From assembly GCF_003967355.1 (NCBI RefSeq), contig NZ_BIFH01000025.1, positions 1 to 64,000 on the forward strand: DNA of 64,000 bases, in the 5' to 3' direction. This DNA comes from Embleya hyalina. GTDB lineage: Bacteria > Actinomycetota > Actinomycetes > Streptomycetales > Streptomycetaceae. The notes beneath the pieces were generated by a model. It ran no database searches. It was not told where the DNA came from and saw nothing but the letters and a program-made list of their open reading frames with translations. Below are positions 1 through 64,000 of this stretch, in pieces (positions within the stretch are counted from its first letter, which is position 1; each line of letters begins with the position of its first letter). A program made the position numbers and the translations under genes.

Positions 1-1132
1 TGGTGAGTCCCGCCTTTTGGCAGGCGGCCCGGAGATCCGGGGTGCAGATCTGCGCGATCGTGTACACGCCGTCCTTGACGAGGGTGCTCTCGATGGTGTC
101 GACGGTCACGGGCGTCAGGGGACCCAGAACGGCGGGTATCGCGTCGCTGGTGTCGTTGCCGACGCGGTCCTTCGCGATGGCGTCGATGGGCGCGCCGCGG
201 CCCAGGGCGAGTGCCATCTCGACGGCGGCCCCGGCTTCGGAGACGAAGGACTTGTAGACCGTGACGTACTGCCGGCCCTCGACGATCCGCTGCACGGCTT
301 CGCGGTTGGCGTCCTGGCCCGTGACGGGGGGCAGCGGCTTGACGCCGGCGGCCTTGAGGGCGGTGAGGACGCCGAAGGCGAGGCCGTCGTTGGCCGAGTA
401 GACGCCGTCGAGACGGTCCGGGCCCACATCGGCGATGGCGGCGGACATGTTGGTGAAGGCGTTCTGCGGTATCCACCCGCCGGTGTAGTACGACTTGACG
501 ATCTTCGCCCTGCCCTCGAAGGCGGAGAGCGCACCCCTCTTCAGCGCTGCGGTGTTCGGGTCGGTGGGGTCGCCGTTCATCATCACGATCCGCGGTTCGT
601 GCGTCCCGTGCCCCATCGCCGTGAGCAGTGCCTCGGCCTGGAGCCTGCCGATTTGCTCCGAGTCGTAGCCGGAGTACGCCGAGATGGGACCTTCCGCGAG
701 GCGGTCGTACGAGACCACGGGGATGCCCGCGTCATGCGCCCGTGTGATCGAGGGGCGCAGCGCCTTGTAGTCGACCGGGTCGAGGATCATCGCTCGTACC
801 CCGTTGGCGATCATGGAATCCATCTGCTGCTGCTGGGTGGCCACATCCCCCGAGGCGTTGGCGTATTTGACCACACAGTCGGGGCACAGCTGCCCCACCT
901 TCGCCTGGATCAGGGGCTTGTCGGAGGCGGCCCAGCGCGCGGTGTGGGTGTCGGGAAGCAGCAGGCCGATGGAGAAGCCCTTCGTGTTCGGCTCACCGCC
1001 ACCGGGTGTCGCGGCGGGTTGCAACGCGCCGCACGCGACCACACCGGCGACGAGGGACGCCACCGCGGCAGCCAGGACGGCACGCCCGACGGCGCCTCCC
1101 GCGGGGTCGGGTCGTCGAATCATGGCAGCCAT
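1..1132 (-). CDS. Sugar ABC transporter substrate-binding lipoprotein (3' end off window)
   Basis: Partial: the C-terminus lies beyond the left edge; about 377 residues are visible. It is a solute-binding lipoprotein of the periplasmic-binding family I (xylose/ribose/ChvE type), which captures a sugar outside the membrane for an ABC importer. Residues 1-35 are a lipoprotein signal with an Arg-rich start, a hydrophobic stretch and the lipobox VVAC. The mature part opens with GFSIGLLLPDTHTARW (first lobe) and continues with family landmarks MDSMIANGVRAMILDPVD, SYDRL, YSANDGLAFGV and VTGQDAN. ATG at 1132 or the in-frame ATG at 1123 could be the start; neither has a clear ribosome site. The permease and ATPase genes would be expected further left. 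The sugar cannot be told from sequence. Confidence 0.9.
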   Translation of the reverse strand, partial: MAAMIRRPDPAGGAVGRAVLAAAVASLVAGVVACGALQPAATPGGGEPNTKGFSIGLLLPDTHTARWAASDKPLIQAKVGQLCPDCVVKYANASGDVATQQQQMDSMIANGVRAMILDPVDYKALRPSITRAHDAGIPVVSYDRLAEGPISAYSGYDSEQIGRLQAEALLTAMGHGTHEPRIVMMNGDPTDPNTAALKRGALSAFEGRAKIVKSYYTGGWIPQNAFTNMSAAIADVGPDRLDGVYSANDGLAFGVLTALKAAGVKPLPPVTGQDANREAVQRIVEGRQYVTVYKSFVSEAGAAVEMALALGRGAPIDAIAKDRVGNDTSDAIPAVLGPLTPVTVDTIESTLVKDGVYTIAQICTPDLRAACQKAGLT

Positions 1133-1206
1133 CCGGAGGAACATCAGGACACCTGATCCGACCCTACTCCGCCGCGCTGTGGCAGGCCGTTCGAATCCGT
1201 CGCGCC

Positions 1207-3759
1207 TCACACCCCCTGCGGCGAAAGCAGTACCTCCCCCCATACCTGCTTGCCGCCGCTCAGCGGCACCGAGCCCCATGTCTCCGACATCGCCTCGACC
1301 AGCAACAAACCCCGACCCCCCGTCACCTCCCAGTCGACGCTGGCCGGCTTGACGGGTGTACGCGGCGAGGAGTCGCTCACCGCGACCCGGAAACGATCGC
1401 CCGCGAGCGTGAGGTCGAGGCGTACCTCGCCCTGCGTGTGCGCGATGGCGTTGGTGACCAGTTCGGAAACGATGAGCAGGATCGCGTCGGTCTCCTCGGT
1501 CACCTGCCAGGCACGCATCGTGCGCGCGGTGAAGCGGCGCGCGTGCATGACCGCGTCGGGTAGCCGCCACACCGCCCAGCCGGCGCGCCGCGGACGCGCG
1601 GTCAGCCCGTCGTAACGCATGAGCAACAGCGCCACGTCGTCGTCGCGGGCCTCGGCGCCGCGGATCAGCTCGTCGGCCATCCGGTCCACGTCGGACGGAT
1701 CCGCCGCCGAGAGCGTTTCGCGGACCCGCCGGACACCGTCCTCCAGCAGGAGCTTGGCGGACTCGACCAGACCGTCGGTGAGCAGCGTAAGCACCGACCC
1801 CGGGGACAGCGGAGCCATGGTCAGCGGGAACTCCGCGTCCGGGAGCACCCCGAGCGGGGGCCCGCCCTCGGTCTCCACCTCCCGGGTCGTGCCGTCCGGC
1901 TCGCGCACGACCGGCAGCATGTGCCCGGCCCGCACGAACCAGGCGTCGCCCTCCTCCGTGTCCAGAGCCACATAGCAGCAGGTGGCGAAGACGTCGGTCT
2001 CCATGCCGACCAGCAGGCGGTTCGTGTGCGAGACGACCACGTCGGGCGGGTGGCCTTCGACCGCGTAGGCACGGATCGCGGTGCGAATCTGGCCCATCAC
2101 CGTGGCGGCTTCGGCGCTGTGCCCCTGCACGTCGCCGATGACCAGCGCGACGAACCGGTCCGACAGCGGAATGACGTCGTACCAGTCGCCACCCACCGCG
2201 AGGCCCGCGGTCGCCGGCAGATAGCGCGCGACGGTCACGCAGCCGGGCAGCGACGGGAGCTTGCGGGGCAACAGGCTGCGCTGGAGCATCGCGGCGAGCT
2301 CGTGCTCGGCATCGAACGCCCGGGCGCGTACGAGGGCCTGCCCCACCAGACCCGCGGTGGCGGTCAACAGGGAGCGCTCCTCCGTGCCGAACCGATGCGG
2401 CTTGTCCCAGCCCAGCAGGCACAGGCCGACCACTCGGTTGCCGTACGGCAACGGCAGTACGGCGAGACCACCACGACCGAGTTCGTCGAGGCCGGGCTCG
2501 AGGCCGGTACTGGTCTCCCACAGGCATGTGGTGCCGTCACGGAGCGCGGCCGTCAACGTCGGCAGGGCACCGGTCAGCGTGTCGGGCCGCTCCAGCGGCC
2601 ACTCGCCGCGCCAGTTCTCCGGCCACGCCGTCGGCTCCGGCGGGTCCAGCACGGTGACCACCAGCCGGCCACCGTGCAGCTGCGACAGCGCCAGCCGGTC
2701 CGCCCCCAGCGGCTCCCGAAGCGCGCTCACCAGGCTCCGACCGACATCCCGCACGGCAAGAGCGGTCGCCAGCAGGGCGGACAGCCGCTGCACCATGGAG
2801 ACCTCATCGGTGCTCGACCGCCGGTGGGAGGCATCGACGAGCACGCCCAGCAGCCTTTCCGGCTGGCCCGAGGAGTCCAGCAGCACCCGACAGCGCAGCC
2901 ACAACCACCGCAGTTCGCCCGTGGACCGGCGGATGCGATACTCCAACTCCCGACCGCCCGGCATCGCGTGCCCCGGCTCGACGACCGACATGAGTGCGGG
3001 CAGATCTTCCGGGACGGTGTGCGCCAACAAAGTCTCCACCCGACCGTCGAAGTCGTCGGGAGCGATACCGACCAGGTCCAGCACGTGCTCGTCCGCCTGG
3101 ATCCGCCCCGTACTCAGGACCAGGGTGAACGACCCGGCGCGGCCGCCATCCGCAGCCGAGGCGAGTCGCTTCTCCGACCGTCTTCGGCCGACCGCCGCGT
3201 TCGCGTCCGCGTCGTGGACGACTCCACCCGCGGCTGCCACGCCCGGGAGGCCGCTCGACAGGTCGGGTCGTACTCGACCGTGCTCGGTCCCGCCGCCCGA
3301 CGCACCGGCGAGGGCTCCGCCGGATTCGAAGCCTCCGCTCGCCGGGCACCCCGCTTCGACACGCAAGGCGACCTGGCCCGCGTACAGCTCCAAGAGGCCG
3401 CGACGCCGGGCGTCGAAGCCGTCACCCGTGCCGTCCACCACGACCAGGCACCCCAGGCGCCTGCCGTCCACGTCGAGGGGCAACGCGCCCAGCGAGGCGC
3501 CGGCAGCGGACACGATCGCATCGCCGTCCGAAGCCGCGATCTCGTCCGAGGACAGCCACAGCGGCCGACCCGCGCGGAACGCGTCGGCGATGGGCGACCC
3601 CCCGGACAGCGCGTACCACGGCCACAGTCCGTACGCGGCGCCGGAACGCTCTCCGACCGTCTCGGTCAGGCGCAGCCCGTGCGCCTCCTCGTCCACCACG
3701 TAGACGGCGACCATCGCCACCCCGGCGGAGGCCAAGACTTGCTCTGTCACAGTCGGCAA
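1207..3759 (-). CDS. GAF-PAS-GAF-SpoIIE phosphatase with C-terminal HATPase domain
   Basis: An 850-residue cytoplasmic signalling protein. Order seen: degenerate GAF (about 1-135), Gly/Arg-rich linker, PAS (205-312), GAF (320-480), PP2C-type SpoIIE phosphatase (500-705) with metal-binding GGDWYD (about 523) and GDVQGHS (about 542), then a HATPase_c anti-sigma-kinase-like domain (720-845) with a VSELVTNAIAH N-box and GGRGLLLV G-box. In actinomycetes such proteins dephosphorylate anti-anti-sigma factors and may also carry the opposing kinase, so one polypeptide can set a partner-switch. The start is TTG at 3759, 5 nt after GAGAGGG; a GTG three codons later is the alternative. No anti-anti-sigma (STAS) gene is next to it. 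It is divergent from another SpoIIE phosphatase at 4022. The signal sensed is unknown. Confidence 0.9.
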   Translation of the reverse strand: MPTVTEQVLASAGVAMVAVYVVDEEAHGLRLTETVGERSGAAYGLWPWYALSGGSPIADAFRAGRPLWLSSDEIAASDGDAIVSAAGASLGALPLDVDGRRLGCLVVVDGTGDGFDARRRGLLELYAGQVALRVEAGCPASGGFESGGALAGASGGGTEHGRVRPDLSSGLPGVAAAGGVVHDADANAAVGRRRSEKRLASAADGGRAGSFTLVLSTGRIQADEHVLDLVGIAPDDFDGRVETLLAHTVPEDLPALMSVVEPGHAMPGGRELEYRIRRSTGELRWLWLRCRVLLDSSGQPERLLGVLVDASHRRSSTDEVSMVQRLSALLATALAVRDVGRSLVSALREPLGADRLALSQLHGGRLVVTVLDPPEPTAWPENWRGEWPLERPDTLTGALPTLTAALRDGTTCLWETSTGLEPGLDELGRGGLAVLPLPYGNRVVGLCLLGWDKPHRFGTEERSLLTATAGLVGQALVRARAFDAEHELAAMLQRSLLPRKLPSLPGCVTVARYLPATAGLAVGGDWYDVIPLSDRFVALVIGDVQGHSAEAATVMGQIRTAIRAYAVEGHPPDVVVSHTNRLLVGMETDVFATCCYVALDTEEGDAWFVRAGHMLPVVREPDGTTREVETEGGPPLGVLPDAEFPLTMAPLSPGSVLTLLTDGLVESAKLLLEDGVRRVRETLSAADPSDVDRMADELIRGAEARDDDVALLLMRYDGLTARPRRAGWAVWRLPDAVMHARRFTARTMRAWQVTEETDAILLIVSELVTNAIAHTQGEVRLDLTLAGDRFRVAVSDSSPRTPVKPASVDWEVTGGRGLLLVEAMSETWGSVPLSGGKQVWGEVLLSPQGV

Positions 3760-4021
3760 CGCCCTCTCAGCGGTGGGTCAACGGTGGACTTCCCGGGCCA
3801 TCACGGCGGATGAAGCCGGGATGGCCTCCTCCAACCTCCTGCCTCATTCCAGTGTGCGTGTAACCCCGCTCCAGGTGCCCTCGGTACAGGGGGGACGACG
3901 CGGGAATACCGCAGGCCGAGCGCCCTGGCGGATCCGGTCACGAACCGTCGAACGCCGCGTCCCGCACGCGTACGGTGGAATGGCGAGCGGGCTCGGGGCT
4001 TCACCGGACGAAAGGGTGGCC

Positions 4022-5509
4022 ATGAGCACATCGGCAGGCCATCGGAGCCACGGCAGCACCGACGGTCCGACGGGCGAGCAGGCCCTCCCACGGACACAGG
4101 CACAGATACAAGGGATGCCGCCCCGCCGTGATCACCCGGACATCGTTTCCGACCCGGGGCCGTTCGATGCTTCCGCGGCGCCTTCCGGTTCGACGGCACC
4201 AGGACCCGAACCGACGGGCGACCTACGTTCGACGGACGATCCGGGTTCGGGCGGGGCAACGCCCGTGCACGACGAGCAGCCCCCATCGCCGGTGGATTTC
4301 CGAGCGGTGTTCGAGGCGCTGCCGGCCGGGGTGGCGCTGCTCACGCCGGACCTGATCTATGTGGAGGCGAATCCCAGGTACCTGCGCCTGGCGGGACGCC
4401 GACGCGAACAAGTCGTCGGCCGGTACATCTTCGAGGCGTTCCCCGACAACCCCCGGCGCAAGGACGCGCTCGGAACACACCGCCTCGCCGCCTCACTGCG
4501 CCGGGCGGCCGGCGGGCAGCGCGACACGATGGCCGTACAGCGCTACGACACCCAGCGATCCGACGAGCCCGGCGTGTGGGACGAGCGGTATTGGAGCGTT
4601 CTCAACGTCCCCGTCCTCGGCCCCGACGGCCGGGTGCGATGGGTCCTGAACCGCGTCGAGGAAGTCACCGAACTCCTGCGCGCCAAGAACGAATGCCCCG
4701 CCGAGCGCGCGAACTTCATGGAGGCGGAACTGTACAACCACGCGCGCGAACTCCAGGACGTCAACGAACGCCTCCGCAGCGCCTACGCACGCGAACGCGA
4801 AGTGGCCCTCGTCCTGCAGAGCGCGATGCTGCCCGCGCCGTCACCGTCGCCGCACGCCGGCCCCCACGCCGCGGCGGTACGCTACCGGCCCGCGCAGGGG
4901 GCGCTGAACGTCTGCGGCGACTGGTACGACCTGGTGGACCTGCCCGAGGGACGCACCGCCGTCGCGGTCGGCGACGTGGTCGGACACGGCCTCGAGGCCG
5001 CAGCCGTCATGGGCCAGCTCCGCAGCGCTCTGACCGCGACCCTGCGCATCGCCGACGGCCCCGCCCAAGCCCTGGAGGCGCTCGGGCTGCACGCACGCTC
5101 GATACCCGGTGCCGAAGCCGCGACCGCCGTCGCGGTGATCGTCGACCCCGCACGCCACGACCTCCACTACAGCAGCGCGGGACACCTGCCTCCCGCCCTC
5201 CTCGCCCCCGACGGAGGGGTCACCCTCCTCGACCGGGCCACCGACCCCCCGCTCGGCGCCCACCCCGAACACCTCCCCCGCCCCCAAGCGGCGCTCGAAT
5301 ACCACACCGGCGCAACCCTGATCCTGTACACCGACGGCCTGATCGAACGCCGTGACGAAGACATCGACACGTCCGTGGCCCGCCTCGCCCACTCCCTCAC
5401 CGGCCACCGCACCCTCGACCCCGAACCCCTGGCCGACGCGCTCCTCGCCGACCTCCTCCCTTCCGACGGCGCCACCGACGACACCGCCCTGGTGGTCCTG
5501 CCGCTGTAA
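4022..5509 (+). CDS. PAS-domain SpoIIE-type serine phosphatase
   Basis: 495 residues. A disordered Pro/Gly/Ser-rich N-terminus (1-85) is followed by a PAS domain (about 90-215, beginning FRAVFEALPAGVALL), a short coiled-coil-like segment (215-265) and a PP2C/SpoIIE phosphatase domain (265-490) with GDWYDLVDL, GDVVGHG and YTDGLIER. It should remove phosphate from Ser/Thr of an anti-anti-sigma factor or similar partner; unlike its divergent neighbour it has no HATPase domain. The reading frame stays open upstream to 3773, but ATG at 4022 is chosen because AAAGGG precedes it by 5 nt and the coding signal starts there. The two phosphatases share an upstream region of about 260 bp, which suggests co-regulation. 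Confidence 0.88.
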   Translation: MSTSAGHRSHGSTDGPTGEQALPRTQAQIQGMPPRRDHPDIVSDPGPFDASAAPSGSTAPGPEPTGDLRSTDDPGSGGATPVHDEQPPSPVDFRAVFEALPAGVALLTPDLIYVEANPRYLRLAGRRREQVVGRYIFEAFPDNPRRKDALGTHRLAASLRRAAGGQRDTMAVQRYDTQRSDEPGVWDERYWSVLNVPVLGPDGRVRWVLNRVEEVTELLRAKNECPAERANFMEAELYNHARELQDVNERLRSAYAREREVALVLQSAMLPAPSPSPHAGPHAAAVRYRPAQGALNVCGDWYDLVDLPEGRTAVAVGDVVGHGLEAAAVMGQLRSALTATLRIADGPAQALEALGLHARSIPGAEAATAVAVIVDPARHDLHYSSAGHLPPALLAPDGGVTLLDRATDPPLGAHPEHLPRPQAALEYHTGATLILYTDGLIERRDEDIDTSVARLAHSLTGHRTLDPEPLADALLADLLPSDGATDDTALVVLPL

Positions 5510-5650
5510 AGGCCCGTCATCCGATCGGTCGTTCGTGACCCCGGCCGTCCGGCCGTCCGCGGGGTCCTCGGTCTGTGCAGGAGCTCGGAGGCGTCCCGGT
5601 GAGGTGAGAGGTGTTCCCCGCGAAGGGCTCGGACCACGGTTACCAACCGT

Positions 5651-5666
5651 CCGATCATCTGATCGG
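5651..5666. repeat. 16-bp inverted repeat between convergent genes
   Basis: Perfect 7-bp arms CCGATCA and TGATCGG with a 2-bp centre, lying between the convergent phosphatase (4022) and BPL_N lipoprotein (5741) genes. It could be an operator or part of a terminator. No other function is visible in 5510-5740. Confidence 0.35.
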
Positions 5667-5740
5667 TCACGGTCGCGGGAGTACCGGACGCCAGGGCCCG
5701 CCGATCTCGACCCGGACGGGTCGCACGTATCGCAACGGTC

Positions 5741-6508
5741 TCACCGTCGTCCGGCGGTTGCTTCGATCAGCTCGTAGGCCAGGTCGAAGCGGATGCCATC
5801 GGGGTTGTGGAGTCCCTTCTCCGCGTACCAGGACTCGCCGGCCTCCGGGTGGGGGCCGCTCACGCCGACCCGGCCCTTGCCGTACGGGGCCACGACGACG
5901 GCGGCGTCTCCGTTGGGGTAGGTCGCCAGGACGTCGGCCTCGGCGCCCTTGTTCAGGAAGAAGGCGGGCCCGTCCTGGAAGTACATGTGCCGAGGCTTGC
6001 CCTTCCACTTCACCCGCACCACGGTGTCGCGCGCGTCGGGGACGGTGGTGCCCGGGGAGTCGATATACCCGTTGGTGTCGCCGGGGAGCAGGCCGAAGCC
6101 CGGGTTGGCGCCCGCCAGGTAGGCGCCGAAGCACAGTCCCAGATAGCTGCCGCCCTCCCGGACCCACGTACGGACGACCTCGGCGGAGCTCTTCAGGTCC
6201 CGCCAGGTCCGCTCCAGGTCGGAGCCGCCCCCCGGTTGCACGTACAGCTTCGCCTCGGCGAGGTCGGAAGCCTTCGGCGCGGCCTTCACATACTTGACCC
6301 GGTAGTGCTGCGGCGCCTCGCGCAGCACCTTGGCTATCGCCGGCGCGCAGTCGGGGCAACCCTGCGGGCCGTCGTAGATCACCGCGAGGGGGCCCTCGGC
6401 GGGCTGCCGCACCCCGGCGAACGAGGACGGGGCGCAGCCCACGACCAGCAGGGCGGCGGCCACGAGGACGGAGGCAAAAGGGCGACGAGCGAGGGTTCGG
6501 TCGGTCAT
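5741..6508 (-). CDS. BPL_N-domain (glutamine-amidotransferase-like fold) lipoprotein
   Basis: 255 residues. The N-terminus is a lipoprotein signal with lipobox LVVGC near residue 25. The remainder resembles the biotin-protein-ligase N-terminal (BPL_N) domain, a class I glutamine-amidotransferase-like fold. Visible motifs are VIYDGPQGC, LYVQPGGGSDL (oxyanion-strand-like), the nucleophile-elbow-like YLGLCFGAYLAG with a Cys in the usual position, and a late His in SGPHPEAGESW. The elbow Cys suggests an active-site thiol, but the substrate is unknown; biotin protein ligase itself is excluded because there is no ligase domain. ATG at 6508 has GGGAGGG upstream. The gene is divergent from the response regulator at 6654 and may belong to its regulon (inference). 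Confidence 0.8.
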   Translation of the reverse strand: MTDRTLARRPFASVLVAAALLVVGCAPSSFAGVRQPAEGPLAVIYDGPQGCPDCAPAIAKVLREAPQHYRVKYVKAAPKASDLAEAKLYVQPGGGSDLERTWRDLKSSAEVVRTWVREGGSYLGLCFGAYLAGANPGFGLLPGDTNGYIDSPGTTVPDARDTVVRVKWKGKPRHMYFQDGPAFFLNKGAEADVLATYPNGDAAVVVAPYGKGRVGVSGPHPEAGESWYAEKGLHNPDGIRFDLAYELIEATAGRR

Positions 6509-6653
6509 GGCCCCACCCTCCCGCTCCACTGCCGGTGCCCGGTACCTGCCGATCGGCGGGGACGCCTCCCCCGGTCGGCGGGAATCCTTCGCCCGTGCGA
6601 CCGACCGGGACATACGAGCCGTAGGGTCGGGATGTGACGATGCAGAGGGGACC

Positions 6654-7313
6654 ATGTACATGATCCGAGCCGTGGTGGTCGACGACGAGGCGCTCGTGCG
6701 CTCCGGCTTCCGGCTCATCCTCAACGCCGCCGAGGACATCGAGGTCGTCGCCACCGCCACCGGCGGCGAGGCCATCGCCGTCGTACGGGAGCACGAGCCC
6801 GACGTCGTCCTCCTCGATATCCGCATGCCGGACGTGGACGGCCTCACCGTCCTGCGCGAGTTGCGTGCGCTACCCGCCCCGCGGCGGCCCGCCATCGCCA
6901 TGCTGACGACTTTCGATACCGACGAGTATGTCCTGACCGCCCTCGACGCCGGGGCCGCCGGCTTCCTGCTCAAGGACACCGATCCCGACCTGCTCGCGCA
7001 GGCGGTGCGGACACTCGCCGGGGGCGGCGTGGTGATGTCGCCGAAGGCGACCCGTTCCCTGCTCGGCAGCCACCCCGGCACGGCGGAAGCCGACGAGGGG
7101 ACCGCCCGGGTCGGGCGGCTCTCCGAGCGGGAACGGGACGTGCTCGTGCTGGTCGCCGAGGGGCTCTCGAACGCCGAGATCGGGGACCGGCTCCATCTGG
7201 GCGGCGGGACGGTCAAGGACCACGTCAGCGCGATCCTCACCAAGCTGCGGGTCGGCGGCCGCGTCCAGGCGGCGCTGCTCGCGCAGCGGGCGGGGCTGCT
7301 GGAGCGGCGATGA
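6654..7313 (+). CDS. NarL/LuxR-family response regulator
   Basis: 219 residues. Receiver domain (1-125) with acidic pocket DDE (10-12), phospho-acceptor Asp55 in VLLDIRMPD and the conserved Lys in FLLKDTDPD, followed by a LuxR-type helix-turn-helix (about 150-215) beginning LSERERDVLVLVAEGLSNAEI. It is a DNA-binding regulator activated by the histidine kinase encoded immediately downstream; its stop overlaps that gene's ATG by 4 nt, so the two are translationally coupled. ATG at 6654 follows GAGGGG; a second in-frame ATG two codons later is possible. Targets are unknown; the divergent lipoprotein gene is a natural candidate. Confidence 0.95.
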   Translation: MYMIRAVVVDDEALVRSGFRLILNAAEDIEVVATATGGEAIAVVREHEPDVVLLDIRMPDVDGLTVLRELRALPAPRRPAIAMLTTFDTDEYVLTALDAGAAGFLLKDTDPDLLAQAVRTLAGGGVVMSPKATRSLLGSHPGTAEADEGTARVGRLSERERDVLVLVAEGLSNAEIGDRLHLGGGTVKDHVSAILTKLRVGGRVQAALLAQRAGLLERR

Positions 7314-8413
7314 ACAGGATCCCCGTCCCGCTCGTCGACGCCGGCCTGGTCGTCCTCGCCGGGTTCGACCTCTGGCTCAACCTGGAGGACGACACCCCGT
7401 TCGGACTCGTCCTCGGCGCTCTCACCTGCGCGGCGCTGCCCCTGCGCCGCCGCTTCCCCCTATCCGTCTTCCTGCTCTGCCTTCCCGGCTCCCTCGTCCA
7501 GGACGTCCTCGTCGCGCCGGTCGCCGCGCTTTACACCCTCTCCGCACGCACCCGCGACCGGCGGCTGCTCGCCCTGTACATGACCCTCTTTGCGCTCGCC
7601 ACCGCCGCCCCCTGGCCGCTGACGGACTTCGCGGGCGAGGAGCACACCTGGACGCTGGTCACCTTCGTCTACACGTTCGCGTTGGCCTCCGCCCCCGTGC
7701 TGCTGGGCCGGCTCCTCCAGACCCGGCAGGACCTGCGGCTGCAGCTGACCGAGACCGAGGCGGCCAGGGAGCACGAGCGGGAACTGCACGCGCAGGGCGT
7801 CCTCGCCCGCGAACGAGCCCAGCTGGCCCGGGAGATGCACGACGTCGTCTCGCACCAGGTGAGCCTCATCGCCGTACAGGCGGGAGCGCTCCAGGTCGCC
7901 ACCGCCGGCGACGAGGTCCACGAGGCAGCCCGTACGATCCGCACGCTCAGCGTCGAAACCCTCGATGAGCTCCGCACCATGGTCACCCTGCTCCGCGCCT
8001 CCAGCGGCGACACCACGGAGCTTGCCCCGCAGCCCACCCTCGCCGACCTCCGCCGCCTCGTCCACGGCAGCGGCTTGGACGTCGGGCTGACCGGCGAACT
8101 CCCGGCCGTGGATGTTGTCCCCGCCCCGGCCCAGCGCGCCCTCTACCGGACCGTCCAGGAGGCGTTGACCAATGTGCGCAAGCACGCCCCCGGCGCCGCC
8201 GCGAGGGTCGAGCTCTGGCACGACGGCCCGGCATACGGTGTCACCGTCACCAACGACCCCCCGGCCCGCCCCGCCCTCGCGCTGCCCGGCGCGCACCAGG
8301 GCCTCATCGGCCTCCGCGAGCGCGCCGAACTGCTGGGCGGCAGTCTGGAGTCGGGACCATCCGGAGACGGCGGCTGGCAGGTCCGGCTACGCCTCCCGGA
8401 CCGCCGCAGCTGA
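7310..8413 (+). CDS. Membrane sensor histidine kinase (HisKA_3 family)
   Basis: 367 residues. The first 135 residues hold about four or five hydrophobic segments with no extracellular sensor domain, so it probably senses within the membrane. A dimerisation/phospho-acceptor domain follows with H-box EMHDVVSHQVSLIAVQAG (about 178-195), then a HATPase domain with N-box VQEALTNVRKHAPG and a G-box-like GLIGLRERAELLGG. It partners the NarL-type regulator upstream (ATGA overlap). This arrangement matches the NarX/DesK-like kinases common in Streptomyces. The stimulus is unknown. Confidence 0.95.
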   Translation: MNRIPVPLVDAGLVVLAGFDLWLNLEDDTPFGLVLGALTCAALPLRRRFPLSVFLLCLPGSLVQDVLVAPVAALYTLSARTRDRRLLALYMTLFALATAAPWPLTDFAGEEHTWTLVTFVYTFALASAPVLLGRLLQTRQDLRLQLTETEAAREHERELHAQGVLARERAQLAREMHDVVSHQVSLIAVQAGALQVATAGDEVHEAARTIRTLSVETLDELRTMVTLLRASSGDTTELAPQPTLADLRRLVHGSGLDVGLTGELPAVDVVPAPAQRALYRTVQEALTNVRKHAPGAAARVELWHDGPAYGVTVTNDPPARPALALPGAHQGLIGLRERAELLGGSLESGPSGDGGWQVRLRLPDRRS

Positions 8414-8956
8414 CCATGTCCTTGGCATCGGGTGCACGGCTCCCCCTCCGTCCGGGTCTGGTGTGTGCGTCTTCTCCTTCCGGCCCGCTTTCCACGGGCC
8501 GACCGGTGAGCCGAGCGACCCGGCATCTCACGCCCATCGCCCGCCGGACGTGGTGTCGTGGAGCCGCGCATACGCCGGTCGGGAGGTTCCAGTGAGTTCG
8601 TCGGGATCGATCGGGTGGGACCGGAGGCGTGCGTGCTCGGGCGCGGCGGCACGCGGCGCCGCGGCTTGGCGGGTGGTTCCCGGTGGGATTTCGAAGACGA
8701 CCCAGGAGCGGGGCGAACTCGCGGCCCGGCCGGGCCCGGCGCGGCTCGCCGGTGGGTCGCCACGAGAACCGTCCGTCCCACGACGTTTCGTGAGCGTCGC
8801 GCAAGCGCGTTGAAGCCGAACGGCTCGATGGAGCACGGAACTCTTCGAAGCCGGGCAGTGGCTCGACCTCGGCGTGAGTCCGGTCCGGGTAGGGCGGACA
8901 GCCGTGCTTGGCCGCCCTCGGCCCGGGAACGCCGCCCGCTCGCACGGCGGTTCGCG
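8414..8956. other. Intergenic, no supported gene
   Basis: About 540 bp between the histidine kinase and the DsbD-N-like lipoprotein. Open frames exist on both strands, but they are Arg/Pro-rich and lack family resemblance and ribosome sites. No clear hairpin or relic was recognised. Confidence 0.5.
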
Positions 8957-9499
8957 TCAGCGGAGGTCGAGGGGGATCGCCTTGTCCACCTCCGGCTTCA
9001 GGCACGCGTTTGCGCTGCACGCGCCGTAGGTGACGACCACCTCGGCACGGTGGCCGCCCGTTCGGCGCACCGGCAGGGTGAACATGACCGGACCGTCCGG
9101 GTAGACCGGAAGTTCGGTGGCGAGACCCGTCAGCCTCAGGAGCCGCGTCGAACTCCCGGTCGCGGGCGTGCCGTCGGCGGCGAGGTCGCCGCGGACTCCG
9201 ATGCGGGTGGGGATGCCCAGACCGTCGACTCCTCCCTCGGGGAGATCGACGCCGTAGATGTGGAAGCCCGGTTGGGGGGCGAACGTCACCTCGAGTTCGC
9301 GTCGGCCGTCGTGTGGCAATCGAAGCACTGCGGTGACGGTGACCCCGCTCGCGGTGACACTTGCCGTGGGCGGGGCAGGGGCGGAGGCGGTTTCCCGCGT
9401 CGATCCGCATCCGCCGAGCGCCACGACCGTCGCCGCCACCCACGCCCATGAGCATGACCACGCCGGGGCGGACCGCCGCCGGCGCCGGTGGGTTCTCAT
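8957..9499 (-). CDS. Lipoprotein with DsbD alpha (N-terminal)-like domain
   Basis: 180 residues. A lipoprotein signal (basic start, Trp/Val/Ala-rich core, lipobox ALGGC) is followed by one immunoglobulin-like domain. Its C-terminus, VTYGACSANACLKPEVDKAIPL, carries two Cys spaced as in the N-terminal domain of the thiol:disulfide interchange protein DsbD. In DsbD this domain receives electrons from the membrane domain and reduces periplasmic partners. Here it is free-standing and lipid-anchored. The ATG at 9499 overlaps the stop of the thioredoxin-like lipoprotein (ATGA), so the two are coupled and probably exchange electrons outside the membrane (inference). No DsbD/CcdA membrane reductase is next to them. 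Confidence 0.75.
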   Translation of the reverse strand: MRTHRRRRRSAPAWSCSWAWVAATVVALGGCGSTRETASAPAPPTASVTASGVTVTAVLRLPHDGRRELEVTFAPQPGFHIYGVDLPEGGVDGLGIPTRIGVRGDLAADGTPATGSSTRLLRLTGLATELPVYPDGPVMFTLPVRRTGGHRAEVVVTYGACSANACLKPEVDKAIPLDLR

Positions 9500-10119
9500 T
9501 TCCGCCCCGCGTCGCCCGGCGCCCAGCGGGTCAGGAATTCGGCGACCTGTCCCGGGTCGAGATCGCGGGCGTTGGCCAACGACCCGTCGTTGGTGGCGGT
9601 GCGTACGCTGCCGTCGGGCGCGAGTACGGCCAACGCGGGGATTCCGCTTGTCGTGAGGTCGATGTAGCGGGCGGCGACATCGAGATTGTGGTCGAACTCG
9701 CCGACGTCGACGCGGACGACGACGTAGTTCCTCGCCAGGAGCGGTGCCACCTGTGGGGATCGAAACAGGTGGTGCAGGACCCGACAGTCCGGACACCAGT
9801 TGGCACCGAAGTCGATCAGCACAGCGCGATCACTTTGTGCGGCGGTCGCGAGGGCGGTACTGATGTCGGCGTCCGCGTCGCGCGTGGAGTCGAACCGGTC
9901 CGACACCGCCGAGGTCCCGGGAGAGGTACCGTTGCCGGCCTCGCCGACGGGGCCTTTGGATGCCGTCGGAGCCGACGTGGACGGGGGCGCCGTTCGGGGA
10001 ATGGAGGCTCTGGCGTCGTCCTCGGCCCATGGGACGCCGGCGGAGTCGTTCGCGCCGCACCCCGCGATCGCGAACACCGCCGCCAGGACGGCTGTCAGGC
10101 ATGGACGTACGCCGCGCAC
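9496..10119 (-). CDS. Thioredoxin-fold lipoprotein (WCPDC)
   Basis: 207 residues. Signal peptide with lipobox AIAGC (Cys21), a long disordered Ser/Pro/Thr/Gly linker (22-85), then a thioredoxin domain with the redox motif NWCPDC (CPDC at about 109-112) and the conserved cis-Pro in TTSGIPALAVL. CPDC differs from thioredoxin CGPC; CxxC proteins with Trp before the first Cys, such as thioredoxin_7/DsbD-gamma-like domains, are usually reductases. It should act on the outer face of the membrane. GTG at 10119 is preceded by GAGGGGG at 5 nt. It is first in a two-gene unit with the DsbD-alpha-like lipoprotein. Confidence 0.85.
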   Translation of the reverse strand: MRGVRPCLTAVLAAVFAIAGCGANDSAGVPWAEDDARASIPRTAPPSTSAPTASKGPVGEAGNGTSPGTSAVSDRFDSTRDADADISTALATAAQSDRAVLIDFGANWCPDCRVLHHLFRSPQVAPLLARNYVVVRVDVGEFDHNLDVAARYIDLTTSGIPALAVLAPDGSVRTATNDGSLANARDLDPGQVAEFLTRWAPGDAGRK

Positions 10120-10261
10120 GTTTCCCCCTCGCTGAGAATGGTCGCCGGAAACTACCAGTAGCACGACTGGAGTTCGTGCCTGGGGCCGGTGGTGGACGGG
10201 GGTGGGAATGCCGAACGTCGGGCTCTGGTGGCCTTTCTCCCTTTCGTCGGCGCGCCGCGCG

Positions 10262-10450
10262 TCACACGAGCTCGGAAGTCCGTCCGATCACCGTCGACAG
10301 CGTCCTGCCGGGACCGACCGACACCGACGGCTTCGCGGCCGCCGGCGCACCGACCGAGGCACTCGTCGCCCGCACCCCACTGGGCCGACTGGGCCGACCC
10401 GAGGACATCGCCGACGTCGTGGCCTTCCTCGCGTCCCCCGGCGGCCGGCG
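10262..10450 (+). pseudogene. Relic of a short-chain dehydrogenase (C-terminal part)
   Basis: An isolated coding-like stretch translates to a typical SDR C-terminal region: ITVDSVLPGPTDTDGF, then TPLGRLGRPEDIADVVAFLASP. The Rossmann N-terminus and the YxxxK active site are absent, and after FLASP the frame no longer matches the expected ending. There is no start codon context. It is a gene remnant; nothing else is recognised in 10120-10636. Confidence 0.65.
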
Positions 10451-10636
10451 AGGTCGCCGAGGCGATGCGCACGCTCGGGTGGCGACGCTGATCGGCGGCT
10501 CGCCGTCCGGGCCCGTCGCGGGGCCGGACGGCGGCCACTCGGGTGGCGTCGGCGTGGATCGCGGCGCGCCGATCGCCCGTCACCTACGACCGGCGGGACG
10601 CGGGTACATGCGCGAACGGGACGGTGCGGGGCCGCT

Positions 10637-11590
10637 TCAGAGGCGGGACTCGCTGCCGACCGTCGTGACGCTCCACCTCACCTCGGACAGCAGGGCGCCG
10701 TCGAGGGTTTTCACACCGACCACATCGACGGTGTAGGACTTGGCGCGCTCCAGCGCGTAGTCGAGAACAAAGGTGGAGACGCCGGTCGTGGGGTCGTAGG
10801 TCGTGGTGCCGCGGTAGTTGTCGGTCTCGCCCCGGTAGACCCCCCAATGGATGGTGCCGGGCTGCACCTCTCGGTCGAAGGTGATGGTGAACACGGTGTC
10901 GACCGGCACCTCCCGATCGCCCTTCGGGAAGAAGTCGAGGACCTTCGGCGCGGGGCCGCGGGTGTCGGTGGTGCCGAAAACCGGTTCGACCCAGTAATTG
11001 CTGTCGTTCCAGGTGGAGTTCGGGAACCCGCTCCCGTAGACATAGACGCCGTTGCCGCCGACCGCCTCGCTCGCGGGCGCGGTCAGCGGGCCGCGGACGC
11101 GGGCGGCGGTCAGGCCGTTCTGGTCGTTGCTGTACCTGCCGTTGGGCGCGTGGTACGAGGCCACGTACGTGGTGCCGGCGGTGACCGCGACGGGCTGGGC
11201 GAAGTTCACCTGCTGCCAGCCCGACTCGGACTCGCTGATGAAGGTGGCCGTGGCCAGTTGTACGCCGGCCTCGGACCACAGGGTGCCGGTGTGCGTGCCG
11301 GTGTTGGCGACGTCCTTCCAAAAGCGGACGCCGAGGATGTAACCGGCCCGGTCCGCTTGGAACTTGACACCGAGTTCGGTGGCGGCGGTGTCCGGATCCG
11401 GCCCGAACGTGGGCCCGATGGTCGACGGCCACAATGTGCACGGGCAGGCGGCCGGGTCGCCGATGGCACCGGTGTCGCCGGAATCCGCGGCCGCGCGGGA
11501 CGTCCCCGGCGCGGCCACGACTAACGCGAGCAGCAGCGCCAGGATTGTCGGGAGGGTCGCTCGGTGGTGCCTTGGCCAAGGTATGTTCAT
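10637..11590 (-). CDS. Secreted DUF4082 protein with SbsA-type Ig-like domain
   Basis: 317 residues. Residues 1-35 form a Sec signal (basic start, long Leu/Ala/Val core, cleavage near SRAAA). Residues about 40-195 resemble DUF4082, a beta-sandwich found in extracellular carbohydrate-related proteins (landmarks TELGVKFQADRAGYILGVRF and VAVTAGTTYVASYHAPNG). Residues about 205-312 form an SbsA/Big_5-like Ig domain (VPVDTVFTITFDREVQPGTI). No catalytic domain is present, so this is a free binding or scaffold protein. ATG at 11590 is the only sensible start. A decayed partial copy lies at 13.7-13.9 kb, so the gene was once duplicated. Confidence 0.8.
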   Translation of the reverse strand: MNIPWPRHHRATLPTILALLLALVVAAPGTSRAAADSGDTGAIGDPAACPCTLWPSTIGPTFGPDPDTAATELGVKFQADRAGYILGVRFWKDVANTGTHTGTLWSEAGVQLATATFISESESGWQQVNFAQPVAVTAGTTYVASYHAPNGRYSNDQNGLTAARVRGPLTAPASEAVGGNGVYVYGSGFPNSTWNDSNYWVEPVFGTTDTRGPAPKVLDFFPKGDREVPVDTVFTITFDREVQPGTIHWGVYRGETDNYRGTTTYDPTTGVSTFVLDYALERAKSYTVDVVGVKTLDGALLSEVRWSVTTVGSESRL

Positions 11591-11998
11591 GAGTATTCCC
11601 TACTCGAACATCGTTTCCCGGGACGGTCGTCCCGGGGCCGAGCCATGGGAAAGTCTGGCGTACGTCCCGACCCGTTGTCCCGGGTTCGTCCCCTCGGGAA
11701 GCGGGTCGCGGGGTTCCGCGGCACACACCACGCAGCCGACGGCCGCCGCACCGCGCGATGACCGCCTCGACCGATCCGGGGGTCGCGGGTGGCGGGTCAC
11801 GAAGTGGTGCTCACATCACCGACGTTCCGGCCGGTTCAGCGCCCGGGATCCAGTGCCGAACCACGCTGGCGACGTCCGAACCGTTCGGACGTGATCCCTG
11901 CGACGGTCACGGCGGAGGTCGGTGTGACCGTCGATGCCCGGCGCCCGTCGCCGTGGAGTGTCCGCGCGCCCGGGGCCGCTTTCCGCCACCGAGCGGAG

Positions 11999-12082
11999 CC
12001 GCAATGCACGCCCGACGAGGGGCAGCGTCACGTACGTCATCAGCGTGCCGAACACCACGGCGACGACCGCGTCACGAGCGCG
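11999..12082 (-). pseudogene. Relic of an ABM-type membrane protein C-terminus
   Basis: A short minus-strand stretch encodes ARDAVVAVVFGTLMTYVTL then PLVGRALR, a hydrophobic segment like the C-terminal helix of actinobacterial 'antibiotic biosynthesis monooxygenase' family membrane proteins. No start, ABM domain or stop context remains. The rest of 11591-12402, about 800 bp between the DUF4082 and DUF4440 genes, shows no supported gene. Confidence 0.35.
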
Positions 12083-12402
12083 GCCTTCCACCGCGGGCCG
12101 CCGCCCGCCGCCACGTCCCCGGGGCGCGCGGCACCGTTCCGCGTGTGCACCGTGTCGTCGGCCGCCGGTGACGGGGCAGCCGTCACGCACCGCCCGGCGC
12201 CTCAACGGCGAATGGCTCATGGTGCGCAACCACGCGGACCTGCTGGCCCGATCGGACCGCACGGGGGCTGGGCGCGACCCGGGGCACGGCGCGGGATCAA
12301 GACGTCGTGGTCACCCCAGGCGGCAGCGTGTCGTTTGGTGTGGGTCTTCACCGCCGACTCGGAGCAGGCCCCCTGCGGGCCGTCAGCGTCCGATATTCCC
12401 GA

Positions 12403-12792
12403 TCACAGACCGCTGCCGGGCGGGATGGGCGTTGCCTGGTGGTAGTACATCCGCCATACCCCGGCTGCGCCCTGCTTGCGCCAGAGCGAGCTCCGTCGTG
12501 CCCGGCTTCCATCGAACGTGGTGTCGTAGGTGAGATGCACGAGTCCAGGGGCCAGTAGCGCGCCGACGAAGTTCGAGGGTTCGTAGCGCGGACCGCGTTC
12601 CGCCGCCCCGTTCATCCGGGGCAACTCGGCAAGCATCTCTTCGTACGTCCATCGCCGTCCGGAAGCGCCGACCTCGACGAAGTCCGGGTCCAGCAGCGGC
12701 AGGGCAAGCGAGCGGGACGCCCGCACGTCGGGGTCCATCAGACGCAGTTCCGCGGCGATCGCTTCGCCCACCTCATCCATCTTTTCGCTCAC
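12403..12792 (-). CDS. DUF4440/NTF2-like protein
   Basis: 129 residues from GTG at 12792 (125 from the ATG at 12780). It is a small alpha+beta-barrel protein of the SnoaL/DUF4440 type: N-terminal helix AAELRLMDPDVRAS, then LLDPDFVEVGASGRRWTYEEML, LAPGLVHLTYDTTF, and the closing RRSSLWRKQGAAGVWRMYYHQATP. These proteins are usually single-domain and cytoplasmic, and their roles are poorly defined. No ligand-specific residues can be assigned. It is monocistronic or the last gene after the GNAT gene. Confidence 0.8.
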   Translation of the reverse strand: MSEKMDEVGEAIAAELRLMDPDVRASRSLALPLLDPDFVEVGASGRRWTYEEMLAELPRMNGAAERGPRYEPSNFVGALLAPGLVHLTYDTTFDGSRARRSSLWRKQGAAGVWRMYYHQATPIPPGSGL

Positions 12793-12900
12793 GCAGGCAT
12801 TCTCGCTCGCGTGGCCACCTACTCCGCAACCGGGATCAGCCGCCGGGCATCGCTCGGCAGCCGGGTTTGCGGACCTCGCCACCACCGCGCTGTACCTCGC

Positions 12901-13542
12901 CTACCGGCGCGGCTCGGTCCCGGTGGTCCGGACACTCGACCTCGCCCACGCCGGTCCCGTCGTCGGTGCGAGCATTCGAAGATCTCTTCGCATGAGGACG
13001 CAGATCGTCTCGTAGCGACGGGTCGACCCGTCGGGGCCCTCCTCGTCCCACGCGTCGGGTGCGCGGCCGTAGGCGGCGTAGCCCAGGCGTTCGTACAGGG
13101 CGCGGGCGCGGGGATTGTCCTCCTCCACCGCGAGTTCGACGATGTGCAGGCCTCGTTCGCTGATCCTGCGTTCGGCGGCGCGGACGAGCAGGGTTCCCAG
13201 ACCGCAGGAACGAAGGGCCGGGTGCACGGCGAGCTGCCACAGGGTTCCGGCGTCTCGGCGGGTCCGGTAGTCGATGCCGCCGATCGCGACGGGCAGGTCC
13301 ACCGGGGTGCACACGGCCAGGTAGTCGACTTCGCCGATCGCCCTACGCGCCAACGCTCGTTCCACGTGCCGCAGGTGGGTGGCCGAGCCCGACCAGGTGC
13401 AGGCGGGCAGGTCCCGGGGCAGGAGGTCGCGCACCCGCACGGGCACGACGACGGCGGCATCGGTGGAGTCGTGGGCGGTGGTCACGGTCGTCAGCATCCC
13501 GACTTCGGTGACCGCACGGCAATGCATTTCGTCCACCCCCAT
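12901..13542 (-). CDS. GNAT-family N-acetyltransferase
   Basis: 213 residues. GNAT fold covering about residues 35-185. The acetyl-CoA pyrophosphate-binding loop appears as LAVHPALRSCGLGTLLV (Q/RxxGxG/A type), followed by the catalytic-helix region VEEDNPRARALYERLGY. The C-terminal about 25 residues (APTTGPAWARSS...) look like an unrelated tail. The acceptor amine is unknown. ATG at 13542 is preceded by GGGAGGG at 7 nt; ATGs at residues 6 and 16 are alternatives. Confidence 0.88.
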   Translation of the reverse strand: MGVDEMHCRAVTEVGMLTTVTTAHDSTDAAVVVPVRVRDLLPRDLPACTWSGSATHLRHVERALARRAIGEVDYLAVCTPVDLPVAIGGIDYRTRRDAGTLWQLAVHPALRSCGLGTLLVRAAERRISERGLHIVELAVEEDNPRARALYERLGYAAYGRAPDAWDEEGPDGSTRRYETICVLMRRDLRMLAPTTGPAWARSSVRTTGTEPRR

Positions 13543-13690
13543 CCGCAAGCCCTCCCGACGTGGCGCTCCGCGGCCGGCAAACCGCTCGCCGCCGCCGGGA
13601 CGCCCGGGTCGAAAGGCGGTCGTCACCCCGCACAGTCGAGCCGCAGCCGACGTCATGCCGCGCCTACGCTGGTCGGCGTGCGAGGGCGCG

Positions 13691-13870
13691 CAGCAATCGT
13701 GGATGGAGGAGGGTTGCACCTCCCGGTCGAAGGTGGCGGTGATTCGGCGGTGACCGGGACGGGCTGGGCGAAGTTCGCCTGTTGCCGGCCGGATTCGGGC
13801 CCGTCGGTGAACGTGGCGGTGGCCGGTCGTTCGTCGGACAGGGACCACAGGGTTCCGGTGTTGCCCGAAC
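13691..13870 (-). pseudogene. Decayed partial copy of the DUF4082 gene
   Basis: Minus-strand reading with frame changes recovers pieces matching the secreted DUF4082 protein encoded at 10637-11590: NTGTLWS, then PESGRQQANFAQPVPVTA (compare ESGWQQVNFAQPVAVTA), then TFDREVQPSSIH (compare TFDREVQPGTIH). The part between the last two blocks is deleted. It is a truncated duplicate with no signal peptide. Confidence 0.7.
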
Positions 13871-13920
13871 CGGCCGCGGATCGCGGTGCCGCAGCCGGGG
13901 TCGCAACGTTTCACCCCGCG

Positions 13921-14262
13921 TCACTTCTCGGGGTCGTGGCCCCAGTTCATCAGCGAGTATCGCCAGGTGGTCGCGGTGGTGCCGCCGGTGGGGCGTTGGG
14001 CCAGGTGTCTGTGGACGTAGCCGGTGACCTTGCGCATGTGTCCGAGGTCGCCGGCGTCGAGTTCGGATTTCTTGGCGCGCAGCAGGGCCACGATGCGGCG
14101 ACCGGACGCGTGCCCGGTGCTCTCTCCGCCGTTCGTGTGTTGCCCGGCTCGGCGGGACTCGTCGGTGGTGAGCCAATGCTCCAACTCCGACGCGGTCATG
14201 TTGACCGCGTCGTGGAAGTCTCGCAGGGTGTCCTCGCGGTCGCTGTCCGATCGTTCGGCCAT
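13921..14262 (-). CDS. DUF3140 protein
   Basis: 113 residues. It resembles DUF3140, a small helical actinobacterial family: DFHDAVNMTASELEHWL, SGRRIVALLRAKKSEL, HMRKVTGYVHRHLAQRP, and the terminal TTWRYSLMNWGHDP. The function is unknown. Its ATG overlaps the stop of the DUF2945 gene (TGATG), so they are translationally coupled; this pair commonly travels together in actinomycetes and I regard it as one functional unit. Confidence 0.85.
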   Translation of the reverse strand: MAERSDSDREDTLRDFHDAVNMTASELEHWLTTDESRRAGQHTNGGESTGHASGRRIVALLRAKKSELDAGDLGHMRKVTGYVHRHLAQRPTGGTTATTWRYSLMNWGHDPEK

Positions 14263-14495
14263 CAGTTCTTTCCTTTGCGCTTCGCCCGCCTCAGGGCCTG
14301 GGGCTTGTGGACGGCCGTGCCACCGGACTTCTCGCTTTCGACCTCGTACTGCGGCTGCTGCGGCGAGGCGTCAACCGTTCGCCCGGCCGCGCGTGTCCGT
14401 CGGGTGAGCTTGCGTTTGACGATGCCGATGGCGGTACTTCCGTGACTGCGCCAACTCACCCGATCACCCTTCGCGATTTTCGCGTGCCGCGCCAT
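14262..14495 (-). CDS. DUF2945 (TUDOR-like) small basic protein
   Basis: 77 residues, strongly basic. The N-terminal part KIAKGDRVSWRSHGSTAIGIV is the signature of DUF2945 / hypervirulence-associated TUDOR-like proteins, and the C-terminus (ALRRAKRKGKN) is Lys/Arg-rich. Such proteins are thought to bind nucleic acid or chromatin-like ligands, but this is not proven in bacteria. ATG at 14495 follows GAAGGA at 6 nt. The upstream region 14500-14590 is comparatively AT-rich and probably holds the promoter. Confidence 0.82.
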   Translation of the reverse strand: MARHAKIAKGDRVSWRSHGSTAIGIVKRKLTRRTRAAGRTVDASPQQPQYEVESEKSGGTAVHKPQALRRAKRKGKN

Positions 14496-14758
14496 GGCGT
14501 CCTTCTTTCTCGTGACTCCCTCTCCTCTACCCATTCAGGGAGTTTTACGGATCTATCGCCATACCTCCCTATATCGTCGTGGTCACATGGGCGACGCGGA
14601 CCGGTCGATCGCCACCGGGTGTCCGCGACCGCGCGCGTGATCCGGATAGCTGGTCGTGGGGTGGGCCGTTAGCGTGATCCGCCGACCGTGATCACGCGGT
14701 GGCCGATGTGTCGCCGACCCAGCGTGTCCGCGCCATGTGCGGGCAGGAACGGGGATTG

Positions 14759-15124
14759 ATGAGATCCGTTACGTCAGAACGCGGTTTCCGGTGGCAGTCC
14801 GCGAAGCTGCGACGGCGAGTAGGTGTGGCGGTCGCGTCCGGGGTGCTTCTGACCGGCGGCGCGGTGGCGGTGGCTCCCGGGGCGTCGGCCGCATCGCACC
14901 CGTCGTGCGACACCGACTTCCGGGACCAAACGGCGAAGATTTCCGGCAGCAATGTTCGCCTGCGTGCCAAGCCGAACACCAACTCCACGGTGTACCGACT
15001 GCTGCAGAAGGGCGCCACCGTCACGGTGTACTGCCAGAAGAACGCCGGCGAGGCGAACTGGTGGTACTACGTGAAGCACAACGCCAGTGGGGTCAAGGGC
15101 TGGGTGTGGTGGGCCTACGTATAG
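14759..15124 (+). CDS. Secreted SH3-like domain protein
   Basis: 121 residues. A basic N-terminus and hydrophobic core (VGVAVASGVLLTGGAVAV) are followed by an AxA cleavage site near residue 45. The mature part is one bacterial SH3 (SH3_3) domain: ISGSNVRLRAKPNTNSTVY, LLQKGATVTVYCQKN, WWYYVKH, VKGWVWWAYV. Two Cys may form a disulfide. Such small secreted proteins bind cell-wall peptides or proteins; no enzymatic domain is present. ATG at 14759 is used; an in-frame ATG eight codons upstream is less likely. A strong hairpin follows at 15179. Confidence 0.85.
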   Translation: MRSVTSERGFRWQSAKLRRRVGVAVASGVLLTGGAVAVAPGASAASHPSCDTDFRDQTAKISGSNVRLRAKPNTNSTVYRLLQKGATVTVYCQKNAGEANWWYYVKHNASGVKGWVWWAYV

Positions 15125-15178
15125 GTCCCGAAGCACGTCCACGCGACCGTCCGCCGACGGATACGCCGGGCGAATCGG

Positions 15179-15209
15179 AAGGACCCGCGGGCAACGCCCG
15201 CGGGTCCTT
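15179..15209 (+). terminator. Rho-independent-type hairpin after the SH3 gene
   Basis: A perfect 14-bp stem (AAGGACCCGCGGGC paired with GCCCGCGGGTCCTT) with a 3-nt loop, 55 bp after the stop. There is no long U-tract, as is usual in high-GC actinomycetes. Confidence 0.8.
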
Positions 15210-15499
15210 CGCGTGTCGTCATGTACAAGTGGTCGTCGATCGTGGCGACCGCGGGCCGCCGGGGTTTCACGGTTGCGTCGGGAGGGCCGGTTTCGGGGGG
15301 CACCGGTCGGGGCGACGCCGGGCGCCGGACCGTTCCCCGGGCCAACCGGCAGACGGTCGTGGCGAGTCGGGGCGTCGGTCGTAGGCGTTGGTCGGGCGGA
15401 GGCTCGAATGGGACATCGGCCGCCACTGCCCCGTCCACGGCGACGCGTTGTGCGAGTGCGGGCCAGGGCGCAGCCGGATTCCGGACGACCCGCGGCTCG

Positions 15500-15705
15500 T
15501 GCCGCGCGCCGACGGCGGGCCGTTCCACGACCTCGACCTGCGTACCGGCCGCTGGAATACCCGCCACCCCTGCGCGGCGGACTTCTACGACCAGGAGTTC
15601 ACCGTCGTGTCCCAGGACGAATGGCACCTGCGGTGGCGGGTCTCGGGCCCGGCGAAGACGCAATTGCCGACCTCCGTCCACCGACGGATCCCCCCGGTCG
15701 GCCGG
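15500..15705 (+). pseudogene. Relic of a DUF6314 protein (C-terminal part)
   Basis: Plus-strand translation gives a DUF6314-like C-terminal block: GPFHDLDLRTGRW, HPCAADFYDQEFTV, DEWHLRWRVSGPAKTQ, TSVHRR. The N-terminal half of the family (about 80 residues) is missing, no ribosome site is present, and the tail runs into unrelated sequence. The surrounding 15210-16000 shows nothing else. Confidence 0.6.
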
Positions 15706-16021
15706 GACGCCGGGACGAAGTCGCCCCGGCGGTGCCGCTATCGGGTGAGTACGGTTCGCGGACGGACACGATCACCACGCTGCTCCCGGCGCGCCGCAGG
15801 CGGGTACGGCGGCGCTGTGTGCGCCGGCGCGCGCCGACCTCACCTGTAGGTGTGGTTTGGCCGCCGATCGGCCGTGTGTTCGGGGTTGTGGGTGCTCTGC
15901 TGTTCGAGGCGATGCGCCGGACGGCTCGTGGTGTCCACGAGGGTTCCGGCCTCGCCGTCCGCGGCCTGCCTCGCACGGTGGGACGTGGGGCCGGGCACCT
16001 TACGACGTAGGGGGTTTCGTC

Positions 16022-17740
16022 ATGTTCACGATGAGAAGGCGGCGCACCGGACGCTTCACCGGCGTCGGTATATCCATCGCGGTGGCGGTCGCGGGTCTGA
16101 CCGCACCGTCGGCCGTCGGCACCGCGCAGGCCGCACCCGGGACACCGGGTGTACCGCAGGCACCCGCGGCGATCTTCGCCGAGGGCTTCGAGAACGGCCA
16201 GGGTGCGACGCCGACCCTGCTCACGAACTACACCGGCGGTCCGCCGGTGGGCGAGACGTACACCGCCGATCCGGCCTGGTTGACCGCGTGCAACGGCTGG
16301 GTCACGTCGCCGGCCGCGTCGACCACGCCGCCCGTCGGCAGCGGATGTGTCCCGGGCGATTGGGCCCAGGTCAAGAACCTCGCGGGCGTACTCGGTCAGT
16401 GGTCGGGCGGTTCCTCGACCACGAACCACGCCGTGACGGCGTACACCGCGGGCAATCCCGGTGCCGGCAAGGTGCAGTTGGAGACGGTGACGCCGATTCC
16501 GTTGCCCGCCGGTCGGCGCTTCATCGCGTTCTCGGTCGACATCGCCGAGGTCAACTGCTTCGCCAACCATTCCGAGTTCAGCTTCTACCTGCTCGACGGC
16601 AACGTGGCCACGCCCGCGTTCACGCGCCCGATCGAGGCGTGCGTGGATGCCACGACGACGATCGGCGGTGCCAAGGTCGGCACCTTCGTCAGCAACGGCG
16701 CCGTGCTGTTCTCCGGCGACCGGGCCGGCATCCGGTTGGTGAACGAGCAGCCGAGCGGCACCGGCAACGACGTGGCCTTCGACAACGTCAGGCTCGTCGA
16801 CGCGAGCCCGCAGGTCGACATCGGCTTCGCGCCGACGCCGGTGCTCACCGGTGGCACCTCGACCCTGACCTTCACGATCACGAACACGAACGAGCTGGGC
16901 GCCAAGCCCGGTTGGTCGTTCTCCGACACGCTGCCGGCCGGGCTCAAGGCGACCGGGGTGACCACCACGACGTGCGATGCCGGTTCGGTCGTCGCGCCGG
17001 CGGGCGGGGGCACGGTCGACGTGTCCGGCAACCTGATCGCGGGTCAGGGGTCCTGCACGGCACAGGTCCAGGTGACCTCGGCGGCGCGCGGGACGTACAC
17101 GAACTGCGCGGCCGGTTTCACGAACGTCGTCGGGGTGAGCCTGCCCGGGTGCGCGAGCGTCGTGTTCGACACGATGCGATTCGACGCGCACGCGTACGGA
17201 GCCGCGCTGAAGTCGCCGCTCGGAAACATCGGCCCGATCGCCGCGTCCGACGTGACGTGCTCGAACGTCGCGGCGGTCGACACCGACAACGTCGCGACGG
17301 TATCGCTCGGCACCGTCGGCAACGCGGGCGTGGTCACCACCCACGCGGAGGGCACGATCGACGCGAATGGCCTGCAACGGGCGAACGCGCGCGCCGAGAC
17401 GGCCGGGGTGAACCTGCTCGGCGGACTCGTCACCGCGGATGTCGTCGAGGCGGTAGCCACCGTGCAGGGTGACGCCAACGGCGGTGCCACACCGAGCGGT
17501 TCGGTCACGTTGGCCAATCTGAGGGTGGCCGGGGTGCCGGTGGTGAACCCGAACGTCAATGTGGACATCACGATCCCGCTGGTGGCGACGGTGCGCGTGA
17601 ACGAGCGGGTGGTCGACCCCGGTGGTCGGGGAATCACGGTCAACGCGCTGCGGATCACCCTGCTGTCCGGCGTGAGCGTCGTGGTTTCGCACGCACGGGT
17701 GGCGCTGACCCTGCCGGGAGCCACGTGCCCGACCGTGTGA
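16022..17740 (+). CDS. Secreted choice-of-anchor P protein with DUF11-like domain
   Basis: 572 residues. A Sec signal (1-38, ending near TAQAAPG) is followed by a beta-rich region (50-260) with Cys pairs, a DUF11-like Ig repeat (about 265-375: TLTFTITNTNELGAKPG, TLPAGLKATGV), and a C-terminal module (about 380-572) of choice-of-anchor P type (FDAHAYGAALKS, then GSVTLANLRVAGVPV and a TGLRV-like end). No LPxTG motif or C-terminal helix is visible, so release to the medium or a non-sortase association is likely. The Asn/Thr/Val-rich composition is typical of large extracellular adhesin-like proteins. ATG at 16022 has GTAGGGGG 8 nt upstream. A terminator follows. Confidence 0.8.
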   Translation: MFTMRRRRTGRFTGVGISIAVAVAGLTAPSAVGTAQAAPGTPGVPQAPAAIFAEGFENGQGATPTLLTNYTGGPPVGETYTADPAWLTACNGWVTSPAASTTPPVGSGCVPGDWAQVKNLAGVLGQWSGGSSTTNHAVTAYTAGNPGAGKVQLETVTPIPLPAGRRFIAFSVDIAEVNCFANHSEFSFYLLDGNVATPAFTRPIEACVDATTTIGGAKVGTFVSNGAVLFSGDRAGIRLVNEQPSGTGNDVAFDNVRLVDASPQVDIGFAPTPVLTGGTSTLTFTITNTNELGAKPGWSFSDTLPAGLKATGVTTTTCDAGSVVAPAGGGTVDVSGNLIAGQGSCTAQVQVTSAARGTYTNCAAGFTNVVGVSLPGCASVVFDTMRFDAHAYGAALKSPLGNIGPIAASDVTCSNVAAVDTDNVATVSLGTVGNAGVVTTHAEGTIDANGLQRANARAETAGVNLLGGLVTADVVEAVATVQGDANGGATPSGSVTLANLRVAGVPVVNPNVNVDITIPLVATVRVNERVVDPGGRGITVNALRITLLSGVSVVVSHARVALTLPGATCPTV

Positions 17741-17758
17741 CCTAGAGGCGACGAGACC

Positions 17759-17790
17759 GGACGCGGCGGCCGTGAACGACCGCCGCGTCC
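17759..17790 (+). terminator. Hairpin terminator
   Basis: An 11-bp perfect stem (GGACGCGGCGG paired with CCGCCGCGTCC) with a 10-nt loop, 19 bp after the choice-of-anchor gene. Confidence 0.75.
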
Positions 17791-18049
17791 GCGTATGTCG
17801 ACGTCGGCGGACGCGCCGGCGTGCGCGACGTTGGCGTCGACGAGGAGGAGTTGCCGGTTCCCGTTGCACTTCGACGATCGATTCGGCGCTCCGGCCGGTG
17901 GGGGCGCGTCCGCCGGCCACCGGGTGGCCCGAGGTCACAACGGCGGTCGTTCGTCCGGGTTTTGCTCGCGCCCGCGTGGGCGGCGCGTGCGGCGGCGCGC
18001 ACCCGTGTGGTGATCCGTGTGCGCTTCGTGCGCCCTACCGGAGTCGTCG

Positions 18050-18604
18050 AGTCGTCGTGTGGACGCCTGCCTCTCGCAGTGGCAGGACGTCGTGGTCGAG
18101 CCGCCCCACGGCCACGCGTCGGTCGACATTCTGCGCCTGCGAGCGGCAGGCCCCGACAGCCCGCACCCCGGCGCGCTCGGCACCCGAACGGGCATTCTCG
18201 TCGGCCACCTGCTGCAATGCCACCAGGCGCTGTGTGTACAGCGCCACATCGCCGACCCCGGCCGCGATCTGCGGATCGTGGTGATCGGATCGCGGGTCGT
18301 GGCCTGCTACCACCACGTGAACACCGCGCCCGACGGCAACACCCGTCACCCGCTCCATCCACACGGCTGGGCGGCAGCCGAACTCCTCCCCCGGGCAGAA
18401 GAGTCGGCGCTCCGGGCGACCGGGGTCCCCGGTCTCGACGTCGCGTCCCCGGATCTGCTCGAAGGTCCGGACGGTCCTGTGATCACCGAGGTGAACCCCA
18501 GCTTCTCGGCATGGAGTTCCATCGAACGCACCGAACACGACCGTTCGCCGCACGGGATCACCCACGCATGTGCAGACCCACTGTGTGAGCCGCTGGGCGG
18601 TTGA
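18050..18604 (+). pseudogene. N-terminally truncated ATP-grasp (RimK-like) gene
   Basis: The plus frame encodes the C-terminal two-thirds of an ATP-grasp enzyme: VVVEPPHGHAS (ATP-binding strand, with Glu where Lys is expected), QRHIADPGRDLRIVVIGSRVV, and the catalytic end LDVASPDLLEGPDGPVITEVN followed by PSF. The N-terminal preATP-grasp domain is absent and no start with a ribosome site is seen. The Lys-to-Glu change would also harm ATP binding, so I treat it as a pseudogene. No gene is seen in 17791-18050. A methyltransferase lies downstream. Confidence 0.65.
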
Positions 18605-18780
18605 CGGTGTCGGCGGCTTCCGGCCGAGCACCCACGCGTGCGCGGGTCCACATCCGTGCCCCCACCCGAACCTGCGCCTTCGAGGGCACGACGACGGCCG
18701 GCGTCACGAGGCGCCACCCGGCCCGGCGACAGACACCCGTCCTCGGCACCCCGGCCCACGAAGGTCAGGAGAACGGCACC

Positions 18781-19329
18781 ATGTCCGCAACGACGCCCCG
18801 CCCCCTGCGCCGCGTGCTCACCGTGGTCGAACCCCTGCGCGAGGAGATCGAGGCGGCCCGCGACCACCGCGGCCATGTGGTGCGTCTCGATCTGCTGCCC
18901 CATCCCGACGGGGGGCTGCGCGTGCCGGGGACGAACGCGAACCGTCCCGGCGGATTCATGACCCCGGACCGAGGCCGAGGCCGAGCCGCCTGGCGCGCCC
19001 TGCCGACCCGCCACGGCGTCGACCTGCCTCCACCGCTGCCCACGGACGCCCCCACCCGGCCCGGTACTCGGTTGACCGATCTCGTCCGGCGCCACACCGG
19101 GATCCGACCGCGGACCATCGCCCTCCCGTGCCTGCGGGGAGCCAATCGCAACGAACGTGTGGTTTGGGTCGGTGCGCGTGCCGGTACGGAGGCTGTACGC
19201 ACTGCCACGAACACGGGAGAGATCTGCCGATGGGCACTTCGGAAGGCTACATGCGCGCGTGGGAAGGGTTCTGGGCCGAGAACACCGGCGAGCCGGGTGC
19301 GGCGTTCTGGGACGCGGACGCGGCGCTGA
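18781..19329 (+). CDS. Hypothetical protein (possibly 3'-degraded)
   Basis: Not recognised. ATG at 18781 is preceded by AGGAG at a good distance, and codons to about residue 125 have the strong GC3 bias of real genes. The product starts MSATTPRPLRRVLTVVEPL and continues with ARDHRGHVVRLDLLPHPDGG; it has no signal peptide or membrane segment. The last about 35 codons overlap the methyltransferase start and look non-native, so the original stop may have been lost by a frameshift. It sits between the ATP-grasp relic and the methyltransferase, with which it may have formed an operon. Confidence 0.4.
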   Translation: MSATTPRPLRRVLTVVEPLREEIEAARDHRGHVVRLDLLPHPDGGLRVPGTNANRPGGFMTPDRGRGRAAWRALPTRHGVDLPPPLPTDAPTRPGTRLTDLVRRHTGIRPRTIALPCLRGANRNERVVWVGARAGTEAVRTATNTGEICRWALRKATCARGKGSGPRTPASRVRRSGTRTRR

Positions 19330-19970
19330 CGGCGGCTCCGCACACCGAGTTGCTCGCGGCCCACGTCGATCCGACGCTGCCGATCGTCGACCTCGGCTGC
19401 GGCAACGGCACCCAAACCCGGTACCTGGCCGGGCGGTTCCCTCGTGCGGTGGGCGTGGACCTGTCCCCCTCGGCCGTGGCACACGCCCGGCGCGCGGACC
19501 ACGACGCGGTGGCCGAGTTCGAACAACTGGATCTCACCGACCTGGCACGGGTGCGGGGGCTCGGCGACCGGCTCGGCGAGGCGAACGTCTACCTGCGGGC
19601 CGTGCTCCACCAGAGCGATCCGGTCGATCGGGCACCCGTCGCGGCCGCCGTCGCCCTGCTGCTCGGTAGACGCGGACGGGGCTTCGTGATCGAGCCGACC
19701 GCCGCCGCGAAGGAGGTGCTCCGGCAGGTCGCCGAACGGCCCGGTGGGACACCGGAGAAGCTGCGCCAGGTCCGCAAGCACAACCTGCGCCCGGCCGAGG
19801 TCGCGCCGGGGGAATTGCCCGACCTGCTGCACGGCGCCGGACTGGAGATCCTCGACCGGGGCCGGACCGACCTCGTGATGAGCGAGCGCCATCCGGACCT
19901 CAGCCCCGTCCTGCTTCCCGCCGACTGGTTCGTGGTCGCCGTGACCGAGGACGGCCGACCGGTCGGCTGA
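19230..19970 (+). CDS. Class I SAM-dependent methyltransferase
   Basis: 246 residues. Rossmann-type methyltransferase with motif I VDLGCGNGTQT (about residue 53), the acidic ribose-binding end of strand 2 (VGVDLSPSAV), motif II region EFEQLDLTDL, and a C-terminal cap (FVIEPTAAAKEVL, LLPADWFVVAVTEDG). The substrate is unknown. ATG at 19230 follows GGGAGAG. Its 5' end overlaps the hypothetical frame by about 100 nt. Confidence 0.85.
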   Translation: MGTSEGYMRAWEGFWAENTGEPGAAFWDADAALTAAPHTELLAAHVDPTLPIVDLGCGNGTQTRYLAGRFPRAVGVDLSPSAVAHARRADHDAVAEFEQLDLTDLARVRGLGDRLGEANVYLRAVLHQSDPVDRAPVAAAVALLLGRRGRGFVIEPTAAAKEVLRQVAERPGGTPEKLRQVRKHNLRPAEVAPGELPDLLHGAGLEILDRGRTDLVMSERHPDLSPVLLPADWFVVAVTEDGRPVG

Positions 19971-19974
19971 ACGA

Positions 19975-20429
19975 GAGCCGGCGGCCTCCACCGGGCCGAT
20001 GCCCACGCTGACGCACAGTGCGTCGACCCGGTCGCCCACGGCGCCGCGGCGGCCAGTGCGTGGGGTCCGCCGCCCGAGACGCCCATGACCGCGAATCGGC
20101 CGATGCCGCACGCGTCGGCGACCTGCTCCGTCCATCGGGCGGCGTCGCCCACCGTGCGCCCCGGTCGCCCGTCGGAGCGGACGCACCCCGGGCGGTCGAA
20201 GGTCACCACCCGTACGTACGCCCGCGCGGTTCAGCCCCTGCCATCCGCCGGGAACGGCAGCGCTGCTGCTCGGCGTTCCGTGGTGGTGGATGGCCGTCGG
20301 CCCCGAACGCGGACCCCGTTCCCGGATCGGCGGCGTGCCGCCACGACCGATGTCGATGCGGCGTTCGCGGCACTGCGGCACGGGGTGGGCAGTGGACGCG
20401 GACTCCGGGGTCTCGGCTGCCGCGCTCAT
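19975..20429 (-). pseudogene. Frameshifted alpha/beta hydrolase gene
   Basis: Starts at ATG 20429, overlapping the stop of the upstream broken frame (ATGA). With two frame corrections it reads as an alpha/beta hydrolase N-terminal half: AIHHHGTPSSSAAV (oxyanion HG), VVTFDRPGCVRSDGRPGR, and the nucleophile elbow VMGVSGGGPHALA. The first break, near 20210, is a 4-bp tandem duplication (gtac) in VRVVTFD. The second, near 20045, is a 1-nt loss before GDRVDALCVSVGIGP. The cap, acid and His parts are missing; the gene is cut off next to the end of the convergent methyltransferase gene. Confidence 0.7.
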
Positions 20430-20650
20430 CGGTTCGCCATCCGGAGCTCGGATGCGAGCGAGAAGAGGAACCGCGGCTCCCCGTCGGTGAACACGACCGT
20501 GTCGACGAGCGCCACCGGGTTCCACGTCTCCACGTCTCCACGTCCGTGACGGTGCCGGTCTCGATCGGGAGATCGGGCGAGTCGCCCATGCCCCAGGTGA
20601 GTTCGCCGACCCGGTCGGCGCTCGGGAGGCTCGGTCCGAGTTCGTGGCCG
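20426..20650 (-). pseudogene. Short gene disrupted by an 8-bp repeat expansion
   Basis: Two adjoining minus frames read as one protein if one 8-bp repeat copy is removed: GELTWGMGDSPDLPIETGTV then TDVETWNPVALVDTVVFTD and EPRFLFSLASELRMANR. The break is at 20521-20544, where gacgtgga occurs three times in tandem; two copies restore the frame. The family is not recognised. The start is uncertain (ATG within TWGMGDS or further upstream). It lies between a 64-codon gene and an alpha/beta hydrolase relic, with a 4-nt overlap to the latter. Confidence 0.5.
20521..20544. repeat. Three tandem copies of an 8-bp unit
   Basis: Plus-strand unit tccacgtc repeated three times without interruption, inside a coding region. 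A change of one copy shifts the frame; two copies would give an open, sensible protein. Confidence 0.9.
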
Positions 20651-20663
20651 CACGCACCGCCGC

Positions 20664-20858
20664 CTACAGCCCCAGGTCGAGGGCCAGGCACGAGTGGTAC
20701 GTCCACGACTTCTCGGGGTTGTGGGAGGCGTTGCCGACGCCGCTCGGCGTGACCTCCACCCCTTCGCTCATGTTCTCGAAGCGGATGCGCCGAGGAAGCC
20801 TGCCGAAACGTGCCTGTCGTGCCTCGGCCTCGGCGTTCATGGTCGGTTCCACGTTCAT
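20664..20858 (-). CDS. Small 64-residue protein, possible peptide precursor
   Basis: Not recognised. ATG at 20858 is preceded by GGGAGTGGAG at a normal distance and codon bias is normal. The N-terminal half is polar and charged (MNAEAEARQARFGRLPRRIRF, split here as two pieces: MNAEAEARQA and RFGRLPRRIRF). The C-terminal half, after FENMSEGVEVTPSG, contains VGNASHNPEKSWTYHSC and ends in LALDLGL. A charged leader-like part followed by a Ser/Thr/Cys/Trp-containing tail is the layout of a RiPP precursor, but no maturation enzyme is recognisable next to it apart from the broken hydrolase and unknown short gene. It could equally be a small cytoplasmic protein. Confidence 0.5.
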   Translation of the reverse strand: MNVEPTMNAEAEARQARFGRLPRRIRFENMSEGVEVTPSGVGNASHNPEKSWTYHSCLALDLGL

Positions 20859-20989
20859 GACGCTGCTCCACTCCCTCTGCCGTGGATAGTGCCCCGCTCG
20901 TCGCCTCGGGCGACGGATATCAGCATGCGACCCCGTCGCGTCACCTGTCAAGGCGGTGACGATGCCGGACGGGCGGGTATGCCGTCGGG

Positions 20990-22432
20990 TCAGATGGTGA
21001 TGGTCTGGTACTCGGTGTACGCACCAAGGCCCACCGCGCCGTACTCGCGGCCGATGCCGCTGGCCTTGAAGCCCCCGAAAGGGCCGTCGAAGGCGACGGA
21101 GGCGCCGTTGACGGTGACGGTGCCGGTACGGACACGGCGGGCGACCGCCAGGGCGTGGGCCTCGTCGGCGGACCACACGCCGCCGGAGAGTCCGTACTCG
21201 GAGTCGTTGGCGATGCGGACGGCGTCCTCCTCGTCGTCATAGGCGATGACGACCAGGACCGGGCCGAAGATCTCCTCACGCGCGATGCGCATGGTGTTGT
21301 CGACGTCGGCGAAGACGGTCGGCGTGACGTAGTTGCCCTTCTCCAGGCCCTCCGGGATCTGCGGCCCGCCGGTGACCAGGCGGGCGCCTTCCTCGAGACC
21401 GAGCCGAATGTATCCCCGCACCCGCTCCTGCTGGTCGGGGCGGATCATCGGACCGATGAACGTCTCGGGCGAGTTCGGGTCGCCGACCACTAGCGATTCC
21501 ACCAATTCGCCCAGTGCCGCCACCACCTCCTCGTAGCGGCCGCGCGGGGCGAGAATCCTGGTCTGGGCGATGCACGACTCGCCGTTGTTGAGCAGGGAGC
21601 CGAACTTCACGCCCGCGACCGCTTTTTCGATGTCGGCGTCGGGGAGGATGATCGCGGCGGACTTGCCGCCCAGTTCCAGACTGACCCGCTTGAGCTGCTC
21701 GCCCGCGATCGCGGCGATGCGGCGGCCCGCGCGCGTCGAGCCCGTGAAGGCGATCTTGTCGACGTCCGGGTGCGAGATCAGGTACTCGCTGGTTTCCCGG
21801 TCGGCGGGCAGGACGCTGACGACACCCTCCGGCAGGCCCGTTCGTTCCAGCAGTTCGGCCAGGAAGCCCATGCTGGGCGAGTTCTCCGGGGATACCTTGA
21901 GCACCACGGAGTTGCCGGCGAGCAGGGCCGGGATGAGCTTGGAAGTGGCCGAGGAAAACGGCGAGTTCCACGGGATCACCGCCGCCACGACCCCGACCGG
22001 CGCGCGGCGGACCACACTGCGGACCGGCGATGACGGGTCGGAGGGCACGAACGTCTCCTCCCAGGCGAACTCCTGTGCCGCCTTCAGGTAGGCGTTCGCC
22101 TGTCGGGTCAGGCCGGACTGTCCGGCCCGGGTGAACCATCCGGCCGAGCCGGTTTCCAGGGAGATCAGGTGTGCGATCTTCGTCGCGTTCTCCTCGCGCA
22201 GCGCGTTGAACCGGCGCAGCATCGCGATGCGTTCCGCCGGCGGGGTCGATCTCCATTCGCCCGCGTCGAAGGACTTCCGCGCTGCGGCGACCGCGCGGTC
22301 GATGTCCGCCGGTCGCGCCTGCACGGCGCGGGCGATCACCGACCGGTCGTGGGGCGAAGCGATGGCGAGCGGACTCGGGTCGCTGGGCTCGCTCCAGGAA
22401 CCTCCGACGAAAAGCCGGTCGTAGGTGATCAC
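20990..22432 (-). CDS. NAD(P)-dependent aldehyde dehydrogenase
   Basis: 480 residues, full family length. Landmarks: VIPWNSPF (coenzyme-binding), GNSVVLKVSPENSP, FTGSTRAGRRI, general-base region SLELGGKSAAIIL, nucleophile Cys in NNGESCIAQT, and EEIFGPVLVVIAYD near the C-terminus. It oxidises an aldehyde to an acid in the cytoplasm; the closest resemblance is to broad-specificity (gamma-aminobutyraldehyde/benzaldehyde-like) enzymes. The substrate is not assignable. GTG at 22432 is chosen because homology starts at ITYDRLFVGGSW. A TetR gene lies upstream on the same strand; the 180-bp AT-containing gap between them (22433-22611) is a likely operator region. Confidence 0.93.
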   Translation of the reverse strand: MITYDRLFVGGSWSEPSDPSPLAIASPHDRSVIARAVQARPADIDRAVAAARKSFDAGEWRSTPPAERIAMLRRFNALREENATKIAHLISLETGSAGWFTRAGQSGLTRQANAYLKAAQEFAWEETFVPSDPSSPVRSVVRRAPVGVVAAVIPWNSPFSSATSKLIPALLAGNSVVLKVSPENSPSMGFLAELLERTGLPEGVVSVLPADRETSEYLISHPDVDKIAFTGSTRAGRRIAAIAGEQLKRVSLELGGKSAAIILPDADIEKAVAGVKFGSLLNNGESCIAQTRILAPRGRYEEVVAALGELVESLVVGDPNSPETFIGPMIRPDQQERVRGYIRLGLEEGARLVTGGPQIPEGLEKGNYVTPTVFADVDNTMRIAREEIFGPVLVVIAYDDEEDAVRIANDSEYGLSGGVWSADEAHALAVARRVRTGTVTVNGASVAFDGPFGGFKASGIGREYGAVGLGAYTEYQTITI

Positions 22433-22611
22433 GTGTGTCTCGCTTCCGATGGTGTGTCCGCTCCGGCGACCCGGATAACCGTCACACCACCGTAGCATTT
22501 TTAATTGTTAGCTACACATACGAGTGGCGCTAGTCGTCGTACTCGACGCAGATGGCCCGGACGGAGGGTGGCCGGCCGCAGCCGTGGCGCCGCCGGAAGG
22601 CCCGCGTCGGG

Positions 22612-23172
22612 TCAGGACACTCCCAAGCCGCGCAGCAACGTTTCGACCACCAGGTCCGCCGCCCGGGCGGGAGTCGTTTCGGGCGACTGTCGGGACACGA
22701 GGTGCATGAGTTGCGGCAACAGCGCGCCGGCCCAGCCCTGGGGCAGGTCGGAGCGCAGAACCCCTTCGGCGGTGGCGCGTTCGAGGAAGACGTCGACCTC
22801 TCGAACGGACGCGTCACGGCGCGCCCGCACGTCGTCGTCGGCGAGCATGCGGGCGAGGTCGACGGGCCAGGCGCGGTTGACGGCGATGATGTTCTCGACG
22901 TAGCGGTGCAGGGCGACGGCGACGGGCGCCTCGCGTAGGCGTGCGTCGTCGATGGCCCGCTCGACGGCCGCCAGACGGCACTCGTAAATGGCGGCGAGAA
23001 GGTCCTCGCGCGAGGCGAAGCGTCGGTAGACGGTGCGCCGGTCCACCCCCGCCTCCGCGGCGATGTTCGCGATACTCGCACCGGGGTCGGCGGCGAGCAT
23101 GCGTGCCCCGGTGGTCAGGACGGCTTCCAGATTGCGCGCTGCGTCGGCTCTCACGTTCCCGAGCCTAGTCAC
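22612..23172 (-). CDS. TetR-family transcriptional regulator
   Basis: 186 residues from GTG 23172; an in-frame GTG at 23154 is also possible. An N-terminal HTH (about 20-65) reads SIANIAAEAGVDRRTVYRRF, a classic TetR recognition region, followed by SREDLLAAIY and a helical ligand-binding domain. It is a repressor whose ligand is unknown. It is tandem with and upstream of the aldehyde dehydrogenase gene, so it likely regulates that gene and itself. The AT-rich block at about 22497-22526 sits before the dehydrogenase and could hold its operator (inference). Confidence 0.9.
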   Translation of the reverse strand: MTRLGNVRADAARNLEAVLTTGARMLAADPGASIANIAAEAGVDRRTVYRRFASREDLLAAIYECRLAAVERAIDDARLREAPVAVALHRYVENIIAVNRAWPVDLARMLADDDVRARRDASVREVDVFLERATAEGVLRSDLPQGWAGALLPQLMHLVSRQSPETTPARAADLVVETLLRGLGVS

Positions 23173-23273
23173 GAGGCGTGAAGCCTGAACCGCTCAACAC
23201 CTCATGAGCGTGAAGAAACAGGGATCAAATGACACGGTCCAGTGGCAATTGATCCCTGTCGGGGCCGGGGCGG

Positions 23274-23837
23274 TCATCCCGCGCCGGACGCGGACGCGGT
23301 CTTCTTGCGCGCCCGGTAGGCGGCGGCCTTGTACTTGTTGCCGCAGGACTCCATGCCGCACCACTGCCGCCGCATGCCCCGGGACCGGTCGACATAGACG
23401 CGGGTGCACTCCGGGTTGTCGCATTCCTTGAGCAGGACGACATCCGGGCCGCCGAGCAGTTCGACGGCCTGCCGCACGACGGTGGCCAGGGCCTGCGCGG
23501 GGATTGCCTCGGTACACCGGCCCGTATCGGTGAGCTGCGGCGTCACAGGCGTTTCGCGCGCGGCCTCGTTGACGACGGCGAGTGCCTCGCGGTCGTACCG
23601 CGCACCGAGGCGGCGGTCGGTGACGAGCCGGTACAGGGCCTCGCGCACCGCCGTGGCCTCGCGGACGTCGGCTTCCTCAGCGGGGGTGACCGCGTCCACG
23701 AGCCCGGACTCCAGATACCACGCGTTCAGCCGCTCCGGGGTCACGAACATCTCGAACCGCGTCGAGCGCCTGGCTCGAAGGGTGGCCACGAAGTCGAGGG
23801 CCGGGTTTCCGCAGACGAAGACGTGGTCGAGGTTCAC
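23274..23837 (-). CDS. CGNR zinc-finger / ABATE-domain regulator
   Basis: 187 residues from GTG 23837 (200 from ATG 23876). The N-terminal ABATE domain begins with FVCGNPALDFVATL, close to the family G-x-ALDF motif. The C-terminal zinc finger has Cys residues in LLKECDNPECTRVYVD and RRQWCGMESCGNKYKAAAYRARK, the last being the name-giving CGNR-like (here CGNK) motif. These are probable stress-responsive DNA-binding regulators. The substitution of Arg by Lys in CGNR is conservative. The gene stands alone; a target is not evident. Confidence 0.88.
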   Translation of the reverse strand: MNLDHVFVCGNPALDFVATLRARRSTRFEMFVTPERLNAWYLESGLVDAVTPAEEADVREATAVREALYRLVTDRRLGARYDREALAVVNEAARETPVTPQLTDTGRCTEAIPAQALATVVRQAVELLGGPDVVLLKECDNPECTRVYVDRSRGMRRQWCGMESCGNKYKAAAYRARKKTASASGAG

Positions 23838-23975
23838 GTCACCATCTTGGGGGGTGACCGATGACGGTGCAAACATCGCCCGTCGACGAGCGGGCCTCGT
23901 CTCCGTCCCCCCGGGTGCGCGAGACGCGGCGCGAACGGCCGGACGGCACCCGTGCGGCGTGTACGGGTCAGCTGG

Positions 23976-25640
23976 TCAGCTTCGAGGCTGCCGGGCGGGC
24001 ACCGCCTCCGGAGGCGGTTCGCACCCCGGCTCGAGCCGGATCTCGCGCCCCTGCCAGCGCCGACGCAGCCAACGGTCGTGGCAGGCCACCACGATCGCCC
24101 CCGGCCCGCTGCCCAGGGCGGCCTCCAGTTCGTCGCACAGGCGGGGGGAGAGATGGTTGGTGGGCTCGTCGAGCAACAACAGTTGGGGCGGGCGGGCCAC
24201 CAGGAGGGCGAGGGCGAGCCGGCGCCGTTGCCCCACCGACAACTCGCCGACCGGTTTGCCCAGGTCCGAGGCGTGCATCAGACCGAGTGTGCCCAGCGGC
24301 ACCCGCTCGGCCCGCGCCGCGCCCAGCGACAGCTCGTACGTGTCGCGGACGGTGCGTTCGGGTCGTTCGAAATCCGTGTCCTGGGTGAGCAATCCCACCG
24401 TCAACCCGGGACGCCCGCGCACCTCGCCCACGGCCGTGAGGCGTCCGGCGAGCACGGCGAGCAGCGTGGACTTGCCGACCCCGTTGCCGCCGGTGATCAG
24501 CAGTCGGTCGCTCGCCGACACCTCCAGGTCGATCGGGGCGAGCCGGCCGGGCACCCCCGCCCGCCGCAGGGACACCAGCGGCCGCGGGCTCTGCGTCGCC
24601 GGCGCCGCGAGGTCGGCGGCGAAGCGCAGGGGGTGCGGCGGCTCGGCGACCCGGTCGCGCTCCAGTTCCGCCAGCCGCCGGGTGGCGTTGCGCACCCGCC
24701 GGGAGATTTGGTTCTGCACCCGACCCGCGCGGCGACCGTAGCCCATTTTCTCGTTGTCGGTGCGCCCGCGGTCCGGTGCCACGCGGTGCGCGGTCACGCC
24801 CGCCGACCGGCGCAGGTCCGCCAATTCCTCCTGCTCCTCGGCGTAACGCCGTTCCCAGCGCGCCCGTTCGGCGTGCTTCTCGGCCAGATAGGCGCGGTAG
24901 TTGCCTCCGTAGCGGATGGGGCCGTGCAACGCGGGGTCGAGGTCGATCAGGTCGGTACAGACGGCGTCCAGGAACGCCCGGTCGTGGGTGGCGATCACCA
25001 CGGTTCCGGACAGGCCGCGGACCTGCCCCTCGAGGAAGGCTGCGGCATCGTCGTCGAGATGGTTGGTCGGCTCGTCCAGCAGCAGTGCGGACGGCCGCCG
25101 TACGAGCAGCGCGGCCAGAGCCAATCGGGCGCGCTGCCCGCCGGAGAGCGAGCCGAGCCTGCGGTCGGGTGCGAGGGCGCCCAGGCCCAGGCCCGCCAAC
25201 ATCAGTGCGGCGCGGCGGTCGGCGTCCCAGGACTCCCGATCGCGAGCCTGCTCCAGCCGCTTCCCGTAGGCGTCCAGGAGTGTGTGCCTGCTCGCATCGT
25301 CCTCCGCGACGCGGGCCAACTCCTCGCCCAGTCGGTCCAGTTCGGTGAGGTCCTCGCGGGCTTCGCGCAGCGCCTCGTCCAGCACCGCGGCCGGGGTGGA
25401 GTCTGCGTCGAAGGGCATCTCCTGCCGGAGATAGCCGAGATCGCCGGGGCGGGTGACGGTCCCCGAGTCGGCATCGTCCACACCTGCGAGCACCCGCAGC
25501 AGGGTGGACTTGCCGACGCCGTTCTCCCCGATCAGGCCGATGCGCCGGCCTGGGGAGGCGGTGAGGGAGACGCCGTCCAGGACGCGTCGGCCGCCCAGGG
25601 AGAGGACGAGGTCGTGGGCGAGCAGAGCGGGCTGAGGCAT
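23976..25640 (-). CDS. ABC-F family ATPase (ribosome-protection type)
   Basis: 554 residues with two ABC domains and no membrane segments, the ABC-F layout. Domain 1 has Walker A GENGVGKST, signature LSGGQRARLALA and Walker B ALLLDEPTNHLD. The inter-domain linker (about 250-340) is highly charged (ERARWERRYAEEQEELADL). Domain 2 has Walker A GGNGVGKST, signature LSVGQRRRLALA and LLLLDEPTNHLS. Such proteins bind the ribosomal E site and either aid translation or dislodge antibiotics; the short length and linker resemble the antibiotic-resistance branch (OleB/Vga-like), not proven. ATG at 25640 is used. The 180-bp 5' leader contains a strong hairpin and in-frame upstream ATGs, as in drug-inducible ABC-F genes. 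Confidence 0.92.
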   Translation of the reverse strand: MPQPALLAHDLVLSLGGRRVLDGVSLTASPGRRIGLIGENGVGKSTLLRVLAGVDDADSGTVTRPGDLGYLRQEMPFDADSTPAAVLDEALREAREDLTELDRLGEELARVAEDDASRHTLLDAYGKRLEQARDRESWDADRRAALMLAGLGLGALAPDRRLGSLSGGQRARLALAALLVRRPSALLLDEPTNHLDDDAAAFLEGQVRGLSGTVVIATHDRAFLDAVCTDLIDLDPALHGPIRYGGNYRAYLAEKHAERARWERRYAEEQEELADLRRSAGVTAHRVAPDRGRTDNEKMGYGRRAGRVQNQISRRVRNATRRLAELERDRVAEPPHPLRFAADLAAPATQSPRPLVSLRRAGVPGRLAPIDLEVSASDRLLITGGNGVGKSTLLAVLAGRLTAVGEVRGRPGLTVGLLTQDTDFERPERTVRDTYELSLGAARAERVPLGTLGLMHASDLGKPVGELSVGQRRRLALALLVARPPQLLLLDEPTNHLSPRLCDELEAALGSGPGAIVVACHDRWLRRRWQGREIRLEPGCEPPPEAVPARQPRS

Positions 25641-25784
25641 GGTCGTCCGTCCGATGTCGTCGGTGGTCGACCCGCCGGGCATGGCGCCTCCGGCGCGCAA
25701 GCGACCTCGGAGACGGGAGTGCGGAGCCTGAACTCCGCCCGGCAGGTGCGGGAAATGGGGTACGACGAAAACGGCCGCGTCGGC

Positions 25785-25801
25785 GGCGCCTCTGAGGCGC
25801 C
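25785..25801 (-). promoter_or_regulatory. Hairpin in the leader of the ABC-F gene
   Basis: A perfect 7-bp stem (GGCGCCT paired with AGGCGCC) with a 3-nt loop about 150 bp before the ABC-F start, followed on the transcript by more GC-rich inverted sequence. It is compatible with attenuation control, but no leader peptide was established. Confidence 0.35.
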
Positions 25802-25954
25802 GGCCGGAGGCCGTCACATCCGGATCTCAGCCGGAGATGTCGTCTTCGCCCGCCACGTCCGCAACTCCTCGATTTCTCGAATGCCTCGAATACCGATCGC
25901 CGGCAGCCTAGCAGCCCACGCCCCCGCTCGATCCGACCCGGACGCGAACACGAC

Positions 25955-26185
25955 CTGCCGGGGACCCGGGTCGACGGCGGCTATCGCCAACACCTCGTCG
26001 AGCACGCGGCCACCGTCGGCATCGACATGGAAATCTCCGCACGCGCCCCCGGGACCAGGGGATTCACCCAGGTCCCGAAACGCCGGGCGGTGGAGCGCTT
26101 CTACGGATGGCTCACGCTCCACCGTCGACCGGCCCGCGACTACGAGGCCCTGCCCGCCGACTCACCGGCGAGACCACCATCTCGC
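25955..26185 (+). pseudogene. Relic of an IS5-family transposase (C-terminal part)
   Basis: The plus frame encodes the C-terminus of an IS5-type DDE transposase: VDGGYRQHLVEHAA, VGIDMEISAR, GTRGFTQVPKRRAVERFYGWL and LHRRPARDYEALPADS (family form: KRWVVERTFGWL ... RRLARDYE with the catalytic Glu in VERT). The N-terminal part, the end after DYE and any terminal inverted repeats are missing. Aminopeptidase N ends about 100 bp away. Confidence 0.75.
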
Positions 26186-26284
26186 GGCGCGACCCAACAC
26201 AACGGGTTCCACAACGCATCGAGATTCGGACGGCCATCGGCCGGCTCTACTGCCGGCGTTGAAGTCTTACTCACTGGAAAGCCT

Positions 26285-28717
26285 TCAGCCGCGCGAGCGC
26301 AGCATGCGGCGCATCCGGTCGGCCCGGTCCAGGAGGTTCGTGCGGACGACCGGGACAGCCTGTGCCGCGAGGTCTTGCGCTCGTTCCACGAAGGTCAGGT
26401 CGATTCCGAACAGCGGAAAGAGGCTTTTGGTGTAGGTCCTCGCCTGCACGGTTCCGCTGTGGTGGATGGTTCGCACGAGGTCGAGGTAGGCCTCCGTGTG
26501 GGGCCTGAGCAAGTCGTCCTGGCCGGCGCTCCAGAACAGTGCCGCGACCGAGTGGACCGAAGCGATGGGTACCGCGCGGTCCGTCACCAGCGTCTGCCAC
26601 ACCGCTTTCTTCTCGGCCGCGTCCGGGGTCGCAGCGCTGACCCGGAACCTGCTGACCCACGCATCGGGATCCGGGTCGCGGTCGAGCAGCGCCTGTGCCT
26701 CGGTAGCGGTCGGGCTTCCGAGCTGCGCCTTGCGAACCAGTGCTCGCCACTGCAGATCGATGTCCTCCCCGGCCTCGGTCCGGAGCCACGCAACCTCCTC
26801 CACCTCGGCCGCGGTGCGAGCGAAGCCACGCAACGCCGCTTTACGGTAGGCGCCGACGCCGGAGAGGCTGCGGCACGCCGCAGCCACTGTTCGCAGCAAC
26901 TCGTCCCGTTCCGACTCCGGGCTCCACAGATCTGCCGCCTCGACAGCCAGGTCGAGATACGGCTCGATCACCGACGCGGACGTCTCGACAGCCAGCACTC
27001 CGGTCAGGCACAGCACAACTTCGGCGGCTGTCGCTTCGCCGTTGATCAGCATGTCCCAGGCCGTGGTGACGGCGACACCCCGCGCGGTCGCCGTGGGCAG
27101 ACGAGCGGCGTTGCGGAAGAACGCGTCTCCGGTCGTGGCGTCGGGTCTCGTCGAGGCGAAGGTCAGGTCTTCGTCATTGACCAGATACAAGTCGGCTCCC
27201 ACGGGCAGGTCGAGCCGGGTCCGTTCACCCGCTACCTCGACTTCGACGAGTGCCGTCCGCTCAAGGCGGTCCCCTGAACGCTCGTAGGCGCCAACGGCAA
27301 GCACATGCGGGCGCGGTCGGCCACCCGGACCCTGAGCGACCAGGGCGAACCCGTCTCCGTCGTGGTCGAGAGTCAGCCGGTCGGTGCCCGCTGTTTCCAG
27401 CCATCCCGCGCGCCACCGGTCCAGGTCACGTCCGCCGGCGTCGGCGACCGCGTCGATCAGGTCCTGCAGCGTGGTGTTGCCCCAGGCATGCGTGGCGAAG
27501 TAGTCGGTCAGACCCGCGGAGAAGTTTTCCTCGCCGACGTACGTCATCAACTGGTGCAGTACGGAGGCGCCCTTGGGGTAGGTGATGGCGTCGAAGGTCG
27601 CTGCGGCCTCGGAGACGTCGCGGACCTGTTGGCGGATCGGGTGCGACGTCGGTCCCTGGTCCATGAAATAGGCTTTGAGTTTTTCGCCGGCCAGATGTGC
27701 GGTCCAGGCGTCGGTGTACGACGTCACGCTCACCGCGGCCCAGTTGCTCGCGAACTCCGCGAATGCCTCGTTCAGCCACAGGTCGTCCCACCAGCGCATG
27801 GTGACGATGTTGCCGAACCACATGTGCGCGAGTTCGTGCAACAGGTATCGCGAGAAGATGTCCCACTCCGCCCTGGTCGGCGTACTCCTGCGCAGGAACC
27901 AGTCCATCCAGGTGACGCAGCCGAAGTTCTCCAGCGCGCCGGGGAATTCGGGTGTGAAGACCTGGTCGTACTTGTGCTGCGGAAACGGCATGCCGAACTT
28001 GCCCGCAAAGAATTCGAGTCCCCGGGTGGTCAGGGTGAACAGCTCATCGGCGTCCCGGTCCAGGATCGAAGCCAGCGACTGCCGGGCGAAGAGCCCGAGA
28101 TCATGACCGGCTCCGCTCCGACGCAATTCGTAGTACGGACCCGCATTGATCACCGTGTTGTACGCCGCCAGCGGCGGCGTGGGCGGGAAAGTCCAGCGTC
28201 GCACGGAGCCGAGGTCTTCGATCTGCGGGTCACCGCTGTTGCTCAGCACCCGCCACCCGGCAGGAGCGGTCACGCCGAACGCCCACGGCGCCTTGAGGTC
28301 CGGCTGATCGAAGCAGGCCAACACGTAATGGGCGTAGTCGGGACTGAAGTCGGTGTAGACATACGTCTCGCCGTCGGCGGGATCGACCGCCTTGTGCACG
28401 CCCCGGCCATCGGCCGAGCACTCCGTCACCGAAACCACCGTGAGGACGTTGCGCTCGGCAAGATCGGTCAGCGCGATCCGGCCCTCGACAGCCGGCTGCG
28501 GCACGACCCCGTTGAGCGTGGCGCCCTCGACCGCCGCCGCACAATCGACAAAGGTCTCGGCCCCGGGCCGATGACACGTAAAGGTGATCGTCGATGTGCA
28601 CCGAACCCGCGAGCCGGTCAGCAGATCCGAAAGGTCGACGGCAACGTCGTACCGCTCGACCGTCAGCAGGCTCGCGCGCCCCTCGGCCTCGGTTTGGGTC
28701 AGACTCCTGCCGGTCAT
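26285..28717 (-). CDS. pepN: Aminopeptidase N (M1 metallopeptidase)
   Basis: 810 residues, typical of actinobacterial PepN. The substrate-anchoring exopeptidase motif appears as GALENFG (usual GAMEN), followed by zinc motif HELAHMWFGN with the third ligand Glu in WLNEAFAEF. The N-terminal beta domain and the C-terminal helical ERAP1-like domain (from about residue 500) are both present. It removes N-terminal residues from peptides in the cytoplasm. ATG at 28717 follows GGGAGGG at 5 nt. The start overlaps the stop of a small upstream frame (TGATG). It appears monocistronic otherwise. Confidence 0.96.
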   Translation of the reverse strand: MTGRSLTQTEAEGRASLLTVERYDVAVDLSDLLTGSRVRCTSTITFTCHRPGAETFVDCAAAVEGATLNGVVPQPAVEGRIALTDLAERNVLTVVSVTECSADGRGVHKAVDPADGETYVYTDFSPDYAHYVLACFDQPDLKAPWAFGVTAPAGWRVLSNSGDPQIEDLGSVRRWTFPPTPPLAAYNTVINAGPYYELRRSGAGHDLGLFARQSLASILDRDADELFTLTTRGLEFFAGKFGMPFPQHKYDQVFTPEFPGALENFGCVTWMDWFLRRSTPTRAEWDIFSRYLLHELAHMWFGNIVTMRWWDDLWLNEAFAEFASNWAAVSVTSYTDAWTAHLAGEKLKAYFMDQGPTSHPIRQQVRDVSEAAATFDAITYPKGASVLHQLMTYVGEENFSAGLTDYFATHAWGNTTLQDLIDAVADAGGRDLDRWRAGWLETAGTDRLTLDHDGDGFALVAQGPGGRPRPHVLAVGAYERSGDRLERTALVEVEVAGERTRLDLPVGADLYLVNDEDLTFASTRPDATTGDAFFRNAARLPTATARGVAVTTAWDMLINGEATAAEVVLCLTGVLAVETSASVIEPYLDLAVEAADLWSPESERDELLRTVAAACRSLSGVGAYRKAALRGFARTAAEVEEVAWLRTEAGEDIDLQWRALVRKAQLGSPTATEAQALLDRDPDPDAWVSRFRVSAATPDAAEKKAVWQTLVTDRAVPIASVHSVAALFWSAGQDDLLRPHTEAYLDLVRTIHHSGTVQARTYTKSLFPLFGIDLTFVERAQDLAAQAVPVVRTNLLDRADRMRRMLRSRG

Positions 28718-28956
28718 CACTTCCCTCCCAAAGATTCGTTCATTCGCTGCGAACCACCCCCTCGGCAGCAACCGGCCCACGTGAATCGGGGTGCGTCCAT
28801 CGCGTCGCCTATCGGGCGATCGGCGGCTTCCTCCCAGACCTTGGAGGCGTGGGACTGGGTGAGGTGGTCATGACCCACGACGCCGACCCGCGCGAGCCGT
28901 CCCGCCATCAACGCCTCGAAGGTGCCCGGCACCGACGCCCCCTGGCCCACGCCCAC
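28717..28956 (-). CDS. Small unrecognised frame upstream of pepN
   Basis: 79 codons from GTG 28956, or 63 from an internal ATG at about 28908 that has a GAGG-type site. GC3 is coding-like in MAGRLARVGVVGHDHL, TQSHASKVWEEAADRPIGD, then AMDAPRFTWAG. The stop overlaps the pepN ATG as TGATG, suggesting coupling. No family is recognised and the C-terminal 20 residues look non-native, so this may instead be a relic or chance frame. Confidence 0.3.
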   Translation of the reverse strand: MGVGQGASVPGTFEALMAGRLARVGVVGHDHLTQSHASKVWEEAADRPIGDAMDAPRFTWAGCCRGGGSQRMNESLGGK

Positions 28957-29016
28957 GCGTCCCGACCGGTCGGCCGAAGGAAGGCAAGTACCGGGAACGA
29001 TGCGGGAGGCGATACC

Positions 29017-29298
29017 TCAGAACTCTCCATGACCACCGCCGGAACCCCCACCTCGGGCAATGGCCGTGACGACGGCGAACAAGATGGTCAAACCGAGCCA
29101 CAACAGGACCGCGGACACATCGAGAGCTACCGCGATTTCGGTCCTGCCGTCACCGAATTTCACGTTCAACAGGCCCCATACGGAGGTGTCGTCGCCCCGG
29201 ATCAGAGCGTAGACGAGTTCACCCACGACGGCTGCGACCCAAAGGGAGGCGGCGGCCGAGGCGCCCACCCGGACGGCGGATCTGTCGGAGTCACTCAT
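29017..29298 (-). CDS. Small membrane protein
   Basis: 93 residues with two hydrophobic helices (about SAAASLWVAAVVGELVYAL and AVALDVSAVLLWLGLTILF) and a Gly-rich C-terminus (GGGSGGGHGEF). No family is recognised. ATG at 29298 is preceded by AGAGGA at a slightly long distance. About 600 bp to the left of 29908 and down to this gene contains no other supported gene; an AT-rich patch near 29470 may be a promoter. Confidence 0.6.
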   Translation of the reverse strand: MSDSDRSAVRVGASAAASLWVAAVVGELVYALIRGDDTSVWGLLNVKFGDGRTEIAVALDVSAVLLWLGLTILFAVVTAIARGGGSGGGHGEF

Positions 29299-29904
29299 GA
29301 CGGAGGCGTCCTCTTTCCCATGAGGCACGTGTCCGGCCGAGGGCTCGGGCACCGGACGCGGCAAAAGCACGCTTCGGCGAAGCCGGCGTCCCGCTCTGGG
29401 CGGACGATCGAATGAACCCAGGCACACGACACGCGGGGCGCGCCCGGCGAAGAGGCGGCGGTGCTCCGATAAATTTTAGAGCGGATCCCGCCCCACGCAC
29501 AGGACTTCGACAGTTCCTGAACCGGAGCGACCGGGCCCGGGTGGAAGCCTGCGGCGATGGCTCGCCGTGCACCGATGAGCGGGGCAACCGCCGCCCGACC
29601 GCACCCTTCCGAAGCCGCGGACGGAACCGGTCACCGTCGTCGGGATCCACCTTCTCTCTCAACCCACGTACGCGGTCGTTGCCAACGACGTGCGCCGACA
29701 CCGGCTCCGTCGGCGGAGGGGAACGAACACTACGAACCGGGTGGTAGAGGGATCGATGTCCTTCGCGTACGCAGTCGCCGCCCCCCTGCGACGGACCGAT
29801 CGACGACGCCACCGGTGCGCTGTCGCCGACCGCCGGCGGTTCGGCCCGCTTCGGCTCCCCGGCGGGCGAACCGAAGCGGGCCGCCGTCGTCCGCTGGGTG
29901 GCGG

Positions 29905-30348
29905 GGCGTACGCGCCGGTCACGAGCCCGGCGAGCGCGTCCACGGCCCGCGCCTGGTGTGCGCCGACGCCGGTGTCCGGCAGGGCGAGCCGGACGATCTC
30001 GCAGGCCGGGCCCAGCACGTCCATGGCCCGTTGTGTCTCCCGAACCCGACGCTCGCGCAGGAGTTCGGGCGGAATCGGCCCACCCGGATGGGATTTCTCC
30101 CCGTCGGTGAGCAGCACCACCCGCACCCGGATGCCCGCGTCGAGGTGGGCGGCGATCAGGCGGCCGGCGCCCAGGATCTCGTCGTCGGGATGCGCGGCGA
30201 CGACCACCAGGCCGTCGCCGTGGCCCGCCCCGGCCACCTCCAGGGGCTCGACGCGAGGAAGGTCCGCCAACACCCGCCAGGCACGCCAGACGTGTTCGGG
30301 GGTGCCCGGCGCCTGGATGGGGTCGGTGAGCGCGCTCTCGGCGCTCAC
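29905..30348 (-). pseudogene. C-terminally truncated PIG-L (LmbE-type) deacetylase
   Basis: Begins at GTG 30348, overlapping the stop of the acyl-CoA dehydrogenase-like relic (GTGA). It encodes the N-terminal two-thirds of a PIG-L deacetylase: zinc motif VVVAAHPDDEILGAG, VVLLTDGEKSHP, RERRVRETQRAMDVLG and IVRLALPDTGV. After LAGLVTGAY the expected zinc-binding HPDH block is absent and the frame continues into Arg/Pro-rich sequence. It should hydrolyse an N-acetyl group on a sugar, but loss of the second metal-binding motif argues it is inactive. Confidence 0.7.
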
Positions 30349-31396
30349 CTCGTCGCCTTCGCCGGATCGCACGTGGCCGCCGCCTCGGCGGCCCGCAGCG
30401 AGCCCAGTCGGGCAAGGTCGCGTTCGGCGTGATGCCGGCGCGTGTAGACCGTCAGGTCGGCGACCGCGCGGGCGTGTCGGGCGTCATGACACAGCGGTCC
30501 GGCGCCCAGCGCCCGCCCGACGTGCTCCAGGACCTCGGCGCAGGTCCGCTCGACGCCGGCGCGGACCCGCAACGCCCGCGCCCGCGCGCCTTTCGAGCGG
30601 TCGTCGGGGTCGGCGTCGATCTGGGCGGCGGCTGTCGCCAGGAGCGTGTCGGCGACCGTCGGGGCGAGGTCGACGGCGCCCAGATGGGCCAGCCCGTGCG
30701 GGTCGAGCCGGTCTCGGCCGGCGGCGTCGAGGAGCGGGCCGGCGACCGCGCGGGCGCCGCCGTACCAACACGCGGCCACGCCGACCCCGCCGTGCTCGGA
30801 ACCGGGCCGGTCGAGGTATGCGCCGACGTGGCCGACCAGCTCGGCGACCATGGCGTCGAGTTCGACGTCCAGGGTCTCGCTCGCGGCCATTGCGATCGCG
30901 GGCCACGAGTCGGGCAGCGCCCGGTGGCCGGGGGTGCCGAGGTCGAAGGCGAACAGGCGCGGTCCGTCGGGGGCGTTCGCGGTCACCAGCGCGTGCGTAC
31001 AGATGCGGGCGCCCCAACACCACCGTCGAGTACCGTGCAGGCGCCATCGGCCACCATCGAGGCGTTCCGCCGTGACCCTGCTGCCGGGCGGCTCGGCCGC
31101 CCATACCCCCATCGTGCCCCGGGAGGGACGGGCACGACGCCCGTTTCGGCCTCGGCGATGATCGCGAGGGCATCGGCGTGGCCTTCCGCGAGCCGCCCGA
31201 GGGCGAGATCGTGTTCGGCCGGGTCGGCGAGGGTGTCCCACCGCTGGCGGGTCGCCCCTCCCCCGGGCGCGTCCAGGCCCGTCGGGTGGGCGCGCGCGAA
31301 GGCGACAAACCACTCCCGTACCAGTGCCCGGTGGTGATGCTCGACCGTCTCCGCCGACGTCCCGGCGGGGAGATCGCGCCCGGGCGGATCGTTCAC
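30345..31396 (-). pseudogene. Frameshifted acyl-CoA dehydrogenase-like gene
   Basis: Two overlapping frames join into one acyl-CoA dehydrogenase-like protein of about 350 residues. The N-terminal part (from GTG 31396: VREWFVAFARAHP, ADALAIIAEAETGVVPVPPG) breaks at a run of five C (five G on the coding strand) at 31106-31110. The C-terminal part continues in the next frame (GVWAAEPPGSRV, WRLHGTRRWCWGAR, HVGRALGAGPLCHD). One extra G restores the frame. The catalytic Glu cannot be identified with confidence. In other actinomycetes this gene is followed by PIG-L, a glycosyltransferase and a methyltransferase; only the broken PIG-L remains here. Confidence 0.65.
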
Positions 31397-31651
31397 CCCG
31401 GCACAAACCTTGTCGATGCTCGTCCCACGCTGCTACCCACCGCGCCCACGACCACGCCCCGGTCGGCCGTCGCGGCCGACACGCCGCGGCCGTGATCCCG
31501 GGACCGGGCGAAGGCGGACCGGCGCTCCGGGGCACCGGGGCACCGTGTGATCGCACTCCGCCCGCCGGTCCTGTCCTGCGCAGGCATCCGATGAGCACGG
31601 CCGGGTATCGGCGTCGCGAGTGTCGGACCCGCCGCGATGGAGCACGAGACG

Positions 31652-32608
31652 ATGACCGAGTACGGCTATTTCCTGTCCTGCGAGGAGTTCACCGCCGAGG
31701 AGTTGCTCGACCAGGCCCGGCGGGCCGAGCGAGCGGGCTTCACCCGGCTGGCGATCTCCGACCACTTCCATCCGTGGAACGACGCCCAGGGCAGCAGCCC
31801 GTTCGTCTGGTCGATGATCGGCGCACTGTCGCAGGTCACCGCGTTGCCGGTCACCACGCTGGTCACCTGTCCCACCGTGCGCCTGCATCCCACCGTCACG
31901 GCGCAGGCCGCCGCCACCTCGTCGGTTCTGCTCTGCGGGCGCTTCGTCCTCGGAGTGGGCACGGGGGAGGCGTTGAACGAGCACGTCAACGGTGACCCGT
32001 GGCCCGCGTTCGCGGAACGGGCCGACATGCTCGAGGAAGCCGTCGAGATCATGCGGGAGTTGTTCACCGGCCGCCTGGTCGACCACCGGGGCCGGCACTA
32101 CACCGTCGACAACGCCCGCCTGTACACCCCGCCCGAGGCGCCGCTGCCGATTCACGTGTCGGGCTTCGGACCGAACGCGGCCGAACTCGCCGGGCGGATC
32201 GGCGACGGCTTCGTCACCATGACCCCCGACGGGGGACTGATCCGAGCATTCCGGGCCGGCGGAGGCGTCGACAAACCGGTGATCGGCGGGGTCAAAGTCT
32301 GTTGGGGCGCGGACCGGGCCAAGGCCGTCGACACGGTTCACCGGCTGTGGCCCAGCGAGTTGTTGCCGGGCGAACTCGCCCAACTCCTGCCCACCCCGGC
32401 CCACTTCGAGCAGGCCGCCGAACTCGTCACCCGCGACCTGGTCGCCGACACCGTCACGTGCGGCGACGACGTCGACGAACACGTGCAAACGGTGCGGGCC
32501 TACGCCGAGGCGGGCTTCGACGAGGTCTACGTGGGCCAGGTCGGTCCGGAGCAGGAGCCCTTCTTCGACGCCTACCAACACCACGTCCTCCCAGCGGTGC
32601 ACGGCTGA
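31652..32608 (+). CDS. F420-dependent LLM-class oxidoreductase (TIGR03557-like)
   Basis: 318 residues, a TIM-barrel luciferase-like protein. Landmarks of the F420-dependent glucose-6-phosphate-dehydrogenase-like group (TIGR03557): N-terminal YGYFLSCEEF, AISDHFHPWNDAQGSSPFVW, VTTLVTCPTVRLHP, RFVLGVGTGEALNEHV and YVGQVGPEQEPFF at the C-terminus. It should use the deazaflavin cofactor F420 for hydride transfer in the cytoplasm; the substrate is uncertain. ATG at 31652 is favoured over 31637 because GGAG lies 9 nt upstream. It is convergent with the hypothetical gene at 32699, with a shared hairpin between them. Confidence 0.92.
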   Translation: MTEYGYFLSCEEFTAEELLDQARRAERAGFTRLAISDHFHPWNDAQGSSPFVWSMIGALSQVTALPVTTLVTCPTVRLHPTVTAQAAATSSVLLCGRFVLGVGTGEALNEHVNGDPWPAFAERADMLEEAVEIMRELFTGRLVDHRGRHYTVDNARLYTPPEAPLPIHVSGFGPNAAELAGRIGDGFVTMTPDGGLIRAFRAGGGVDKPVIGGVKVCWGADRAKAVDTVHRLWPSELLPGELAQLLPTPAHFEQAAELVTRDLVADTVTCGDDVDEHVQTVRAYAEAGFDEVYVGQVGPEQEPFFDAYQHHVLPAVHG

Positions 32609-32681
32609 CCGCCAGCATCACCTCGATACCGGACACCCGAGCGGTGGAAGCGAGAGCGGCCGGTCGACCCCTCGAAAGCAC

Positions 32682-32699
32682 ACCCGACGCTTGTCGGGT
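32682..32699. terminator. Bidirectional hairpin between convergent genes
   Basis: A perfect 7-bp stem (ACCCGAC paired with GTCGGGT) with loop GCTT, touching the stop codon of the minus-strand gene. Confidence 0.6.
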
Positions 32700-33412
32700 C
32701 AACCGAGGATGTGGCGGATGCGGCGGTGTTGCTCCGGCGTCAGGTGCTTGGTGTTCGGGTTGCGGTGACTGTCGGGGTGGTCGCAGACGCGCATGCTGTC
32801 GTGTTCCCGCCAAGTTGGCTGATACGTCGGGTCGTTGGCGGTCAGTGCGTCCAGGATCTCGTCCAGGGGGCTCGGTGCGCCGAAGTGGCGCAGCGCGGAC
32901 TCGTAGGCCGGGCGGGAGGGGCCCACCGCCTCGACGTCGAGGCACATCGGCATGAGCATGACGGTGCGCGCCGCGCGTTCGTGCGCGTTGCCGGCCGCGT
33001 CCAGGAATGCCGACGTCTCCCCCCAGCTCAAGCCGGCGAACGTCGGCTCGTTCGCGTGGTACCCGAGGTGGATCACCTCGCTGTCGGCGTCCTCCCGGAC
33101 GAGGTAATCGATGCCGGCGTCGTATTCGAGGCTGCGGAAGACGATGCACAACTCGCCCCGGGCGGACGGCATTCGCAATACCGCCCACTCGTCGTACGTC
33201 TCGTCGTAGAGCCCGGGCGCCCGGACCTGCCCCGCCGGTCGGTAGAAGCCGAGGGCCTCCTCCAACATGTCCTCGTCGTCCAGTTCCTGGACCTGGAGCA
33301 GCCCCAGGCAGAACTCCAGGTCGATCTCCTCCCAGTCCATCTCACGAAACGTGGGTGGCTGCCCGCCCGTTTCGGTATCGACGAAACGCTTCGGATAGCC
33401 CTTGATGCGCAC
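32699..33412 (-). CDS. Hypothetical acidic protein
   Basis: 237 residues; not recognised. It is acidic, with no signal or membrane segment. Notable stretches: REMDWEEIDLEFCLGLLQ, LYDETYDEWAVLRMP, GELCIVFRSLEYDAGIDY, TVMLMPMCLDVEA and a His-rich C-terminal region (HPDSHRNPNTKHLTPEQHRR). The overall acidic alpha/beta character recalls SUKH/immunity-type proteins, but no diagnostic motif was found and no toxin gene is adjacent. GTG at 33412 has AGAAGG upstream. Confidence 0.65.
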   Translation of the reverse strand: MRIKGYPKRFVDTETGGQPPTFREMDWEEIDLEFCLGLLQVQELDDEDMLEEALGFYRPAGQVRAPGLYDETYDEWAVLRMPSARGELCIVFRSLEYDAGIDYLVREDADSEVIHLGYHANEPTFAGLSWGETSAFLDAAGNAHERAARTVMLMPMCLDVEAVGPSRPAYESALRHFGAPSPLDEILDALTANDPTYQPTWREHDSMRVCDHPDSHRNPNTKHLTPEQHRRIRHILG

Positions 33413-33701
33413 GATTGCCCTACCTTCTCCGCAGTGATCAAAACCTTCGGAACCCGGTGGCCGCGTTCCCGCCCCCGAACAAGGGCCCGCCCAGTATCAG
33501 GTCGAGTCGACGCAGGAACAGTGCGCGGATGCCCCGGCACACGCTTCGGAGAACCCGCGACCGTCGATGACGCGACGTCGCCGGTCTCGACCCCCCGTCC
33601 CGTCGCTCCACCGTCCGCCGGGTGTCTTGAGTCGATCACCGCGACCCGCGAGGATGGTTCGCGTCACGCTCGGTCGTCGAATCCCCACCCTGGAGGCGGA
33701 T

Positions 33702-33821
33702 GTGCGCGCACGTGTGAAGCGTCGAATCGTGTTGGGCGTCGCGTCGATCGCGTTGGGCGGTGGCGTCGTGATCGGCGCCGCAGCCCAACTGGCGAAGATC
33801 ATCGTGCCCGGCGCGGCGTGA
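33702..33821 (+). CDS. Small single-helix membrane peptide
   Basis: 39 residues from GTG 33702, which has GGAGG 7 nt upstream. A basic start (RARVKRRI) is followed by one hydrophobic helix (VLGVASIALGGGVVIGAAA) and ends AKIIVPGAA. It may be a small membrane protein; homologues were not recognised. Confidence 0.4.
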   Translation: MRARVKRRIVLGVASIALGGGVVIGAAAQLAKIIVPGAA

Positions 33822-34311
33822 CGAAGGGCGCCGGGCCGCAGGCGTCACCCGCCCGCGCCCGGCGCGAACGCACAGCCCGACACGGCCGGAGCTCCGGGCC
33901 GTCCGGACCCTCGTGTTCCGCCCCGGCGGACAGTGCCACGACGCCGCAGACCGCGCCTTTTGCCTCCCGGCCGCCGTCCCCACCCCGTCGCCGGGGGCGA
34001 GGAAGGCATGGCACGCCTTGAGTTCGGGCCGCAATCCGCCTGTCTCGGGGTGCGGGTGTCTCATGCTTGGGTGCGTTGGTGGCCGGCCGATCCGATCACG
34101 TGCCGCCCGAGGTGACCGAGTACGTGGCCGACCAATCCGGGGTGGGCCCGGACGTATTTGCCGAATGTCCGTCGCCGGCAACGGCGTTCGCCGTTCGTGA
34201 TCTCGCCGTGGCGGGCTCGGTGGGATGGTATCCGACGTGTGCTGGACGTTTCCGGCCCCGTCCTCGTTGCCGCAGCCCGCGACCGCGTCGTGACGGCCGT
34301 GGGTCGGCCGG
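33822..34311. other. Intergenic with possible Tn3-type relic
   Basis: About 490 bp without a gene. Near 34105-34175 the plus strand encodes HVPPEVTEYVADQSGVGPDVF, with its last residue falling in an unrelated stretch; this is split as HVPPEVTEYVADQ and SGVGPDVF. It resembles the DUF4158 N-terminal part of Tn3-family transposases, but it is too short to be firm. Confidence 0.3.
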
Positions 34312-34554
34312 GTCGGCCTCGGCGCGACGTGTGCCGTCGCCCTCGGCTGCGAACTCCGCCGCGTCCACCGCCTCACCTACGCCGACGGCCACGCCCGCGA
34401 CGACCCCCGCGCCGCCACCCCGATCGGCATGGGCTGCCGCGTCTGTGAACGCCACGACTGCACCCGACGCGCCAACCCCACCGCCGGGAACCGGCTCGCC
34501 GTCGACGAGAACCGCACCACCGCGACGCCCTACCAGGTGCGTTCGACGCGGTAG
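34312..34554 (+). pseudogene. Relic of an XRE/short-chain fatty acyl regulator C-terminus
   Basis: No start codon, but the plus frame closing with TAG at 34552 encodes a DUF2083-type C-terminal domain: VALGCELRRVHRLTYADG, DDPRAATPIGMGCRVCERHDC and LAVDENRTTATPYQV. Intact members are about 450-residue XRE-family regulators with an IrrE-like middle domain; the HTH and middle domain are gone. The Cys cluster CRVCERHDC is retained. Confidence 0.7.
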
Positions 34555-34582
34555 TGATCGCGAATCGCACGGAGGGCCGGGC

Positions 34583-35365
34583 TCATCGTGGCCCGTCCCC
34601 CGGTGCACGGCGGCTCGGAGGCGCGTCGGTGAAGACGCAGTCGCCGCATGTACCGCCCTGCGGGATGCGGTAGTACAGACAGCAGGTGGTCCGGCGGAAC
34701 CCGGCCCCGGACCACGTCCCGGTGTCACGCAAGTGCCCGCGAGATTGCACCGCGCCGGCGATCCGCATCGCGGTATCGGCTCGGGCCGGATCGTCGGGAC
34801 GCAGGTGTCGATCCAGCATGCGCACGACGCCCGCCAGACCCGAAGCCGCGTTGCCCCACAGCAGGCGTTCCGAGACCGGGGTGATCCGGCGGATCGCCTG
34901 CGCCAGGGGAACCAGGTGGCCTTCGGCCACCACCTCGTACACCGTGTCCGCGAGGTTCTGCTCGTCTCCGTCCGACTCGCCGGCGGGTCGGGGAGGAGGA
35001 TCGACCCAGAGTTCCGCCGGGCCCGGTGGCGAAAGCCGCCACATGACGCGGTCGGGATCGAGGTCCGGAACCACGCCGGCCCGCGCCACGGCACCGAGGG
35101 CGACCGACCACAGGCGAGCGGCGATGCCCAACTGGGCGATCGACGCCGCGACACGTACCTCGTCCGTACCCAATCGCACGCCGACGTCGTGGACATGGTG
35201 GGCGAGCAGGTCCGGCGCACGGTACAGGTCACCGAGGGGGCGGAATCCCGCCGTGTCGGCGCGGGGTCCCATGGCCAACGCGAAGAACGGACCGATCTCG
35301 ATCAGACCGCCGAGGGCATCACGCAGGCGATTCGCCGCGGGGAGCATCCCCTGTCCACCGGTCAC
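34583..35365 (-). CDS. FhuF-like (2Fe-2S) ferric-siderophore reductase C-terminal-type protein
   Basis: 260 residues from GTG 35365 (254 from ATG 35347). The C-terminus carries the CC-x10-C-x2-C cluster (RTTCCLYYRIP, then GGTCGDCVF), the [2Fe-2S] motif of FhuF-type ferric iron reductases. The N-terminal 180 residues match the helical IucA/FhuF-like body (ASIAQLGIAARLWSVALGA, LVPLAQAIRRITPVSERLLWG). It would release iron from siderophores in the cytoplasm or serve a related redox role. It starts 4 nt after the metF stop, so the two form an operon, which is unexpected for an iron gene. Confidence 0.82.
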   Translation of the reverse strand: MTGGQGMLPAANRLRDALGGLIEIGPFFALAMGPRADTAGFRPLGDLYRAPDLLAHHVHDVGVRLGTDEVRVAASIAQLGIAARLWSVALGAVARAGVVPDLDPDRVMWRLSPPGPAELWVDPPPRPAGESDGDEQNLADTVYEVVAEGHLVPLAQAIRRITPVSERLLWGNAASGLAGVVRMLDRHLRPDDPARADTAMRIAGAVQSRGHLRDTGTWSGAGFRRTTCCLYYRIPQGGTCGDCVFTDAPPSRRAPGDGPR

Positions 35366-35368
35366 GGG

Positions 35369-36304
35369 TCAGCGCTCGCTCTCGCGCAGGCCCAGGTTGT
35401 CGTGGATGCGCAGGGTCGCGATCGACCGATTGAGGGTGATGAAGTGCAGACCCGGCGCGCCCTCGGCGAGCAGGCGCTCGCTCATGCGCGTGCCGTACTC
35501 GATGCCGATCTCCTGCACCGCGGCCGTATCGTCGCCGACGGCGCGTACCCGGTCGGCGAGTTCGGTGGGGAAATCCGCACCGCTGAGCCGCGCGAACCGC
35601 TCGATCTGGCCGGCATTGGTGACCGGCATGATCTCCGGGATGATCGGCACGTCGCAGCCCGCCGCCACGACACGGTCCCGCAGCCGCAGGTAGTCGTCGA
35701 CGTGGAAGAACATCTGCGTGATCGCGTAGTCGGCTCCCGCCCGGCACTTCCGCACGAAGTACTTCACGTCGTCGTCCCAATTCGTCGAACGCGGGTGCAT
35801 CTCGGGGAACGCCGCGACGCCCACACAGAAGTCGCCGGACTCCTTCAACAGTCGCACGAGTTCCTCGGCGTACGTGAAGCCCTGCGGATGTGGCACCCAC
35901 GTGCCCTGCGGATCACCCGGCGGGTCGCCGCGCAGCGCGAGGACGTTGCGCACCCCGGCGTCGGCGTACTGCCCGATGATGTTGCGCAGTTCGCTGATCG
36001 AATGGCCGACGGCGGTGAAGTGGCCGAGCGGCGTCAACGTCGTCTCGGTGGCGATGCGCTCGGTGATGTCGACTGTGCGGTCCCGGCTGGAACCGCCCGC
36101 CCCGTAGGTCACCGATACGAACGACGGCCCCAGCGCCTCGACACGGCGCAGCGCGTCCCACAGGTGCCGCTCGCCGACATCGGTCTTGGGTGGGAAGAAC
36201 TCGAACGAGAAGGACCGCTTGCCGCTCGCGAGGAGATCGTGGATGGCCGTGGCTCGGGCCGAGCCGAGGCCCGGTCTCCGGGACGAGGTGACTCCGACAG
36301 ACAT
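35369..36304 (-). CDS. metF: 5,10-methylenetetrahydrofolate reductase
   Basis: 311 residues, TIM-barrel flavoprotein MetF. Landmarks: [80 protein letters not shown], and [14 protein letters not shown] at the end. It reduces methylene-THF to methyl-THF, the methyl donor for methionine synthesis by MetE or MetH. The ATG at 36304 fits the family length; an ATG 11 codons upstream is possible. It is divergent from the BtuF-like gene and lies 3.5 kb from metE, so this stretch is a methionine/B12 neighbourhood. No riboswitch is seen in its own leader. Confidence 0.96.
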
Positions 36305-36450
36305 GGCAATAAAGCTATCGGCGAGATTCTGCGCCATGGAGAGGCCGTCCGCACCTCGGACACGGTGCGCCGACGGAAGGCCGCGCCGGCGCGGTGACAT
36401 CGCGGTCCCCGCTGATCCCGGTGCCGCCGTATGCGACCTACGCTTGGTGA

Positions 36451-37395
36451 ATGCGCATCGTCTCGTTGTTGCCCGCCGCCACCGATCTGGTCGCCGAACT
36501 CGGACTCGTGGGCGACCTGGTCGGCCGCACCCACGAATGCGACTGGCCGCCGGGGGAGGTCGCCGGAGTGCCGGTGGTCACCCGTGCGGAGTTCGACGCG
36601 GACCGGTTGAGCAGTCGGGAGATCTCCGAGGCCGTCGGCGGTGCGGCGCACCGGGGGTCGTCGCTGTACACGTTGGACGCCGAGCGTCTCGCGGAGTTGG
36701 CGCCCGATGTCGTGCTGACGCAGGATCTGTGTGACGTGTGCGCGGTGTCGTACACGGCGGTCTCCGAGACGGTTCGGGTTCTGGACGCCGGGCCGCGCGT
36801 GGTCAGTCTGGAGCCGCGTACCCTGCCGGACGTCCTCGACACACTGACGCACGTGGGCGCGGTGCTGGGGGTCCAGGACGTCGCAGCCGCACGGCTGCGG
36901 GAGTTGCGGGCCCGCATGGCGGCGGTGACCGCGGCGGTCGCGGGACGGCCGAAGCCCCGGGTCGCGGCCGTCGAATGGCTCGATCCGCTGTGGCCCGCCG
37001 GGCACTGGGTGCCCGAGCAGATCGGCCTGGCCGGCGGTGAACCGCTGCTCGCCGCGCCCGGCGAACACACCAAAGCCATGGAGTGGGCGGCGGTTCGAGA
37101 CACCCGGCCGGACGTAATCCTGGTGCTGCCGTGCGGGTTCGCGCCCGAGCGCACCGAGTCGGAGGCGAGCCTGCTGACGTCCCTGCCCGGCTGGTCGGAC
37201 CTGCCCGCCGTGCGGTCCGGGCGCGTGTGGGTGCTCGACGGCCCGGCGTACTTCAACCGCCCCGGCCCCCGCGTGGTGCGCGGCGCCGAGGTGCTCGCCT
37301 GGGTATTGCACGGCGTCGCGGTCGGCGCACCGGTGACCCATGCCGAGGCTCGACGGCTGCCGGGCGATGCGGACACGGCGACGACAGGCGACTGA
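36451..37395 (+). CDS. BtuF-like cobalamin-binding protein without signal peptide
   Basis: 314 residues of the TroA/BtuF helical-backbone binding fold. Landmarks: [67 protein letters not shown], and a second lobe with [17 protein letters not shown] and [10 protein letters not shown]. Binding proteins of ABC importers carry a signal peptide or lipobox, but this one starts directly with the first beta strand, so it appears cytoplasmic. Such proteins are often annotated as cobalamin-binding; the role here may be intracellular corrinoid handling (inference). The next genes are controlled by cobalamin riboswitches. Confidence 0.85.
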
Positions 37396-37544
37396 CCACC
37401 CGTTCGCCGGCGGGCGGACCCGCCCGGCCGCCGGCGCCCCGCGCTCCTCGAACTCCCTGGCCGAAAGGCGCCGTTGCCCCACACGTGACGCGTATGCGAC
37501 CGTGACCGCGATCGGCTCGGCGGCGGTGTCGCAGGGTCGAGTGC

Positions 37545-37660
37545 ATGGCGCCGTTCCTCGGGGAAAGCCGGTCGAAACCCGGCACTGTCCCGCAACCGTA
37601 GGCGCTCCGTACCACCGGGCAACCGGGCGGCGGGGTGCGAGTCGGATTGCCCGTGGTCCG
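37545..37660 (+). promoter_or_regulatory. Cobalamin riboswitch 1
   Basis: Conserved B12-aptamer core: GGGAAAGCCGGTCGAAACCC (P3-P5 junction), then GGCACTGTCCCGCAACCGTA (P5-P6 with the CCCGCAAC block), a variable GC-rich P7 hairpin, and the closing GCGAGTCGGATTGCCC. The pairing and order match riboswitches 2 and 4. It stands 115 bp before a secreted-protein gene that has decayed (37775). Binding of cobalamin would lower expression. Confidence 0.88.
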
Positions 37661-37774
37661 GTGTTTTCGTCGAGATCCGTCGTGGACTGCGGACAGCGAA
37701 GAGCCCGGACGACCGGCTGCCGTCGGTTCGCTGGCCGCTTCCTCTGCCACGATCCTGGTGGGGAAGGAACGGCC

Positions 37775-38195
37775 GTGAGTACGTCTGCCGGACACGCGAA
37801 ATCGGCGCCCCTACCGCGCGAATCCCCCATCGATCGTCGTACCGCCATGACCGGCGCGGTACTGACGGCGATTCTCCTGCTCCTGAGCCTCGTCGGCGCC
37901 CTTCCGGCGCGCGCCAGCGGTCTCGAAGCCTGTCCGTCGGGCAATCGGGCCGGTCTGGTGCTGGACTTCGGCGCCGTCGACGACCCGCTCGCCGGCCCCC
38001 GCCCCGTCCCGGCGCTGACCTCGACCTGTGTAACGCCGCTGCGCGCTGCGGGCGGTGCCTCGGTCAGCGGCCTGGACCTGTTGACCCGCACCGGGCACAC
38101 CCTGCGCACCAACGCGTCCGGCCTGGTGTGTCCATCGACGGCTATCCGGCCGAGGGCTGCGCCGAGACGTTGCCGGGCGGGCGAGGGTACGCCTT
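37775..38195 (+). pseudogene. Decayed secreted protein under riboswitch 1 (DUF4430-like relative)
   Basis: GTG at 37775 follows GGGAAGGAAC. The N-terminus has a signal peptide (AVLTAILLLLSLVGALPARAS), of which AVLTAILLLL and SLVGALPARAS are the two halves. The mature part (GNRAGLVLDFGAVDD, TCVTPLRAAGGASVSGLDLL, HTLRTNASGLVC, SIDGYPAEGC) parallels the intact DUF4430-like proteins at 38737 and 44492 (VTVIVDFQELGG, C-x-GDQATGLAAL, FICRIEGKP). A 1-nt loss after GLVC shifts the frame. The YWSYWH end block is missing because sequence from a thiI-like gene begins at about 38190. It is therefore a pseudogene despite an intact-looking riboswitch. Confidence 0.65.
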
Positions 38196-38330
38196 GTACA
38201 TCGCGGACGGGTCGGCGTACGGGGCTCCGCCGAAGTGCACGAAGTCGCAGGCCAGGCCCCGTCGCATGGCCCGGTGCGCGGCGACCGGCGAGTCGAAGCC
38301 CCCGGACGGCGGGACCAGTGCCCGACCGCT
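38187..38330 (-). pseudogene. Fragment of a ThiI-like gene
   Basis: Minus-strand translation gives the PP-loop region of ThiI-type tRNA sulfurtransferases: ALVPPSGGFDSPVAAHRAMR then RGLACDFVHFGGAPYADPS and MYKAY (family: LLSGGFDSPVAAW ... VHFHxxPYT). Only about 45 codons survive. It abuts the truncated end of the riboswitch-1 gene, marking a rearrangement junction. Confidence 0.55.
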
Positions 38331-38395
38331 GGTCCCGACACCGTTGGGCACCCACGAGGGTGACGAACGACATCGCGGAATCATCGTATGACCCG

Positions 38396-38425
38396 TTGTC
38401 CGACGAACAGGGCGTCTCGTACGCT
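38396..38425 (+). promoter_or_regulatory. Predicted promoter for riboswitch 2 transcript
   Basis: A -35-like TTGTCC (38396-38401) and a -10-like TACGCT (38420-38425) separated by 18 bp, about 40 bp before the aptamer. The same arrangement precedes riboswitch 4 (TTGTCC, 18 bp, TATGCT). Confidence 0.55.
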
Positions 38426-38461
38426 CCGCAGGCCGGCTCTCGTCGAGTCGGCGACAATCGC

Positions 38462-38560
38462 ATAGTTCGGAGTCCAGGGGAAGCCGGTCGAAATCCGGCG
38501 CTGACCCGCAACCGTAGGCGGTGGTCGACAACCACCGCGAGTCGGAATGCCTGGACTCGT
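38462..38560 (+). promoter_or_regulatory. Cobalamin riboswitch 2
   Basis: Core GGGGAAGCCGGTCGAAATCC, GGCGCTGACCCGCAACCGTA, a P7-type hairpin (GCGGTGG ... CCACCGC) and closing CGAGTCGGAATGCC. A GTCCAG/CTGGAC pair encloses it. It is nearly identical to riboswitch 4, including the downstream block GGCTCCAGCTGTCGTGGACT, so the two arose by duplication. It precedes the secreted DUF4430-like gene at 38737 by about 175 bp; the ribosome site lies outside the aptamer, so control by an expression platform in 38560-38736 is inferred. Confidence 0.92.
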
Positions 38561-38736
38561 ACGAGTTTTATGGCTCCAGCTGTCGTGGACTGCACGCTGA
38601 GGCCCGGATTTCACGTCCGGCGATGTCTCGTCGGTGGATACCGGGGGTGCGCGGTCCCGAGAGGAACACCGCTCGGCCCGGTCGGCATCGCTCTCGCCGC
38701 TCGTGCCGAGACCCGCCACACGAAGGGGATCCGCAC

Positions 38737-39270
38737 GTGAAGATTCGTGGAAACAAGGCTCGAATAGGTCGGCTGGTCGGGGCGCTCGCCCTGCTCGCGC
38801 TGCCCGCCACCGCCCAGATCACCGTGAACGCACCGGCCGCCTACGCCATCGACCCCACCAAGGGCTCCGCCGGCGTCTGCCCGAACGCCAACGGGGTGAC
38901 CGTCATCGTCGACTTCCAGGAACTCGGCGGGGCTACGCTCACCCGCTGCGCACCCGGCGACCAGGCCACCGGTCTGGCCGCGCTGAAGAACGCCGGCTTC
39001 CAGATCCAGGGCACCAACCGCTGGGGCGAGGCGTTCATCTGCCGGATCGAGGGCAAGCCCGGCGTGGACACCGAACCGTGCGTCAACACGCCGCCGGCGT
39101 CCGCCTACTGGTCCTACTGGCACGCGCCCAACAACGGCACCTGGACCTACAGTTCGTGGGGCGCGAGCGCCCGCAAGCCCCCGCTGGGCAGCTTTGAGGG
39201 CTGGTCGTTCTCCAAGGACAAGACGGACACCACCAACCCGCCGCCGCGGGTGGCCCCGACGCGCCCGTAA
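38737..39270 (+). CDS. Secreted DUF4430-like (transcobalamin C-terminal-like) protein
   Basis: 177 residues. A signal peptide (basic start, LVGALALLALPATAQ core, cleavage near AAYA) is followed by a single domain: NGVTVIVDFQELGG, CAPGDQATGLAALKNAGF, GEAFICRIEGKPG and SAYWSYWHAPNNGTWTYSS, ending with GSFEGWSF. The alternation of a VxVDF strand, a GDxATGxAAL helix and the YWSYWH block matches the DUF4430 / transcobalamin-like C-terminal family (the beta domain of intrinsic factor and transcobalamin). There is no membrane helix or sorting signal, so it should be released. A cobalamin riboswitch controls it, which supports cobalamin binding (inference). GTG at 38737 follows AAGGGG. It is very similar to the N-terminal domain of the protein at 44492. 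Confidence 0.82.
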   Translation: MKIRGNKARIGRLVGALALLALPATAQITVNAPAAYAIDPTKGSAGVCPNANGVTVIVDFQELGGATLTRCAPGDQATGLAALKNAGFQIQGTNRWGEAFICRIEGKPGVDTEPCVNTPPASAYWSYWHAPNNGTWTYSSWGASARKPPLGSFEGWSFSKDKTDTTNPPPRVAPTRP

Positions 39271-39519
39271 CGCCGGCCGATCCGCCCAAGGCCCCGAGGC
39301 AGGCTCGTCCTCGATGTCGCGACCGCGTTCGTTCCGCAGGATCACCGCCCGTGGGGACACTTCGCCCGGGACGAACGCGGCAACGCGTCATGAGGACCGA
39401 CTCGATCGAAGCGACACCGGCCGCGTCCACACCTTCGAGGCATGCTCTCGCCGTCCGGCGCATGGACTGGGCTCCCCGAGGTGCCTCCGGGCGACTAAGC
39501 TGTCGCACGCAGTCGGTTC

Positions 39520-39715
39520 GCCCTGCCATCCGGGTAGGCGCGTCGTAAGAGGGAACCCGGTGTGAATCCGGGACTGCCCCGCAGCGGTGAGTGGGAACGA
39601 CCGCCGTCAACAGCACTGGACCCGAGTCGGGTTTGGGAAGCGACGGCCAGTAGGTGTCCGCCCTTTGGTGGACGTGCCCACGAGTCCGAAGACCTGCCAC
39701 TGCCCGTGCGCTGCC
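39520..39715 (+). promoter_or_regulatory. Cobalamin riboswitch 3 (metE leader)
   Basis: A longer, classical AdoCbl-type element: AGAGGGAACCCGGTGTGAAT, CCGGGACTGCCCCGCAGCGG, then GTGAGTGGGAACGACCGCCG, CACTGG, GGGAAG and the closing box GAGTCCGAAGACCTGCCACT. It lies 160 bp before metE and differs in peripheral arms from riboswitches 1, 2 and 4. It should repress metE when cobalamin is available, because the B12-dependent synthase then suffices. Nothing is seen in 39271-39519. Confidence 0.95.
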
Positions 39716-39873
39716 GCAGCGCACGGTGAACTCGGTGACCTCGTGGGCGGGTCGGCGGACAACCGGTGGGACACATGCGCGAGTGCGCCGACGTGGCCCG
39801 CGCGGTTTGTCGTCCCTTCGCGCCTGCGATCCGTCTCCGGGATCTTGTCGACAGGCTCGCGAAGGAGAGTTCC

Positions 39874-42198
39874 GTGACCACCAAGTCCGCAGCCGCGGCG
39901 GCACGCGCCACCGTGTACGGCTACCCCCGCCAGGGCCCGAATCGGGAACTGAAGAAGGCCGTCGAAGGCTACTGGGCCGGCCGTATCGATGCACAGGCGC
40001 TCCGCAACGCCTCGGCCGAACTGCGCCGCGCCAACTGGCGACGCCTCGCCGAGGCCGGCATCCACGAGGTGCCCACCGGCGACTTCTCGCTGTACGACCA
40101 CGTCCTCGACACCAGCGTCGCCGTGGGCGCGATCCCGGCCCGGCACCGCGCCGCCGTCGAAGCCGACGCCCTGGACGGCTACTTCGCGATGGCGCGCGGT
40201 ACGCAGGACGTGGCGCCGCTGGAGATGACCAAGTGGTTCGACACGAACTACCACTACCTCGTGCCCGAACTCGGACCCGACACCGTTTTCGCGGCGAACT
40301 CCGCCAAGCAGGTGGCCGAGTTCCGGGAGGCCGTCGCGCTGGGCCTGACCGCCCGTCCGGTGCTGGTGGGCCCGCTCACCTACCTCCTGCTCGCCAAGCC
40401 CGCACCGGGCGTCGCGGCCGACTTCCAGCCGCTGACCCTGCTGGACCGACTGCTACCGGTGTACGCCCGGCTGCTCGCCGACCTGCGCGCCGCCGGCGCC
40501 GAGTGGGTACAACTCGACGAACCGGCGCTGGTGCAGGACCGCAGCTTCGCCGAACTGGGCGCCGCAGCCCGGGTCTTCCGCGAACTCGGCGGCCTGACCG
40601 ACCGGCCCAAGCTGCTCGTGGCCTCGTACTTCGACCGCCTGGGCGAGGCACTGCCGATCCTGGCCAAGGCCCCGATCGAGGGCCTGGCGCTGGACTTCAC
40701 CGGCTCCGCCGCCGCCAACCTGGACGCGCTGGCCGCCGTCGGCGGACTGCCCGGGAAGCGGCTGGTCGCCGGTGTCGTGGACGGCCGCAACGTGTGGATC
40801 AACGACCTCGGCAAGTCGCTGACCACGCTCGGCATACTGCTGGGCCTGGCCGACCGGGTCGACGTCGCCGCCTCCTGCTCGTTGTTGCACGTGCCGCTGG
40901 ACGCCGACGCGGAACGCGACATCGACCCGCAGATCGCCCGCTGGCTCGCCTTCGCCCGGCAAAAGACCGAGGAGGTCGTCACCCTGGCCCGCGGCCTCGC
41001 CCAGGGCACCGACACCATCGCGACACACCTCGCCGCCAACCGCGCCGACCTGGCCGCACGCAGGGCCTCCGCGCTCACCCACGACCCCGCCGTCCGCGCC
41101 CGCGCCGCCGCGGTCACCGACGCGGACGGCCGCCGCAGCAGGCCCTACGCCGAACGCGCCGAGGCCCAACGCGCCCACCTGGGACTGCCGTTGCTGCCCA
41201 CGACCACCATCGGCTCCTTCCCGCAGACCGCCGAACTGCGCGCCGCCCGCGCCGACCTGCGCGCGGGGCGCATCGACGGCGCCGGGTACGAGGAGCGCAT
41301 CGAAGCCGAGATCCGCGACGTGATCTCCTTCCAGGAGAAGGCCGGCATCGACGTCCTGGTGCACGGCGAAGCCGAACGCAACGACATGGTCCAGTACTTC
41401 GCCGAGCAGCTGACCGGATACGTCGCCACCCGGCACGGCTGGGTGCAGTCGTACGGCACGCGGTACGTGCGCCCGCCGATCCTGGCCGGCGACATCTCCC
41501 GTCCCGAGCCGATGACCGTGCGCTGGACCGCGTTCGCCCAGTCGTTGTCCGACCGACCCGTCAAGGGCATGCTGACCGGGCCGGTGACCATGCTCGCGTG
41601 GTCCTTCGTCCGCGACGACCAACCGCTCGGGGAAACCGCCCGACAGGTCGCGCTCGCGCTGCGCGACGAGGTCGACGACCTGGAGGCCGCCGGGAGTTCG
41701 GTCATCCAGGTGGACGAGCCCGCGCTGCGCGAGACGCTGCCGCTGCGCGCGGTGGACCATGCCGCGTACCTGGACTGGGCCACCGAGGCGTTCCGGCTGA
41801 GCACGTCCGGCGTACGCACGGCGACCCAGATCCACACGCACATGTGCTACGCCGAGTTCGGCGACATCGTGCAGGCCATCGACGACCTCGACGCCGACGT
41901 GATCAGCCTGGAGGCCGCCCGCTCGCACATGCAGGTCGCGGGCGAACTCGCCGCCCACAGCTACCCGCGCGAGGCCGGACCCGGCGTGTACGACATCCAC
42001 TCCCCGCGCGTTCCCGGCACGGACGAGGTGGTGGGCCTGCTCCGCAAGGGCCTGGCCGCGATCCCCGCCGAACGCCTGTGGGTCAACCCGGACTGCGGCC
42101 TCAAGACCCGCGGCTGGCCCGAGGTCCGCACCTCGCTGGAGAACCTGGTCGCGGCGGCCCGGGAGGTGCGCACGACGCTGCCGAACACGACCTCTTGA
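39874..42198 (+). CDS. metE: Cobalamin-independent methionine synthase
   Basis: 774 residues, full length. It transfers the methyl group of methyl-THF-polyglutamate to homocysteine using zinc. N-terminal barrel: YGYPRQGPNRELKKAVEGYW and MTKWFDTNYHYLVPEL. Catalytic C-terminal barrel: LPLLPTTTIGSFPQT, HGEAERNDMVQYF, QIHTHMCYAEFGDI (zinc His and Cys) and WVNPDCGLKTRGW (zinc Cys). GTG at 39874 has AAGGAG 8 nt upstream. It is regulated by riboswitch 3, and a GC-rich hairpin follows the stop. With metF nearby it forms the last steps of methionine synthesis under B12 limitation. Confidence 0.98.
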   Translation: MTTKSAAAAARATVYGYPRQGPNRELKKAVEGYWAGRIDAQALRNASAELRRANWRRLAEAGIHEVPTGDFSLYDHVLDTSVAVGAIPARHRAAVEADALDGYFAMARGTQDVAPLEMTKWFDTNYHYLVPELGPDTVFAANSAKQVAEFREAVALGLTARPVLVGPLTYLLLAKPAPGVAADFQPLTLLDRLLPVYARLLADLRAAGAEWVQLDEPALVQDRSFAELGAAARVFRELGGLTDRPKLLVASYFDRLGEALPILAKAPIEGLALDFTGSAAANLDALAAVGGLPGKRLVAGVVDGRNVWINDLGKSLTTLGILLGLADRVDVAASCSLLHVPLDADAERDIDPQIARWLAFARQKTEEVVTLARGLAQGTDTIATHLAANRADLAARRASALTHDPAVRARAAAVTDADGRRSRPYAERAEAQRAHLGLPLLPTTTIGSFPQTAELRAARADLRAGRIDGAGYEERIEAEIRDVISFQEKAGIDVLVHGEAERNDMVQYFAEQLTGYVATRHGWVQSYGTRYVRPPILAGDISRPEPMTVRWTAFAQSLSDRPVKGMLTGPVTMLAWSFVRDDQPLGETARQVALALRDEVDDLEAAGSSVIQVDEPALRETLPLRAVDHAAYLDWATEAFRLSTSGVRTATQIHTHMCYAEFGDIVQAIDDLDADVISLEAARSHMQVAGELAAHSYPREAGPGVYDIHSPRVPGTDEVVGLLRKGLAAIPAERLWVNPDCGLKTRGWPEVRTSLENLVAAAREVRTTLPNTTS

Positions 42199-42209
42199 CC
42201 CGAGCTCGC

Positions 42210-42237
42210 CGGGGTGGGCGCACGTGCTCCCACCCCG
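42210..42237 (+). terminator. Hairpin after metE
   Basis: A perfect 9-bp stem (CGGGGTGGG paired with CCCACCCCG) with a 10-nt loop, 12 bp after the metE stop. Confidence 0.75.
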
Positions 42238-42279
42238 ACGACTCGGCCGCGGCACGTGGGCTTCGGACAGCAGACCGGA

Positions 42280-42602
42280 TCGATGCGGGGGACCACCGAC
42301 GAACCGATCGAAAGGATCGACTACCTCATGGGACCGCAACGCACGGACGGATCCCGGCTGATCCGCGACCCGCGCACCAACCCCGGCCCGAGTCCGGGAG
42401 GCGCCGCCACGCCGACGAACACCGGGGCGAGTGCGGGGGGTTCGTCCGGCGGGTCGGGTCGGGACGCGGTGGCGGCGGATTGGCCTTCAGCGGCACCAAC
42501 GCGTCGACGTTGGTCCTGATATCGCTGATCCTGCTCACGATCGGTGGCGGCGTCTTCGTCGCGACCCGGCATCGCAAGGGTGCCTACGTGCGACGGCACT
42601 GA
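42280..42602 (+). pseudogene. Relic of a sortase-anchored surface protein C-terminus
   Basis: An upstream frame encodes a Pro/Gly/Ser/Thr-rich linker (DPRTNPGPSPGGAATPTNTG). After a frameshift near 42465 it joins a sorting-signal-like tail: GGGGLAFSGTNAS, a hydrophobic helix (TLVLISLILLTIGGGVFVA) and a basic end (TRHRKGAYVRRH). LAFSG resembles the LAXTG motif of class E sortases with Ser for Thr. The N-terminal functional domain is missing. Its place between metE and riboswitch 4 suggests a lost paralogue of the anchored capture protein. Confidence 0.55.
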
Positions 42603-42718
42603 GCATCGGGCTGGGTGGTGGGCCGGTCCGTACCGCCACCCATCCGTAAGCCCCTCCTTCCCGTTGCCTGAGGTCCGTCATCGTGACGAACGGCACGAGG
42701 GATTGCGCACTCATCCTG

Positions 42719-42748
42719 TTGTCCGACGGCTGGAATGTTCCGTATGCT
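42719..42748 (+). promoter_or_regulatory. Predicted promoter of the B12-uptake operon
   Basis: A -35-like TTGTCC (42719-42724) and -10-like TATGCT (42743-42748) with an 18-bp spacer, 30-40 bp upstream of riboswitch 4. The same elements and flanking words (CTCCGCA, GCCGAG/GCCGGC) precede riboswitch 2. Confidence 0.6.
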
Positions 42749-42779
42749 CCGCACGCCGAGTCGTATCGGCATTCCAATT

Positions 42780-42880
42780 CCATAGTTCGAAGCTCAGGGG
42801 AAGCCGGTCGAAATCCGGCGCTGACCCGCAACCGTAGGCGGTGGCCGCGAGGCCGCCGCGAGTCGGAATACCTGGGTACG
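42780..42880 (+). promoter_or_regulatory. Cobalamin riboswitch 4 (uptake operon leader)
   Basis: Core AGGGGAAGCCGGTCGAAATC, CGGCGCTGACCCGCAACCGT, hairpin GCGGTGGCC/GGCCGCCGC, and closing GAGTCGGAATACCTGGG. It matches riboswitch 2 over almost its whole length and continues with the shared block GGCTCCAGCTGTCGTGGACT. It stands 115 bp before the first gene of the operon, so cobalamin should turn the five genes down together. Confidence 0.93.
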
Positions 42881-42995
42881 TACGAATTTTGCTGGCTCCA
42901 GCTGTCGTGGACTACACGCTGAAGCCCGGACCGCCCGACCGGCGTCGTGCCGTCGGCGAGCCCCGGGACGCGTTGGTCTCGGAAGGGTCCCACCG

Positions 42996-44495
42996 ATGTC
43001 CTGGCTCACTGTGCGAAAGTCCGGCGCCGTCGCGGTCTGCGGCGCGATCCTGGTCGCGGCCTCCCCCGTCTTCTCCGCCTCGGCCGATGCCGCGAACCCG
43101 TATGCCGCATCGGCCGCGGCGGCGGCGAAGTGGCAGGCCGGGGAGCTGGTGGACGGGGGTATACCCGGGTTCTCCGGTGCGGACTGGGGCCTGACCATCG
43201 ACACCATGATGGCGCTGGCCGCCACCCGTTCGCAGCCTGCCGCGCTCGGCGCGGCGGCGGATGCGGTGGCCGCGAACATCCGCAAGTACAACAGCGCCGA
43301 GGAGTGGGGCATGCCCGGCTCACGGATCGCGGGGGCGACCGCGAAGGTGTTGTTCGCCTCGGTCGTCGCGGGCCGCGAGCCGACCGCGTTCGGCGGGCTG
43401 GACATGCGCGCGGAAACACTCGACCTGATCGCCAGCGCGGATGCCGGCGACGACGTGGGCCGGATCCGGGACAAGCTCACCGGCAGCCCCGACTCCGGCA
43501 ACGCGTTCGGTCAATCGCTCGCCGTGCTCGGCCTGGCCCGCAGCGGCGGAGTACCGCAGACCGCCGTGGACTTCCTGATCAAGCAGCAGTGCCCGAGCGG
43601 CGGCTTCCGGCTGTTCCCGGGGCAGTTGGGCAGCACCGGCGCGACCTGCCAGGACACCCCGACCACCGTGCTCGACCCGGACTCCACGGGGATGGCCGTA
43701 CAGGCGCTGCTGTCCGCGGCGGCCGAGAGCGGGTCGACCGGCGCGGCGGCCGCGGCGAAGAAGGGTGCGGACTGGTTGAAGTCCAAGCAGCGCGCCGACG
43801 GTTCGTTCGGCGGCTCGGGCCCCACCGAGGCCTCGAACACCAACAGCACCGGCCTGGCCGGGCAGGCCCTGCACGCCGCCGGCTACTCGACCGAGGCGGA
43901 CAAGGCCGCAGCGTGGGTCGCCAAGCACCAGATCACCGCGGACAACGCCGGCGCCGCGACCAAGGACGTCGGCACCATCGCCTACAACGAGGACGCGCTC
44001 ACCTCGGCCCGGGCGGAGGGCATCCCGGACTTCCAGCGCGACCAGTGGCGCCGCGCCACCCCGCAGGCCCTGCTCGTACTCGCGGACGTCCCCCTCGGTG
44101 ACCTGGGCAAGGCGCCGACCGAGCCGACCGGGACCGCGACAAGCAGCCCTGTGCCGACCGGCTCCCACACCCCCGCGCCCTCCGGCTCGGCCACCCACAC
44201 CGGGTCCGAGAGCCCGTCCGCCTCGACGTCGGCTACGCCCACCACGTCGCTCGGCCAGACCGCGAGCGCCTCGATCACCGCGTCCGCGACGAACACGACC
44301 CGGGCCGGCACGAGCGGCTCGGCATCGGGCGGCGGAAGCACCTCCGGCGGTGGCGGCACCGCGAACGGCGGCGGCGGAAGCCTCGCCCGCACGGGCGCGG
44401 AGATCGGCGGCATGGTGCTGCTGGCGGTCGGCCTGGTCGGCACCGGATTCGCCGTCCGCGCCGGCGCACGCCGCAAGAACGGCAAGCACACATGA
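42996..44495 (+). CDS. LAXTG-anchored alpha/alpha-barrel protein (transcobalamin alpha-domain-like)
   Basis: 499 residues. A signal peptide (1-32, cleavage near SADAAN) is followed by an alpha/alpha toroid of prenyltransferase/squalene-cyclase-like repeats (about 35-365): KWQAGELVDGGIPGF, TMMALAATRSQP, DFLIKQQCPSGGF, DSTGMAVQALLSAA, ADWLKSKQRADGSFGG and NSTGLAGQALHAAGY. A Ser/Thr/Pro linker (370-455) leads to the sorting signal SLARTGAEIGG, a hydrophobic helix and a basic RRKNGKH tail; LARTG fits the LAXTG motif of class E sortases. The same toroid forms the alpha domain of intrinsic factor/transcobalamin. No terpene-cyclase DxDD motif was seen. It is first in an operon led by a cobalamin riboswitch and overlaps the DUF4430-like gene (ATGA). 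ATG at 42996 follows GGAAGGG. Confidence 0.85.
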   Translation: MSWLTVRKSGAVAVCGAILVAASPVFSASADAANPYAASAAAAAKWQAGELVDGGIPGFSGADWGLTIDTMMALAATRSQPAALGAAADAVAANIRKYNSAEEWGMPGSRIAGATAKVLFASVVAGREPTAFGGLDMRAETLDLIASADAGDDVGRIRDKLTGSPDSGNAFGQSLAVLGLARSGGVPQTAVDFLIKQQCPSGGFRLFPGQLGSTGATCQDTPTTVLDPDSTGMAVQALLSAAAESGSTGAAAAAKKGADWLKSKQRADGSFGGSGPTEASNTNSTGLAGQALHAAGYSTEADKAAAWVAKHQITADNAGAATKDVGTIAYNEDALTSARAEGIPDFQRDQWRRATPQALLVLADVPLGDLGKAPTEPTGTATSSPVPTGSHTPAPSGSATHTGSESPSASTSATPTTSLGQTASASITASATNTTRAGTSGSASGGGSTSGGGGTANGGGGSLARTGAEIGGMVLLAVGLVGTGFAVRAGARRKNGKHT

Positions 44496-45538
44496 GGCGC
44501 CTCGGACGTGGTGGCCGCATGGCACGCCTGATCACCGCCCTGGCCCTGCTCGCCCTCCCCGCCGCCGCTCGGCTCACGGTCGCCGCGCCGGCCGCACAGG
44601 CGGTCGACACTTCGAAGGGCACCCCCGGCTACTGCCCGGACGCGGGCGGCGTGACGATCGTGATCGACTTCCAGGAGCTGGGCGGTACGACCATCGTGCG
44701 CTGTGCCCGGGGTGATCAGGCCACCGGCCATGCCGCGCTGAAAAACGCCGGCATCGAGATCGCCGGCGTGGCCCGCTGGGGCGAGGCGTTCATCTGCCGG
44801 ATCGAGGGCAAGCCCGGCGCCAACTCGGAGCCGTGCATCGACACGCCCCCGGCCTCCGCCTACTGGTCGTACTGGCACGCCCCCAACGGCGGTTCGTGGA
44901 CCTACAGCCAGTGGGGCGTGATGAACCGCAAGCCGCCGCCCGGCAGCTTCGAGGGCTGGTCGTTCGCCAAGAACAAGACCGAGACGACCAACCCGCCGCC
45001 GCGCGTGGCTCCTTCGCGCCCGGCCGCGCCCGCGACGCAGGACCCACCGCCCAGGACGAACAACCCGCAACCGCCGGCAGGCAACGGAGGCAACCCGGGC
45101 AGCTCCGGCAACGGCACGACGTCGGCGGCATCTGGGGGCAACTCCGGTAAGACCGGGGGTGGTTCCGCCTCGACCGTGGGCGGCTCCAACGGGGCGAACG
45201 GGACTTCCACCTCGGGTACCGATCCGCTCGCCCCGGGGCCGGGTGTGTCCGGCAATCCGATGGAGGCCGAGCCGCCGCCGGCCGCCCCGGCGAGCGAGGT
45301 GCCCGGCACGGCCCCCACCGAGTCCGCGGCGCCGCCGGGTTCGGCCGCGCCGTCGGCGCAACCCTCCGGGATCACCCCGCAGGGCCAGACCTGGACCGGC
45401 GGCGAGGAGTTGGCCACGAAGAAGCGGGAAGGGATCCCGACCACGACCATCGCCGGCATCGCCCTGCTCGTGGCGATCTGCGCGGCGGCCGGGTTCACCA
45501 CGTGGCGCCGCCGCACCCGCGCCGACGGATCGGGATGA
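44492..45538 (+). CDS. Membrane-anchored DUF4430-like (transcobalamin beta-domain-like) protein
   Basis: 348 residues. Signal peptide (LITALALLALPAAARLTVA core, cleavage near AAQA), then a DUF4430-like domain (about 45-165): GVTIVIDFQELGGTT, RGDQATGHAALKNAG, WGEAFICRIEGKPG, SAYWSYWHAPNGG, GSFEGWSF. A long Gly/Ser/Pro/Thr linker (170-305) reaches a C-terminal helix (TTIAGIALLVAICAAAGF) with a basic end WRRRTR; there is no LPxTG motif, so it is held by the helix. It should work with the LAXTG protein, whose gene it overlaps by 4 nt: together they supply the alpha and beta modules of a transcobalamin. The domain is closely related to the free protein at 38737. Confidence 0.85.
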   Translation: MRRLGRGGRMARLITALALLALPAAARLTVAAPAAQAVDTSKGTPGYCPDAGGVTIVIDFQELGGTTIVRCARGDQATGHAALKNAGIEIAGVARWGEAFICRIEGKPGANSEPCIDTPPASAYWSYWHAPNGGSWTYSQWGVMNRKPPPGSFEGWSFAKNKTETTNPPPRVAPSRPAAPATQDPPPRTNNPQPPAGNGGNPGSSGNGTTSAASGGNSGKTGGGSASTVGGSNGANGTSTSGTDPLAPGPGVSGNPMEAEPPPAAPASEVPGTAPTESAAPPGSAAPSAQPSGITPQGQTWTGGEELATKKREGIPTTTIAGIALLVAICAAAGFTTWRRRTRADGSG

Positions 45539-46767
45539 ACGTGCCGCATCCGAAACCCTCGCCGACCGCCGTCGCGTTCCGCCGCGGCGGCGGCCGGCTG
45601 CCCCGCACCGTGCACCCCGGCGCGTGGTGGTTGTGGGCCCTTGGCCTGGCCACCGCCGCGAGCCGAACCACCAACCCCCTGCTGCTCGCGCTGATCCTGG
45701 CCGTGGCCGGGTTCGTCGTCGCCAACCGGCGCAGCGACGCGCCGTGGGCGCTGGCCTTTCGCATGTACCTGTTCCTCGGCTTGTTCATCATCGTGATGCG
45801 GGTGTTGTTCCGGATCGTCTTCGGCGCGGGCGCGGCGAGCGGCCATGTGCTGGTCGACCTGCCGGAGATCCCGCTGCCCGAGTGGGCGGCGGGGATCCAC
45901 CTGTTCGGGCCGGTGGGGCTGGAGCATGTACTGGGCGGGTTCTACGACGGGTTGCGGTTGGCCACGATGATCGTGTGCCTGGGCGCGGCGAACGCGTTGG
46001 CGAGCCCCAAGCGCATGCTCAAGGCGGTGCCGGCGGCGCTGTACGAGGTGGGCGCGGCGGTGGTGGTCGCCCTGTCGGTGGCGCCGCAGTTGATCGAGAG
46101 CGTGCATCGGGTGCGCCGGGCGCGGCGGTTGCGCGGCGGGGCGCAGAAGGGCATGCGGGCGCTGCGGTCGATCGCCATCCCGGTGCTCCAGGACGCGCTG
46201 GATCGTTCGCTCGCGCTGGCCGCGGCGATGGACTCCCGGGGATACGGCCGCAATCGGCATCTGCCGCGCACGATCCGGCTGGTGACCGGGGTGTTGACCC
46301 TGGTGGGGCTGATCGGGGTCTGTGTCGGGGTGTACGCCCTGCTCGACGGCGGTACGCCCCGCTACCTCGGCGTCACCATGTTGCCGGGGGGCCTGGTGGT
46401 CGCCGGTATCGGCTTCGTGCTGACCGGCCGGCGGATCGACCGCAGCGTGTACCTGCCGGACCGCTGGCGCCTCGCCGAATTCGCGGTCGCCGTCTGTGGC
46501 CTGGGCACCGGCGCGTTGCTCTACCTGACCAGCCGGATCGACGCGGGCAACCTGTACCCGTCACTCAGCCCACTCGCGTGGCCCGAGTTGGCCCCGTTGC
46601 CCGTACTCGCCTTGGCCGTCGGCGTGTTGCCGGCCTGGCTCGCCCCGCCGCCTCCGCTCACCGTGCCCCGCGCGGGCGTCATGCCGCCCGCGCCCGAGAC
46701 GCCCGTTCGGCCGACGACCCCGGACCGGGGCGACGGCACCATCCTCAGGGAGAAGTCCGTCCGGTGA
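45535..46767 (+). CDS. ECF transporter T component (CbiQ family)
   Basis: 410 residues, an integral membrane coupling protein that links the S component to the two ATPases. About 7-8 hydrophobic segments are visible (LLLALILAVAGFVVA, YLFLGLFIIVMRVLFRIVF, VGAAVVVALSVAPQ and others). The two coupling-helix signatures are present: RRARRLRGG and LAAAMDSRGYG (Ala-Arg-Gly type). The C-terminus adds two to three extra helices and a Pro-rich tail beyond the usual 260-residue CbiQ. ATG at 45535 overlaps the preceding stop (ATGA), and the stop overlaps the ATPase gene (GTGA). Confidence 0.92.
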   Translation: MNVPHPKPSPTAVAFRRGGGRLPRTVHPGAWWLWALGLATAASRTTNPLLLALILAVAGFVVANRRSDAPWALAFRMYLFLGLFIIVMRVLFRIVFGAGAASGHVLVDLPEIPLPEWAAGIHLFGPVGLEHVLGGFYDGLRLATMIVCLGAANALASPKRMLKAVPAALYEVGAAVVVALSVAPQLIESVHRVRRARRLRGGAQKGMRALRSIAIPVLQDALDRSLALAAAMDSRGYGRNRHLPRTIRLVTGVLTLVGLIGVCVGVYALLDGGTPRYLGVTMLPGGLVVAGIGFVLTGRRIDRSVYLPDRWRLAEFAVAVCGLGTGALLYLTSRIDAGNLYPSLSPLAWPELAPLPVLALAVGVLPAWLAPPPPLTVPRAGVMPPAPETPVRPTTPDRGDGTILREKSVR

Positions 46768-48449
46768 TCGAATTCCGCGACGTCACCATCACCTACGCCG
46801 ACGCACCGGCACCGGCCCTGCGCGATGTCGAGTTGACCATTCCCGAAGGGGAGTTGTGTCTGGTCGTCGGTCGCACGGGCGCGGGCAAGTCGACCCTCCT
46901 GGGCGCGATCAACGGCCTGGTCCCGCACTTCACCGGCGGCACGCTGCGCGGCAGTGTGCGCGTCGACGGAATCGAGACCCGCTCGCAACCACCGCGCGAG
47001 TTCGCACACCTGGTCGGCGTGGTCGGCCAGGACCCGCTCGCCGGCTTCGTCACCGACACGGTCGAGGAGGAACTTGCCTACGGTATGGAGCAGTTGGCCA
47101 TCCCGTCGGCGGTGATGCGCAAGCGGGTCGAGGAAACCCTCGACCTGCTGGGAATCGCCGAGTTGCGCCATCGCCCGCTGCGCACGCTCTCCGGCGGCCA
47201 GCAGCAGCGGGTCGCGATCGGCTCGGTGCTCACCGCGCACCCGCGCGTGCTGGTCCTGGACGAGCCGACGTCCGCGCTCGACCCCACCGCCGCCGAGGAC
47301 GTGCTCGCCGCGATCACCAGGCTCGTGCACGACCTCGGGATCACCGCGATCGTCGCCGAACACCGCATGGAGCGGGTCGTACAGTACGCCGACCGCCTCG
47401 TGCACCTGCCCGGGGACCGCACCGTCCGCGACGGCGCGCCCGCCGAGATCCTGCGGACCTGCGACATCGCCCCGCCGGTGGTCGAACTCGGCCGGCTGGC
47501 CGGGTGGTCGCCGCTGCCGCTGTCCGTGCGCGACGCCCGCCGCCTGGCCGCGCCGCTCCGCGAACGCCTCGTCGGCCACACACCCCCGGCGCCGCGCCCG
47601 ACCGACCCGACGACCGGCCCGCTGCTGAGCGCGCGGCGCATCATCGTGCGCTACGGCGACGTGATCGCCGTACGCGGCCTGGATCTGGAATTGCCCGGGC
47701 AGGTCACCGCGCTGATGGGCCGCAACGGGTCCGGCAAGTCCTCGCTGTTGTGGGCCCTGCAAGGGTCCGGGCCGCGTCAGGGCGGCACGGTGGACGTGGC
47801 GGGCGTCGACCCGGGCCGAGCCGAGCCGAAACGGGCCCGCGCACTGGTCGGCCTGGTCCCGCAGACCCCCGGCGATCTCCTCTACCTGGAGACCGTCGAC
47901 GCGGAATGCGCCGAGGCGGACCGCGAGTCGGGCGCCGAGGCGGGCGCGTGCCGAGCCCTGCTCGACCGCATCGCGCCGGGCATCGACGGCGCCGTACATC
48001 CGCGCGACGTCTCCGAGGGGCAACGCCTCGCGCTGGTCCTGGCCATCCAACTCGTGGCCGCGCCGCGGGTGGTGCTGCTCGACGAACCCACCCGCGGCCT
48101 CGACTACCACGCCAAGCGGCGGTTCGTCCGGGTGGTGCGCGAACTCGCCGACGCCGGAAGGGCGATCGTGTTGGCCACACACGACGTCGAGTTCGTCGCG
48201 CAGGTCGCCGACCGGGTCGTGGTGATGGCCGAGGGCGACATCGTCGCCGACGGCCCCACCGCCGAGGTCGTGGTGTCCTCCCCGGCGTTCGCACCCCAGG
48301 TGGCCAAGATCCTCGCCCCCGCCGAGTGGCTGACGGTCACCGACGTCGGCAACGCCCTTGCGGATACCGACGTCGCCCACCGGCAGCCCGACCCGTCGGT
48401 CTCACCCGACGCTCGCGCATCCGCCGCAGACAGGGAGCCCACCGGATGA
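46764..48449 (+). CDS. ECF transporter fused A1-A2 ATPase
   Basis: 561 residues carrying both ATPase domains of an ECF importer. Domain 1: Walker A GRTGAGKST, Q-loop VVGQDPLAGFVTDTV, signature LSGGQQQRVAIG, Walker B VLVLDEPTSALD, switch His in VAEHRMERV. Domain 2: Walker A GRNGSGKSS, Q-loop LVPQTPGDLLY, a weak signature VSEGQRLALVLA, Walker B VVLLDEPTRGLD, His in LATHDVEFV. It hydrolyses ATP to reorient the S component. GTG at 46764 overlaps the T-gene stop (GTGA). The dedicated, complete set of ECF genes makes this a group I system. Confidence 0.95.
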   Translation: MIEFRDVTITYADAPAPALRDVELTIPEGELCLVVGRTGAGKSTLLGAINGLVPHFTGGTLRGSVRVDGIETRSQPPREFAHLVGVVGQDPLAGFVTDTVEEELAYGMEQLAIPSAVMRKRVEETLDLLGIAELRHRPLRTLSGGQQQRVAIGSVLTAHPRVLVLDEPTSALDPTAAEDVLAAITRLVHDLGITAIVAEHRMERVVQYADRLVHLPGDRTVRDGAPAEILRTCDIAPPVVELGRLAGWSPLPLSVRDARRLAAPLRERLVGHTPPAPRPTDPTTGPLLSARRIIVRYGDVIAVRGLDLELPGQVTALMGRNGSGKSSLLWALQGSGPRQGGTVDVAGVDPGRAEPKRARALVGLVPQTPGDLLYLETVDAECAEADRESGAEAGACRALLDRIAPGIDGAVHPRDVSEGQRLALVLAIQLVAAPRVVLLDEPTRGLDYHAKRRFVRVVRELADAGRAIVLATHDVEFVAQVADRVVVMAEGDIVADGPTAEVVVSSPAFAPQVAKILAPAEWLTVTDVGNALADTDVAHRQPDPSVSPDARASAADREPTG

Positions 48450-49345
48450 CGACCGTCACCGACACGCCCAAACGCAGCAACGCGATTCGCATCACCCCAC
48501 GTACCGCGATCGTGCTCACCATCGCCTCCATCGCGGGTCTGGCGATGTTCCTGTGGCCGCTGTTCGCCTCCCCCTCGCCCGAATCGGCCGCGCACTCCGG
48601 GGACGCGCCGCTGATCTTCGCCGTCACATTGCCGTTCGTGGTCGCCGTGGTTCTCGCCGAACTCACCAGCGGTGGACTGGACTCCAAGGCGCTGGCCATG
48701 CTCGGCGTGCTCTCCGCGATCAACGCGGCACTGCGGCCGCTCGGCGCCGGCACCGCGGGGATCGAGACGGTGTTCTTCATGCTCGTGCTCGCCGGACGCG
48801 TGTTCGGCCCCGGGTTCGGATTCGTGCTCGGCTGTACGTCGTTGTTCGCGTCCGCCCTGTTGACCGCCGGCGTCGGCCCCTGGTTGCCGTTCCAGATGCT
48901 GGCCTCCGCCTGGGTCGGACTCGGCGCGGGCCTGCTCCCCCGACGCGTTCGCGGCCGGCGCGAGATCGTCATGCTGGCCTGCTACGGAGTCTTCGCCGCC
49001 TACGCGTTCGGCTTCCTGATGAACATGTGGTTCTGGCCCTTTCTCGCCGACTCCGAATCCATGGTCGGCCCGGCGTTCGTACCCGGCGACGGCATCCTCG
49101 ACAACCTGCACCGCTTCTTCGTCTTCACCATCCTCACCTCGACCTTCGGCTGGGACACCGGCCGGGCGATCACCAACTGCGTCGCCATCGCCCTCGTCGG
49201 CCCGGCGGTGCTGGCCGCACTGCGCCGCGCCTCCCGCAAGGCGGCGTTCGAGGCGCCGATCGTGTTCGAACCCGCTCGGGCCGACGACGGCCCTACACAG
49301 GTCGGAACCGCGACCACCGCCAAGCAGACGAAGCTTGCTCCATAA
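48446..49345 (+). CDS. ECF transporter S component, probably for cobalamin
   Basis: 299 residues with about six hydrophobic helices and cytoplasmic ends. Segments include IVLTIASIAGLAMFLWPLF, FAVTLPFVVAVVLAEL, AMLGVLSAINAALRPLG, ETVFFMLVLAGRVFGPGFGF, CYGVFAAYAFGFLMNMWFW and the terminal TNCVAIALVGPAVLAALRR. AxxAINAALR and the GFGFVLG region resemble DUF6580/ECF-type S components. It is the substrate-binding membrane subunit. Cobalamin is assigned from the riboswitch and the transcobalamin-like partners, not from S-component residues. ATG at 48446 overlaps the ATPase stop (ATGA). Confidence 0.88.
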   Translation: MTTVTDTPKRSNAIRITPRTAIVLTIASIAGLAMFLWPLFASPSPESAAHSGDAPLIFAVTLPFVVAVVLAELTSGGLDSKALAMLGVLSAINAALRPLGAGTAGIETVFFMLVLAGRVFGPGFGFVLGCTSLFASALLTAGVGPWLPFQMLASAWVGLGAGLLPRRVRGRREIVMLACYGVFAAYAFGFLMNMWFWPFLADSESMVGPAFVPGDGILDNLHRFFVFTILTSTFGWDTGRAITNCVAIALVGPAVLAALRRASRKAAFEAPIVFEPARADDGPTQVGTATTAKQTKLAP

Positions 49346-49463
49346 CTTTCGCGAACGGGAGCGGAGACATCGTGGTGATGCTCGACGCGCACCAGGCCTT
49401 CACCCGTCTCGCGGGCGAAAACCTGTGGATCATCGCGGGAGTGGTTGCGGGCATGCGATCGAA

Positions 49464-49493
49464 ACGCCGGGCGACGGTGCAGCCGCCCGGCGT
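49464..49493. terminator. Hairpin between convergent operons
   Basis: A perfect 9-bp stem (ACGCCGGGC paired with GCCCGGCGT) with a 12-nt loop, between the ECF operon and the enoyl-CoA hydratase gene; usable in both directions. Confidence 0.7.
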
Positions 49494-49503
49494 CCCGGTC
49501 GGC

Positions 49504-50280
49504 TCAGCGGTGGGTGAACGACGGCGTGCGCTTTTCGGTGAACGCCGCCATCCCCTCCTTCTGGTCCGCTGTCGCGAACGTGGCGTGGAACAGGCGTCGT
49601 TCGAAGCGCACCCCCTCGGCCAACGTGGTCTCGAAGGCGCGGTTGACGCTCTCCTTGGCCATCATCGCGATCGGCGTCGACATGCCCGCGATGGTCGCGG
49701 CGGTGGACAGCGCCTCGGTGAGCAGGTCGGCGGCGGGAACAATGCGCGAGACCAGGCCGGCGCGCTCGGCCTCGTCGGCGTCCATGGTGCGGCCGGTCAG
49801 ACACAGGTCCATCGCCTTGGCCTTGCCGATCGCCCGGGTCAGTCGTTGTGAGCCGCCGATGCCGGGGATCACGCCGAGCTTGATCTCGGGTTGGCCGAAG
49901 ACCGCGGTGTCGGCGGCGAGGAGGATGTCGCACATCATGGCGAGTTCGCATCCGCCGCCGAGTGCGTAGCCGGACACGGCGGCGATGGTGGGCTTGCGGA
50001 CGTCGCCGAGGCGGTCCCACGCGGAGAACCAGTCGGAGAGGTAGACGTCCATGTAGCCGTTGGGCCGCATCTCCTTGATGTCCGCGCCGGCGGCGAACGC
50101 CTTCGCGGATCCGGTGATCACCAGCGCGCCGACGTCCGGGTCCCGGTCGAGCGTGGTCGCGGCGTCCACGACCTCGGCCATCACGGTCAGGTCGAGGGCG
50201 TTGAGTGCCTTGGGCCGGTTGAGCGTGATCAGCGCGGTGCGGTCGTGGCGCTCGACCAGGATGGTCTCGTACTCGGTCAT
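49504..50280 (-). CDS. Enoyl-CoA hydratase/isomerase (crotonase family)
   Basis: 258 residues. Crotonase fold with the oxyanion hole and catalytic acids: [26 protein letters not shown] (Glu) and [20 protein letters not shown] (second Glu). Both Glu residues of hydratases are present, so water addition to a 2-enoyl-CoA is expected. Its ATG overlaps the stop of the 3-hydroxyisobutyrate dehydrogenase gene. That pairing suggests valine degradation, or methacrylyl-CoA hydration, rather than bulk fatty-acid oxidation (inference). Confidence 0.95.
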
Positions 50281-51212
50281 GCGGGGTCGTTCCCTTCGCC
50301 TGCGGCGGTGTCGGTGTGCTGGTCCCTGATGGTGTGGATGACGGCGGAGAAGTCGCGGTCGGCGCCGCCGTTCTCGGCGAACGCCGCGTACATCTCGGCC
50401 GCGTGCAGACCCAGTTCGGCCGACACCCCGCCCGCGCGGATCGCGTTGGCGGCCAGCCGCAGGTCCTTGGCCATCAGGGCGCCGGCGAAGCCGGGCCGGT
50501 AGTCGTGGTTGGCGGGGCTGGCCGGCACCGGGCCGGGCACCGGGCAGTTCGTGGTCAGCGCCCAGCACTGTCCGGAGGCGGCCGAGGCGACGTCGAACAG
50601 CGCCTGGTGGGAGAGCCCGAGGTGCTCGCCCAGCACGAACGCCTCGCTCACCGCGATCATGGTGGCGCCCAGGATCATGTTGTTGCAGATCTTCGCGGCC
50701 TGCCCGGCACCGGGCGGACCGCAGTGCACGACACGACGACCCATCGCGGTCAGCACCGGTTCGATCGCGGTGAAGTCCTCGCTGTCGGCGCCGACCATGA
50801 ACGTGAGCGTGCCGGCCACCGCGCCGACCACTCCCCCGGACACCGGCGCGTCGAGGGCACGCCGCCCGGTCGCGCGCACTGCGGCGTGTGCGGCGTGCGC
50901 GTCGGCGACGTCGATCGTCGAACAGTCGACGAACAGCGCCCCGGCCGGCGCGGCGGCCAAGAGCCCGTCCTGGCCCCCGTAGCAGTCCAGGACGTGCGCC
51001 CCGCCGGGCAGCATGGTGATCACCACATCCGCGTCGGCGGCGGCTTCCGCAGGGGATCCGGCGATCCGGACACCCTGGTCCCGGGCCTGTTCCAATGCCT
51101 GGGGAACCAGGTCGAATCCGTTGACGACGTGTCCGGCCGCGACCAGGTTGGCGGCCATCGGGCCGCCCATGTTGCCCAGTCCGACGAACGCGACGGCCCG
51201 GGTCGTCATCAT
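50277..51212 (-). CDS. mmsB: 3-hydroxyisobutyrate dehydrogenase
   Basis: 311 residues. NAD-binding N-terminal domain ([19 protein letters not shown], then [11 protein letters not shown]) and helical C-terminal domain with [16 protein letters not shown], the catalytic Lys in [16 protein letters not shown], and [15 protein letters not shown]. It oxidises 3-hydroxyisobutyrate to methylmalonate semialdehyde in valine catabolism. ATG ATG at 51212 has GGAGGCGAGTCG upstream. It is coupled to the downstream enoyl-CoA hydratase by ATGA. No mmsA is seen nearby. Confidence 0.92.
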
Positions 51213-51458
51213 CGACTCGCCTCCGCGGTCACGGCCGCGAAGTCCAACGCTCGCTCGGATGCACTCCCCCACCGCGGTTGCACCGGCCTCCCGACGGTCG
51301 GCCACGCCGCCTTGGCACACCCGGAGTGCCGGGGTTCGGCGGTTTGCCGGGAAGGGTCGGCGGAGATGCCCCGGAGCCGTTCGGCCCCGGGGCCGTCTTC
51401 CGGGCCCGTCCGACGGGTACCGCGTCAGCGGGCTGCTCCGGACACCGGCGGTATCCGT

Positions 51459-52679
51459 TCAGGGGCGTACCCCGCTGATTTCGTTGGGGGTGTTGGGCAG
51501 GTCGGTCGTGGCGTTGGTCCGCCCGGTGTCGATGTCCACGGCGTGCAGCTTTTTGGCGGCCGGGTCGGACACGTACGCCGTGCGGTCGCGCACGAAGATC
51601 GCGGGTCGGGGCTGTTGCCAGCCGAGCGGTTCCTGCCATGTGCCCAGGACCGGAATGGTGTTGACGACCTTGCCGGCTTCGGGGTCGATGACGTGGATTC
51701 GTCCGTCGGTGCCCAGTACGAGGGCTTCACCGCGTGGGCCTCGGGCCAGGGAGCGGGAACTGTAGCTCGTACCGGGACCGAGGTCGACGAGCCGCATCGT
51801 GCCGCTTCTCGTGTCGGTCAGGGATACCTGTTCGGGGCGTTCGAGTTCGGCGTCGGGGTCCTTCTTGTAGTCGCCCAGGACGATCGGCGACTGCTCGGAT
51901 CCCGCCTGGGTCCCGATCCTGCCGTACGCCGTCGGACTGCCTACCTTGGTGATGGCGCCGTCCTTGTAGACGAGCAGGCCGTCCTGGCAGCCGATGACGA
52001 CGGCCTCCCCGCGTGCGGTCGCCTCACCGTGTACACCGGGACAATTCTCGTTGCGGGTGATCTCCTTGTGGTCCTTGTCGAGTACGGCGATGCCGACGCG
52101 CTTCTCCTCGTTGCCGAGGGTGACGACGAGGCGGCCGTCGCTCAATTCGACGGCGACACCGTGATGCGGCGAGGGCGCGGTGTACGTCCGGCTCTTGGGC
52201 GTTCCGCGACCGAGTGCCCCGGAATCGAAGATCGTCACCTGGCCCGTGCCGTCGGCGAACAGCGCCGTCTTTCCGGCGTGTCGTACGACGTGCCCCGGTT
52301 TCGCTCCCTTGAACTCGACGTCCGTCATGGTGCGGCCCACCGCGTCCAGGACCCGGAACCCCGAGGCGGTGGAGACCATGATGTGCCGTTCGTCGCCGGC
52401 CGGGTTGACCCGGTTGAAGCCGTCGAGCCTCAAGTCGTCGACCACGCGCAGCGTTTCACCGTCGAGGATGTAGATGCCGCCGTCGTACGTCGCGACCACG
52501 GGTGCCGTGACGCCGCTCTTGGCCGCGGTGGTCAACTGGCCTCGCGCGGGTTCGGATTGTTTGTGGGTTTCGTCGTTGCCGCTGCCGCACGCGGTCAGCG
52601 CGAGGGAGCCGATCAGAAGAGCGGTCAATGTCGCGGCTTTCGTGGCCGCTTTGTCACGCGAGCGCCTGGGTGTCGCCAT
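51459..52679 (-). CDS. aztD: AztD-like zinc metallochaperone lipoprotein (copy 1)
   Basis: 406 residues. Lipoprotein signal with lipobox LTACG (Cys31), then a beta-propeller of repeating units such as GGIYILDGETLRVVDDL, GHVVRHAGKTALFADG, SPHHGVAVELSDGRLVVTL, RPAIFVRDRTAYVSDPA and HAVDIDTG. AztD proteins hand zinc to the binding protein AztC. The N-terminal His-rich zinc site of known AztD is weak here; PHHGVAVE may contribute. ATG at 52679 follows GGAAGGAAC. It is the last gene of the zinc operon after aztC, and a second AztD-like gene lies at 53649. Confidence 0.85.
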   Translation of the reverse strand: MATPRRSRDKAATKAATLTALLIGSLALTACGSGNDETHKQSEPARGQLTTAAKSGVTAPVVATYDGGIYILDGETLRVVDDLRLDGFNRVNPAGDERHIMVSTASGFRVLDAVGRTMTDVEFKGAKPGHVVRHAGKTALFADGTGQVTIFDSGALGRGTPKSRTYTAPSPHHGVAVELSDGRLVVTLGNEEKRVGIAVLDKDHKEITRNENCPGVHGEATARGEAVVIGCQDGLLVYKDGAITKVGSPTAYGRIGTQAGSEQSPIVLGDYKKDPDAELERPEQVSLTDTRSGTMRLVDLGPGTSYSSRSLARGPRGEALVLGTDGRIHVIDPEAGKVVNTIPVLGTWQEPLGWQQPRPAIFVRDRTAYVSDPAAKKLHAVDIDTGRTNATTDLPNTPNEISGVRP

Positions 52680-52707
52680 GGGTGCGTTCCTTCCGGTGGG
52701 GGTTGGC

Positions 52708-53652
52708 TCAGGTCCGACCGCGGAGAGCGTCCGCTATCGCGTCGGTGTTGGTGCGCATCATTTCCAGATAGGTGGCCGCGCCTTTTCCCTTCTCGGTGAG
52801 CGATTCGGAGAACAGGGCAACCACCGCGACCCGCAGGCCGCTTTCCTCCCTGAGCACGTTCGCCAGGCGTTCGGGCTGGGACGAGTCGGCGAAGATGGCT
52901 CCGACGTCGGCCTCGCGGATGGCCGTGGCGAGCGATTTCAAGTCCTTGGCGCTGGGTGCGGCCAAGGTGGTGCCGCTGGGGATGATCGCGCCGATGACGC
53001 GGAACCCGAAGCGCTGTGCCAGATACCCGAATACGTGATGGTTGGTGACCAGGTTGCGTTTGTGCTCCGGGATCTGCGCGAAGCGCTCCTTCATCCAGAC
53101 GGCGAGGTCGTCGATCTCCTTTCCGTAGCCGGCCACGTTCGCGCGGACCGCGGTGCGATCGACACCCTCGACCTTGTCGACCACCCGCTCGGCAATGAGC
53201 CGCGCGGCTTTGCTCACCCGATGGGGGTCGGTCCAGAAATGCGGGTCGAGCGCGCCCGCCGATTCGTCCGTCGCGTAGGGGATCGGATCCACGGCCTCCG
53301 CGACCGCGATGGTGGCCACTCCGGAGTCCGCGGCGGCCCGCACGTGACGCAGGACGTTCTCCTCGAGGCCCAGGCCGTTGTAGACCACGAGATCGGCGCG
53401 CTCGATCCGTGCCGCCTGGCTCGCGGAGATCCCGAAGGAGTGCGGGTCGGCGTCCGCCTTCATCAGCACCAGCACGTCGGCCTGATCGCCGACGATCCGG
53501 CGGGTGATGTCGCCCAGGATGTTGGTGGTGACCACGACGCTGGGGCGGGCGTTGTCCCGGTCCGCGCATCCGGTCAGGCACGCCAGCAGGGTGAACACCG
53601 TGATCGCCAGCGCGGTTGCCGCGCCTGCCCGGGTTGCGGATGTGCCCCTCAT
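52708..53652 (-). CDS. aztC: Zinc ABC transporter binding protein (AztC/ZnuA family)
   Basis: 314 residues. Lipoprotein signal with lipobox CLTGC, then a TroA/ZnuA-type cluster A-I fold. Metal ligands are in the usual places: DADPHSFG, DPHFWTDPH, NHHVFGYLAQRFGF and AIFADSSQPERL. The long His-rich loop of many ZnuA proteins is absent, as in AztC, where AztD supplies zinc instead. Its ATG overlaps the stop of the upstream AztD-like gene (ATGA). Confidence 0.93.
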   Translation of the reverse strand: MRGTSATRAGAATALAITVFTLLACLTGCADRDNARPSVVVTTNILGDITRRIVGDQADVLVLMKADADPHSFGISASQAARIERADLVVYNGLGLEENVLRHVRAAADSGVATIAVAEAVDPIPYATDESAGALDPHFWTDPHRVSKAARLIAERVVDKVEGVDRTAVRANVAGYGKEIDDLAVWMKERFAQIPEHKRNLVTNHHVFGYLAQRFGFRVIGAIIPSGTTLAAPSAKDLKSLATAIREADVGAIFADSSQPERLANVLREESGLRVAVVALFSESLTEKGKGAATYLEMMRTNTDAIADALRGRT

Positions 53653-54920
53653 CGGCCGGTCTCCACCATGTGGGTGGGCGTCAGGGGCAGAGAGAACGTG
53701 CGTGCCACGCGGAGGTCGTCGCCGTAGTCGATCTCGTGGATCTTCCTCGTGGCGGCGTCGTTGACGTAGGCGCGACCCGAGTCGATCTCGATGACCGGTG
53801 GTCGCGCGTTCTCGGTCCCGGCGCCCGCCGCGGCGGGGCCGGATGAGCGAACGGGGGCCGACAGCAGTGCGGTTCGAGCCGTTTCCGCCCCGGTGCGAGC
53901 GTCGTACGCCTTGAGTACACCGTCATCGGTCAAGGCCAACAGCGGCGCGCCGTCGGCGGCCGTGTTCACCGCGACGACGGGGCCGGTGGGCACGAGCGTC
54001 CAGGTTCGTCTGGCCACGTCGAGCAGCCACGCTCCCTCGGCGCCGGCCCGCGCGGCCAGCGTCGTGCTTCCCGGCCGGTGGTGGAAGTCGTGGGCGCGGT
54101 TCTCGGCGGCGACCGGCCGGCCGTAGGCGATCTTCTCCCCTGCGAAGGTGCCGCCTTTCTCGGTGACGAGCAGGGCTCCGTCGGCGCAGCCGAAGACCAC
54201 TCCCTTCCGGGTCACGGCCACCCCACGCAACTCCGGACAGGGCTCCGCGATCGCGCCGTCCCGTACCCCGTCCTTGCCGCGCACCGCCACGACCGTTCCC
54301 CCGTCGGGAGCAAGTGCCGGAGTGAGGAGGTGTTCCCGATAGGGAACGGCGGGGCCGGGCAGGGTTCCGTCGGTGACAGTGGCGACGCGGCGGATGGTGC
54401 CGCCGTCCAGTGCGGCCCGGTCCAGGAGACCGACGCTGCCGTCCCCGAAGGCGACCGCGGTGCGGGCCGTGTCGCTGTTGACCTGTTTCGGCTGTGCCCC
54501 GGGGACCTCGCCGACGTCGCGAATGCGGGCCCGGTAATAGTGGACGTGGTCGCCGTGGTCGACCATCCACGCTCCGGTGTCGACGACGTGCGTGCGATCC
54601 GTCGTGTGGAGGTAGGCGAACCGGCCGTCGCCGACGATCTCGCGCACGCCCTCGACGCGCGCGGTCGGTGTGATGTCCCCGGTGGTGAGGTCGAGTACCT
54701 GCACCGCTCCGGTGTCGCCGTCGGCCACGACCAGGCGCGGCTGTTGCTCGGCCGTCTCCTGCGCTCCCTCGACGTATCCGTGCGGAACCGCCTCCGATGG
54801 CGTCTTCCGTTGTTTCGGCGACGGCTGATCCGAGGCGGATCCGCAGCCGGTCGCCAGGGCCCCCGCGGTGAGGACGCTCAACGCGGCGCATACGGCTATT
54901 CGGTTTCTCGTGGTCGTCAT
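53649..54920 (-). CDS. aztD: AztD-like zinc metallochaperone lipoprotein (copy 2)
   Basis: 423 residues. Lipobox LATGC, then a beta-propeller. The family zinc site is well formed: MVDHGDHVHYYRA (three His) and NRAHDFHHRPG. Repeats such as PRLVVADGDTGAVQVLDL and SGRAYVNDAATRKIHEIDYG match AztD. It should pass zinc to AztC in the periplasm-equivalent space. It lies between aztB and aztC with 4-nt overlaps on both sides. It differs from copy 1 in keeping the His motif, so the two may have different affinities or partners. Confidence 0.88.
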   Translation of the reverse strand: MTTTRNRIAVCAALSVLTAGALATGCGSASDQPSPKQRKTPSEAVPHGYVEGAQETAEQQPRLVVADGDTGAVQVLDLTTGDITPTARVEGVREIVGDGRFAYLHTTDRTHVVDTGAWMVDHGDHVHYYRARIRDVGEVPGAQPKQVNSDTARTAVAFGDGSVGLLDRAALDGGTIRRVATVTDGTLPGPAVPYREHLLTPALAPDGGTVVAVRGKDGVRDGAIAEPCPELRGVAVTRKGVVFGCADGALLVTEKGGTFAGEKIAYGRPVAAENRAHDFHHRPGSTTLAARAGAEGAWLLDVARRTWTLVPTGPVVAVNTAADGAPLLALTDDGVLKAYDARTGAETARTALLSAPVRSSGPAAAGAGTENARPPVIEIDSGRAYVNDAATRKIHEIDYGDDLRVARTFSLPLTPTHMVETGR

Positions 54921-55795
54921 GACAAGGGTTCGCAATCCGTTCGGGCAGCCGCCACGGGAGCGGGCGGGGTCATGCCGCCGGTGCGGTTCAAGGCACCGGC
55001 GGCAAGGGCGGAGAGAAGGAACTGAAGGACCGCGACCGCGGCGATCGTGGCCCCGGCGGCCGTGCGGAGGTGCCACGAGAGAAGGAGACCGACGACGGTC
55101 GCCACGACTCCGCAGAGCGCGGCCCCGAGCATGATCGACGGAATCCGCCGGGCCCACGGAAGCGCGGTCGCGGGTGGGGCGATGAGCAGGCCGAAGACCA
55201 GCAGCGTGCCCACCACGTGGAACGAGGCGACGATGGCGAGGGTGACGAGGCCGAGCAGTACGGCGTGCGCGAGGCGTGGCCGCAGGCCCAGCGTCCGTGC
55301 CTTGCGTTCGTCGAAGACCAGGGCGACGAACGATCGATGCCCGGCGAAGGAAACGGTCAGGGCGATGCCCAGCGCGACGGCGAGATGGACCAGGTCCTGT
55401 TCGCGCACCGCGAGCACGTCCCCGAACAGGAACGCGGTCAGGTCCACGGCGAAGGACTGGGAACGCGAGACGATGACGACGCCGAGCGAGAGCATGCCGA
55501 CGAACAGCAGGCCGATGCTCGTGTCCTGGGACAGGCGGGGAGAACGGCTCAGCACGGTCACGCCGAGGGCCATCACGCCTGCGCTGGCGGCTGCGCCGAG
55601 CAGCAGGTTGCCCCCGAGGAGCGACGCCGTGGCGACGCCCGGCAGCATGCCGTGCGACATCGCGTCACCGAGGAACGCCATGCCGCGCAGAACCACCCAG
55701 GTCCCGGCGACGGCGCAGATCAGAGACACGAGGATGCCGCCCCACAGGGCGCGTTGTACGAAGGTCACTTCAAAGGGCTCGACCAACCACTCCAT
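54917..55795 (-). CDS. aztB: Zinc ABC transporter permease
   Basis: 292 residues of the ABC-3 (ZnuB) permease family with about eight helices. Landmarks: GMAFLGDAMSHGMLPGVA (conserved SHAxLPGVA-type loop), LTAFLFGDVLAVREQDL, RTLGLRPRLAHAVLLG and LLVFGLLIAPPATA. It transports zinc with AztA. ATG at 55795; the stop overlaps the AztD-like gene (ATGA). It is divergent from aztA with a Zur-like box between, so the two units are regulated together. Confidence 0.95.
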   Translation of the reverse strand: MEWLVEPFEVTFVQRALWGGILVSLICAVAGTWVVLRGMAFLGDAMSHGMLPGVATASLLGGNLLLGAAASAGVMALGVTVLSRSPRLSQDTSIGLLFVGMLSLGVVIVSRSQSFAVDLTAFLFGDVLAVREQDLVHLAVALGIALTVSFAGHRSFVALVFDERKARTLGLRPRLAHAVLLGLVTLAIVASFHVVGTLLVFGLLIAPPATALPWARRIPSIMLGAALCGVVATVVGLLLSWHLRTAAGATIAAVAVLQFLLSALAAGALNRTGGMTPPAPVAAARTDCEPLS

Positions 55796-55810
55796 GCCGG
55801 GAACCTATAA

Positions 55811-55825
55811 TGAAAATGATTATCA
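55811..55825. promoter_or_regulatory. Zur-like operator
   Basis: TGAAAATGATTATCA: arms TGAAAAT and ATTATCA around a central G, 13 of 14 arm positions palindromic, close to the TGNNAATNATTNNCA-type box of actinobacterial Zur. It sits in the 90-bp divergent region between aztB and aztA, the only strongly AT-rich spot nearby. Zinc-replete Zur should repress both directions. Confidence 0.85.
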
Positions 55826-55888
55826 AATCAAATAAGCGATCGGGTGGCGCTCGGCCGAACCGATCGTTGGAGCAGTTCGAGGAGTCTC

Positions 55889-56605
55889 GTGCGACCGATC
55901 CATCCGCCTTCCGAAGTGACCCTGCGCGGCATCTCGGCGGGCTACCCGCGCCGGCCGGTTCTGCACCGACTCACGGCCCACATACCGAGGTTCGCGACCA
56001 CCGCGATCGTCGGACCGAACGGTTCCGGCAAGTCGACCCTGCTCGGCGTCCTGGCCGGCCTTCTGCCCGTGACCGCCGGCTCGATCGAACGGGCGGGTGA
56101 CTCGCGCCCCGCCTTCGTCATGCAGCGCAGCGCGGTCGCGGAGACCCTGCCGCTCACCGTCCGAGAAACCGTGGCCATGGGCCGATGGGCGCACCGAGGC
56201 GCCTGGAGGCGCCTGACCGCACACGACCGGGCGGTCGTGGACGCCGCGTTGGACCGCCTGGGCATAGCCGACCTCGCGGCGAGACAACTGGGCCGGCTCT
56301 CGGGCGGCCAACGCCAACGGGCGCTGGTGGCGCAGGGCCTGGCTCAGGAGGCCGAACTGCTGCTTCTGGACGAACCGACCACGGGCCTGGACGTGGCGGC
56401 CCGGCAGCGCATCTCCGACGTGCTCGCCGAGTCGGCCGGCCTCGGCACCACGGTCGTCCACGTCACGCACGACCTGGCGTCGGCGCGGCTCGCCGACCAC
56501 TGCCTCCTGTTGCACGACGGTCGACTGGTCGCGCAGGGCGCCCCCGAAACGGTGCTGACCGGTGCGACGTTGCGGCGCGTATGGGGCCTGCCCGACTCCC
56601 TCTGA
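55889..56605 (+). CDS. aztA: Zinc ABC transporter ATPase
   Basis: 238 residues. Walker A GPNGSGKST, Q-loop FVMQRSAVAETLPLTV, signature LSGGQRQRALVAQG, Walker B LLLLDEPTTGLD, His in VTHDLASAR. It powers the AztB permease. The frame is open from 55844, but GTG at 55889 is chosen because GAGGAG lies just upstream and homology starts at VTLRGISAGY. It is transcribed away from aztB across the Zur-like box. Confidence 0.95.
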   Translation: MRPIHPPSEVTLRGISAGYPRRPVLHRLTAHIPRFATTAIVGPNGSGKSTLLGVLAGLLPVTAGSIERAGDSRPAFVMQRSAVAETLPLTVRETVAMGRWAHRGAWRRLTAHDRAVVDAALDRLGIADLAARQLGRLSGGQRQRALVAQGLAQEAELLLLDEPTTGLDVAARQRISDVLAESAGLGTTVVHVTHDLASARLADHCLLLHDGRLVAQGAPETVLTGATLRRVWGLPDSL

Positions 56606-57086
56606 CGTGCGCGGGGTCGGTCAAGGCGGCGGCGAGGGTGAGGTGTCGACGCGCGCGACACGTGGGGCGACGGTCGGCGTCGGTGCCAGGGCGGGACCCC
56701 CCGATCACACACGCCCCCGGGCGCCGGAAGGGCGCGTCGGTCGGCAGCCCGTCGTCGGCTGCCGCGCAGGGGATCTCGCCGAGGGTGTCGAGATGGTTGG
56801 TGACGGAGGGGATCGTCTCGCCCAGGGACGCGAACGCCGGCGCGTGCGGGGGGGGTGGCCGTGCGCGATGCCGTGGCAGGCGGGGAATGCCTCGTAAAGG
56901 GCGAGGCACGCTGATCCCGGTGTCCCCACGCCGGCCCCGGACGCGGGGGATCGACACCGCGGCACGTGAACCCGGCGGTCCCGAGCCCGGGATCGAGACC
57001 GCCGGGCGCCTTCCCCGCCCCGGCTGCACGGCCGCTGCGCCCGCCACCTCGGCGTCCTCGTCGCGGCCTGGACGGTGTCGGCCGGC
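56606..57086. other. Intergenic with a coding-like island
   Basis: No supported gene. On the minus strand, about 56640-56840, one frame has strong GC3 and an Asp/Thr/Pro-rich composition (LGETIPSVTNHLDTLGEIPC, then AAADDGLPTDAPF). It has no recognised family, no start site and Arg-rich flanks, so I consider it a possible relic only. Confidence 0.35.
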
Positions 57087-57926
57087 TCAACCGCGAACGG
57101 CGCCCGTGGCCAGGCCGGCCGCGATTCGGCGTTGGACGAGGAGGAAGGCGACGACGACGGGCAGCGCGGTCAGGGTGGCGCCGGCCATGAGGCCGCCGTA
57201 GTCGGTGCCGAAGCCGGTCTGGAAGGAGACGAGCCACACGGGGAGCGTGCGCTTGTCGTTGCCGGAGAGCAGGACGTACGCGAGCACGTACTCGTTCCAC
57301 GCCTGCACCAGGCCGAAGATCGAGGTGGCGATCAGACCGGGGGCGAGCAGCGGCAGGGTGACGCGCCGGAAGGCGCCGAGTCGGCCGCATCCGTCCACCA
57401 TCGCCGCCTCCTCCAGTTCCGGAGGGATCGCGACGATGAACCCCCGCAGCATCCACACCGTGAAGGGAAGGGCGAAGGCGAGGTAGGTGAGGATCACGCC
57501 GGTCAGGGTGTCGGTGAGCGCGAGGTCGTTGAGCAGCAGGTAGACGGGAATGACGAGCGCGATGAGCGGGATCGTCTGAACGGCCAGCAGGACGAGGATC
57601 AGCGCCCGGCGCCCGGCGAAGGCGAAACGGGCGACGGCGAAGGCGGCGAGCGTGCCGACGACCAGGGAGATCAGTACCGTCCCCACGCCGACGACGACGC
57701 TGGAGCGCGCATTGGCCCAGAACGTGTCCGAGCCGATCGCCCGCCGGAAGTTGTCCAGGGTGAACGGGCCGGGCCAGAACCGCGGCGGCACGTGCAGGAT
57801 TCGGCTCGCGGGCCGGAAGGCGGTCAGGACCATCCAGTACACGGGGAAGGCCATGACGGCGGCGGCGGCCAGTCCGACGGCGTCGGCACGGCGTCGTCGA
57901 CGACGCCGGCGGCTGTCGATGCTCAT
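57087..57926 (-). CDS. Carbohydrate ABC transporter permease (MalG type)
   Basis: 279 residues with six helices after a poly-Arg cytoplasmic start (RRRRRRRRAD). The EAA loop facing the ATPase reads PPELEEAAMVDGCGRLGAF, and TVWMLRGFIVAIP is typical of MalG-type permeases. Its ATG overlaps the stop of the MalF-type permease (ATGA). It is the last gene of a binding-protein/permease/permease unit; no ATPase is encoded, so a shared MsiK-like ATPase is likely. Confidence 0.95.
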   Translation of the reverse strand: MSIDSRRRRRRRRADAVGLAAAAVMAFPVYWMVLTAFRPASRILHVPPRFWPGPFTLDNFRRAIGSDTFWANARSSVVVGVGTVLISLVVGTLAAFAVARFAFAGRRALILVLLAVQTIPLIALVIPVYLLLNDLALTDTLTGVILTYLAFALPFTVWMLRGFIVAIPPELEEAAMVDGCGRLGAFRRVTLPLLAPGLIATSIFGLVQAWNEYVLAYVLLSGNDKRTLPVWLVSFQTGFGTDYGGLMAGATLTALPVVVAFLLVQRRIAAGLATGAVRG

Positions 57927-58912
57927 TCGATCTCTCCCGTCCGGAGGATCTGGCGCAAGTAGACCGCGGAGCCGACGAGCAGCAACAGGACGGTGACGAC
58001 GGCGATGGCGGCTCCCGCGCTGTAGCGGTTGACGGCGAAGGATTCGATGAAGGAGTAGACGCCGAGCAGGTAGTAGTCGCGCTCGGGCTGACCGCCGCGC
58101 ATCAGCCAGATCTGGCTGAACGCCCCGAAATCCCAGATCGTCGACAATGCCGCGACCACCACGAACAGCGGTCTGATCATCGGGAACGTGACGTGACGAA
58201 AGAGCGTCACGCCCCTGGCGCCGTCGACCCGCGCGGCCTCCTCCAGTTCGGCGGGCACCTGGGTCAGCGCCGCGTGCAGGGTGATGGCGACGAACGGGAT
58301 CGCTCCCCAGACCACGACGGCGACGATGACGGCGAAGCCCTCCCAGGGATTGGCGAACCAGTTGTGGCCCTGGAAATCGGAGCCGGTGAACCGGCCGAGC
58401 AGCCAGTTGATCACGCCGTAGTCGGCGTCCGAGAGCCAGCGGAACACCGACGCGGCGACCATGAACGGCATGGCCCATACGGCCACGAGGACGCCGATCA
58501 TCACCCCGCGCACCCAAGGGGAGACCTCGCGCAGCAGCAGCGCGAACCCCAGTCCACACAGCATGGTGAGCGCGGCGCAGACCACGGCGAAGGCCACCGT
58601 CCGGGCCACCACGACCCAGAAGAAGTGGTCCGACAGGACCACCCGGTACTGGTCGACGCCGGCCCAGGGCGGTGAGGTGCCCGCGAACAACTCCTTGCGG
58701 GTCATGTCCTGGAAGGAGAGCACGACCATGTCGAACAGCGGGTAACCCAGCACCAGCAGCAGCGTCGCGATCGTGGGCGCGATCAGCAGGTACGGGGTGG
58801 CCCGCCGCGCGATGCGCCGCCTGCCGCGGGGTCGGCGCGTGGGTGGGGTCGTGAGGGAAGCGGCGGGCTCGGCGGGCCGCACCGCCCCCTCAGTTCTTGT
58901 TGATGACGGCAT
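57923..58912 (-). CDS. Carbohydrate ABC transporter permease (MalF type)
   Basis: 329 residues. A disordered basic N-terminus (1-40) precedes six helices (TPYLLIAPTIATLLLVLGY first). The EAA loop is PAELEEAARVDGARGVTLF. ATG at 58912 lies inside the 3' end of the binding-protein gene (23-nt overlap). It forms the channel with the MalG-type partner. Confidence 0.95.
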   Translation of the reverse strand: MPSSTRTEGAVRPAEPAASLTTPPTRRPRGRRRIARRATPYLLIAPTIATLLLVLGYPLFDMVVLSFQDMTRKELFAGTSPPWAGVDQYRVVLSDHFFWVVVARTVAFAVVCAALTMLCGLGFALLLREVSPWVRGVMIGVLVAVWAMPFMVAASVFRWLSDADYGVINWLLGRFTGSDFQGHNWFANPWEGFAVIVAVVVWGAIPFVAITLHAALTQVPAELEEAARVDGARGVTLFRHVTFPMIRPLFVVVAALSTIWDFGAFSQIWLMRGGQPERDYYLLGVYSFIESFAVNRYSAGAAIAVVTVLLLLVGSAVYLRQILRTGEIE

Positions 58913-60176
58913 CGATCCGCCCGTCCGCCGCCTTGGTGGCGTCCTTCACCGAGTGTTTGCCCGTGGCGATGTCCTCGAGCATCTCCTGGAGAATGTTGGC
59001 CTTTTCCACTGCCGCCCAGCCCGGCGCCTGTGGGGTGACCCAGCCGCGTGTGGCGGCCTTGGCGGCGGGTCCGTTGACGCCGTCCGCGTCCACGTCGGCG
59101 AGTTGCGCGGTGTTGTTGGGCAGGGTGTTGGCCTTGATCAGGCGTTCCTGTGACGTGCGGTCGGTGAAGAGCCGAATCCAGTCCTGGGCGAGATCCTGCT
59201 TCTTCGATTTCACGGGGACGGCCAGTTCGGAGCCGCCCAGGAAGGGCGGCAGTGGTCCGCCGGAGGGACCGGGGAAGGCGAACGAGGCGAAGCGGCCCTT
59301 CAGTTCCGGATTCCCTCCGGACTTCGAGTCGGTGGCGGCGTCGGCCTCCCAGGTGTTGCCGTAGAAGATCCCGACCTTGCCCTGGCCGACGACGGCCGGC
59401 TCGTCGCTGTTGTCCTTGGCGCGGTCGCCCACGTAGTAGGCGTCGATCAGGTCCTTCCACGCCTGGAGTCCCTGGACGGATCGGGGACCGGACAACGTGC
59501 TCTGCCAGCGGCCGTCCTTCTTGACGGCGATCTCGCCGCCGGCGTCCTTGACGAAGGCCAGCGCGGCGTACCAGTAGCGACCGGGCATGTAGAGCGCGGA
59601 GAAGGCGCGGTCCTCGGTGCCGAACTTCGCCTTGAGCGCGTCGAGTCCGGCGATCAGTTCGGGATAGGTGGTGGGCGCCTTCGTCACGCCGACCCGTTGG
59701 AGGAGGTCGGTGCGGGAGATCCCGACCCGGGCGCCGACGTAGTACGGCACACAGTAGACCTTGCCGTTGTACTCACAGGGTTCGCGCAGAGCACCGAGCC
59801 ACTCGCCGGCGTGGTCGAACCTCGCGGGATCGACGGGCGCGAACGCGTTGTTGACGATGTAGTTGACGGTCTCGCTGTTGCCCATCTCCACGACGTCCGG
59901 CACGTTGTGCCCGGCCAGCGCGGCGTCCAGTTTCAGGTTCTTGCTGGTCCACTGCTGGTACTCGACAGTGACGTCCGTGCCCGGATGAGCTTGTTCGAAC
60001 CGGGCGTTGACGGACCTCACCAGGTCCGGCCAGCTCTCCTGGGCGTCGACGGTGAGCCATACGGTGAGTTTCCCCGAGCCCTTCGCGGCACCGCCGCCAC
60101 CGGAACACCCGGACACACTCGCGAGCACCACCAGGGTCGAGACGACCGCGACCAGCCCCCGTAATCCACTTGTCAC
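58890..60176 (-). CDS. Extracellular sugar-binding lipoprotein (family 1)
   Basis: 428 residues. Lipobox SVSGC, then a family-1 (MalE/UgpB-type) binding protein: KLTVWLTVDAQESW, NVPDVVEMGNSETVNYIV, VPYYVGARVGISRTDLL, GKVGIFYGNTWEAD and LGGSELAVPVKSKKQDLAQ. It presents an oligosaccharide to the two permeases encoded downstream. The sugar is not predictable. GTG at 60176 has AAGGGG 7 nt upstream. It is the first gene of the three-gene unit. Confidence 0.95.
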   Translation of the reverse strand: MTSGLRGLVAVVSTLVVLASVSGCSGGGGAAKGSGKLTVWLTVDAQESWPDLVRSVNARFEQAHPGTDVTVEYQQWTSKNLKLDAALAGHNVPDVVEMGNSETVNYIVNNAFAPVDPARFDHAGEWLGALREPCEYNGKVYCVPYYVGARVGISRTDLLQRVGVTKAPTTYPELIAGLDALKAKFGTEDRAFSALYMPGRYWYAALAFVKDAGGEIAVKKDGRWQSTLSGPRSVQGLQAWKDLIDAYYVGDRAKDNSDEPAVVGQGKVGIFYGNTWEADAATDSKSGGNPELKGRFASFAFPGPSGGPLPPFLGGSELAVPVKSKKQDLAQDWIRLFTDRTSQERLIKANTLPNNTAQLADVDADGVNGPAAKAATRGWVTPQAPGWAAVEKANILQEMLEDIATGKHSVKDATKAADGRIDAVINKN

Positions 60177-60871
60177 TTCGGTTCCCCTTCTCGTCGGCTG
60201 CCGGTCGCGGTTACCCCGGTGGGAATCGACTCACGCTGCCGGTGCGGACCTTCGGCCAATACCGGCAACTCCCGACGGCTCCCGACGGCTTCCGGCAATC
60301 GACGCCGCACGAGTCCGGGTTCGTCGACACGTCGCATCGTCGCGGCCTCCCCCGCGAGCGGCGATCCTTGTGGGCGAGGGCCTTTCCTGGGGTCCACACA
60401 TCCGCTTCGCCGCGTGGTACGCGGTCTGTGTCCCGCAACGGACGACGTCGCGCGGACCTCCGGCGAAGCGAAGGCCGGTTGCCCGTGGAGGCGTCCGTCC
60501 GATTGCTCGCCGGAGATAACCAAGGTTGTCGAGCACTGGACGTTGTCGGACGACGAATGGGCACGCCCTCGCGCGGAGTTGCCTCGGCTCCCGAGAGGAG
60601 TCCCATCATGACCACACAGGCCCCGGTGGTCGTGCGCCTCGAGTTCACCCAGGCCGGACGACTCACCGTCGCCTGGGGCCGAGGACCGACGACACCGCCA
60701 AGGCAACGACCGGGTGATGCCCGGCGCGAGCGGGACGGCCCGGGAGATGGTGCGCCCGAGGTCGCGGACCTCCTCTCCGAGAGTGGCGATGCACGCGTAA
60801 CCGGCAAAAGCCGGGGGAACGGCGGGCGGGCCGTTCCCGCTCCGGCGAACCCCCGCCTCGCGACTCGGGCT
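60177..60871. other. Intergenic with short coding-like pieces
   Basis: About 700 bp with no supported gene. An ATG near 60608 has AGAGGAGTC upstream and begins MTTQAPVVVRLEFTQAGRL, but homology and GC3 are lost after about 20 codons. Near 60513-60560 the plus strand reads VVEHWTLSDDEWA, reminiscent of Tn3 or IS transposase N-termini; this is too short to call. Confidence 0.35.
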
Positions 60872-61632
60872 CGTGTGGGCGGTCGACGAGGCCGACCGGC
60901 GGGGACTGCCGCTGTGTCTGGTCCACGCGGGGGAACGGCAGACCGAAACCACGGCGGGGCCTTCGGCACCGCAGGCGGGACGAACCTCGGCCGAGGCCGC
61001 CGACGACACCGGCCGGCGGACCCTCGACGAAACCGACGCCCTGGCTTCGGCGCGGCGGCCCCCGTGTCCCGATCGATCGTGTGCTCGTGGACGGGTCGCC
61101 GACCGCGGCGCTGCGTCACAGTCAACCGAACGCTGCAATCAGCGTCGTCGGCTCACGACACCTGTCGTCGGTACGGGAGGTGATGACCAACCGCGCCATC
61201 GCGGTACCCATCGTCGCCCACGCCCGCTGCCCGGTGGTCGTCGTCCGAGTGGCGCTCGCCTACGAGGCGGCGTCGCTGCGTGGCGCCATGCTGTCGGCCG
61301 TTCACGTACGTCGCTTCGATCAGCTGCCGGTCCTCGCCTCCGATCTTCGGACCGAGCAGACGAGGGAGGGGCACATCCGCCTGGCCGAAACCCTCGCAGG
61401 GTGGGGTGAACGATTCCCCGACGTACCGACGAGACACGATGTGCTCTTCGGCCATCCGGTCGCCGCCCTCACCGAGGTCTCCGCACACGCTCTGTGCCTG
61501 GTCGTGGGTACCCGCGGCCTCGACGGCTTCCGCGGAATGCTGCTCGGCTCGACCAGCCAGGGCATCCTGCACCACACGCGCTGTCCCATGATCATCACGC
61601 CGCGCGATCGCGATGCCTCCGAACCCGATTGA
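60872..61632 (+). pseudogene. Broken tandem universal stress protein
   Basis: Pieces of a two-domain universal stress protein in changing frames. Domain 1: WAVDEADRRGLPLCLVHAGE, then after a frame change near 61050 PIDRVLVDGSPTAALRH, NAAISVVGSRHLSSVREVM and ARCPVVVVR. Domain 2 lacks its first strand and runs YEAASLRGAMLSAVHVRRFD, VSAHALCLVVGTRGLDGF, GMLLGSTSQGILHHTRCP, MIITPR. The G-x2-G-x9-G(S/T) ATP motif is kept in domain 2. The last 183 codons are open from GTG 61081 and might still be made, but the N-terminal half is lost. Confidence 0.7.
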
Positions 61633-62172
61633 CCGGGTCTCCCATCGGTGACCCGGGATCGCGGCTCGAGACGCCCGGCGCGAGTGGGACGGCCTCGTGG
61701 CGTCGTCGGGTGGCCAAGCGTCGCCTCGCGGAGGAATCATTGGGCCGTGTGGCCCTGTTGCCTGGGACTCGATCCGTGTTGGGCTGGTGATGGTCGACCA
61801 CTCGGGGAGATTTCAGGCTTCCTTCCGTGGCCCGCGTCGATGGGCCGGCGAAAACCTCCAGGAGGTGGTTACCGTGCCACGCGTCAGGATCGTCAAGAGA
61901 GTCGTGCACCCACGGACTCCGCCGCCGGTGGACCGGCGTACCCCGTCGGGGCGGCTACTACCGTACTGACCGTCCCGGCGTCCCGTGTCCTTCAGCCCGG
62001 ATGGATCGCGGATGCCACCGAACGCCGCGCCTCGACGGTGGTCGGGGGTGAGATCCGCCGGCGCCTCGAACGGCCAGGCCGCCTGAGTCCTGGTGACGGC
62101 GGACGCGTGGCGTCGATCGGCCCCATAGGGGCAGCAATGTACGACAACCGAAGAGAGGTTCGACCCTCACGT
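61633..62172. other. Intergenic, no supported gene
   Basis: About 540 bp between the USP relic and the channel gene. Frames on both strands lack family features and consistent GC3. No hairpin or repeat stood out. Confidence 0.5.
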
Positions 62173-62952
62173 TCATTGCGCGGAGGGGTGGTCGGGGTGT
62201 CGGTCGGAGGCGTCGATTGCGGAATCGGGCTGGGCATGGGCGCCCAAATGATCGTTCAGGCGTCGCAGTTGCTCCTCCATGCCCCGCAGGCGTTTCTCGA
62301 GGCGGGCGTATTCGAGGCGTTCCTCGGCCTGTTGCTCGGGGAGGATCAACCGCGTGGCGATGGTCGCGGTGACCACACCCATCATGCCGATGCCCACCAC
62401 CATCAGCACCGCACCGACCAGGCGGCCCTCGGTGGTCACCGGGTGCAGATCGCCGTACCCGACGGTGGTGATCGTGCTGATCGCCCACCACAGGGCATCC
62501 GGGTAGCCCGTGATGTTCGCGTCCGACGCGCGGCGTTCCGGCGCCAGGACGGCAGCGGCGCCGGCGACCAGGATCGTGAGGACCAGCACGACGGTGCTCG
62601 CCAACAGCCGGCCGGTACGCCCACCCCGGGCGACCGCCCCGATCCGGCCGATCACCCCGATCAGGCGCAACACACGCGTTGCGGGGAGCGCGACCGCGGC
62701 AAGGTCCAGCGGGTGGGCGCGCACGAACCTCCAACGGTCCCGGCTGAGTCCGAGCCTGACGAGGTAGTCGGTCAGGAAGACCACCCACACCCCGTACTCG
62801 ATCCACAACACCGGGCGCTCGCGGGCCTGCAACGCCTCACCCAGTACGAATGTCGTCAACGAAACGACCGCCGAGAGCGTCAGCCACGGGATTATCGCGT
62901 ATTCCCACCGCCGATACGCCGTGGACTCCTGGTCCCCGTTCGAGCCCCGCAT
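62173..62952 (-). CDS. Voltage-gated-type potassium channel
   Basis: 259 residues. Helices of a six-segment channel: IIPWLTLSAVVSLTTFVLG, VLWIEYGVWVVFLTDYLVRLG, an S4-like Arg-bearing segment LPATRVLRLIGVIGRIG, and the pore with selectivity filter TITTVGYGDLHPVT. The C-terminus is a Glu/Arg/Leu-rich coiled coil (about 205-245: EERLEYARLEKRLRGMEEQL). It should pass K+ as a tetramer. ATG at 62952 has GGAG 6 nt upstream. Confidence 0.93.
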   Translation of the reverse strand: MRGSNGDQESTAYRRWEYAIIPWLTLSAVVSLTTFVLGEALQARERPVLWIEYGVWVVFLTDYLVRLGLSRDRWRFVRAHPLDLAAVALPATRVLRLIGVIGRIGAVARGGRTGRLLASTVVLVLTILVAGAAAVLAPERRASDANITGYPDALWWAISTITTVGYGDLHPVTTEGRLVGAVLMVVGIGMMGVVTATIATRLILPEQQAEERLEYARLEKRLRGMEEQLRRLNDHLGAHAQPDSAIDASDRHPDHPSAQ

Positions 62953-63067
62953 CACGAACTCCGTCACGGTAGGGAACCCGCCGGACCGACCGAGGGCCGC
63001 TCCCCCGTGCATGCTAAACGACGGCGCGGGCCACTCGCGAGGTCGGAACGTCCGCCGTCCCCGAAGA

Positions 63068-63547
63068 TCAATCGGGAGGCATATTCGGATGACGGGAGCC
63101 CTGCTGCCGGTGGTCGTCGCCATCCCCGTACAGGTCCACCAGTACTTTGAGCAGGTCGTGGTCGGTCAGTACGCCCACGGGGCGATCCGTCTCGTCCACC
63201 ACCAGGAGGGCGTCCGCACCGGCTCCCAGAAGTCGCTTGCTCGCGCTGATCACGTCGATGTCGGGGGCGACGAAACGGGGTTCGGTTCCGAGTACGTCGC
63301 GTGCCGTGCGGTGCTTGAGTCCCAGCGGGTCGAGCGCCCACACCGACGCGAGGTCGCGGTCACCGAGCAGGCCCACGGCGCGGCCCTCGTCGACGACGGC
63401 CATGTGGCGTAGATGGGCCGTGAGCATACGATCCATGGCCTGCCACAGGGTGTCCTGACCGGCGACGGCGACGACCGGGCCGTGCATCACCTCGCGGACC
63501 ATCGGAACAGGTGTCGCTCGCACTGGACGAACGTGTGTCGTGGACAT
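63068..63547 (-). CDS. CBS-pair protein
   Basis: 159 residues with two CBS repeats: MHGPVVAVAGQDTLWQAMDR, LRHMAVVDEGRAVGLLGDRD and VLGTEPRFVAPDIDVISASK, DALLVVDETDRPVGVLTDHD. CBS pairs usually bind adenine nucleotides and act as sensors. A C-terminal 25-residue polar tail is present. ATG at 63547. It is upstream of the channel gene on the same strand but 115 bp away, so joint function is only possible. Confidence 0.93.
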   Translation of the reverse strand: MSTTHVRPVRATPVPMVREVMHGPVVAVAGQDTLWQAMDRMLTAHLRHMAVVDEGRAVGLLGDRDLASVWALDPLGLKHRTARDVLGTEPRFVAPDIDVISASKRLLGAGADALLVVDETDRPVGVLTDHDLLKVLVDLYGDGDDHRQQGSRHPNMPPD

Positions 63548-63621
63548 GAGTCACCTACTCGTATTCGAGGTTGTTCGGCGTTGGTATTCGGGCGATCTAC
63601 TCGGTGAAGGTCTCGGACCGG

Positions 63622-64000
63622 TCAATCGGCGATCAGGACCGCCGCACCGCGCACACGATCCGCGGCGAGATCGGCGAGTGCGCGGTCGGCGCGTCCCATG
63701 GGGTAGGGGGTGGTCGTCACGCGTAGGTCGATCTCCGTCGCCAGGCGCAGGAACTCGACGCCGTCGTCGCGGGTGTTGGCGGTGACGCTGCGCAGATTGC
63801 GTTCGCGGAACAGGTGCCGCTGGTAGTTCAGGGCCGGAATGTCGGTCAGGTGTATGCCCGCCACCGCCACGGTCCCGGAAGCGTCGAGTGCCGCCAGGGC
63901 GGTCGGCACGATGTCGCCGACGGGGGCGAACACGATCGCCGAGTCCAGCGGTTCGGGTGGGGACTCGTAGGTGTCGCCGGCGGTGGCGGCGCCCAGTTCC
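63622..64000 (-). CDS. Zinc-dependent alcohol dehydrogenase (5' end off window)
   Basis: C-terminal 126 residues of a zinc-binding MDR alcohol dehydrogenase; the N-terminal catalytic domain is off the right edge. Landmarks: [57 protein letters not shown] and the end [17 protein letters not shown] and [14 protein letters not shown] match the AdhA-like subgroup acting on medium-chain or aromatic alcohols. The zinc ligands cannot be seen here. Confidence 0.92.

Follow-up and report, generated by a model that had tools for sequence, protein, structure and literature searches.

A riboswitch-led operon of Embleya hyalina probably encodes a split, transcobalamin-like capture system for an ECF importer

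The animal B12 carriers intrinsic factor, haptocorrin and transcobalamin are each a single soluble chain taken up by endocytosis. To our knowledge, how a molecule the size of B12 is held outside a bacterium and crosses a thick wall to the S component of an ECF importer is not established. A bacterial counterpart was proposed by Burroughs et al. (2007; PMC1796856), who predicted that transcobalamin-like SLBB domains, associated with toroids, anchors and CbiO/CbiQ operons, scavenge B12 in low-GC Gram-positives, planctomycetes and euryarchaea; the toroid-SLBB fusion is the common architecture that they describe. For the membrane step, the report on ECF-CbrT of Lactobacillus delbrueckii (eLife 2018, PMC5997447) describes an S component, CbrT, that binds cobalamin itself and shares its ECF module with other S components.

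The window analyzed here is a 64,000 nt stretch of the Embleya hyalina genome (contig NZ_BIFH01000025.1), in which a cobalamin riboswitch is followed by genes for a toroid protein, a beta protein and the ECF components T, A1-A2 and S (Table 1). Successive ORFs share four 4-nt overlaps (ATGA, ATGA, GTGA and ATGA, in gene order). This arrangement, as described in the original prediction, was confirmed by the ORFs, the overlaps and an RF00174 match at 42798-42872 on the + strand (36.6 bits, where the gathering score is 31.5; E 1e-5). The riboswitch scored 87.8 bits with R1, a model we built from 31 related elements that include this one, and both sides had changed in 10 of 21 pairs of the compact aptamer over the 31 sequences. 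The T component, two ATPase domains and the S component all lie within the one operon, as expected for an ECF transporter with its own module. By sequence, the S component has no convincing solved relative, the solved CbrT included, and no match to CbiM in Pfam or NCBIfam. We read the operon as a cobalamin (or corrinoid) import system in which a split, two-part transcobalamin-like capture device feeds the ECF importer, with a probability of about 0.68.

Table 1. Features of the operon and its upstream neighborhood in the window
Feature	Coordinates	Strand	Evidence
Third cobalamin-riboswitch-like element	37556..37666	+	R1 76.3 bits, in R1 training set; absent from Rfam gathering list
Third, frame-broken beta-like gene	37843..38380	+	Three-frame reading
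Cobalamin riboswitch before free beta paralogue	38472..38566	+	RF00174 31.7 bits; R1 93.1 bits, in R1 training set
Free beta paralogue: signal peptide and beta domain, no anchor, 177 aa	38737..39270	+	Clean frame
Full-length metE cobalamin riboswitch, same regulon	39496..39715	+	RF00174 92.7 bits; metE in ORF 39766-42198
Cobalamin riboswitch (compact aptamer) leading five-gene operon	42792..42887	+	RF00174; model R1
Five-gene operon	ORFs 42996-44495, 44492-45538, 45535-46767, 46764-48449, 48446-49345	+	All clean frames
Predicted secreted alpha/alpha-toroid protein, 499 aa, LARTG signal for wall anchoring	42996..44495	+	ORF, AlphaFold, Foldseek, weak Pfam/NCBIfam
Predicted secreted transcobalamin-beta-like protein, C-terminal membrane helix, 348 aa	44492..45538	+	ORF, AlphaFold, Foldseek
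ECF transporter T component (CbiQ family)	45535..46767	+	PF02361 1.7e-8, above cut-off
ECF transporter A1-A2 double ATPase	46764..48449	+	PF00005, two stretches, 5.9e-48
ECF transporter S component	48446..49345	+	PF12822 (ECF_trnsprt) 8e-10, above cut-off

The beta protein, which carries no sortase motif and has an inner ATG at 44520-44522, gave an AlphaFold model with a pLDDT of 81.6. When the modeled beta domain was run blind against the PDB with Foldseek, the first 11 matches were all transcobalamin (probability 0.99-0.66, E 0.03-0.4, rmsd 6.5-10.8, TM 0.37-0.42 by query length), and the other 39 listed had probabilities of at most 0.23; no match reached E<=0.001. The matches include the isolated human transcobalamin beta domain with cyanocobalamin. 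The model thus suggests a resemblance to the transcobalamin beta domain that is weak but exclusive, and it is on this exclusivity, not on an E-value, that we claim membership in the transcobalamin-like SLBB (beta-grasp) clade, solely at the level of fold. A beta-hairpin inserted after the helix is a feature of that clade, and the model may show it: residues 46-52 form a helix and 57-63 and 66-71 the strands that follow, but only six strands of at least three residues were assigned overall. By sequence, Pfam gave nothing relevant for the beta protein, a beta-family profile searched against the PDB returned chance matches only and no solved transcobalamin, and the DUF4430/Transcobalamin-like C-terminal profile matched none of 26 and none of 43 beta members, the window's included, at E<=1. 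That profile is one sampling of the SLBB clade, and the fold test points the opposite way. Of the predicted "helix-anchored DUF4430-like protein", the C-terminal membrane helix was found; the DUF4430 likeness is valid solely at the fold level, since the profile matched none of the 43 aligned members.

LAxTG is the signal for class E sortases, and the toroid protein ends, as had been proposed, in a putative anchor of this type: LARTG, a hydrophobic stretch and a basic end. The genome has nine sortase-domain matches, counted irrespective of class, and among relatives LPxTG (25) and LAxTG (21) are about equally common. The AlphaFold model (pLDDT 94.9) predicts an alpha/alpha fold with confidence. 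Pfam gave weak Prenyltrans/SQHop matches below cut-off, and NCBIfam gave SCO2321_fam (E 3e-18, below the family cut-off). The nearest folds in Foldseek were squalene-hopene cyclase-like, and transcobalamin was absent, among the best 50 of 691 matches. The transcobalamin alpha-domain family PF01122 does not match the window toroid; it touches 9 of 32 toroids at E<=1 (best E 6e-4), and the three matches for which bits are shown scored 10.8-18 against a cut-off of 25. PDB matches of the toroid profile to TAL effectors were taken as repeat-composition artefacts. The likeness of the modeled toroid to transcobalamin is generic; the suggested comparison of both predicted structures with transcobalamin came out weakly in favor of the beta half and did not single out transcobalamin for the toroid.

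The original prediction overlooked the unanchored beta paralogue with its riboswitch 4 kb upstream of the operon and the frame-broken third copy, which is probably a pseudogene or a sequencing error. The free paralogue is 73% identical to the operon beta domain and has an orthologue in Embleya scabrispora; it is perhaps a diffusible carrier beside the anchored pair. A free toroid is encoded on another contig of the same genome, where, like the free beta, it lies behind its own riboswitch. Both an unanchored toroid and an unanchored beta paralogue were found in 27 of the 67 relative loci longer than 12 kb. Tentatively, and with the odds against it, we consider a two-tier relay, in which a free toroid and a free beta protein would catch extracellular B12 in the manner of hemophores and pass it to the pair of wall toroid and membrane beta that loads the ECF importer, with both tiers under riboswitch control and with both halves circularly permuted together in some lineages.

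Across these 67 long loci, an upstream riboswitch, the T, A and S components and a same-strand toroid were each present in 66, and the whole set, together with a beta gene, in 64. Because it recurs in this way, the gene set is more than a chance neighborhood, and the search of actinobacterial genomes for the pair next to ECF genes and a riboswitch bore out the original prediction. So did the division of the two halves between a wall-anchored and a membrane-anchored polypeptide, given the sortase-type signal on the toroid, the membrane helix on the beta protein and the recurrence of the set. Single-chain beta-toroid fusions occur in Crossiella, Allokutzneria, Actinoalloteichus and Actinomadura hibisca, and eight of the nine loci L046-L054 have them too, L047 being the one with separate genes. 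Loci L046, L048-L051, L053 and L054 have riboswitches on both strands, the one on the operon strand not being in the Rfam gathering list. Among 11 loci of the SCO2321/SCO2322 type, R1 gave a riboswitch match in 10 (four of the ten were in its training set), with L056 the exception. A thioester-like GCGE[QK] at the end of SCO2322-type domains, which lies outside the toroid and is not in all members, was read as chance.

The strongest alternative keeps cobalamin or a corrinoid precursor as the importer's cargo but makes the toroid and beta proteins independent binders, or scaffolds of the wall, that form no joint clamp. Lone beta genes occur without a nearby toroid in two small genomes (L115, L125) and before single-frame T-A-A-S importers (L116, L127, L136), and the toroid fold is generic; however, the presence of a same-strand toroid in all but one of the long loci, the several fusions, and free and anchored tiers that both comprise the same two kinds of protein make this reading unlikely. 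Still less probable is a ligand such as cobalt or another B12-regulated nutrient, with the riboswitch tracking the B12 level as for cobalt importers. In the same genome a CbiM cobalt-importer gene does lie behind such a riboswitch, and the T component is of the CbiQ family, but the operon's S component lacks a CbiM match and the leading fold matches of the beta model are transcobalamin. (A CbtA-like identity for an ORF behind a sub-threshold element was rejected, as no family matched the ORF.) That the toroid protein is a secreted enzyme, be it a cyclase, a glycosidase or one acting on peptidoglycan, and a chance member of a vitamin operon is very improbable: its best fold matches are enzymes and SQHop_cyclase_C matches 29 of 32 toroids, but the DxDD motif of class II terpene cyclases is missing from 128 of 136 toroid ORFs, making that activity unlikely, and the toroid is steadily paired with a transcobalamin-like partner and an importer.

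We thus favor split capture feeding the ECF importer. In line with it, the same B12 regulon takes in metE, cobN, cbiM and, as a second ORF, nrdB. Low B12 would release the riboswitch; the toroid would be tied to the wall and the beta domain held at the membrane by its helix; the two halves, on separate chains, would clamp a corrinoid on the outer side of the membrane, then pass it to the S component, with T and A1-A2 powering import. We infer cobalamin as the ligand, its joint binding by both halves and the hand-over to S. Counting against this reading, CbiC and CobN matches suggest that the organism makes its own B12, so uptake is not obviously needed.

If the reading is correct, actinobacteria have built a capture device from the two folds of transcobalamin in separable parts, in which the contribution of each half is directly measurable. 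It would bear on the proposed bacterial origin of the animal B12 carriers and on who takes B12 from whom, as an apparent B12 maker still invests in capture, and it would suggest a function for the SCO2321 and SCO2322 families. The split form, widespread in actinobacteria, is new here: it was not found in the open-licence papers searched on transcobalamin-like, ECF, riboswitch and SCO2321-SCO2325 topics. The original claim that no bacterial capture complex of this form had been described was nonetheless overstated, as Burroughs et al. (2007) predict a similar logic, commonly in fusion form, in low-GC Gram-positives.

The earlier systems share with the window a transcobalamin-type beta-grasp, a toroid, signal peptides, Gram-positive anchors, a second paralogous surface protein, operons with a CbiO ATPase and CbiQ, and B12 scavenging as the proposed role. 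The window system differs in being actinobacterial, in mostly keeping the two halves apart, on chains that are anchored differently, in direct riboswitch control, in its free and anchored tiers and apparently circularly permuted versions, and in lacking a DUF4430 profile match. ECF-CbrT is likewise an ECF-type importer for cobalamin, whereas in the window a single operon encodes T, A, S and dedicated surface proteins, and its S component has no sequence match to a solved CbrT. The animal carriers, like the window pair, combine an alpha/alpha toroid with a beta-grasp half and provide the nearest solved beta fold, but the window pair is divided over two chains, one held at the wall and one at the membrane, next to an ECF importer, and by sequence no relationship was detected for the beta family, while some toroids gave marginal PF01122 matches. 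Closest in setting are the SCO2321 and SCO2322 families (NCBIfam NF053823 and NF040672), which have the same operon position and ECF genes as the window pair but in which both halves appear to be circularly permuted relative to the window forms.

The five-gene operon was present in the window as first described, with a 4-nt start/stop overlap between each pair of adjoining genes and a leading cobalamin riboswitch (table). The window toroid (alpha/alpha-toroid protein) matched the Pfam Prenyltrans and SQHop families below threshold only, and a Pfam search with the transcobalamin-beta-like protein (beta) returned nothing relevant. NCBIfam tied the two to SCO2321_fam (3e-18) and SCO2322_fam (7e-7), families of toroid-type and beta-type partners, respectively, both under the cut-offs.

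Features of the operon and of related genes in the same genome
Feature	Position	Strand	Remarks
Third beta gene	about 37843-38380		window; frame-broken
Free beta gene	38737-39270		signal peptide, no anchor; own riboswitch ahead
Cobalamin riboswitch of operon	42798-42872		upstream of toroid gene; Rfam 36.6 bits, E 1e-5
Toroid gene	42996-44495	+	clean frame
Beta gene	44492-45538	+	clean frame
T gene	45535-46767	+	clean frame; Pfam CbiQ family, above cut-off
A gene	46764-48449	+	clean frame; two Pfam ABC ATPase domains, above cut-off
S gene	48446-49345	+	clean frame; Pfam ECF_trnsprt, above cut-off
Second intact toroid of genome	within L061:7639-8952, contig C16		no anchor

The original prediction likened the beta protein to DUF4430 and transcobalamin, a likeness that was supported by fold but not by sequence: DUF4430 was found in 0/43 diverse beta members at E<=1, and transcobalamin was absent at E<=10 when the beta profile was compared with the PDB. 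An AlphaFold model from an alignment of 26 sequences (pLDDT 81.6, pTM 0.81) gave 118 Foldseek matches in the PDB at E<=10. Among the best 50, the first 11 were all human or rat transcobalamin (E 0.03-0.4, probability 0.99-0.66, rmsd 6.5-10.8), a beta domain on its own with cyanocobalamin among them, and the other 39 never exceeded a probability of 0.23. Since no PDB match reached E<=0.001, the likeness rests on this exclusivity rather than on E-value. The same comparison did not point to transcobalamin for the toroid: it was absent from the best 50 of 691 matches. Its model, from 32 sequences (pLDDT 94.9, pTM 0.93), consists of helix pairs nearly throughout, and its top matches were squalene-hopene cyclase-like proteins, drimenyl diphosphate synthase, AprG, and toroids that cleave sugars. 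Tested member by member, 29/32 toroids matched PF13243 and nine, the window toroid not among them, matched the eukaryotic cobalamin-binding family PF01122 (best E 6e-4; 11/24 in an earlier set), while DxDD was missing from 128/136 toroid ORFs, with some genomes counted twice. Together, these data indicate that the modelled protein is an alpha/alpha toroid, probably non-catalytic and, by these tests, not specifically transcobalamin-like.

The gene set is widely conserved. Within the order, 70/147 genomes matched the beta domain at E<=0.001, 16 strongly (own genome included) and 54 weakly, mostly over ~40 residues; the five weak matches examined were all SCO2322-type. Across the class, a search with the beta alignment at E<=1e-5 found 154/394 genomes and 66/138 genera, counts that include half-length matches. 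T, A, and S adjoined the beta gene in 20/20 loci of a first set (15 strong foreign matches and five weak ones) and were all detected in 32/39 usable loci of a second; there, L097 was truncated by the contig end, L120 had no T match, L118 had just other ATPases, and L104, L105, L115, and L125 had none of the three within reach. Among named genomes, 294 stretches encode a relative, and the best 80 represent 78 distinct loci, nearest relatives only, some on contigs identical to those of loci in the other sets (L141 with L041, L144 with L099). The pair beside ECF genes and a B12 riboswitch, an arrangement that the original prediction proposed to look for in actinobacterial genomes, was complete in 64 of the 67 named loci longer than 12 kb; a same-strand upstream riboswitch, T + A + S, and a same-strand toroid were each present in 66/67. 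Counting short loci too, 74 of the 78 had the riboswitch, 73 T, 71 A, 70 S, and 68 a toroid. Among named organisms, the closest is Embleya scabrispora (L138), whose toroid is 89% identical.

Lone beta genes also were observed. L116:3034-6060, L127:3605-6625, and L136:6729-9581 are single frames of 950-1008 codons with successive matches to T, A, A, and S; they appear to be ECF importers in one chain, and each adjoins a lone small secreted beta gene. In L115:5980-6706 and L125:6847-7540, from genomes of ~1.2 Mb, a B12 riboswitch, which Rfam assigns to the AdoCbl type in L115 and the riboswitch model R1 (below) matches in L125, precedes a lone beta gene, with toroid and ECF matches absent within 13-14 kb of sequence.

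In SCO2321/SCO2322-type operons, both partners have the same motifs in swapped order, an apparent circular permutation. In profile alignment, the beta core matched SCO2322-type sequences as two pieces in reversed order (scores 94 and 60), and a doubled core gave a single alignment that covered the two (141); the corresponding toroid scores were 294 and 97 for the pieces and 380 for the doubled form. The swapped beta profile outscored the native one in 11/11 SCO2322-type sequences, and the native outscored the swapped in 43/43 canonical (window-type order) betas. The toroid set of 11 includes three canonical ones let in by the filter (L111, L123, L128); among the eight that remain, six scored higher with the swapped profile, and L059 and L129 scored lower. 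Whole-frame scoring gave 100 loci canonical and five permuted for both partners and three mixed (L057, L059, L129; margins of 1 to 11 bits), with one partner scored in the remainder. As toroids are internally repetitive, the permutation appears firmer for beta.

A compact cobalamin aptamer lies upstream of most of these operons. In an alignment of 31 elements, three from the window, 10 of the 21 pairs were changed on both sides. R1, the model built from them, gave 76 matches at E<=0.01 from 60 sources; the 78 named loci yielded 131. It matched 10/11 SCO2321/SCO2322-type loci, all except L056 (L057, L060, L129, and L130, which contributed to its training, and L058, L059, L132, L133, L134, and L135); Rfam assigned L132 to AdoCbl and L133 to AdoCbl-II. 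Further RF00174 elements in the window genome precede metE (inside the window), cobN, cbiM, and a stretch of two ORFs, the second of which encodes the beta subunit of a ribonucleotide reductase. Given the presence of CbiC and a MetH-type domain, Embleya hyalina probably makes and uses B12.

Two other window features were noted. Between metE and the riboswitch, 42470-42602 encodes an orphan tail (LAFSG, a hydrophobic stretch, and a basic end), with no matching in-frame secreted protein seen, perhaps a wall-protein remnant. Near the B12 genes, 36451-37395 is a substrate-binding-protein-like gene (TIGR04281 match under cut-off) with 75-77% identical relatives inside the 15 kb around the L051 and L052 operons.

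Free forms, without a surface anchor, accompany the anchored ones. By simple tail rules with thresholds we set, the 67 long named loci have a membrane-anchored beta in 65 and a toroid with an LxxTG-type signal in 50 or a membrane helix only in 14; 27 have both free partners, 12 free beta alone, six free toroid alone, and the rest neither. The toroid tree, which was rooted at its midpoint and has several long branches, groups 16 free toroids of Streptomycetaceae, Pseudonocardiaceae, and Micromonosporaceae in a single clade (99/97); another clade, of 31 rows (99/96), contains most anchored toroids of these families. The split is imperfect: six "free" rows fall outside the 16, two of them within the 31, and eight anchored rows, including toroids after S in some Streptomyces, are in neither. 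In the beta tree, a clade of 37 (98/95) holds most membrane forms and six "free" rows; outside it are most free forms, as a branch series, and four membrane forms. From these clades we infer that the two forms parted before the families did. The free toroid of the window genome, whose true start is probably further in since the frame overlaps a riboswitch, adjoins a decayed operon copy. This toroid-A-S copy (L061:5486-7127) diverges from the lone intact toroid and has two divergent riboswitch matches, one slightly below the Rfam cut-off. In E. scabrispora (L138:1592-4315), free beta and free toroid genes adjoin the anchored operon, unlike in the window genome, which has its free toroid on a separate contig and metE between the free beta gene and the anchored operon.

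ECF importers move vitamins. The wall toroid and membrane beta would close on a corrinoid, and the closed pair would load it onto S. Natural beta-toroid fusions (8/9 loci L046-L054, plus four named genomes) argue that the two work together. As described in PMC1796856, human transcobalamin holds B12 between its toroid and beta domain; its order is the reverse of the fusions seen, where beta is N-terminal. Co-occurrence of free and anchored pairs leads us to guess at a relay from the former to the latter.

The original prediction knew of no described bacterial capture complex of this form. In the sections consulted, PMC5997447, PMC2667541, and PMC4350170 do not describe the actinobacterial system, nor does PMC1796856 (Burroughs et al., 2007), but the latter did predict B12 scavenging for bacterial transcobalamin-like domains that occur with toroids, anchors, CbiO, and CbiQ, with a second paralogous surface protein as part of the same prediction. 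Thus, as far as these sections go, the kind of system is already known as a prediction, and the form is new: the hosts named by Burroughs et al. for this domain clade are low-GC Gram-positives, planctomycetes, and euryarchaea, whereas the window-type system is actinobacterial.
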